Source: a virus. From it: a stretch of 29,576 nt of DNA. The position numbers were made by a program, and so were the translations under genes. The stretch is from the IMG/VR virus record IMGVR_UViG_3300025822_000018, positions 1 to 29,576 of that record. One strand, written 5' to 3'. Shown in pieces: positions 1 through 29,576 of this stretch (positions within the stretch are counted from its first letter, which is position 1; each line of letters begins with the position of its first letter). Below the pieces are notes generated by a model. The model ran no database searches. It worked only from the letters and a program-made list of their open reading frames with translations, and had not been told where the DNA came from.

Positions 1-2
1 AA

Positions 3-677
3 AATCAATGGACTTTTAATATTGATGAAGCCTGGAAACGTTATTATTTACATTGGCAATATGATATTTCAGATTCTCACACTATGGATAGAATGGAGTC
101 TTTAGATATGGAATGGAGTACAGAGTACGTAACGACTTCAAATGTTGATTTATTCGTTGTTAAAGGCTTAGTTGACATTAATTTACCCTTTGCATTAGGC
201 AATAGAAAAGAGTCCCTTACATGGGTTGAAAAGCAATCTTTACCATTTGCAATAACTGCTGATAATGTTATTAATTTCTTTGGCGGAAATTCTAATTTAG
301 TTTCTAAAATTGTAGGTAGAATTGGAGTAACACAAATTTCTCAACAGTATTACTCAACTTCTAAGATGCTATGGGCGACAAATGGAAAACAACCAGCAAA
401 TTATCTAACAAAAATTGGAGCTTTACCAATTGCAAATAAATATCACGCAAAGAACAAAGTAAAAGAGAATTTTCAGAAAATTCAAACAGCGAGAATACCT
501 TTATCAACTGCTAATTTTGACATGATTATAAATAATAATTACGTACAAGATGAAAACGGAGTTTATTTGAAATTGCTTACATTTGATTTTATTAACGATT
601 CTAAAGAAGCAGAAATTGAATACTCAGTTAGCTCAACAGAGGGCAATAACACTAAAACAATATTAATAAATGGATAA
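3..677 (+). CDS. Phage tail-region structural protein, 5' end outside window
   Basis: The reading frame is open from the left edge: residues encoded from position 3 onward (NQWTFNIDEAWKRYYLHW...) run without a stop into the ATG at 84. That ATG is therefore probably internal and the gene starts before the window. I do not recognise a named family. The visible 224 residues are soluble, rich in Asn, Thr and Lys, with no membrane segment. The gene heads a tight rightward series of structural genes and its last codons overlap the next start by 8 bases, so it is most likely a virion (tail or baseplate) component. Glutamate codons are mixed GAG/GAA, unlike the block from 4758 on. That it is a real gene is well supported; the role comes only from context. 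Confidence 0.7.
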   Translation, partial: NQWTFNIDEAWKRYYLHWQYDISDSHTMDRMESLDMEWSTEYVTTSNVDLFVVKGLVDINLPFALGNRKESLTWVEKQSLPFAITADNVINFFGGNSNLVSKIVGRIGVTQISQQYYSTSKMLWATNGKQPANYLTKIGALPIANKYHAKNKVKENFQKIQTARIPLSTANFDMIINNNYVQDENGVYLKLLTFDFINDSKEAEIEYSVSSTEGNNTKTILING

Positions 678-873
678 TAACAAAGATTTTACGAAAGTTT
701 TAGAGGGTTTAGCAAGTGCAAAAAACATTTTAAATAGTATTTTAACGCCTGAGATATTAGAGCAAATGACTGATGAGCAAAGGCAAGAGATTGAGGACGC
801 AAAAAAAGGTGTTGACGATGAGGCTATTAAAAAAGCTTCAAAGGATTTAGAAAACTTTACAAATAAATATTAA
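670..873 (+). CDS. Small acidic hypothetical protein, 67 aa
   Basis: The start overlaps the stop of the previous gene (ATGGATAA), and the next gene begins 3 bases after this stop, so it lies inside a compact operon. The product is hydrophilic and predicted helical, with many Glu, Asp and Lys residues and no membrane segment. Seven of its eight glutamates use GAG, a clear contrast with the GAA-only genes from 4758 on. I recognise no family. By position it could be a small tail assembly or structural accessory protein. Confidence 0.6.
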   Translation: MDNNKDFTKVLEGLASAKNILNSILTPEILEQMTDEQRQEIEDAKKGVDDEAIKKASKDLENFTNKY

Positions 874-876
874 ATT

Positions 877-3324
877 ATGCCTTTACAGATAGTTACAGAG
901 CAATATAATACGCTTAATTCACTTTATGCAAATGGTGGTGATTGGGTAGACGGTGAGTCATTATTTACTACTCGTTTTCAGGCTGGAAGTGGAACGTCAA
1001 ATAAAATTACATATTATAATCAAGGATCTAATTATTGGCTTCAATTTGATAATGCAAGTTGGGCTGATGCTGGATTTTTAGAAGGTGATATAATTACAAT
1101 AACTGCAACTGTTTACGCAAACGGTCAAAATAGTCAGGCTCAAAGTTGGGTTAGCACAATAACTTATATAAACGGCAACGAATTATATTTAAACGCTCCT
1201 TTAGGGCCATACATTGGCGGTTTTGGTACCCCTGGAAACGGTACAACTTTTCCTTTAGACGGTATTTTATCAGGAATGAGCGTTGTTGCTGATAAATTAC
1301 CAAACGCTTTAGAGTTTTATTTTAACTTAACGCCAAATGGTACTGTTTCTTTAAACTCTTTAATTGATAGCGAATTAAACCGTTTTGAATTACAAGATGT
1401 TGACGCAATGACAATTACAGATGTTTTACCAATGACTCAAATAGGTAATAAGTCAGGCGGTTTAATAAAGGACGTAAATATAACATATATTGCAAATAAT
1501 ACAGGAGGGTACAATGATTTCAAAGTAACTTATAAATTTTTGCAGTATGTTATTATTCAAGACGGTTTTATTATACCAGCTGTTTATGAGAATGCCGGTC
1601 ACGTTGCACCAATTATTAATATAAAAGGCTTTGCTCAATATGGAAATCCAAACGGAGTTTTACAAGATACTACAACAAATTTAGAGGCTAATACAGGCGA
1701 ATATAACGAGAATTATAACGGTGCGCCAAATAATTATAGTGTTCAATCTATTGTTTGGAATAATGTTTTAGGTGATGTTATAGAGGCTTTAGATTACTCA
1801 GCAACTTCATCTTTTACAGCAGTAATAAACGCACCTAATCAAATTAACCCTACAAGTATTTATAATATTGGTTTAGTTTGGAGGCCAATAGATGCTGAGT
1901 TTTACCAAAATAGACTGCCCTCATTAGGTAATAATCTTTTGATTAACGCTCCTGAAGTTGATTTTAACGCTGACGGTTTAATAGATCCAACTGTTTATGC
2001 TGGACTGCCTTACATTGGTAATCAAAGTGGCGTTAATTCAGACGGTGCGCAATGGGACTTCCAAAACTTAAAATTTGAGTTAACAGGAGCAAATCAATTA
2101 ACAGTTAAAGGCGATGTAATACCAAATGCAAACGCAACTGCAATGTTTTCTCAAATTCAAGATGACGGCAGAAAGTCAACTTTATGGATTTCAATAGCAA
2201 ATGTTGCCTTAACAGGCTTTTCAGTTGATAGGGTTTCTTTAACTTTATTTGATGAAGATAACATTGACGCGCCTGTAATTGGTGTTCAAATACCTGACGT
2301 TGTAGATCAAAATTTATACGATCATAATTTAAACAATATTACAGCCTCAGCAGATCCAAATACAACAACAGAGGACGATGTTTTATACGAAAGTAATTTT
2401 AGACTAATTGACAATGTAGATTACGAAGGAATTAGAGCGAGAATATTTGCATATAATACTGTAACAGAGCAAGAATTTACTTTAGAAAATAACTTTTTTA
2501 GTTTTAGTAATGTTGTCAATATTTCGGGACAGTTTCAACCTAACTTTTCAATTTCAAGAGGGTTTAATTTACCTCCAACATCAGATAGAAACGTTATAGA
2601 ATTAGTTAGAAATACTGCAAATGATATAGCTGGAAAATATGGAGTTAAATTACGTTACGGTTTCTTAAATGATTGGCGTTATTGGTTAGAGCAGTCAAAT
2701 GTATCTAACGATTTCTTTGATATTTTACAGAGTTTTAATGGAGATAATAAAAATTGGCAAGTTTACGGCTCAGGACTTGGAGATTGGATTTTAAGACTTT
2801 CATATTATACAACTGTAAATGGAGTTGACGATTTCAATCATCAGGCTGTTAAGATTAGACCGTATGAGGATAACCCAAATATTACAACAACGCGACAATT
2901 TACCGTTTTATCAGATTTAACAACGCCAACAAATTTACCTGAAAATGAATTAGTAGAGGTTGAATATGTTTTAACGTGGTCAACGGCAAATTATTCTGAT
3001 GAATGGGCGGAAGTAACTATTGAGGACTATGAGGCTGGAAATCGTTGGGTTATTTCAAGCGTTTTACCACAGGGAAACATTAACGCAAATCCATTAAAAC
3101 CAATTTCAGGAAACACGCTTTTAGATTTAGTAATTTCTCCAGCGAATGTTGCAACGGTAAAATGTTTAATTGATACCTCTTTAATAAACGTAAATAATGT
3201 ATCTTTGAGCGTAAGGATTTTCTCAACGCCAATATTAGTAGAGGGAAAACGTACAACATGGGGTGTATTAAAAAGAACATCAGCACGAAAAGGAATAGGC
3301 ACAGTTATAAAGCAGAAAGCATAA
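877..3324 (+). CDS. Large phage tail/virion structural protein, 815 aa
   Basis: This is a long protein rich in Asn, Thr, Ser, Gly and aromatic residues, with many short beta-type stretches and no membrane helices or signal peptide. That composition is typical of phage baseplate or tail surface proteins. No catalytic motif was found. It lies between a small acidic gene and a tail-fibre-like gene in one operon. Together with the neighbours this suggests a distal tail or baseplate component, but the exact role cannot be named. Near the C terminus the charge becomes basic (KRTTWGVLKRTSARKG). Codon use (GAG and GAA, TTA leucine, AGA/AGG arginine) matches the rest of the left flank and the module after 24777. 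Confidence 0.75.
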   Translation: MPLQIVTEQYNTLNSLYANGGDWVDGESLFTTRFQAGSGTSNKITYYNQGSNYWLQFDNASWADAGFLEGDIITITATVYANGQNSQAQSWVSTITYINGNELYLNAPLGPYIGGFGTPGNGTTFPLDGILSGMSVVADKLPNALEFYFNLTPNGTVSLNSLIDSELNRFELQDVDAMTITDVLPMTQIGNKSGGLIKDVNITYIANNTGGYNDFKVTYKFLQYVIIQDGFIIPAVYENAGHVAPIINIKGFAQYGNPNGVLQDTTTNLEANTGEYNENYNGAPNNYSVQSIVWNNVLGDVIEALDYSATSSFTAVINAPNQINPTSIYNIGLVWRPIDAEFYQNRLPSLGNNLLINAPEVDFNADGLIDPTVYAGLPYIGNQSGVNSDGAQWDFQNLKFELTGANQLTVKGDVIPNANATAMFSQIQDDGRKSTLWISIANVALTGFSVDRVSLTLFDEDNIDAPVIGVQIPDVVDQNLYDHNLNNITASADPNTTTEDDVLYESNFRLIDNVDYEGIRARIFAYNTVTEQEFTLENNFFSFSNVVNISGQFQPNFSISRGFNLPPTSDRNVIELVRNTANDIAGKYGVKLRYGFLNDWRYWLEQSNVSNDFFDILQSFNGDNKNWQVYGSGLGDWILRLSYYTTVNGVDDFNHQAVKIRPYEDNPNITTTRQFTVLSDLTTPTNLPENELVEVEYVLTWSTANYSDEWAEVTIEDYEAGNRWVISSVLPQGNINANPLKPISGNTLLDLVISPANVATVKCLIDTSLINVNNVSLSVRIFSTPILVEGKRTTWGVLKRTSARKGIGTVIKQKA

Positions 3325-3343
3325 ATAAATAAAATTTAAAATT

Positions 3344-3844
3344 ATGGCATTAGATCAAATAAACGAATATCCAGTTACAACAACTGTAATAGATACAGCA
3401 TCATTTTTTGATATTGACCAATTTATAGAGGGTACAAGTTATGAAAGTCAAAAAGTTCCAATTTCTGTAATGTTAAAAACATTTGCAACAGCTCCTATAC
3501 AATTTGCGGCAACTGATTTAACAACGCCTTTTACCGTTTCAACATTTGATGTAGTAATTCCAATACCATACGAATTTTATGCAACTGAGATTAGAGCAAA
3601 TGTTAAGACAGCACCAACAGATGCAGAGCTTATTTTTGATATTAAAATGGACGGGGTTTCAGTTTTAAGTACTAAAATTACTATTGACCCTGGGGAAACA
3701 AGCTCAACAACAGCCACAGTACCAGCAGTTATATCAACGCCTACTTTAAATAACGATAAAATTATTACTGTAGAATGTACTCAGATAGGAGCAACTATTG
3801 CTGGAGCTGGTTTAACAATAACAATTAACGGTTACAGGTTATGA
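3344..3844 (+). CDS. Tail fibre/receptor-binding-like protein, 166 aa
   Basis: The first 45 residues (…YPVTTTVIDTASFFDIDQ…KVPISVMLKTF) resemble the N-terminal attachment motif seen in many phage fibre proteins, a short conserved strand-turn-helix that docks on the tail. Residues about 55-166 are a beta-rich domain (TAPTDAELIFDIKMDG…, then …GAGLTITINGYR) that I associate with phage fibre heads from many genomes; this is recall, not a search. There is no membrane segment. The stop overlaps the next ATG (ATGA), so it is probably translationally coupled to the BspA-repeat fibre gene. It likely belongs to the host-recognition apparatus of the left-flank phage. Confidence 0.6.
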   Translation: MALDQINEYPVTTTVIDTASFFDIDQFIEGTSYESQKVPISVMLKTFATAPIQFAATDLTTPFTVSTFDVVIPIPYEFYATEIRANVKTAPTDAELIFDIKMDGVSVLSTKITIDPGETSSTTATVPAVISTPTLNNDKIITVECTQIGATIAGAGLTITINGYRL

Positions 3845-4740
3845 TAATAAACCCTTTTATATTTGAGTCAGTACCTGTTGTTTCAACTGAATTTAAAATG
3901 ACGGTTGACACAACACAACCTGGAAGTGCTTCAGATACTTTTGTTTTACCTTTGCAGAATGGTGCGACATCAATGACCGTTTATTGGGGTGACGGCAATA
4001 GTGACGTTATTACGACTTACAATCAATCCGAACTTACTCACGTTTACGCTTCAAGTGGAACGTATCAAATTTATTTAGACGGTTCGTTTTCAGGAATTAG
4101 ATTTGCTGGCGGTGGTGATTGTCGGAAATTATCTTCAATCGATAATTGGGGAACTAATCAATGGCAAGAAATGAGTTACTCATTTTATAATTGTAGTAAT
4201 ATGGTTGGAACATATACTGACAATCCTGACACGTCATTGGTGGGAAATATGTATGGCGCGTTCAGAGCGTGTTCAAGTTTTAATAGTGATTTAATTTTTG
4301 ATTGTTCAAATGTTACAACTATGGCTTTTATGTTTTTCGGTTGTAGCTCATTTAATAGTGATGTTACTTTTACAAATACATCAAACGTTTTAAGCATGGG
4401 TGCAATGTTTAGAACGGCAACGGTTTTTAATAAACCTCTAAACTTTGATACATCAAGCGTGACAGACATGTCAAATATGTTAAGAAGTACAGCGTTTGAC
4501 CAAGATATAAGCGGATTCAATATATCAAGTTTGACAACAGCTTCAGCAATGTTTCTATATAACACAGCATTTTCAACTACTAATTACGATTTGTTATTGG
4601 TTGGTTGGGAAGGGCAAACACATAATAATTCAGTAAATTTTCACGCGGGAACGGCTCAATATAGTTCAGGCGCACCGGCAACTGCACGAGCGGGATTAAT
4701 TTCAGATTCATGGACAATAACTGACGGCGGTCAAGTTTAA
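3841..4740 (+). CDS. PKD plus BspA-like (DUF285) repeat tail fibre
   Basis: Residues about 40-80 (MTVYWGDGNSDVITTY…HVYASSGTYQIYLDG) are a clear PKD-like beta-sandwich motif. Residues about 95-255 hold repeats of about 25 residues with the DUF285/BspA pattern: blocks such as SNMVG, YGAFRACSSFNSDL, MAFMFFGCSSFNSDV, MGAMFRTATVFNKPL and MSNMLRSTAFDQDI, joined by 'ITTM/VTDM' strands. The C terminus (YSSGAPATARAGLISDSWTITDGG) is the usual end of this family. BspA-like proteins mediate adhesion to host surfaces and polymers. On a phage, after fibre genes, it probably acts as a receptor-binding or adhesin-like fibre. There is no signal peptide, which fits a virion protein. The start overlaps the previous stop (ATGA). 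Confidence 0.8.
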   Translation: MIINPFIFESVPVVSTEFKMTVDTTQPGSASDTFVLPLQNGATSMTVYWGDGNSDVITTYNQSELTHVYASSGTYQIYLDGSFSGIRFAGGGDCRKLSSIDNWGTNQWQEMSYSFYNCSNMVGTYTDNPDTSLVGNMYGAFRACSSFNSDLIFDCSNVTTMAFMFFGCSSFNSDVTFTNTSNVLSMGAMFRTATVFNKPLNFDTSSVTDMSNMLRSTAFDQDISGFNISSLTTASAMFLYNTAFSTTNYDLLLVGWEGQTHNNSVNFHAGTAQYSSGAPATARAGLISDSWTITDGGQV

Positions 4741-4757
4741 ATATAAAATATAGAATT

Positions 4758-5033
4758 ATGTTAGAAAATACGATTAATCAAATCACTAAAGACAATCCGA
4801 AAAGGTGGTTTCTTGTTTACGATAATGACGAAGGCGAAAGAGGTTTTGTTTTATTCGGTTATGTTGGTGATATTAATGTGAATGAATTGTCAACGGGACA
4901 GCCGAACATTTTAGCTTTTTTGACCGAAGATGAACTTGAAATATATCTTGATAACATCGCCGGTGCTGATTATTATAAAGATGCGGTTGAAAGTCAAAGC
5001 GAAAAGTTTCAACCGCCTTCGCAAAAATATTAA
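4758..5033 (+). CDS. Small acidic hypothetical protein, 91 aa
   Basis: This hydrophilic, acidic protein has no recognised motif. The next gene starts on the base after its stop (TAAATG), so it is co-transcribed with the small membrane protein and the tape measure gene. All nine glutamates use GAA, which makes it the first gene of the central block with changed codon use; the gene 670-873 in the left flank uses GAG for seven of eight. The function is unknown. Upstream of a tape measure gene, a tail assembly chaperone would be expected, but no frameshifted pair is visible and I do not assert it. Confidence 0.6.
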   Translation: MLENTINQITKDNPKRWFLVYDNDEGERGFVLFGYVGDINVNELSTGQPNILAFLTEDELEIYLDNIAGADYYKDAVESQSEKFQPPSQKY

Positions 5034-5363
5034 ATGGAATTATCAATCATCTTAGAAATGTTTCAAAAATATGACATTGCGACGGTCATTCTTGGATTGA
5101 TTTACTTTGTTTATATTAATAAAAAACTTCGCCACGTTGACAACGCTGTCAACAATAGGGCGAAAGGCGGTTTGACTTTGAGTGAAGAAGTTTCTGAAAT
5201 ACATAGGAAAACAAATATTCAAGCGACACAAGGCAAGAACATCGAATACATCAAAAAAGAAATTGAATCGCATATCAAAGCTGACGAACAAGAATTTTTG
5301 AAGATTGACAAAGAAATAAAAAACTTGAATAAAAAAGTCAAAGATTTAAGTAAACGAAAATAG
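5034..5363 (+). CDS. Single-pass membrane/coiled-coil protein, 109 aa
   Basis: One hydrophobic segment near the N terminus (about residues 14-28, IATVILGLIYFVYI) is followed by a basic stop-transfer stretch and a long charged helical region with coiled-coil character to residue 109. Residues 75-109 are strongly alternating Lys/Glu/Leu. This layout resembles small phage membrane proteins of the XhlA/holin-accessory kind, but the family is not certain. It is packed directly between a 91-aa gene and the tape measure gene with zero spacing on both sides. A role in tail tip, membrane contact or lysis regulation is possible. The true holin candidate of the block lies at 15050. Confidence 0.55.
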   Translation: MELSIILEMFQKYDIATVILGLIYFVYINKKLRHVDNAVNNRAKGGLTLSEEVSEIHRKTNIQATQGKNIEYIKKEIESHIKADEQEFLKIDKEIKNLNKKVKDLSKRK

Positions 5364-7838
5364 ATGGCAAGAAAAGAAGCGATATTCACGGCGAAGGTTG
5401 ACACGGGCAGTTCTGTAAACGATGTAAAAAAACTTGAAAAAGAAATGGTCGATTTGAACGACCAAATGGAACAGCTATCGAATAACGGTGAACAAAACAC
5501 AACCGCGTTCAAAGACTTGTCAAAGGCATTCGACAAGACACAAAACGACTTGAAGAAGTTTTCGGGCGACATGGAGCATCTTGGCGGTGACATCCTGGTC
5601 GAAGTGACCGGTTCGATTTCAAAAATGGAAGACCGAATGTATGAACTTGCATTGGCGGGTGATACAACTTCAAAAGAATTTCGCGACCTTCAGACTCAAA
5701 CCGCAAAGTACAAAAAGATTATAATTGAAACGGATCGTTCAATCGATGCACTTGCTGAACAAGGTCGTGGATTGTCAACGGCTTTATCAATCAGTTCGGG
5801 TGCGGTTGCGGGATTTCAAGCGTTCACCGGTGTAACCGCTTTGCTTGGTTCAGAAAATGAAGAACTACTTGAAACGATTACGAAACTTCAGGCGGCTCAA
5901 GGTGTATTGAATTCAATCGAAACAATCAAACAACAACTTGACGCGAATTCGATTGTGTTGACACGGGCAAAAACAAAGGTTCAGAAACTTTATAATCTTG
6001 CAATTGGAAACGGAACGAAAGGGATGAAATTGTTTCGGGGTGCTATGTTGGCGACGGGAATCGGTGCGTTGATTATCGGTGTTGGTTTGTTAATTGCGAA
6101 CTTCGACAAGTTGAAAGGTATGTTGTTAGGAACGACAAAAGCGCAAGAAACAATGAACGCGGTGACTGACACCGCAGTCGATTCAATTGCAAAAGAACTA
6201 AGCGCGTCGGACAAACTTCAAAAACAATTAGCTGATGAAACTTTGACACGTGAACAAAAAGTCAAAGCCGTCAAGGAATTACAAGCAAAGTATCCTAATC
6301 TTTTAAGCAACATCGACGCGGAAAAAGACGGCATCGAAAAAACCAACGAAGCATTAATACTTAACACCGAATTATTACTTTTGAAGGCACAACAAAACGC
6401 ACTTATAAGTTTGGGCGAAGAAGAGTTGAAGATTCAAATGAAAGAACAAATACGTCTTCAAACGGGTCAGAATGTTGGTGTTTGGGATTCGGTTCTTGGA
6501 TTTAGTGCAAAAGTTGCCGGACTTGGTGAAGTTATAAACGCTGAATCAATTGCGAATCAAGGTTCAAAAGAAACCATCTCAACTTCAAAAGAAACTACTG
6601 AAGCTTATGATGAACTGAATAAATCACTTCAAGATAAGATTGACCTTAAAATCAAAGAGGGAGCGGTCGATGGAAAAGCCAAAGCTGATGCAAAAGCGAA
6701 AGCCGATGCCGAAGCAAAAGCGAAAGCCGATGCAAATGCGAAAGCGAAAACACGGGCAAAAGAAAGAGAATCGGCAAGACTAAAAGAACAAGAACAAATC
6801 AATCAATTCTTATTAGAGCAATCCGAACTTGAAGATGAACTTTTCAAAATGCGATTGTCAGCGAATGAACTTGAAGAACAAGCGGTCGCGGATAAATACG
6901 ATGCTTTAATGTTGAAGGCTCACGGAAACGCTGAACTTGAAAAGCAATTAATCATTCAGCAAGAAGCCGAATTGACAACACTTCGAAAAGGTTTCGCCGA
7001 TAAGACAGCACTTGACCAGGCGACCGCGATTCAAACGGCGAACGCACTTCGTCATTCTTTGATGCGTGATTCGATAACTGAAGACCTTGTGATATTAGAA
7101 GAAAAGTATCAAGCCGAACGCGAAGCACTTCAAACGAATGAATTGATATCATCCGAAGAAAAGATTGTTTTGATGAATGAAATTCTTGAACGCGAAGAAA
7201 TGGAAGAAGCCTTGATTCGTAAAAAGTGGGATGACATAGAAATCGCAGACGAAAAGAAAAAAGCAGACGAAAAGATTGCAATTCGAAAAGCTGTTTTAGA
7301 TACGACAATAGCCGGACTTCAATCAATGTCCGACTTGAATTCATTAGTTTCGGACATAGCAATGAACCGCGCCGAAGGTGACCAAAAGAAACAAGAACAA
7401 ATTCAACGTCGTGCGTTCAATATTAATAAAGCTTTACAATTAGGAATCGCAACGGTTTCGGGATATTTAGCGGTTCAAAGTGCTTATCAAACTGGACTTG
7501 CTTCACCGGTTACAGCAGTCAATCCCGCTTATCCATTTATTCAAGCGGGTCTTGCCGGTTTAAATTCAGCGGTTAACATCGCGAAAATAGCTTCAGCAAA
7601 ATTCAAAGGCGGTGCGGGGTCAATGCCGAAACCATCTTCAGGTGGTGCGGGTGCAAGTGCCGGAGCAAGTGCATCATCGTTCGCAATTAGTGACGACACA
7701 AGTTCGGTTCAAACTCAATTGAATGCGGACGGAACACAAGCGGGTGCAAATGGACAAACTCAAGTTGTCGTCGTTGAAACGGATATCACGACAGCGGTGA
7801 ACAATGTCGCGCAAATAAACGAAGTATCTACGTTCTAA
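5364..7838 (+). CDS. Tape measure protein
   Basis: At 824 aa it is the longest protein of the central block. Its N-terminal 200 residues are coiled coil (KLEKEMVDLNDQMEQL…), followed by a hydrophobic helix pair at about 225-247 (LATGIGALIIGVGLLIA), long coiled coil to about 690, and hydrophobic small-residue segments at about 692-750. It ends in a Gly/Ser/Ala-rich tail. This is the standard architecture of siphovirus tape measure proteins, which set tail length and pass through the host envelope during DNA entry. A run of Lys-Ala-Asp-Ala units lies at about 435-466. It starts immediately after the previous stop. Its TAA shares two bases with the TAG of the converging minus-strand gene, so the late operon meets opposing transcription here. 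Confidence 0.85.
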   Translation: MARKEAIFTAKVDTGSSVNDVKKLEKEMVDLNDQMEQLSNNGEQNTTAFKDLSKAFDKTQNDLKKFSGDMEHLGGDILVEVTGSISKMEDRMYELALAGDTTSKEFRDLQTQTAKYKKIIIETDRSIDALAEQGRGLSTALSISSGAVAGFQAFTGVTALLGSENEELLETITKLQAAQGVLNSIETIKQQLDANSIVLTRAKTKVQKLYNLAIGNGTKGMKLFRGAMLATGIGALIIGVGLLIANFDKLKGMLLGTTKAQETMNAVTDTAVDSIAKELSASDKLQKQLADETLTREQKVKAVKELQAKYPNLLSNIDAEKDGIEKTNEALILNTELLLLKAQQNALISLGEEELKIQMKEQIRLQTGQNVGVWDSVLGFSAKVAGLGEVINAESIANQGSKETISTSKETTEAYDELNKSLQDKIDLKIKEGAVDGKAKADAKAKADAEAKAKADANAKAKTRAKERESARLKEQEQINQFLLEQSELEDELFKMRLSANELEEQAVADKYDALMLKAHGNAELEKQLIIQQEAELTTLRKGFADKTALDQATAIQTANALRHSLMRDSITEDLVILEEKYQAEREALQTNELISSEEKIVLMNEILEREEMEEALIRKKWDDIEIADEKKKADEKIAIRKAVLDTTIAGLQSMSDLNSLVSDIAMNRAEGDQKKQEQIQRRAFNINKALQLGIATVSGYLAVQSAYQTGLASPVTAVNPAYPFIQAGLAGLNSAVNIAKIASAKFKGGAGSMPKPSSGGAGASAGASASSFAISDDTSSVQTQLNADGTQAGANGQTQVVVVETDITTAVNNVAQINEVSTF

Positions 7839-8494
7839 ATTTTCTTGATATATTCAACACCTTCTTTTGTCATAAAGCCTTGACCGGTTGAAATACAACC
7901 GAACATTTCAAGATACAAATTCGCCTTCTTTATATTCGGTAAAATTAGCTTCACATTCTCAATAGGCTTGAATTGAATCGGAACATTTATGTTGAAGTAT
8001 AATGACTTGATAAAATGGTCGTTTGTTTTCCATTCGATTTGATCCATTGTTTCGATTAACAATTTTGAATTGAAGATGACCGGTTGATGACATTCATAAC
8101 TTCGAATAGGTCGTTTGTTATTCTCTAAGAAGTGAACCGAATTGTCAACGGCTTGATTCCATGCGATTGACGCTTTACCTTCTTTACGTTCCATCATTTC
8201 AATTGAACCGTGAACGATATTGAAATCAAATTTATCATTGATGAAAAAGTCGTCGTTCATATAAACGAATTCACCTGGATACAATTTTGCGAACTGAAGC
8301 ATTTTCGAAGTAACATTTGAACCGCGTGTTTTGTGATTCAATATTGACTTGATATGTTTGAATTCCAAATCGGTTTCGGGTTCGTCACCAAGAACAAACA
8401 CTTCAGAATTCGGATAGTATTTCAATACGCATCGAATCGAATTGATGATGTTGAAATCATTTTCTTTTCGTTTATAAGGATAGACAAATTTCAT
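7835..8494 (-). CDS. Stealth-like sugar-phosphate transferase
   Basis: The 219-aa product starts with a polypeptide resembling the conserved part of Stealth-family capsule phosphotransferases: a first block around residues 14-36 (IINSIRCVLKYYPNSEVFVLGDEP), then the hallmark EFVYMNDDFFIND at 75-87 with Asn80-Asp81-Asp82, then a conserved-looking His at 136 (CHQPVIF). Known Stealth proteins transfer hexose-1-phosphate to build cell-wall or capsule polymers. In a phage the likely role is changing host surface glycans or decorating the virion; this is inference. It is on the opposite strand to all late genes, follows the 107-aa gene by 2 bases, and ends overlapping the tape measure stop. It is shorter than cellular Stealth proteins, so a related glycosyltransferase family is the alternative. 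Confidence 0.55.
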   Translation of the reverse strand: MKFVYPYKRKENDFNIINSIRCVLKYYPNSEVFVLGDEPETDLEFKHIKSILNHKTRGSNVTSKMLQFAKLYPGEFVYMNDDFFINDKFDFNIVHGSIEMMERKEGKASIAWNQAVDNSVHFLENNKRPIRSYECHQPVIFNSKLLIETMDQIEWKTNDHFIKSLYFNINVPIQFKPIENVKLILPNIKKANLYLEMFGCISTGQGFMTKEGVEYIKKI

Positions 8495-8496
8495 TC

Positions 8497-8811
8497 TTAA
8501 AAATTGTATTTATAATTATGTCGTTCGACTTCAATTTTTTGATTTGCGAAACAAGACATTCCATTTATATGACTATCGGTTGGAACAAAGTATCGCCATT
8601 GTTTCAATCCCTTTATATAATAAAAGAAAAACCCGGCTCTTTTTCCCGTGTTCTTTTGATATATTATTGTCGCGGTGTTGTCGCTTGTTGGAATTATTTC
8701 TTGAATTTCAAATGTTTCATTGTTGAAATTATTTGCTCTATTCTTATTTGAATATCTTTCGCATACTTCTTTTGCGAACTTATTTAATTGGATAGCTATT
8801 TCTTTATTCAT
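8497..8811 (-). CDS. Hypothetical protein of the minus-strand cassette
   Basis: I take the ATG at 8811 (MNKEIAIQL…) as the start; a TTG nine bases further upstream is also in frame but would lie inside the predicted promoter. The 104-aa product is soluble with mixed alpha/beta character and an aromatic, basic C-terminal half (KNTGKRAGFFFYYIKGLKQWRYFVPT). No family is recognised. It precedes the Stealth-like gene by 2 bases, so the two form one leftward transcription unit. A good Bacteroidota-type promoter match lies directly upstream. It may assist the glycan modification gene, but nothing in the sequence shows this. Confidence 0.6.
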   Translation of the reverse strand: MNKEIAIQLNKFAKEVCERYSNKNRANNFNNETFEIQEIIPTSDNTATIIYQKNTGKRAGFFFYYIKGLKQWRYFVPTDSHINGMSCFANQKIEVERHNYKYNF

Positions 8812-8817
8812 AATAAA

Positions 8818-8849
8818 CAAACTTACACAATATTCATGATAAACACAAA
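8818..8849 (-). promoter_or_regulatory. Candidate Bacteroidota promoter for the minus-strand pair
   Basis: Read on the minus strand, TTTG (8849-8846) is followed after 20 bases by TAAGTTTG (8825-8818), matching the TAnnTTTG -7 element of the main Bacteroidota sigma factor. The start codon at 8811 lies only 6 bases beyond the -7 box, so the transcript would have almost no leader. The same DNA contains the ATG of the rightward protease gene (8836), so the two directions may interfere. Confidence 0.45.
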
Positions 8850-9432
8850 TCTACCTATTTACGAAATAATGATTGACTTGGACGATCCGAACACTTTTGT
8901 CGATTTCAATTCATTAGTTCACGACCCGGCGCATTCTATCAGCTTCGAAACGTTTTCGAATGTTGTTCGATATCATTTCAACGATGACGAACGAACGGTG
9001 TCGGGTGTTGCAATTTCAGCGGACACACCAATATATCGACGTGATGATTCGGGCGAATACTATGTTGTGTTCACTAAGAAGGCAATCAAAGACATCATTC
9101 ACGACTACGCAAGAAACAACCGATTCAACAATGTGAACATCGAACACAATTCGAAAGACCTTGCCGAAGGTGTATTCATGATTGGTTCTTATCAAGTTGA
9201 CGAATCGAAAGGATTCACAGCACCGGAACGATTCAAAGATGTGTCAGATGGTTCTTGGCTCACAACGTACAAATTCGAAAACGAAGAACTATATCAACGA
9301 ATCAAGTCGGGCGAAGTTTCCGGATTCAGTATAGAAGGAACTTTTGTCATGGATGCTTCAGAATTTAATTCGGACAAGATAACATTCGAATCAATCATTG
9401 ACGAACTGATTGAACTGGTTGATAAAAAATAA
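8836..9432 (+). CDS. XkdF-like head maturation protease
   Basis: The 199-aa protein has the features of the XkdF putative phage serine protease family: GVAISADTPIYR at 58-68, YYVVFTKKAIKDIIHDY at 75-91, NIEHN with His104, EGVFMIGSYQVDESKG at 111-126, DGSWLTTYKF at 138-147 and SGEVSGFSIEG at 158-168. His104 and Ser165 are the likely catalytic residues. Such proteases cleave scaffold and capsid proteins during prohead maturation. It lies directly before a scaffold candidate and the major capsid gene, as expected. I chose ATG 8836 over an in-frame ATG at 8788, because the earlier one lies inside the opposing gene and adds a non-conserved stretch. Confidence 0.8.
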   Translation: MINTNLPIYEIMIDLDDPNTFVDFNSLVHDPAHSISFETFSNVVRYHFNDDERTVSGVAISADTPIYRRDDSGEYYVVFTKKAIKDIIHDYARNNRFNNVNIEHNSKDLAEGVFMIGSYQVDESKGFTAPERFKDVSDGSWLTTYKFENEELYQRIKSGEVSGFSIEGTFVMDASEFNSDKITFESIIDELIELVDKK

Positions 9433-9467
9433 ACACTTAAACACAATATCCGAACAAATAATTTAAT

Positions 9468-10097
9468 ATGAGTAAATTCAAAAGTATTATTGAAAAACTT
9501 GACTTTTTAAAGTCGAAGTTTACCGATGAAACTGAAGCGACAGCAACAGCGACTGCAACGGATACTGAAGAAGTTGCGACTAAATTTGAAGAAATTCCTT
9601 TGATGGACGAATCAATCATCGCGTTCGATGGTGGTTTGGAAGTTGGAACGGCAATCTTTATCGTCACAGAAGACGGTGAACAAGTACCGGCGACAGAAGG
9701 AACACTTCAACTTGGTGGTGAACTTGAAGGTGTGTCGATTGTATTGGATGCTGAAGGTATCGTTTTGGAATTAGTTGATGAAAGAACGGAAGGTGAAGAA
9801 GCACCTACTGAAGAAGAAGTTGTTGAAGAAGAACAAACAATGTCAAGCGAAGAAGTTGAATCAATTATCGACAATAAGATGTCAGATATTGAAACACCTT
9901 TGAACGCTATCGTGAACGGAATCGAATCGATTTTGTCAAGAAACGCAGAACTTCAAAGTGAATTGAATGAATTGAAAGAACAATTTTCTACATTCAAGAA
10001 CGAACCAACGACAGAAAAAGAAGTTTCGAAATTTTCGACAGCGAATGACAAGGACAGACGCGCGAACTATTTCAAAAATATTATAAATAAAAAGTAA
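9468..10097 (+). CDS. Candidate head scaffolding protein
   Basis: This 209-aa, very acidic protein has a Thr/Ala-rich repeat near residues 23-32, a beta-rich middle (…GGLEVGTAIFIVTEDGEQVPATEG…), a Glu-rich linker around 105-125, and a coiled-coil C-terminal third ending in a basic tail (…DRRANYFKNIINKK). Acidic protein plus C-terminal helix with a basic end fits scaffolding proteins, which fill the prohead and are removed by the protease. It sits between the XkdF protease and the major capsid gene, and its stop shares one base with the capsid start (TAATG). The role is inferred from composition and position, not from a family motif. Confidence 0.6.
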   Translation: MSKFKSIIEKLDFLKSKFTDETEATATATATDTEEVATKFEEIPLMDESIIAFDGGLEVGTAIFIVTEDGEQVPATEGTLQLGGELEGVSIVLDAEGIVLELVDERTEGEEAPTEEEVVEEEQTMSSEEVESIIDNKMSDIETPLNAIVNGIESILSRNAELQSELNELKEQFSTFKNEPTTEKEVSKFSTANDKDRRANYFKNIINKK

Positions 10098-11056
10098 TGA
10101 GTTTAAAAAAATATATCGAAACAACATTCGATTTTGACGTTTCCGGTTTGGGTGCGTATGTTGACGAACAAAGTGAAGAAATACTTGTAAAACAAGTAAC
10201 AGCGGGAAGAACACTTGAGAAAATAACAATTCAAGAAGGAATCAAAGGTTCTGAAGAAATCAAATTGATGGACGATTCAGTTATCTATCAAGCGGGTGAC
10301 TGTACGATGACAGCTTCAGGAGATACGGTTTTTACTGATAGAGCAATCGCAGTTGAAACACTTGGTTTCATGAAGAAGTTTTGTCAAAAAGACTTAGCCG
10401 GATTTTGGACACAATTAAATCTTAGAGCGGGTGCAATGGCTGAAGACGAAGAACTTCCTTTCGAAGCGCAAATCGTTGATTATCTTTTGGCTTTACATTC
10501 TAACGAATTAGATAAATTAATTTGGAGAGGTAACAAAGCAACGGGAACTGGTAACTTGGCATTCATGGACGGATTCGCAAGTTTCTTGACTGTTGCCGGT
10601 GGTTGTGTTGATTTGAATACAAGTGCAACGACAGCGATTACAAATACAAATGCATACGATGTTTTTTATGAAGTATTCGAAAATTCACCTGAAGCGGTTG
10701 CCGAAGGAGATGATTTCGCTTGTTTCACAGGTCGTGAAAACTTCAACAAGTTAATCAAGAATTTAGTTGACTTAAACTTCTTTCACTATTCACCGGATCA
10801 AATCGCTGAAATGAACGAAGTGACTGTACCAGGAACTGACATGGTTGTAACGAAAGTAGTTGGATTGAACACGGTTAGTTCAATTTATACGGGACGTGCA
10901 AGTCACTATGTTTTCGGAACAGATTTGACAAGCGATTTAGACCAATTTGCTCTTTGGTATTCTAAAGATGACGATGTAATCTATTTACGTTCTAAGTTTA
11001 GAGCGGGAGTACAAGTTCCATTTTTAGACCAAATCGGAGTTTGGGCGACAGCTTAA
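10097..11056 (+). CDS. Major capsid protein of the central block
   Basis: The 319-aa protein lies right after protease and scaffold genes. Features typical of Bacteroidota phage capsid proteins with an HK97-type fold are an N-terminal helix (KKYIETTFDFDVSG), a long helical stretch around 115-145 (EAQIVDYLLALHSNELDKLIWRG, then the 'GTGNL…MDGF' turn), and a C-terminal beta region ending in RAGVQVPFLDQIGVW. Length and position fit well. It is unrelated by eye to the second capsid protein starting at 28986, which has a delta-domain coiled coil. It is followed by a strong hairpin at 11067-11093. It should be an abundant virion protein forming the shell. Confidence 0.75.
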   Translation: MSLKKYIETTFDFDVSGLGAYVDEQSEEILVKQVTAGRTLEKITIQEGIKGSEEIKLMDDSVIYQAGDCTMTASGDTVFTDRAIAVETLGFMKKFCQKDLAGFWTQLNLRAGAMAEDEELPFEAQIVDYLLALHSNELDKLIWRGNKATGTGNLAFMDGFASFLTVAGGCVDLNTSATTAITNTNAYDVFYEVFENSPEAVAEGDDFACFTGRENFNKLIKNLVDLNFFHYSPDQIAEMNEVTVPGTDMVVTKVVGLNTVSSIYTGRASHYVFGTDLTSDLDQFALWYSKDDDVIYLRSKFRAGVQVPFLDQIGVWATA

Positions 11057-11066
11057 AATTAAATTA

Positions 11067-11093
11067 AACCGAACGACATGGAGTCGTTCGGTT
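11067..11093 (+). terminator. Hairpin after major capsid gene
   Basis: An 11-bp perfect stem (AACCGAACGAC / GTCGTTCGGTT) with a 5-base loop starts ten bases after the capsid stop. The sequence after it (ATTTATAAAC) has no real T run, so it may be a weak terminator or an mRNA-stabilising 3' end that sets capsid expression apart from the genes below. Confidence 0.55.
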
Positions 11094-11121
11094 ATTTATA
11101 AACTTAAAAAAATATATTTTT

Positions 11122-11652
11122 ATGCCATGTTTAATGACAAGCGGATATAATGACAGAACTTGTACCAACGGTAAAGGTGGTATTAAATCAGTTCTATTTT
11201 TTCCCGTTGAAAATCACAGCGGTGCAGTTTTAGCATCGAATGAAATTACTGCTCTCACAGTTACTGGTGAAACGTTTCACTACAAATTAAAATCTAATCT
11301 ATCAAGCTATACTTCACCGATTCAAAGAAGTGAAGAAAACGGGACGCTTTGGTACGAACAAGCACTTTCAATGGTGTTAAATTCAGATACTAAAGAATTA
11401 CGTTCAGCTATTCACTTACTTGCACAAAACGAACTTTGTGCAATGGTTGAAAAAGCGAACGGAACTTATGTAATGTTAGGATTCGAAGAAGGAATGAAAG
11501 TTTCAGATGGTAACGAATACACTTCAGGTGTTGCGAAATCGGACAGAAACGGACATTTGATTTCTTTAGTTTCACAAGAGAATGAAGAAGTTCCTGATGT
11601 TGACGTTACACTTGCGGGAAATTTAATCGCTCAAAGTTCTTACGCGGTTTAA
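11122..11652 (+). CDS. Major tail (tube) protein candidate
   Basis: The 176-aa protein begins with the pattern SGYNDRTCTNGKGGIKSVLFFPVEN, which I associate with a group of virion proteins in Bacteroidota phages encoded next to the capsid gene. The rest is beta-rich with a short Asp/Glu-rich stretch near the end. It is the sole gene between two hairpins (11067-11093 and 11681-11711), an arrangement that suits a highly expressed structural protein. Tail tube is my best guess. A decoration or head-joining protein is possible. Confidence 0.55.
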   Translation: MPCLMTSGYNDRTCTNGKGGIKSVLFFPVENHSGAVLASNEITALTVTGETFHYKLKSNLSSYTSPIQRSEENGTLWYEQALSMVLNSDTKELRSAIHLLAQNELCAMVEKANGTYVMLGFEEGMKVSDGNEYTSGVAKSDRNGHLISLVSQENEEVPDVDVTLAGNLIAQSSYAV

Positions 11653-11680
11653 ATCGTTAATAACTAAGAAGTAAATTTGA

Positions 11681-11711
11681 AAGGGTGGTGTTGATTCACT
11701 GCCCTTTTTTT
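11681..11711 (+). terminator. Rho-independent terminator
   Basis: A 10-bp stem with two G-U pairs (AAGGGTGGTG / CACTGCCCTT), a 6-base loop and a run of seven T (11705-11711) follow the major tail protein candidate. This is a standard intrinsic terminator on the plus strand. Confidence 0.75.
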
Positions 11712-11727
11712 GTTAATTTTAAGATAT

Positions 11728-11952
11728 ATGAAAATTAAAAAAGAATTAATCGGTTCGAAAGTGTTTTCTTCAATTATACGTCAATTCATTTTGATTGAAG
11801 AAGGAAACGAAAATAAATATTTCAAGATGGGTCTTGACGTATTTGAAAAAGCGAAGAAACCTAAACTACAAAAGAATGCTAAGAATACTAAAAAACTCGA
11901 CAACGTCGATAGTGGTGACGGTGACAGAATTGACAACGTTGACGAATCCTGA
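11728..11952 (+). CDS. Small hypothetical protein overlapping the next gene
   Basis: I place the start at ATG 11728 because an upstream in-frame TTG (11710) lies in the terminator. The 74-aa product begins MKIKKELIGSKVFSSII and carries a GLDVFEK motif followed by a Lys- and then Asp-rich low-complexity end (KKPKLQKNAKNTKKLDNV…). I do not recognise a family. Small proteins of this style occur between tail tube and portal-side genes in flavophages, so a head-tail or tail accessory role is possible. Its 3' part overlaps the next gene in another frame by about 77 bases, and the low-complexity tail lies partly in that overlap. Confidence 0.5.
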   Translation: MKIKKELIGSKVFSSIIRQFILIEEGNENKYFKMGLDVFEKAKKPKLQKNAKNTKKLDNVDSGDGDRIDNVDES

Positions 11953-12244
11953 ATACTTGTTTGAATTCATTGAAGAACAAACTGATGACAAAGTCTATTC
12001 TATTTTGGCTGATGTTTCAACCGAAACAACTCGCTTCAATGACTTTTCAATCACAGACGGTGTTGACTTAACTTTTCCGATTGACGGATTCTATACTTAC
12101 AACATATATGAACAAGTGAACGGTTCGGGCAATCTTAACCCAACCGGTTTGACACTTGTCGAAACTGGTCGCGCTCACGTTTATGTGATTGATACGGCAA
12201 GGACAGAATATACAACAACGGAAACAAATTCAGTATATGAATAA
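11876..12244 (+). CDS. Virion-associated beta protein, 122 aa
   Basis: An upstream in-frame ATG at 11795 would overlap most of the previous gene, so I take ATG 11876 (MLRILKNSTTSIVVTV). The protein has strands such as VVTVTELTTLTNPEYLFEF, RFNDFSITDGVDLTFPIDGFYTYNIYEQ and LVETGRAHVYVI, a pattern I recall from structural proteins of Bacteroidota phages. There is no membrane segment. Its stop lies 8 bases inside the portal gene start (ATGAATAA), so it is coupled to the portal. It is probably a head-side or tail accessory protein; the exact role is unknown. Confidence 0.55.
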   Translation: MLRILKNSTTSIVVTVTELTTLTNPEYLFEFIEEQTDDKVYSILADVSTETTRFNDFSITDGVDLTFPIDGFYTYNIYEQVNGSGNLNPTGLTLVETGRAHVYVIDTARTEYTTTETNSVYE

Positions 12245-14000
12245 TAAAATAATGGCGACGGGATTTTCGAATTCAAAGAAACTGCCCGAAGCAAAAGAAT
12301 CGTTCGACAAGAAACTTGGTTTTCAAAAATGGGGAATCGACAATCAATATCCTTTCTACCTGGTTGATTTATATAATGGTTCAGCTTGGCATCAAGGAAT
12401 TATCAAAACGAAATCGTATTACATCGCCGGTGGTGGTCTTGAAACGGTGTCGGGACAACTTGACGAATTCTTGAAAAATCAATATTCAGATTATACCATT
12501 TCTGAAATGATGAAAAAAGTCGCGTTCGATTTTGAATTGTTCGACGGTTTTTGTGTTGTTGGTTCTTGGAATCGTGACGGTTCGAAGGTTGTTCGTTGGG
12601 AACATTTCGACATTGATAGAGTTCGAACTAATATAGACCAGTCAGTTTATTTCTTTTCCGATGATTGGTCAGCAAGGAAACAAACTAAAGAAGGTACAAA
12701 TTATCGACAGATTCTTCCATTAGACATGGAAAAGAAAGAAGGTAAATTTGTAATATATTATAAGTCACCCGCGAAACAAACGAAAGGCGATTTGGGAACG
12801 TATCCGAAACCGTCTTATATTGGTGGGATAACTGACATCAACGCGGATTTATTAATTTCAAAGTATCATTATTACGAAATTAGTAATGGATTTAAAATCG
12901 GAACGTTAATCAATTTCGCTTCAGGTCAACCGGAAACCGACGAAGAAGCCGAAGCAATTCGCGACGAAGTCAAAGGAACATCGACAAATATTGAAGATGT
13001 CAACGAAGTGATTATCACATTTTCTGACGGTAACGAAAACGCGCCGTCGGTATTATCTTTGAACGGGAACGATTTGGCTGACCGATACAATTTAACAGAA
13101 AAATCAATTCAACAAAATATACTTGTCGCACATTCAGCAACGAATCCGATGTTGTTCGGAATAAAGACTGAAGGTCAACTTGGCGGTGCTACTGAATTAC
13201 TTGAATCATTCGAAATATTCAAATCAATTTATGTGAACGGTCGTCAAGAATCTTTGTTGTGGGTACTTGACAAGATGATTGAATTGTCGGGTGAAGTTGG
13301 CGAAGTTGCATTCATTGAAGCAACACCGATGTCAGTAAAAAAAGAAGATTCACCGGTTCAAATGATAAACGAATTTAGGTCAGATGAAAAAGATTTGAAG
13401 GTGTTCAAAAAGTTCGGACAATCAAAGGACGAATTCAAAGTTGTGAAATCGATATCGGTATCAAATGACTTTGGATCGAAGCAAGTTGCACAATTCGAAG
13501 CCGATAATTTCAGCACTTTCTTCGATAAGATTGACGACATTCGAAACGATTTGTCCGACTTGGACAAGAACGTTCTTTCAATGTTGAAGTCAGGTGAAGA
13601 CGCGCCCGAAATATCAAAGGCGGTTGAATCACCGATTAAAGACATCGCAAAATCAATGGAGAAACTGGGCGAACTTAATCTAATTGTAAAAGGTGAAACG
13701 TCGAAACTTGGTGAACAAGTTCTTGAAGGTCTTGACGTTGAAATTGAGCAATTCGAAATTCGATATTCATACGAAGTGAAGCCGGGTATTGGACCGGATA
13801 AGATACCAGGAACTCGTCAGTTTTGTAGAACACTAATCGACATAAATAGAATGTATCTTCGAAGTGAAATCGATACGATTACGAACGCAATTGGTCGCGA
13901 TGTGTGGCGATATCGTGGGGGATTTTGGAATAACGGAACAGCGACAACACCTTGGTGTCGTCACGAATGGAGACAACATTTAGTAATAAAAAAATCATAA
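12237..14000 (+). CDS. Portal protein with C-terminal MuF-like domain
   Basis: The 587-aa protein combines two parts. Residues about 10-430 have portal features: the opening SKKLPEAKESFDKKLGFQKWGIDNQYP, the clip/stem region with …ATNPMLFGIKTEGQLGGATELLESFEIFKS around 300-335, and long helices beyond it. Residues about 510-585 resemble the MuF/SPP1 gp7 minor head protein: PGTRQFCRTLIDINRMYLRSEI, then WRYRGGFWNNG and TTPWCRHEWRQH with Cys and His. The portal forms the DNA entry ring, and MuF domains sit inside the head. I chose ATG 12237 (overlapping the previous stop); ATG 12252 is also possible. It comes after the capsid gene here, the reverse of the usual order, and no terminase gene precedes it. 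Confidence 0.8.
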   Translation: MNNKIMATGFSNSKKLPEAKESFDKKLGFQKWGIDNQYPFYLVDLYNGSAWHQGIIKTKSYYIAGGGLETVSGQLDEFLKNQYSDYTISEMMKKVAFDFELFDGFCVVGSWNRDGSKVVRWEHFDIDRVRTNIDQSVYFFSDDWSARKQTKEGTNYRQILPLDMEKKEGKFVIYYKSPAKQTKGDLGTYPKPSYIGGITDINADLLISKYHYYEISNGFKIGTLINFASGQPETDEEAEAIRDEVKGTSTNIEDVNEVIITFSDGNENAPSVLSLNGNDLADRYNLTEKSIQQNILVAHSATNPMLFGIKTEGQLGGATELLESFEIFKSIYVNGRQESLLWVLDKMIELSGEVGEVAFIEATPMSVKKEDSPVQMINEFRSDEKDLKVFKKFGQSKDEFKVVKSISVSNDFGSKQVAQFEADNFSTFFDKIDDIRNDLSDLDKNVLSMLKSGEDAPEISKAVESPIKDIAKSMEKLGELNLIVKGETSKLGEQVLEGLDVEIEQFEIRYSYEVKPGIGPDKIPGTRQFCRTLIDINRMYLRSEIDTITNAIGRDVWRYRGGFWNNGTATTPWCRHEWRQHLVIKKS

Positions 14001-14004
14001 TAAA

Positions 14005-14517
14005 ATGGCGACACAATATTTAGTATCGGTTGAAAACTTGAAAAAACAAGGATTGATTCACCAAAATTCGGACACGAAAATCTTGGCGGTTGCGATTAAA
14101 CGTGTTCAAGAAATGAATATACAACCGGCGACCGGTTCACCTTTGTTTCGTGCGTTATTGGTTCGGGTTGCTTCGGGTGTTTGGACTGCTGACTATTCTG
14201 AACTTATGGATGACTATATTGTTCCCGCACTTGTTTCGCTTGTCGATTATAAAGTTTCTCTATTATCGAATGTTAAGATTGTGAACAAAGCTGTTGGTCG
14301 TTCTTCAGATGAAAACATCACAGCGAACACAACATCGGAAACGATTTCATTCAGGGACGAACTTCACAAAGACGCTGAATTCTATCTTGAAAGATTAATC
14401 GGTTTTTTAAAGGACGATTGCGGAACGAAGTATCCTGAGTATAATGAAGCTATTACGCGAACGAATCACGACATGAAGAAAATCAAAACGGGTTATCGAA
14501 TTAATTGGACTGCATGA
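14005..14517 (+). CDS. Head-tail connector (DUF6712-like adaptor)
   Basis: The 170-aa, mostly helical protein has the pattern of gp6-type adaptors: YLVSVENLKKQGLIHQNSDTKILAVAIKRVQEMNIQPATGSPLFRALL, with its conserved 'I.Pa.Gs.Lf..L' turn, then long helices to the C terminus. Such proteins bind under the portal and close the head for tail joining. It starts 4 bases after the portal stop, and its stop overlaps the next small ATG (ATGA). Position and pattern agree; the DUF assignment is from memory. Confidence 0.65.
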   Translation: MATQYLVSVENLKKQGLIHQNSDTKILAVAIKRVQEMNIQPATGSPLFRALLVRVASGVWTADYSELMDDYIVPALVSLVDYKVSLLSNVKIVNKAVGRSSDENITANTTSETISFRDELHKDAEFYLERLIGFLKDDCGTKYPEYNEAITRTNHDMKKIKTGYRINWTA

Positions 14518-14636
14518 GTTTTAAAATATCAAAGAAACAAATTAAAAAACTTGAAACATATCTAAATGGACAAGACATTAAACCAAATAAAAAAAGAATT
14601 CAGCGAAATCGCAAACGAACATCGACAGATAAATAG
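14514..14636 (+). CDS. Possible 40-aa basic peptide
   Basis: An ATG overlapping the adaptor stop (ATGA) opens a 40-codon frame, beginning MSFKISKKQIKKLETYLNGQ and ending in a very basic segment. It overlaps the next gene by 71 bases. Without it there would be a gap of about 48 bases in an otherwise tightly coupled operon, which supports it. Its size and the overlap leave doubt. Confidence 0.35.
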   Translation: MSFKISKKQIKKLETYLNGQDIKPNKKRIQRNRKRTSTDK

Positions 14637-15030
14637 TTTCTTCTTCGGTGACTTCGTTGACGCTATCAATCGCGACGCGGTCGAATATCCTTTGATGGTT
14701 ACGACAATTCAACCAGGAACGATTGATGACGAATCCATTTTTGTGAATCTTCAAATTATAATTTGTGACAAATACAACGAATCTAATTATTCACAGATTG
14801 ACGAAATTCATTCGGACTGTCTTCAGGTTTGCAACGATATACGAATCACATTGAAACAATATAGATTCGAAGATTATCTATCAATTGACGGTGCGATTTC
14901 AACTGACCCGTTTATCAATCGAGGTGCTGATATGACCGCCGGTTGGACAATGAATGTCACGTTGAACATTTATGACAATGAAAATTGGTGCGCAATACCA
15001 TACGACAATTACGACTTCGGGAACGAATAA
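14566..15030 (+). CDS. Neck/tail-completion-like protein
   Basis: The 154-aa protein begins with a helix (LNQIKKEFSEIANEHRQINSFFFGDF) and continues with alternating strands and helices (EYPLMVTTIQPGTIDDESIFVNLQIIICDKY…DCLQVCNDIRITLKQYRFEDYL…). It ends in a strand region with WTMNVTLNIYDNENWCAIPYD. This resembles the head-closure or tail-terminator proteins that follow the adaptor gene in many siphoviruses, with the typical late 'gW.m.v.l.i.....C' strand. The gene order of portal, adaptor and this gene supports it. It is a head-tail joining component by inference. Confidence 0.55.
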   Translation: MDKTLNQIKKEFSEIANEHRQINSFFFGDFVDAINRDAVEYPLMVTTIQPGTIDDESIFVNLQIIICDKYNESNYSQIDEIHSDCLQVCNDIRITLKQYRFEDYLSIDGAISTDPFINRGADMTAGWTMNVTLNIYDNENWCAIPYDNYDFGNE

Positions 15031-15049
15031 ACAATAAGACACAATAAGC

Positions 15050-15448
15050 ATGGGAATCAAAACACTTTCAATTAAATTCGGTCTTTATTTTAGCACCGCA
15101 TTGACAGCTTTCTTTTTACCGATAACATGGGCGATCACTTCGGTTGTTGCGATAGTATTAATTGATACTATCACCGGTGTGATGTCAGCGGGAAAAGATA
15201 ATATCAAGAATATTAGTTCGCGTAAATTATCGAATGTTATTTCGAAATTAATATACTACTTATTCGCGTTGATTCTTTGCCGAATCGCGGTGATGTTTAT
15301 TGACGACACCGTTCCATTTGTTAAGTTGTGTCTTATCGCGGTTTTCATAATTGAAATAAAGAGCATCGACGAAAACTTTTATAAGACTTTCAAGTTCAGT
15401 TTTGTTGATAAGATGTTGACAGCTATAAAAAAGTTTAATAGAAAGTAA
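15050..15448 (+). CDS. Phage holin (holin_4-like family)
   Basis: The 132-aa protein has about three hydrophobic segments (residues 12-42, 67-86, 88-103). It carries the family signature LIDTITGVMSAGKDNIKNISSRKLSNVISKLIYY: Asp-Thr-Ile-Thr-Gly-Val at the end of the first hairpin, then a Lys/Ser-rich loop. Phage holins of this toxin-secretion/lysis group make pores in the inner membrane at a timed moment and release endolysin. It is followed by an M15 endolysin and a spanin-like protein, so 15050-16421 is a complete lysis cassette. It lies 19 bases after the neck gene and is followed by an intrinsic terminator. Confidence 0.8.
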   Translation: MGIKTLSIKFGLYFSTALTAFFLPITWAITSVVAIVLIDTITGVMSAGKDNIKNISSRKLSNVISKLIYYLFALILCRIAVMFIDDTVPFVKLCLIAVFIIEIKSIDENFYKTFKFSFVDKMLTAIKKFNRK

Positions 15449-15461
15449 AACAAATAACAAT

Positions 15462-15469
15462 TATATTTG
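15462..15469 (+). promoter_or_regulatory. Isolated -7-like element between holin and endolysin
   Basis: TATATTTG matches TAnnTTTG exactly, 13 bases after the holin stop. No convincing TTG element lies at the usual distance upstream, and a terminator follows 24 bases later. If active, transcripts would have to pass that terminator to reach the endolysin. Confidence 0.25.
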
Positions 15470-15493
15470 TATTGCTTATTTTTAGTTAGTTTT

Positions 15494-15534
15494 AAAACCG
15501 ATGCAACCTTTTGAGATTGTGTCGGTTTTTTTTT
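15494..15534 (+). terminator. Rho-independent terminator after holin
   Basis: A 13-bp stem with two G-U pairs (AAAACCGATGCAA / TTGTGTCGGTTTT) and a 10-base loop ends in a run of nine T. It is strong and well placed between holin and endolysin, so endolysin expression must rely on read-through or on a promoter downstream. Confidence 0.75.
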
Positions 15535-15558
15535 GTATATTGCAAAAATAGAATAATC

Positions 15559-15936
15559 ATGAAGATAACAAAGAATTTTAGTATTAAAGAATTTGAATGT
15601 CGCGACGGTTCAGGAATGCCCGTTAACATAATCGCAAACATCATTGACCTTGCCGAACAACTTCAGATACTTCGCGACTATGTAGATAAACCGATTCAAA
15701 TTAATTCCGGTTATCGTTCACCTGAATACAATAAAAAAATAGGTGGCGCAAGTCGTTCGATGCATAAGGAAGGAAAAGCGGGTGACATTGTTATCAAAGG
15801 AATGACACCAGGTGAAGTTTATAATACTATTGAAAAACTAATAAGTCAAGGCGAAATGACTGAAGGCGGTCTTGGTTTATATAAAACTTTCATACATTAC
15901 GACATCGGATACAACGGACAAAAACGAAGATGGTAA
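15559..15936 (+). CDS. Endolysin, M15 peptidase (D-Ala-D-Ala type)
   Basis: The 125-aa protein matches the Peptidase_M15_3 family: KNFSIKEFECRDG at the N terminus, INSGYRSPEYNKKIGGASRSMHKEGKAGDI at about 48-77, and HYDIG at 113-117. His69 and Asp76 (the SxHxxGxAxD motif) and His113 are the expected zinc ligands. The enzyme cuts peptide bonds in peptidoglycan stems. There is no signal peptide, so release depends on the holin. I chose ATG 15559, because an earlier frame opening at 15511 lies in the terminator. Its end overlaps the spanin-like gene by 7 bases. Length is typical for a single-domain phage M15 lysin. Confidence 0.85.
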   Translation: MKITKNFSIKEFECRDGSGMPVNIIANIIDLAEQLQILRDYVDKPIQINSGYRSPEYNKKIGGASRSMHKEGKAGDIVIKGMTPGEVYNTIEKLISQGEMTEGGLGLYKTFIHYDIGYNGQKRRW

Positions 15937-16421
15937 AAACAAAAGATGTCTTATTGATAATCGGTGTTATTGCGATAATTCTTCTCTTAGTATTTCGCGG
16001 GAATGAATCACCAGTTTTCAAAGTGTCACCGATAAAGAAAATCGAAACGCGAATCGAAGGAAAAGAAACGCGAATCAATACGATTGAAACACGAATCGGA
16101 AACGAAAAAGAAATCATCAGCAAGATATCAAATGAAATAGGAATGCTTCGTGCTGACCTTGAAACATTCAAAGCTGAACGCGACACGGTTCGAATCATTC
16201 AAATTCAAGATACAATCATCAACGTGCTGACTTCAGAAAATACATTTTTGAAAAGTGTTGTAACTGGTCAAGATTCAATTATCGTTCATCAACGTTATAT
16301 AATCAATTCAAAAGATACAATCATCGCGGTGTTGAAGTCAGACACAAAACGATTCAAGAAGCAAAGAAACATTTCAATATTAATCAATGCACTTTTAACC
16401 GGTGCTGTTATATTAAAATAA
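15930..16421 (+). CDS. Spanin-like membrane/coiled-coil protein
   Basis: The 163-aa protein has an N-terminal membrane anchor (residues about 7-23, VLLIIGVIAIILLLVFR). A long periplasm-type coiled-coil region follows (TRIEGKETRINTIETRIGNEKEIISKISNEIGMLRADLETFKAERD), and a second weak hydrophobic segment lies at the very end (ISILINALLTGAVIL). An inner membrane anchor plus coiled coil directly downstream of an endolysin is the layout of i-spanins, which disrupt the outer membrane in Gram-negative hosts. The C-terminal hydrophobic end is unusual and might make it a unimolecular-type variant. There is no lipobox at the N terminus. Overlaps on both sides (7 bases, 1 base) show tight coupling. Confidence 0.55.
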   Translation: MVKTKDVLLIIGVIAIILLLVFRGNESPVFKVSPIKKIETRIEGKETRINTIETRIGNEKEIISKISNEIGMLRADLETFKAERDTVRIIQIQDTIINVLTSENTFLKSVVTGQDSIIVHQRYIINSKDTIIAVLKSDTKRFKKQRNISILINALLTGAVILK

Positions 16422-17464
16422 TGAAAGGACGCAAAAGAAATATTCGAACTTGGATCAATCCCGAAGAACGTGAAGTATTAAAAGAAATGCGACACTTCCA
16501 AAAGTCATGTGAACAACAAGGATTGAATCCTGAACAAGTGAAACACGGTTGGTTCAAATCAAAAGAAACAAGTTTGTTCGTTAAGAATCCGAACTTCAAA
16601 AGTGAAGATGTTCAAAAAGTGAACGACCTGAAGGAACGAATTATTGAAGACCTTAAAGAACACGCGCCGAAATATCCGACAATAAAAAGAACGAAATCAA
16701 CTGAAGGACATCTTCTTGTGATTGACCCGGCTGACATTCACATCGGTAAACTTTGCAAAGCATTCGAAACGGGTGAAGATTACGACCAACAAATCGCGGT
16801 CAAAAGAGTGAAAGAAGGTGTTCAAGGAATATTGAACAAGTCGAAAGGTTGGGATATTGAAAAGATTCTTTTCATCGGTGGGAACGATGTACTTCACACC
16901 GACACACCGGACAGAAAAACAACTGCGGGAACACCACAAGACACCGACGGGATGTGGTATGAAAACTTTTTGACAGCTAAGAAGTTGTATGTTGACATTC
17001 TTGAAACACTTATTTCGGTTGCTGATGTTGAATTCGTTTTCAATCCTTCAAATCATGATTATATGTCGGGGTTCTTTTTGGCGAACGTAATTGAAACGCA
17101 TTTCAGAAACGCAAAAAATATTACATTTAATTGTTCGATATCACATCGCAAATATAATCGTTTCGGTTCGTCGTTAATTGGAACGACACACGGCGACGGT
17201 GCGAAATTTGCTGACCTTCCTTTGTTAATGGCTCAAGAATCAAAAGACTGGAGCGATACAAAACACCGCTACATTTTTACGCATCACATTCACCACAAGC
17301 AAAGTAAAGATTTCGGGTCGGTGTGTGTCGAATCATTGCGTTCACCTTCGGGGACTGATTCCTGGCATCACCGAAAGGGTTTTCAACACGCACCAAAAGC
17401 GGTTGAAGGTTACATTTTTCATAAGGAGTTCGGACAAATTGCAAGATTGACACACATTTTTTAA
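16421..17464 (+). CDS. Metallophosphoesterase
   Basis: The 347-aa protein carries the calcineurin-like metal-binding motifs in order: D105-I-H107 (PADIHIGK), G153-G-N155-D156, N211-H212-D213, H257-G-D-G (THGDG) and THHIHH at 287-292. Residues 1-95 form a charged helical extension that looks like a DNA-binding or oligomerisation part. Such enzymes in flavobacterial phages lie near replication genes and may process DNA ends or nucleotides; the substrate is unknown. It begins on the last base of the previous stop (TAATG) and is closed by a terminator at 17482, so it is the last gene of the lysis operon. Confidence 0.8.
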   Translation: MKGRKRNIRTWINPEEREVLKEMRHFQKSCEQQGLNPEQVKHGWFKSKETSLFVKNPNFKSEDVQKVNDLKERIIEDLKEHAPKYPTIKRTKSTEGHLLVIDPADIHIGKLCKAFETGEDYDQQIAVKRVKEGVQGILNKSKGWDIEKILFIGGNDVLHTDTPDRKTTAGTPQDTDGMWYENFLTAKKLYVDILETLISVADVEFVFNPSNHDYMSGFFLANVIETHFRNAKNITFNCSISHRKYNRFGSSLIGTTHGDGAKFADLPLLMAQESKDWSDTKHRYIFTHHIHHKQSKDFGSVCVESLRSPSGTDSWHHRKGFQHAPKAVEGYIFHKEFGQIARLTHIF

Positions 17465-17481
17465 GGTTCTTCACACCAATG

Positions 17482-17516
17482 AAAACGCGGATATTAAATT
17501 ATTCGCGTTTTTTTTT
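17482..17516 (+). terminator. Rho-independent terminator before early operon
   Basis: An 8-bp perfect stem (AAAACGCG / CGCGTTTT) with a 14-base AT-rich loop runs into a T tract up to 17516. It separates the late/lysis operon from the early genes that follow. Confidence 0.65.
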
Positions 17517-17517
17517 G

Positions 17518-17546
17518 TTGATAACTCAATATTATTATTATCTTTG
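17518..17546 (+). promoter_or_regulatory. Early-operon promoter (TTG-N18-TATCTTTG)
   Basis: TTG at 17518-17520 and TATCTTTG at 17539-17546 are separated by 18 bases, a full match to the Bacteroidota TTG/TAnnTTTG promoter. It lies right after a terminator and 24 bases before the ATG at 17571. It probably starts the replication-gene transcript. Confidence 0.65.
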
Positions 17547-17570
17547 TTGAAACAATTAATAATAAGCAAT

Positions 17571-17873
17571 ATGGAAAACAAGATTAAAGAAGTTCAACAA
17601 TACTTCAAAAGAAAAATCGTATCGGGAAAATACGAAGTTACAGAACACGGTCAATATTCGTGGGAATTAAAAATCGACGACTATCAATTCAGTATGTGGG
17701 TTTCAAACGGGTTCGAATATCTTTCGATTAAAGGATTCATGATTATACCATTGACCGAATCAGAACAAGAAACAATTTGGAAAAGAGTTGTTGAATTCAA
17801 AGAAGATAATTTGAAACTTATCATCAAGCGAAAAGAACAAGAACTTCAGGAACTAAAAAACAAATTATCATGA
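17571..17873 (+). CDS. Early hypothetical protein, 100 aa
   Basis: I chose ATG 17571, because the in-frame TTG at 17544 overlaps the promoter. The protein has a beta-sheet middle (…YSWELKIDDYQFSMWVSNGFEYLSIKGFMIIPL) followed by a charged helix with coiled-coil character (EQETIWKRVVEFKEDNLKLIIKRKEQELQELKNKL). It contains no DNA-binding motif I can name. As the first gene after the early promoter it could be a regulator or host-takeover protein. Its last bases overlap the next ATG (ATGA). Confidence 0.65.
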   Translation: MENKIKEVQQYFKRKIVSGKYEVTEHGQYSWELKIDDYQFSMWVSNGFEYLSIKGFMIIPLTESEQETIWKRVVEFKEDNLKLIIKRKEQELQELKNKLS

Positions 17874-18025
17874 ATAATAAGATAAACGATTTCTTTAATT
17901 CTAAGGTGGTAAAAACAGAATGGACGAACAAGTATACTATTAAAATACAATCGACCGTTAAACCGAAGAAAAAGTTCACGTATAACGAAATAGCCGAACA
18001 CATTTATAAACAATTAAAATCATGA
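17870..18025 (+). CDS. Small basic protein, 51 aa
   Basis: This small frame starts on an ATGA overlap with the previous gene and ends on an ATGA overlap with the DnaA-like gene, so it fills the space between two coupled genes exactly. The product (MNNKINDFFNSKVVKTEWTN…) is basic, soluble, and ends with a helix (YNEIAEHIYKQLKS). No family is recognised. The coupling on both sides makes it a credible gene. Confidence 0.6.
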   Translation: MNNKINDFFNSKVVKTEWTNKYTIKIQSTVKPKKKFTYNEIAEHIYKQLKS

Positions 18026-18360
18026 CTTTGAAAAACTGGGTTGAATACAAAAAACAAATAGCCGAAGGAATCCTTCCTGGTGTTATTGACATAATAGAAG
18101 AAGAAAAACTAAGGAAGCCGAATCGAACGCGACACATCGCACATCAAAGGTTTTTCTTAATGTGGTTTTTAAGAAGGAATACTGAAATGACACTTAGCCA
18201 AATCGGTAACTTATTCTTGAAGGATCATTCAAGTGTAATTCATGCGATAAAGTATCATGAAGAATCGGTTGAAATAAACGACAGAATTTATCAGTTGAAC
18301 ATTCAATCGATAAAAAAATTCCTGGAAGAACGACTTGATGAGATTCCACATTCCACATAG
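18022..18360 (+). CDS. DnaA domain IV-like DNA-binding protein
   Basis: The 112-aa protein contains the DnaA C-terminal helix-turn-helix: …RHIAHQRFFLMWFLRRNTEMTLSQIGNLF, then KDHSSVIHAIKYH at 67-79. The DHSSVIHA segment matches the domain IV signature (DHTTVLHA in bacterial DnaA) that contacts the DnaA box. No ATPase domain is present, so it cannot melt an origin by itself; it may direct host or phage replication proteins to the origin, or act as a repressor. Directly downstream, and inside its last codons, are repeated ATTCCAC boxes that share the CCACA core of DnaA boxes. It is followed, after the methyltransferase insert, by the primase-helicase gene. Confidence 0.8.
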   Translation: MTLKNWVEYKKQIAEGILPGVIDIIEEEKLRKPNRTRHIAHQRFFLMWFLRRNTEMTLSQIGNLFLKDHSSVIHAIKYHEESVEINDRIYQLNIQSIKKFLEERLDEIPHST

Positions 18361-18515
18361 AAAAGTGAAATTCAATACCCTTCTTTTTTTATAGGGTAAT
18401 TTTAAATCGTCCCCCAATTTTTGACGTGGCTATGTGGAATATTTAGAAAAAAACGTCTACAAGTCACGACAATATTGAATCGAAGCATTCCACATTGAAC
18501 GCTTCAAAGTGGAAT
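18343..18515. repeat. ATTCCAC/GTGGAAT box cluster, candidate origin or operator
   Basis: The 7-mer ATTCCAC or its complement occurs at 18343-18349, 18350-18356, 18434-18440, 18487-18493 and 18509-18515. The copies at 18350-18360 and 18430-18440 form an 11-bp perfect inverted repeat (ATTCCACATAG / CTATGTGGAAT). The last two frame a 29-base near-perfect palindrome (18487-18515) with arms ATTCCAC, GAA / TTC, GTGGAAT and centre CGC. The region is about 200 bases without a long gene. A separate TACCC…GGGTA inverted repeat lies at 18376-18398. The position next to a DnaA-like gene suggests iterons of an origin or an autoregulatory operator. Confidence 0.55.
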
Positions 18516-18533
18516 AAAACGGAATATTTTTAC

Positions 18534-18548
18534 AATTAAGCGGAATTA
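18534..18548 (+). repeat. 15-bp direct repeat, left copy
   Basis: AATTAAGCGGAATTA occurs here, 11 bases before the methyltransferase ATG, and again at 19537-19551, 5 bases after its stop. The two copies are 1003 bases apart and exact. Confidence 0.7.
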
Positions 18549-18559
18549 AAAAACAAATT

Positions 18560-19531
18560 ATGGATTTATTCGGGAATACAAAACAAGATTTATTAAATGA
18601 ATACTTTATCTATTGGAGAAAAAAGGGTTATCCAAACTATGAAAAAAATAATTATAATAATAAAAAAGAAATAAATAATCTTATAAATTTTAACGAAAAG
18701 TCTATTTATAAAAATAAGGTTTTAAAACAAACTATGCATTCTTGCGGTTTTTTATGGACATATTTTCCTCATTGGGTTGATGTAAGATATGGAAAACAAA
18801 AAACAATTAGGGAATTATGGAATGATGACGAAAAATTAAAAGAACTAATTAAAAAAACTTATGATTGGGAGTTGAAATTTGGAAGTGGATATATTACAAC
18901 AAATAGAATAAGACAAAACACAAAAGTTTATTTAAGTAAACAAAGCGTGAGTAATTTTAGACCAACAGTATCAAAATTTATTTACAATCAGTATGGTAAT
19001 AAGGGAATTGTTTGGGATATGAGTTGCGGTTGGGGGGGTCGTTTGTTTGGTTTTTTAGCTTCAAACTGTAAAAAATATATAGGTACAGAACCGTCCATTA
19101 AAACATTTAATGGATTAATAGATTTGAAAAATGATTTTAAATTAAAAGATATTGAATTATTTAATATTGGTAGTGAGCTTTATAAACCTAAAAAAGAAAG
19201 TTTAGATTTGTGTTTTACGTCACCTCCTTATTTTGATACTGAAAAATATAGTGAAGAAGAATCGCAAAGCTATATTAAATTTGAAACCATAGAAAAATGG
19301 ATAAATGGTTTCTATAAAAAGACAATTTTAAATTGTTTTAATGGCTTAAAAAAAGGAGGATACATGATTATAAATATAGCAGATACACCAAAACATAAAT
19401 GGATTGAAAGTGAAACTATTTTAATATCTGAAAGTTTAGGTTTTACGCTTATGGATATATTAAAATTAGAACTTTCTTCTATAAGTGGAAACGGTGCAAA
19501 ATATGAACCAATTTTCATATTTAAAAAGTAG
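18560..19531 (+). CDS. DNA methyltransferase (SPPY motif, N4/N6 amino type)
   Basis: The 323-aa protein has a SAM-binding motif I variant, VWDMSCGWGGRLFGF (about 151-165), and the catalytic TSPPYFDTEKYS at 220-231, typical of amino-group DNA methyltransferases (N6-adenine or N4-cytosine). LNCFNGLKKGGYMIINIAD follows at about 257-275. The N-terminal 140 residues may hold target recognition. No restriction endonuclease is adjacent, so protection of phage DNA from host restriction is the likely role. It is much more AT-rich than both neighbours (runs such as AATAATTATAATAATAAA) and sits between two exact 15-bp direct repeats, which marks it as an inserted unit. The precise target base cannot be read from motifs. 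Confidence 0.75.
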   Translation: MDLFGNTKQDLLNEYFIYWRKKGYPNYEKNNYNNKKEINNLINFNEKSIYKNKVLKQTMHSCGFLWTYFPHWVDVRYGKQKTIRELWNDDEKLKELIKKTYDWELKFGSGYITTNRIRQNTKVYLSKQSVSNFRPTVSKFIYNQYGNKGIVWDMSCGWGGRLFGFLASNCKKYIGTEPSIKTFNGLIDLKNDFKLKDIELFNIGSELYKPKKESLDLCFTSPPYFDTEKYSEEESQSYIKFETIEKWINGFYKKTILNCFNGLKKGGYMIINIADTPKHKWIESETILISESLGFTLMDILKLELSSISGNGAKYEPIFIFKK

Positions 19532-19536
19532 ATTAA

Positions 19537-19551
19537 AATTAAGCGGAATTA
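19537..19551 (+). repeat. 15-bp direct repeat, right copy
   Basis: This is the second copy of AATTAAGCGGAATTA (first at 18534-18548). It lies between the methyltransferase stop and the leader of the primase-helicase gene. A -7-like TACATTTA follows at 19556-19563. Confidence 0.7.
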
Positions 19552-19577
19552 TTTACTACATTTACAAAAAAACAACA

Positions 19578-21941
19578 ATGAAAATAAGTTTATTCAAAAG
19601 TTTATATTCGACTAAAGATGTTTCTTATAAGATAGAAATTGAAGAAGCACTTGAAAGAATTCGGAACGGTTCAAGCAAAGAACTAATCGAACAAATTAGA
19701 AAAGGCGACAAGGAGAAAAAGAAACAACTTCCTGCAGTATGTTTCAACGGAACATTCACAAGTCGAAACGACAACAGCTTGATTGAACATTCAGGACTTT
19801 GCGTTTTGGATTTCGACAAGTATCCGTCAACTCAATCGATGAACAAAGAACGTAAAAGAATCGAAGAAGATTTGTTTACATTTGCGGTCTTCACTTCACC
19901 AAGCGGAAACGGTTTGAAAGTTCTTGTTCGGATTCCAAAGTGCGACAAGGACGAACACAAACTATATTTTAAAGGAATCGAAAAACATTTTGATTCTGAA
20001 TACTTCGACGAAAAGTGTTCGAATGTATCGCGTGTTTGTTTCGAATCCTACGATCCGAAGATATTTATTAATTATGAATCGATTGAATTCACAGATAAAG
20101 CAATCGAAGAAGGTTATTCAGTCACCGAAAAAGTTCCGATTCTACCTTTGAACAATGAGAATGAAATCATTTCGCGTTTAATGAAATGGTGGGAAGGGAA
20201 GTACGGACTTGTCGAAGGTAACTGGAATAATAATCTCTATGTTTTGGCGGGTGCGTTTTGTTCTTATGGCATCGACGAAGATTTCGCATTGACATACATC
20301 ATTCAAAATGTGACCGGTTCAAGAATGCCCGAAGTTGATGTTCAAGCATTGACACGTTCAGCTTATAAAAGAATTCCGTTCGGAACGAAATACTTCGAAG
20401 ACAGCACAACCGTAAAACGAATAAAACAGAAAGTTCAGAAAGGCGATTCAGTTGAAGCAATTATCAAATCGTTTCCAGGAATAGACAAGGCAACTATCGA
20501 AGAAGTGAACGAAGAAGTAAAAAAAAATAGTTCAATCTTTTGGAATTCTACAATGAACAAAAGCGGTGTTGAAATTGTAACGGTCAATCCTTTCAAGTTC
20601 AAAACATTCTTGGAAGAAAACGGATTCAATAAGTATTATCCCGAAGGTGGCGACACACCTTTGTTCGTTCGACATGAACAAAATATCGTCAACACAACGT
20701 CGGTCGAAAAGATAAAAGATTTTGTATTGAATCATTTAGGTGTCAAACATGAATGGTCGGTGTGGAACTATGTCGCAAAGTCTTCAATTCTATTTAGTGA
20801 AAAGTATTTGAATATGTTGGATTCAATCGCACTTAAAATGCTTCAAGATACGAAGGTGTTTTGTTATCTATATTATCAAAACGGTGTCGTCAAGATAGGA
20901 CAAAAGAAGATTGACTTTTTAAGTTACATTGAAGTTGACGGATTCGTATGGCAGAAACATATTATCACACGTGATTATATTCATTCTAATGACCTGACAA
21001 ATGATTTTCAAGACCTTGTGTCGAAAGTATCGAACGACGATGTGACGCGCTTAAAATCGCTTGAAAATACAATCGGATATTTGATGCATTCATTCAAAGA
21101 CAAGACCGACCAAAAAGCAATTATATTAAATGACCAAGAAATTAACGACGACCCGAACGGTGGGTCGGGAAAATCTTTAATGTTGACCGCTTTGACATAC
21201 TTCAAAAAGATGGTTCAGATTGACGGGAAAACATTCGATCCAAGTCAATCACAATTCGTTTATCAACGTGTCGATGTTGATACGCAAATCTTAGCGTTCG
21301 ACGATGTCAAAAAGAACTTCAATTTTGAGCAACTCTTTTCACTTGTTTCGGGTGGTGTTACCGTGAACAAGAAAAACAAAGACGAAATATTTATTCCATT
21401 CGATAGGTCGCCGAAAATAATTATAACGACGAACTATGTGATAAACGGTTCAGGTGGTTCACACGACAGACGAAGACACGAAGTTGAATTCTTTCAATAC
21501 TTCAGTTCGAAACGTTCACCGCTTCAAGAATACGGTCGATTGCTTTTTGACGGTTGGAACGAATCGGATTGGATAGCGTTCGACAATTATATGATATCGA
21601 TAACACAAACTTTCTTGAATGAAGGATTGACAAAAACGATTTCGATTAATGCTGAAGTGAAACGATTCATTCAACAAACTTCAAAAGACTTTTTCGATTG
21701 GATTGAAGAAGGGAACATTCAAAAAGATTCAAGAATGTACACAACCGACACGGTCAAATCATTTCAAAACGAATACAAGTCGAACGACTTCTTGAACAAT
21801 CGAACGTTCTTGAACTGGGTGAATAAGTATTGCGAACTGAACAAATATAATCTAACCAAATCACGCGACACGGTCGGTCGATACTTTACAATCGAAACCG
21901 AAGAACCGAAAAAAGTCGAAGAAGATAAATGTCCATTTTAG
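19578..21941 (+). CDS. Primase-helicase (VirE_N/BT4734 plus SF3 helicase)
   Basis: From ATG 19578 the protein has 787 aa; earlier in-frame codons overlap the methyltransferase and repeat. Residues about 1-180 resemble the VirE_N/BT4734 domain, related to archaeo-eukaryotic-type primases: PAVCFNGTFTSRND, HSGLCVLDFDKYPS, FAVFTSPSGNGLKVLVRIP. A PriCT-like helical part follows (MKWWEGKYGLVEGNWNNNLY…). The C-terminal half is an SF3/D5-type helicase with Walker A NGGSGKS (about 525-532), Walker B QILAFDDV (about 570) and the sensor segment KIIITTNY (about 612-619), then an Arg cluster (SHDRRRHEVEFF). It probably primes and unwinds phage DNA. It is the central replication enzyme of the block. Confidence 0.85.
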   Translation: MKISLFKSLYSTKDVSYKIEIEEALERIRNGSSKELIEQIRKGDKEKKKQLPAVCFNGTFTSRNDNSLIEHSGLCVLDFDKYPSTQSMNKERKRIEEDLFTFAVFTSPSGNGLKVLVRIPKCDKDEHKLYFKGIEKHFDSEYFDEKCSNVSRVCFESYDPKIFINYESIEFTDKAIEEGYSVTEKVPILPLNNENEIISRLMKWWEGKYGLVEGNWNNNLYVLAGAFCSYGIDEDFALTYIIQNVTGSRMPEVDVQALTRSAYKRIPFGTKYFEDSTTVKRIKQKVQKGDSVEAIIKSFPGIDKATIEEVNEEVKKNSSIFWNSTMNKSGVEIVTVNPFKFKTFLEENGFNKYYPEGGDTPLFVRHEQNIVNTTSVEKIKDFVLNHLGVKHEWSVWNYVAKSSILFSEKYLNMLDSIALKMLQDTKVFCYLYYQNGVVKIGQKKIDFLSYIEVDGFVWQKHIITRDYIHSNDLTNDFQDLVSKVSNDDVTRLKSLENTIGYLMHSFKDKTDQKAIILNDQEINDDPNGGSGKSLMLTALTYFKKMVQIDGKTFDPSQSQFVYQRVDVDTQILAFDDVKKNFNFEQLFSLVSGGVTVNKKNKDEIFIPFDRSPKIIITTNYVINGSGGSHDRRRHEVEFFQYFSSKRSPLQEYGRLLFDGWNESDWIAFDNYMISITQTFLNEGLTKTISINAEVKRFIQQTSKDFFDWIEEGNIQKDSRMYTTDTVKSFQNEYKSNDFLNNRTFLNWVNKYCELNKYNLTKSRDTVGRYFTIETEEPKKVEEDKCPF

Positions 21942-21945
21942 AATT

Positions 21946-22209
21946 ATGGTAGTAAGAACGATATATTGTAAAGATAAAGACAAGATTGAAGCAAAGAAAG
22001 AAATATATGAAAATGGTTTTTGGACGATTGATTTTTTTTGTTCAAGTGGTTATCAAATTTTATTTGTAAATTCAAAAGGTTATAAAGCTGAAAGAACATT
22101 CGACAAAGAAGGCAACCAATTGACATATAAAAATTCGGACAATTTTTTTAGACTTCGAAATCAAGAAGGATATTATACAAGAAATGATTATCAAACCGAA
22201 CTATTATGA
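21946..22209 (+). CDS. Hypothetical protein, 87 aa
   Basis: This basic, aromatic-rich protein (IYCKDKDKIEAKKEIYENGFWTIDFFCSSGYQILFV…) begins 4 bases after the primase-helicase stop and overlaps the helicase start by ATGA. The predicted structure is mostly beta strand. It is more AT-rich than its neighbours. No family is recognised. Its position between two replication genes suggests an accessory role at the fork. Confidence 0.6.
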   Translation: MVVRTIYCKDKDKIEAKKEIYENGFWTIDFFCSSGYQILFVNSKGYKAERTFDKEGNQLTYKNSDNFFRLRNQEGYYTRNDYQTELL

Positions 22210-23417
22210 AACTTCGACAATATCAAATCGAATTATCGAATAAAGGTTGTGACATCTTGACCAAATTCGGAATCGTTTACTTCGCGATGCAAGTTCGAAC
22301 CGGAAAAACTTTGACAGCTTTGAACACCGCTGAACTATTCGGTGCGAAGAAGGTTCTATTCCTAACAAAGAAAAAAGCAATTGGATCAATCGAAAGTGAC
22401 TTCAAACAATTCGGGTTCAGTTTTGATTTGACCGTCATCAACGACGAATCAATTCACAAATTAACAGATGAATTCGACCTTGTTATTCACGACGAACATC
22501 ATCGCTTCGGTGCGTTTCCGAAACCTGGCAAAGCAACCAAGATGTTCAAGTTTAAGTATTCAATGCTTCCGATGATATTTTTGTCAGGAACACCGCACCC
22601 GGAATCGTTCAGTCAAATCTATCACCAGTTTTGGGTGTCTTTGTATTCACCGTTCGATGAAGTTTCGTTCTATAAATGGGCGAATCGATTCGTTAATAAA
22701 AAAATCAAACATCTTGGTCACGGAACGGTCAACGATTATTCTGAAGCGCGACAAGATTTGATTCATCCAATTGTCGACAAGTATTTCATTCGATTCACAC
22801 AAGAAGAAGCCGGGTTCGAAACTGAAGTGATTGAAAACGTTTTGAATGTAGAAATGAAGCCGTCAACCTACGCGATGTGTGAACGACTTAAAAAGGATTT
22901 AGTTCTTGAGGGTTCTGAAGAAGTTGTTCTTGCCGATACGGGTGTGAAACTTATGCAGAAACTACATCAACTCTATTCGGGAACGGTGAAGTTCGAATCG
23001 GGCAATCGAAAAGTCATCGACTATTCAAAAGCCGAATTCATTCGTGACCGTTTCAAAGGTGTCAAGGTTGCAATCTTTTATAAATTCAAAGCCGAATTCG
23101 ATATGTTGACAGAAATATTCGGTGACAATCTTTGTTCAGATGTTGAAGAATTCAATTCAAGCGATAAGAACATAGCACTTCAAATCGTTTCAGGTCGTGA
23201 AGGAATCAATTTGTCATCGGCAAAGTATCTTGTCTATTTGAATATAGATTTCAGCGCGGTGAGTTACTGGCAAAGTCGCGACCGACTGACAACGATGAAT
23301 CGAAAATCAAACGAAGTGTTTTGGTTGTTCGCTGAACGTGGAATCGAATCGAAGATATATCAAACAGTCAAGAAAAAGAAAGACTTCACATTGTCAGTAT
23401 TCAAAAAAATTATGTAA
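22206..23417 (+). CDS. SF2 helicase, SNF2-like
   Basis: The 403-aa protein shows SF2 motifs in order: an LRQYQIEL opening, Walker A RTGKT at 31-35, the DEHH box at 96-99 (VIHDEHHRFG), SGTP at 127-130 (motif III), REGINLSSA at about 331-339 (motif V) and YWQSRDRLTTMNRKSN at about 354-369 (motif VI variant). The order and the 'M.vRTGKT' start are as in phage SNF2-type helicases. The final Arg of motif VI is displaced relative to the standard QxxGRxxR, which should be noted. It is about 400 aa long, shorter than cellular remodelers. It probably acts in replication or recombination with the VRR-NUC nuclease 10 bases downstream. Confidence 0.85.
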   Translation: MKLRQYQIELSNKGCDILTKFGIVYFAMQVRTGKTLTALNTAELFGAKKVLFLTKKKAIGSIESDFKQFGFSFDLTVINDESIHKLTDEFDLVIHDEHHRFGAFPKPGKATKMFKFKYSMLPMIFLSGTPHPESFSQIYHQFWVSLYSPFDEVSFYKWANRFVNKKIKHLGHGTVNDYSEARQDLIHPIVDKYFIRFTQEEAGFETEVIENVLNVEMKPSTYAMCERLKKDLVLEGSEEVVLADTGVKLMQKLHQLYSGTVKFESGNRKVIDYSKAEFIRDRFKGVKVAIFYKFKAEFDMLTEIFGDNLCSDVEEFNSSDKNIALQIVSGREGINLSSAKYLVYLNIDFSAVSYWQSRDRLTTMNRKSNEVFWLFAERGIESKIYQTVKKKKDFTLSVFKKIM

Positions 23418-23427
23418 ATTGCGAATT

Positions 23428-23673
23428 ATGACAGAAAGTAAATATCAAACTAAGATAATCAAAGAAATGGAATCGAACGGTTGGTTCGTTCTGAACTTAA
23501 TCAAGACGAATAAGAACGGAATACCCGACTTGCTTTGTTTGAAGAAAGGACGCGAACCGAAATTCATTGAAGTCAAAGCAAAGAACGGAATCGTTTCGAA
23601 ACTTCAAGAATATAGATTGAAAGAATTGAACGAACTCGGTTTCGATGCGATGATAAAACGATGTGAAGAATGA
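23428..23673 (+). CDS. VRR-NUC endonuclease
   Basis: I chose ATG 23428, since earlier frame codons overlap the helicase. The 81-aa product is a complete VRR-NUC domain: an N-terminal helix (ESKYQTKIIKEMESNGWFVLNLI), GIPDLLCL with Asp34, and FIEVKAKNG with Glu48 and Lys50, then a C-terminal helix pair. These are the PD-(D/E)XK-type active-site residues. Stand-alone VRR-NUC enzymes in phages cut branched DNA such as recombination or replication intermediates. It follows the helicase by 10 bases and overlaps the next gene by ATGA. Confidence 0.85.
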   Translation: MTESKYQTKIIKEMESNGWFVLNLIKTNKNGIPDLLCLKKGREPKFIEVKAKNGIVSKLQEYRLKELNELGFDAMIKRCEE

Positions 23674-23993
23674 TTCAGCTACCAACAATTCAAGCGAATG
23701 CATTGAAAATAGTATTCGAAGAACAATTCGATCCTGAAGAAATCTATTTCGAATATGTTGACCTTGATGAAATCTTCAATGTCTTAATCGGTGGCGAAGT
23801 CGATTCGCATTTTTACGATATGCTTGAAGCCACAGCAAAGGTCGATGAATTTAATCGCGGGTTCATGGTCATGATTTATGAATATATCGACACGATACGA
23901 ATTGAATCGGTTGAATTAGAGTTCTTCGAACTGGCGAACAACTGCAAAGAATTAAACAAACGAATCAAAAAAATAATTAAGGATAATGAATAA
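23670..23993 (+). CDS. Acidic hypothetical protein, 107 aa
   Basis: This very acidic protein (DPEEIYFEYVDLDEIF…DTIRIESVELEFFELANNCKELNKRIKKII) has a basic C-terminal helix and no recognised family. It overlaps the nuclease stop (ATGA). Fifteen of sixteen glutamates use GAA, so it is the last gene with the central-block codon pattern. Its stop lies 8 bases before the first of the two bipartite hairpins. A protein inhibitor or a DNA-mimic-like role is conceivable from charge, but unproven. Confidence 0.6.
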   Translation: MIQLPTIQANALKIVFEEQFDPEEIYFEYVDLDEIFNVLIGGEVDSHFYDMLEATAKVDEFNRGFMVMIYEYIDTIRIESVELEFFELANNCKELNKRIKKIIKDNE

Positions 23994-24000
23994 GATAGTA

Positions 24001-24067
24001 TATTAATGCTAACGTTGAGTATATAAGCCGTTTTTTTTATGGCTTATATACATTGTTAGCATTAGTA
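24001..24067. repeat. Bipartite hairpin, left of methyltransferase cassette
   Basis: An outer stem of 13 bp (TATTAATGCTAAC / GTTAGCATTAGTA, one G-U) and an inner perfect 10-bp stem (TATATAAGCC / GGCTTATATA) are separated by an internal loop of 6 and 4 bases, with an apical loop of 11 bases containing eight T. The 5' arm TATTAATGCTAACG recurs at 24580-24593. It may act as terminator for the early operon or as a recombination site. Confidence 0.7.
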
Positions 24068-24096
24068 CGGATTAATTAACTAAAAATATAAATAAA

Positions 24097-24579
24097 ATGA
24101 GTGAGAAAAAAGTATTAGATGTTTGTTGCGGACCAAAAGGAATGTGGTTTAATAAACAAGATGAAAGGGCGTTGTTTTTAGATAAGCGTAGAGAAACGCA
24201 TATAGATACATACCCTTGTGGAACAAAGACAAATATAATAGACCCTTGTATTATTGGTGATTTTACAGATATTAAACAACCTGATAACTCATTTTATCAC
24301 GTTGTATTTGACCCACCACATATTGAGCAAAATAATACAAGTCAAATAACAAAGAAATACGGAAGTTTGCAAGGCGACTGGAGAGAAATGTTAAAGCAAG
24401 GTTTTAAAGAATGTTTTAGGGTATTAAAACCAAATGGTACACTAATTTTTAAATGGAATGATTGCAGATTCCCTGTTAAAGAAATATTAAAACTTACAGA
24501 TGAAAAACCTTTGTATGGACATAAAAGCGGAATAAAAATGCAGACACACTGGATTTGCTTTATGAAAACGGAAGATTAG
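24097..24579 (+). CDS. Class I SAM methyltransferase (DPPH motif)
   Basis: The 160-aa protein has motif I VLDVCCGPKGMWF (6-18), a catalytic DPPH at 72-75 (VVFDPPHIEQ), and DWREMLKQGFKECFRVLKPNGTLIFKWND at about 95-123. This resembles a small group of stand-alone methyltransferases common in phages and mobile elements of Bacteroidota, probably acting on DNA. It is unrelated to the gene at 18560. Codon use is mixed GAG/GAA, unlike the central block. It lies between two hairpin elements that share the same 14-base arm and has its own A-rich leader, so it looks like a cassette. A role in anti-restriction is likely but not shown. Confidence 0.7.
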   Translation: MSEKKVLDVCCGPKGMWFNKQDERALFLDKRRETHIDTYPCGTKTNIIDPCIIGDFTDIKQPDNSFYHVVFDPPHIEQNNTSQITKKYGSLQGDWREMLKQGFKECFRVLKPNGTLIFKWNDCRFPVKEILKLTDEKPLYGHKSGIKMQTHWICFMKTED

Positions 24580-24641
24580 TATTAATGCTAACGCAAGGCT
24601 AAAAAATCGTTTCAATGGTTTTTAGGATAATGTTAATTAAT
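24580..24641. repeat. Bipartite hairpin, right of methyltransferase cassette
   Basis: The 14-base TATTAATGCTAACG of the left element recurs at 24580-24593, starting on the base after the methyltransferase stop. The outer stem ATTAAT(GC)TAAC / GTTAATTAAT (24581-24592 with 24632-24641) has a two-base bulge. The inner stem is CTAAAAA / TTTTTAG (24599-24605 with 24619-24625). The apical part shares CGTTT…ATGG with the left element, while the inner stems differ in sequence. Confidence 0.6.
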
Positions 24642-24728
24642 TGCCCAATAAAAGCTAATAAGAAAAAAATGCTTATTTTTGATTATCTAATATAGCTCCG
24701 TCTGTGGATTTATGTTTTTTGTTTGTAG

Positions 24729-24762
24729 AGCGTGAGGGGTTGTTTCCTCACGCTTGTTTTAA
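24729..24762 (+). terminator. Hairpin terminator candidate
   Basis: A 9-bp perfect stem (AGCGTGAGG / CCTCACGCT), an 8-base loop and a following TGTTTT form a moderate intrinsic terminator. Between 24642 and 24728 I see no gene; an isolated TATTTTTG at about 24673 lacks a TTG partner. Confidence 0.5.
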
Positions 24763-24776
24763 CTAAATTAAACGAA

Positions 24777-24992
24777 ATGAGAGAAAAATTAAAAATAGGT
24801 TTAGGCTTTTTATTACTCCCTTTGGCTTTTATTATTTGGCTAATTGATAGGTGCTTAATGGTTTTAATGCCTCAGCTCGATCATAAGAACTTTACAGAGT
24901 GGTTAGACGCTGAAAAAATAACATTTGCAATAATCAGAATTTTAATACTATTAATAATAAGGTGGGGATTAAACCTGTTTTTTGGTATATAA
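24777..24992 (+). CDS. Small two-helix membrane protein, 71 aa
   Basis: I chose ATG 24777, since an in-frame earlier codon lies in the terminator hairpin. The product has two hydrophobic helices (about 8-29, LGFLLLPLAFIIWLIDRCLMVL, and about 50-70, FAIIRILILLIIRWGLNLFFG) joined by a polar loop. This is the size and layout of a class II-like holin, but such small membrane proteins have many roles. It is the first gene of the second packaging module, 20 bases before the small terminase. Codon use is of the flanking type. Confidence 0.55.
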   Translation: MREKLKIGLGFLLLPLAFIIWLIDRCLMVLMPQLDHKNFTEWLDAEKITFAIIRILILLIIRWGLNLFFGI

Positions 24993-25012
24993 ATAAACAA
25001 TAAACAATAGAA

Positions 25013-25432
25013 TTGTCAAAAACTAAATACATAAAAACGCCTGAAGCTCTAAATAAACTTTGGAAAGACTACAAAGAATATATTAAAAGCAACCCTATAA
25101 GAGTCCAAGACTTTGTAGGTAAAGAAGCAACCGAAGTATGGAGAGAGAAACAAAGACCATATACAATGGCTGGTTTTGAGGTGTATTGCTTTGATAACGC
25201 CTCAGATGTACACCATTATTTCGATAATACTGACGGAAGGTACGAGGAATATAGGACTATCTGTTCACGTATACGCAAGGAAATACGCTCTCAACAGATT
25301 GAAGGCGGTATGTCAGGGATATTTAACCCAAGTATTACACAACGTTTAAATGGACTGACTGATAGGCAAGAAATCAAAACAGATCAGCCTACAGAAATGA
25401 AAATTACAGTTGTAAAAGGCAAAAAGAGATAA
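25013..25432 (+). CDS. Terminase small subunit
   Basis: The 139-aa protein has a pattern that I associate with small terminase/DNA-packaging proteins of Bacteroidota phages: TPEALNKLWKDYKEYIKSNP, then QRPYTMAGFEVYCFDN, YFDNTDGRYEEYRTICSRIRKEIRSQQIEGGMSGIFNPSITQRLNGL. It binds the packaging site and recruits the large subunit. The start is TTG at 25013: the only in-frame upstream codons before a stop at 25001 are ACA, ATA and GAA, and the next Met is at residue 52, which would remove conserved parts. It precedes the large subunit by 79 bases. Confidence 0.75.
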   Translation: MSKTKYIKTPEALNKLWKDYKEYIKSNPIRVQDFVGKEATEVWREKQRPYTMAGFEVYCFDNASDVHHYFDNTDGRYEEYRTICSRIRKEIRSQQIEGGMSGIFNPSITQRLNGLTDRQEIKTDQPTEMKITVVKGKKR

Positions 25433-25511
25433 AGCAAAATAATAATTGTATCCAGCGCGTATAAGAAGTTGCCTCAATGCCTATAAAATAACGATTCTTT
25501 AAAAGTCAATA

Positions 25512-26693
25512 ATGAGCGTAAAAGAGGTTGAAACTACAATATCGTTTGAAGTAATTGATGAAAACTTTTATAACTATAGGGGTATTGTTTTACCAGGAGG
25601 CACAAGGTCAGGGAAAACAATAGCTATATTACAATGGATAATAGCCTATTGCCTCAGAAATACTAATAAAGATATTGTTATATGTAGAGATACATTAACC
25701 AATTTAAAACGTACAACTTTAAAAGACTTTCAGGCTTTATGTTATGGTTTTGGCGAATATGCCTCAATGTATCCTGAGATGACAATGAATAAGTCAGAAA
25801 TGTACGCCAATATTAACAGCAATACAATTACTTTTATAGGTTTATTAGATGATCCAATGAGGGTTTACGGTTTACGCTCAGATTTATTCTATATTAATGA
25901 AGCCGTAGCAACGTATAAACATACATTTAACCAACTAAACCAACGTTGTATTGAGGGTTTTATCTTAGACTGTAATCCCTCAGAGCCTAACAGCTGGGTT
26001 TATCAATTAGATTTACGCCCTGATGTCTTAGAATATCGTACAACTTACAACGATAATCCTTTTTTACCTATTGAAGTAATAAAAGAGATTGAAGCGTATG
26101 AGCCTAACGAAATAAACATAAATAACGGTACAAGTGATGAGAGACTATGGAGCGTTTACGGTAAAGGCGAAGTGTATAAAGGTAAAGAAATCATTTATAG
26201 TGAGTGGACTACATACGACAAAGAGCCTGATGAGTACGATAATGCTTTTTTTGGCTTAGATTGGGGACATAATCACCCTTTAGCAGTTATTAAAGTAATC
26301 GTTAACGGGCGTGATTTATACGTACAAGAAATAATGTACAAAAGTAGAATAGACGATTTAGACGAAGTTATTGAGATACTTAAAGAACAACCTGAGATTG
26401 AGAATACTTATGTTGTTTGTGATAGTTCTGAGCCGCGAAGCGTTAACCAATTAATACGTGGAGGGATTCCAGCATTGAATGTAAAGAAACCTCCTGGAAG
26501 CGTTTTAGACGGTATTCGCAAAGTAAAGGCGTTTAATATTCACGTTCACGTTAACTCAATCAACATACAAAACGAGCTTAATAACTACAAATGGAAAGTT
26601 GATACTAAGACTGATTCAATACTCGATATTCCTGTAAAAAAGCATGATGACGCCTTAGATGCTATACGCTATCCTCTCTATACTTTTACTTAA
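25512..26693 (+). CDS. Terminase large subunit
   Basis: The 393-aa protein has the ATPase motifs GGTRSGKT (Walker A, 29-36) and FYINEA (Walker B, about 126-131). It also has nuclease motifs: FFGLDWGHNHPLA with Asp250, VVCDSSEPRSV with Asp304, and KKHDDALDAIRYPLY with Asp379/Asp380. These are the three acidic clusters of the RNase H-like nuclease. It cuts and pumps DNA into proheads. It is slightly short compared with many large terminases (about 420-550 aa) but has both domains. The gene lies between the small terminase and an HK97-type portal, the standard order. It is the only large terminase gene in the window. Confidence 0.9.
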   Translation: MSVKEVETTISFEVIDENFYNYRGIVLPGGTRSGKTIAILQWIIAYCLRNTNKDIVICRDTLTNLKRTTLKDFQALCYGFGEYASMYPEMTMNKSEMYANINSNTITFIGLLDDPMRVYGLRSDLFYINEAVATYKHTFNQLNQRCIEGFILDCNPSEPNSWVYQLDLRPDVLEYRTTYNDNPFLPIEVIKEIEAYEPNEININNGTSDERLWSVYGKGEVYKGKEIIYSEWTTYDKEPDEYDNAFFGLDWGHNHPLAVIKVIVNGRDLYVQEIMYKSRIDDLDEVIEILKEQPEIENTYVVCDSSEPRSVNQLIRGGIPALNVKKPPGSVLDGIRKVKAFNIHVHVNSINIQNELNNYKWKVDTKTDSILDIPVKKHDDALDAIRYPLYTFT

Positions 26694-26780
26694 TTGATTA
26701 GCTTTTAATCAAATTATGTTTAAAATTTAATAGTTATAACAAAAAATTCTTTATTTTTACAACAAATTAAAGTTTTTTTT

Positions 26781-28028
26781 ATGGCTGATAATCTAATTAA
26801 GCGAGTATTTAACGCTTTTACTAATAAAAATCATTCGTTTTCATTATCCTCAGCATCTACAAATAACTTTGGTATTCTTAGTGGAGTACTTGACTACCTA
26901 ACAGGTAAAAAGTCATTTGAAGTTTATACAAAGTCATACGGAGATAACCCATTAGTTTACATGATAGTTAAAAAGATAGCGTTTTCAAGCGCATCTATTA
27001 AGCGTGTATTTACTAATGAGCAAGGCGAAACAATAGAAAACTCAAAGCTACAAGAGTTCTTAGAAAAGCCTAATAGTGATCAGGGAATGACTGAGCTATT
27101 TGAAGAAATAAACGAGTATTTATCTATAACAGGTAATTGCTTTATTCGTTGGATTGATAGCGGTTTTGGTAGTGGCGAATTGATTATACTACCAACTAAT
27201 TCAGTTGAAATAACATCTGATGTCGCTGGAGTAACAGGTTATAAATACACTAATACAGATAGCAAAGTAATCTTTATAAGTGATGAGGATATGTTGCATT
27301 TAAAAACAAATAATATAGTTGAGCCTTCAACAAATTTAGGCTTAAGTCCTCTCCAGGCTGGTTGGATAGTTGTTCAATCATCATCAGAAAAGTTTAATGC
27401 TGATGCGAGTATATTTAAGAACAGAGGTATTGTTGGACTGCTTACAAATGATACTGACGTTCCAATGCTTGGAAAAGAGCAAAAAGAATTACAGGAGTCT
27501 TTTCAAGATACTGTTGGAGGATCTGACAAATACAATAAGATAGCAGTTACAAATACTCGTTTAAGATTTCTTCAAACAGGAATGAGTCCAACAGATTTAA
27601 AACTTTTGGAGGGTATATTATCTTCTTTGCGTATTATTTGCGGTCTTTATGGAATGCCTTCAGTATTATTTAATGACAATGAAACGAGTACTTATAACAA
27701 TGTAACTGAGGCAAAAAGAACGGCCTTTACAGATGTTTATATTCCATTAGGGCAGAAAGTAGATAAGGCTTTATCAATGTTTTTAAATAAAAAGTTAAGA
27801 GTAAACGAAAATATTATAATTGATTTAACGAGTATTGAGGTATTAAAGGCAACTACTAACGAACTTGCACAGGCTTTATCAAGTCTTTCTCCATTACTTT
27901 CTAATAAGGTTTTGGAGTCAATGACTGAGGACGAAATTAGATCCATTGTTGATTTAGGTATATTAACTGAGGGACAAATAACAGTTGGAATGCAAGGTAA
28001 TGCACCAACTTTAACTGTTGGAACATGA
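26781..28028 (+). CDS. Portal protein, HK97 type
   Basis: The 415-aa protein has typical HK97-family portal features: NPLVYMIVKKIAFSSASIKRVF near residues 57-80, a LQEFLEKPNSDQGMTELFEEINEYLSITGNCFIRWI block at about 90-130, LGLSPLQAGWIVVQSSSEKFNADASIFKNRGIVGLL around 185-220, and the clip/stem region with YGMPSVLFNDNETSTYNNVTEAKRTAF at about 290-320. It forms the dodecameric ring at the packaging vertex. It is unrelated by eye to the portal-MuF protein at 12237. Its upstream gap of 87 bases has a TATTTTTA -7-like element but no good partner. The stop overlaps the next small ATG (ATGA). Confidence 0.88.
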   Translation: MADNLIKRVFNAFTNKNHSFSLSSASTNNFGILSGVLDYLTGKKSFEVYTKSYGDNPLVYMIVKKIAFSSASIKRVFTNEQGETIENSKLQEFLEKPNSDQGMTELFEEINEYLSITGNCFIRWIDSGFGSGELIILPTNSVEITSDVAGVTGYKYTNTDSKVIFISDEDMLHLKTNNIVEPSTNLGLSPLQAGWIVVQSSSEKFNADASIFKNRGIVGLLTNDTDVPMLGKEQKELQESFQDTVGGSDKYNKIAVTNTRLRFLQTGMSPTDLKLLEGILSSLRIICGLYGMPSVLFNDNETSTYNNVTEAKRTAFTDVYIPLGQKVDKALSMFLNKKLRVNENIIIDLTSIEVLKATTNELAQALSSLSPLLSNKVLESMTEDEIRSIVDLGILTEGQITVGMQGNAPTLTVGT

Positions 28029-28150
28029 AACAAGCAATTAAGAAAATAGAGGATAAGATTAAGTCAATGCCTACCAGCACGATTAAGGAAAAATTACTTA
28101 AAGATATTGAGGAAAAGAAACTAAAAACTATTACAAAATGGATAAAGTAA
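28025..28150 (+). CDS. Small basic helical protein, 41 aa
   Basis: The ATG overlaps the portal stop (ATGA), and the frame ends 13 bases inside the protease gene. The product (MKQAIKKIEDKIKSMPTSTI…) is a charged helical peptide rich in Lys. Coupling on both sides supports it as a real gene; the function is unknown. A small head-assembly helper is possible. Confidence 0.5.
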   Translation: MKQAIKKIEDKIKSMPTSTIKEKLLKDIEEKKLKTITKWIK

Positions 28151-28980
28151 TTAAGGCAGTAGAGTTTAAAGGCAAATCTTTTGATACAAAAGAGGATTTA
28201 TTTAAGGAATTAAGAGCCAATAAAAAGGAATTGTTAGGACTTAAAAAGGCTGAGGTTAAAAATTCAGCTCCTTTATCAATGAGTTTAGATAAAATAGGAA
28301 CGGTAAAAGGTATTGAAGGCTTAGATAAATCATTTATTTACCCTGTAATCAATACAACTAAATACATGGACTCTCATAACGATGTACATTTTGACGGCAT
28401 TTGGAACAGAAGTATTAACGATCAGAAAGGTAAGGTCCACTATTTAATTAACCATGAGTTAGAAGTTGGAAAAGTAATTGCCTATCCTAAAGATGTAGAG
28501 GTGCTTATTAAAGATGTTCTTTGGACTGATTTAGGCGCAAATTATAGCGGATATACTCAGGCATTAATCTTTAAAACTAACATATTTGATTACTCTAATG
28601 AGGACGCTAAAAAGATAGTTAAGGAGAAAATGAATATAGAACATTCAGTTAGAATGCAATATGTTAAAATTGACCTTGCAATTAATTCAAGTGATGAGGA
28701 TAATATAGAAGAAAAGGCAGTATGGGAAAAGCATATTAGCGAGATAGCAAATAAAGACGAAGTAATAGAACAGGGTTATTTTTGGGCAGTTACTGAGGCT
28801 AAAATATATAAAGAGGGATCAATGGTGTTAGCTGGATCAAATGATGTTACACCAATGATTTATCCAAAAGAAATTCAATCGTCAAACGACATTGATACTG
28901 ATTCGCTAAACAGCAATCAAAAAAAAGTCCTTAATGAGAAGGCAAAAAAGAATATATTATTACAATTGATTAAAAATTAA
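28138..28980 (+). CDS. Prohead protease candidate (U35-like)
   Basis: The 280-aa protein lies between the portal and a capsid gene. It has a segment that fits phage prohead proteases: NTTKYMDSHNDVHFDGIWNRSINDQKGKVHYLINHE at about 74-108 (candidate catalytic His in INHE), IEHSVRMQYVKI at about 168-179 with a Ser, and YFWAVTEAKIYKEGSMVLAGSN at about 218-240 with conserved-looking Ala and Asn. The C terminus is a basic helical tail. It would cleave the capsid delta domain during maturation. It is longer than the minimal family, and the exact catalytic residues are not certain. Glutamates are about half GAG (12 GAG, 11 GAA by my count). Confidence 0.6.
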   Translation: MDKVIKAVEFKGKSFDTKEDLFKELRANKKELLGLKKAEVKNSAPLSMSLDKIGTVKGIEGLDKSFIYPVINTTKYMDSHNDVHFDGIWNRSINDQKGKVHYLINHELEVGKVIAYPKDVEVLIKDVLWTDLGANYSGYTQALIFKTNIFDYSNEDAKKIVKEKMNIEHSVRMQYVKIDLAINSSDEDNIEEKAVWEKHISEIANKDEVIEQGYFWAVTEAKIYKEGSMVLAGSNDVTPMIYPKEIQSSNDIDTDSLNSNQKKVLNEKAKKNILLQLIKN

Positions 28981-28985
28981 AACAA

Positions 28986-29576
28986 ATGGATTTTATAGTA
29001 AAATCAAATGAGGAGTTAGAAGTTATGGAGAGCAACGATTTACACGCTTACTATACTGCTAAACTTACTCACGAAAAGGAGCAATTAGAATTGAGAGTTA
29101 AGGCATTAGAGGCTGTTGACCACAATTCTGATAAGCACGAAGGATTGGCTAAAGAAGTTAAAGAGATGCGTGAAAACACATTGAAAACTTTGTCTGAGGC
29201 TATCCATGAGCAAGGAATGGTAATGCAAAAATTAAGAGAAGGTAGTTTATCTGCTGATTCAATTAAGGACGCAGAAGGATCTATTGACGCAATGTTAAAA
29301 GCGCATTCTGAGGATTTCGCAACTGCTAAAACAAAACGACATGGTTTCAACTTTACAGTTAATAAAGCTGTTGGAGATATGACATTTGCTAACAATCTTT
29401 CAGGAGGTAATATGCCACAAGCAGAAAGAATTGAAGGTATCAATGACATTGCAGAAAGAGTGGCACAGGCTTATGGTAGAATACCAAAGTTACCTGTTTC
29501 AGGAAATACTGTTGATTGGGTTTACGAAACAGCTCAGGAAGGTGCTGCTGGTGGAACTGCTGAGGGTGCATCTAAG
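28986..29576 (+). CDS. Major capsid protein, HK97 type, 3' end outside window
   Basis: The frame from ATG 28986 is open to the right edge (197 codons), so the gene is cut by the window. Residues about 8-110 are a delta-domain-like coiled coil (LHAYYTAKLTHEKEQLELRVKALE…MRENTLKTLSEAIHEQGMVMQKL). Then comes the start of the shell fold, with MTFANNLSGGNMPQAERIEGINDIAERVAQAYGRIPKLPVSGNTVDWVYETAQEGAAGG, the usual E-loop/P-domain region of HK97 capsids. The delta domain would be removed by the protease upstream. This is the second major capsid gene of the window, and different in layout from the one at 10097. Confidence 0.85.
   Translation, partial: MDFIVKSNEELEVMESNDLHAYYTAKLTHEKEQLELRVKALEAVDHNSDKHEGLAKEVKEMRENTLKTLSEAIHEQGMVMQKLREGSLSADSIKDAEGSIDAMLKAHSEDFATAKTKRHGFNFTVNKAVGDMTFANNLSGGNMPQAERIEGINDIAERVAQAYGRIPKLPVSGNTVDWVYETAQEGAAGGTAEGASK

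Follow-up and report, generated by a model that had tools for sequence, protein, structure and literature searches.

At positions 18,022 to 18,559 of the window, by which we mean the whole stretch of 29,576 nucleotides of viral DNA analysed here (IMG/VR record IMGVR_UViG_3300025822_000018), a gene for a small protein resembling the DNA-binding domain of DnaA adjoins a cluster of short repeated boxes, and a gene for a primase-helicase lies further downstream. This arrangement raises two questions: whether the boxes belong to a phage replication origin, and which of the two proteins reads them. Our answer, to which we assign a probability of roughly 0.6 on the basis of sequence comparison across about a hundred related phage loci, is that the ATTCCACAT boxes would be iterons of a phage origin that are read by the primase-helicase, with the DnaA domain IV protein as a conserved accessory. 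The identity of the small protein, the box cluster, the conservation of both and the dependence of the box sequence on the replication protein are established.

The box cluster and its surroundings

The features of the locus are as follows (position, strand, description).

17870..18025, +: small ORF of 51 aa, directly 5' of the DnaA-like gene
18022..18360, +: gene for a DnaA domain IV protein without AAA+ ATPase, 112 aa, ATG start (PF08299 and AlphaFold model)
18343-18351 and 18350-18358, +: two head-to-tail boxes ATTCCACAT within the 3' end of the DnaA-like gene, coding PHST; same layout in relative L001 at 2918-2933
18361..18559, no strand: noncoding AT-rich stretch with boxes, candidate replication origin; no + strand promoter match
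18432..18440, -: inverted box ATTCCACAT, kept in L001 (3003) and relative L002 (4768)
18487..18495, +: box ATTCCACAT, left arm of a 29-nt near palindrome; L001 3056, L002 4821
18507..18515, -: box ATTCCACTT (8/9), the near palindrome's right arm; 20 nt from start to start behind the preceding box in 3/3 phages
18520-18525 and 18541-18546, +: partial boxes CGGAAT past the last full box; L001 keeps both, L002 just the first
18560..19531, +: DNA methyltransferase gene (N6_N4_Mtase), about 25% GC; separates the boxes from the primase gene here, while L001 and L002 have none at this place
19578..21941, +: primase-helicase (BT4734-like_N / AEP primase; Walker A NGGSGKS), PF08800 E 7e-24, phrog_28855 E 1.5e-163; putative reader of the boxes
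21645..21938, +: C-terminal domain of the primase-helicase (residues about 690-787), with a winged helix predicted by modelling; candidate for reading the boxes

The word ATTCCAC occurs at 18343+, 18350+, 18434-, 18487+ and 18509-, and its sole other copy in the 29.6 kb is at 23338-. The five clustered boxes comprise four exact copies of ATTCCACAT and a fifth with one mismatch. The total over the window is ordinary (6 copies versus 3.9 expected). The clustering exceeds that in all 200 first-order shuffles: for 7-mers with at least three G/C, five non-overlapping copies of any 7-mer within 180 nt were found in 0/200 shuffles, and the maximum was 4. The five boxes had been noticed in the sequence-only reading of this DNA, together with an 11-bp inverted pair (18350-18360 versus 18430-18440, 69 bases apart) and a 29-base near palindrome (18487-18515, with 13-nt arms that are 92% complementary), and all of these are present. 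Two details of that description need adjustment. The boxes were said to follow the DnaA-like gene, which holds for three of them, the first two being inside its coding 3' end; and the primase-helicase gene is indeed downstream of the boxes, but the methyltransferase gene comes first. The cluster has the form expected of an iteron origin, in that short repeats in both orientations occupy noncoding DNA near a replication gene.

The same boxes were sought beside homologous genes in other phages, and they are present at near-identical spacing in two relatives, L001 and L002. The primases of these relatives are 83-88% identical to that of the window, but for the DnaA-like proteins identity to the window protein drops to 42% and 49%. 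In both arrays, an inverted box is followed after 53-55 nt by a direct box, after another 20 nt by a second inverted box and then by CGGAAT, and the primase gene is directly 3' of the boxes (L001:3121, L002:4896). A scan with a variable-spacing box pattern found L001 and L002 only among the relatives, and the other eight matches have no similar origin region. Since homologous genes have the box cluster at a corresponding position, the proposal of a candidate phage origin stands as a reading of the sequence.

A methyltransferase-like ORF also sits between the DnaA-like gene and the primase gene in L061. Small ORFs that look like the one at 17870-18025 lie beside the DnaA-like gene in L001 (2452-2625), L002 (3790-4044) and L046 (3777-3983), in each case upstream, and in L027 (4555-4734), downstream.

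Because the boxes are 5' of the methyltransferase and primase genes, they might instead be operators at which either the DnaA-like protein or the replication protein acts as a repressor of the genes that follow, with the origin elsewhere; in iteron systems, one DNA stretch can be both operator and origin, which speaks for this possibility. However, a promoter of sigma-70-like or Bacteroidota-like TAnnTTTG type was not found on the + strand of 18343-18560, and the closest upstream + strand TAnnTTTG is at 17539, ahead of the group formed by the small ORF and the DnaA-like gene. The number of boxes, their inverted layout and their tight linkage to the helicase-primase also better fit an origin, and we regard the operator explanation as quite improbable. 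Note that the match at 17539-17546, TATCTTTG, is a Bacteroidota-like -7 element before the 17568-18360 gene group, of a kind that is common by chance.

GC skew gives no support for an origin at the box cluster. It is monotonic in the window; after detrending, it reaches its minimum at 22.8 kb and dips less deeply at 18.5 kb, and the methyltransferase gene, with its 25% GC, confounds this pattern. The skew of the window is uninformative, since all the replication genes are on one strand and the window is incomplete. In the complete phage ctfjg026, the GC-skew minimum is at the transcription divergence instead of the gap before the primase gene.

The stand-alone DnaA domain IV protein

The 112-aa protein had been described as essentially a DnaA-like DNA-binding domain with the signature DHSSVIHA and no ATPase, and this identification is borne out. 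The signature is present in the ORF at 18022-18360, and residues 25-77 match Bac_DnaA_C (PF08299) with E 2e-13 and 50.6 bits (cut-off 31.5). The AlphaFold model (pLDDT 88) has as its top PDB matches the DnaA DNA-binding domains 3pvp, 8btg and 1j1v, each with probability 1.00. The NCBIfam DnaA models cover only their C-terminal 75-78 positions in the protein. For example, TIGR00362 scores 41.8 bits versus a cut-off of 343.9 and is matched only at profile positions 361-435, so that the protein is not a full-length DnaA with AAA+ domain III; domains I-III are absent from it.

In the profile alignment, R35, R43, R51, D68, H69 and S70/S71 of the window protein correspond to R399, R407, K415, D433, H434 and T435/T436 of E. 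coli DnaA, with Arg in place of K415 and Ser in place of T435/T436. We take R407 and K415 to belong among the DnaA-box contact residues whose equivalents are kept. The DnaA residues that contact bases are R399, P423, D433, H434, T435 and H439 (PMC7561715; see also PMC5043019). The DNA-contact residues of the DnaA-like protein are conserved throughout the family, although the protein diverges fast, and their conservation suggests that the 112-aa protein could bind a DnaA box (TTWTNCACA). The window contains no copy of the canonical DnaA box TTATCCACA, and no cluster of canonical DnaA boxes for this protein was seen in it.

An ORF for such a protein was located within 1.5 kb upstream of the primase gene in 57/66 loci, counting loci with more than 1.5 kb upstream. 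The way of searching mattered: a search of viral contigs with the single DnaA-like sequence gave no relatives, while the alignment found 32 loci, and no relatives were found in genome contigs. L002 has a second DnaA-like copy in tandem, 23% identical to the window protein. Its genes at 4041-4370 and 4354-4680 are tandem overlapping DnaA-domain-IV genes, the second being like the L039/L040/L046 type.

Which protein the box sequence follows

In one possibility raised by the sequence-only reading, the DnaA domain IV protein would itself bind the ATTCCACAT boxes and mark the origin for other proteins. Two properties of the locus agree with this: the TCCACA core of the DnaA box is contained in the window boxes while the protein keeps equivalents of the contact residues, and the gene and the boxes overlap. 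If this protein reads the boxes, the box sequence should be expected to vary with it among related loci. The noncoding gap between the DnaA-like gene and the primase gene commonly contains repeats, the sequence of which varies by lineage. The repeat types include CCACAT, GTGACGA/CGTCACG, GTTACAA with TTGTCGCG (the L030 group), GTGTAAAGT (L052) and CCGACTTTTA (L047).

We compared pairs drawn from 58 loci, where replication proteins were called alike when their C-termini were at least 70% identical and DnaA-like proteins unlike when below 45%. With the same replication C-terminus and different DnaA-like proteins, boxes were common to 86% of 188 pairs (mean Jaccard 0.31). With the same DnaA-like protein and different replication proteins, they were common to 7% of 29 pairs (mean Jaccard 0.005), against a background of 14% (mean Jaccard 0.015) for pairs of unlike proteins. 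Partial Mantel correlations were 0.53 between boxes and replication protein (p 0.001) and 0.13 between boxes and DnaA-like protein (p 0.009), p-values that are indicative only because related loci are non-independent. The second correlation, though small, persists independently of the replication protein and counts against our explanation.

Individual groups of loci behave in the same manner. In L047-L057, the DnaA-like genes have 87-99% DNA identity and identical helix-turn-helix motifs, and the sequence then switches abruptly to one of four unrelated cassettes of boxes plus replication gene, the switch falling on the first box, within the stop codon or right at it; the DnaA-like protein persists through this cassette exchange. 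Conversely, the primase C-termini of L073-L138 are nearly identical and their boxes are CGTCAC-like, with DnaA-like proteins of several divergent types. In L030, the recognition helix DHSSVIHA is identical to that of the window, yet the boxes are unrelated, and the boxes of the window recur beside the 42-49% identical proteins of L001 and L002, in which the recognition helix is altered (NHATVING in L001). Finally, L005, L008, L009 and L013, with primases about 55% identical to that of the window, have CCACA boxes upstream and no adjacent DnaA-like gene; for three of them, L005, L009 and L013, a search of the whole contig (22-34 kb, perhaps not complete) found no such gene at E 0.001.

The pair counts, the Mantel correlations and the cassette switch agree in making the repeats specific to the cognate replication protein, as an association rather than as binding; part of it could be linkage without direct recognition, as the boxes and the replication gene are adjacent. 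The DnaA-like protein is accordingly disfavoured as the box reader: it does not appear to be what gives the boxes their sequence, and the claim that it recognises them is not supported. Because the box sequence tracks the replication protein and CCACA boxes also occur where no DnaA-like gene was found, the TCCACA core, real as it is, probably resembles the DnaA box by a coincidence of lineage. With its contact residues kept and TCCACA in the boxes, the window protein could bind them in this one lineage, but as a general explanation we consider box recognition by the DnaA-like protein distinctly unlikely. As a caution for similar loci, resemblance to the DnaA box alone is poor ground for assigning boxes to a DnaA-like protein.

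L047-L057 amount to a natural swap, in which boxes and initiator change together and the neighbouring DnaA-like gene stays, so that the role of stand-alone DnaA domain IV proteins is directly testable. Two further repeat arrays were observed in the collection. Seven ACCCTTG words lie at L042:1468-1713, behind a DnaA-like gene and before a different BT4734-like primase, and 11-12 copies of CAACTTG / AAGTTGG lie in the 450 nt 5' of the primase gene in L063, where no DnaA-like gene was found.

The primase-helicase as candidate initiator

In the explanation that we prefer, the boxes at 18343-18515, with weaker GGAAT repeats up to 18546, would serve a phage replication origin as its iterons. The primase-helicase would bind them directly, for which the winged helix predicted at its C-terminus is the likeliest part, and would go on to self-load as a helicase, melt the AT-rich stretch and prime DNA synthesis there. 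The DnaA domain IV accessory at the edge of the origin would bind other DNA in the fashion of DnaA, either a weak site in the origin or DnaA boxes of the host.

The N-terminal part of the primase-helicase matches the AEP PrimPol fold (VIA-align Z 8.1). The model has pLDDT 77-88 across most of residues 690-775 and is poor in the remainder; residues 687-775 have winged-helix structure matches with Z 5-6. A sequence search of the C-terminus against solved structures gave no match, including none to an origin-binding protein of known structure. The helicase region of the window has no Pfam match and a poor model, and that of relative L048 matches DUF5906 with E 2e-5, just below the cut-off. Across the family, an RDxxGR winged helix-turn-helix C-terminus goes with CCACAT boxes in 9 loci and an NH/DHxGR C-terminus with GTSAC boxes in 49, with 0 crossings and 34 loci unclassified, a pairing that is suggestive and phylogenetically confounded. 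Domain-wise partial correlation with box type among 14 dereplicated primases was 0.23 for the N-terminal part (p 0.015) and 0.14 for the C-terminal part (p 0.105).

Alternatively, the DnaA-like protein may act away from the locus, where it would keep host DnaA off its boxes by competition or prevent initiation in the host; its gene would then belong to the replication module only as an early gene expressed along with it. Its conserved contact residues, its fast divergence and its uncoupling from the box type would all suit such a role. HdaB of Caulobacter, which is said to consist of DnaA domain IV only and reportedly acts on host initiation control, would be a parallel; the title of the report on it (Frandi & Collier 2020, cited in PMC7561715) calls it DnaA-related. 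HdaB differs in being an alphaproteobacterial chromosomal protein that acts on RIDA and is not known to be linked to a primase-helicase or a phage origin. Against off-site action, the position of the gene beside the primase gene is very constant in most loci, which suggests a role in phage replication. We consider off-site action unlikely, and it is compatible with reading the boxes as iterons of the primase-helicase.

Such iterons have precedents. SaPI Rep and SCCmec Cch2 are helicases that bind iterons through a C-terminal domain (PMC7581432). They resemble the arrangement proposed for the window: a mobile element encodes a helicase or primase-helicase that loads itself, and short boxes are repeated in an origin beside the rep gene. 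Their C-terminal domain binds double-stranded DNA, and the predicted winged helix is a candidate for its counterpart here. In contrast to these systems, the boxes here precede the rep gene and reach into the 3' end of a gene for DnaA domain IV, and the C-terminus has no sequence match to a solved structure. The alpha protein of phage P4 is a primase-helicase in which an AEP-type primase is fused to a helicase with a C-terminal origin-binding winged helix. The window protein may have the same make-up, its AEP part being supported and its winged helix predicted, but P4 is not known to have a DnaA-like partner. Bacterial DnaA shares the domain IV helix-turn-helix and the conserved DnaA-box contact residues; unlike DnaA, the window protein lacks the AAA+ ATPase and domains I-III, and the boxes at the site do not track it. 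On the best reading of these comparisons, an iteron origin with a self-loading primase-helicase would be of a known kind, and the stand-alone DnaA domain IV protein at its edge would be a new twist.

Phage genes annotated as having a DnaA helix-turn-helix exist in Olleya phage Harreka_1 ('DnaA protein') and phage ctfjg026 ('dnaA'). The latter also has a related primase with CTATGTC repeats upstream of it, but its dnaA gene is 2.4 kb from the primase gene; in Harreka_1, an adenine methyltransferase gene comes after the DnaA-like gene. Named relatives point to Bacteroidota as the probable host group of the phage family. A limited search of the open-access literature found no publication on phage DnaA modules.

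A search of IMG/VR with a primase alignment found at least 575 relatives, of which 80 were taken for analysis, and our reading would predict, for this large family of uncultured phages, where replication starts and which protein recognises the origin. A more general scheme is possible, though doubtful: a split initiation module in Bacteroidota-type phages, in which exchangeable cassettes of boxes plus initiator provide specificity and the fast-evolving DnaA domain IV protein serves as a universal accessory whatever the cassette. It might, for example, bind a weak origin site that the cassettes share, such as TTATATACC, or adapt initiation to the host. The element TTATATACC/TTATTATACC is absent from the window. 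Upstream of replication genes it occurs 34 times in 43.7 kb versus 15 times in 772 kb elsewhere, in 34/97 loci, and it lies just past the first boxes, across different box types, in L030, L005, L008, L009, L013, L073, L081, L104, L105 and L122. Its agreement with TTATNCACA at 7/9 positions is a lead rather than a test.

Elsewhere in the window, 3841-4740 encodes a phage protein that contains DUF285 repeats and matches PKD weakly, and two ORFs, 12189-14000 and 26781-28028, match portal-protein families (PHROGs).
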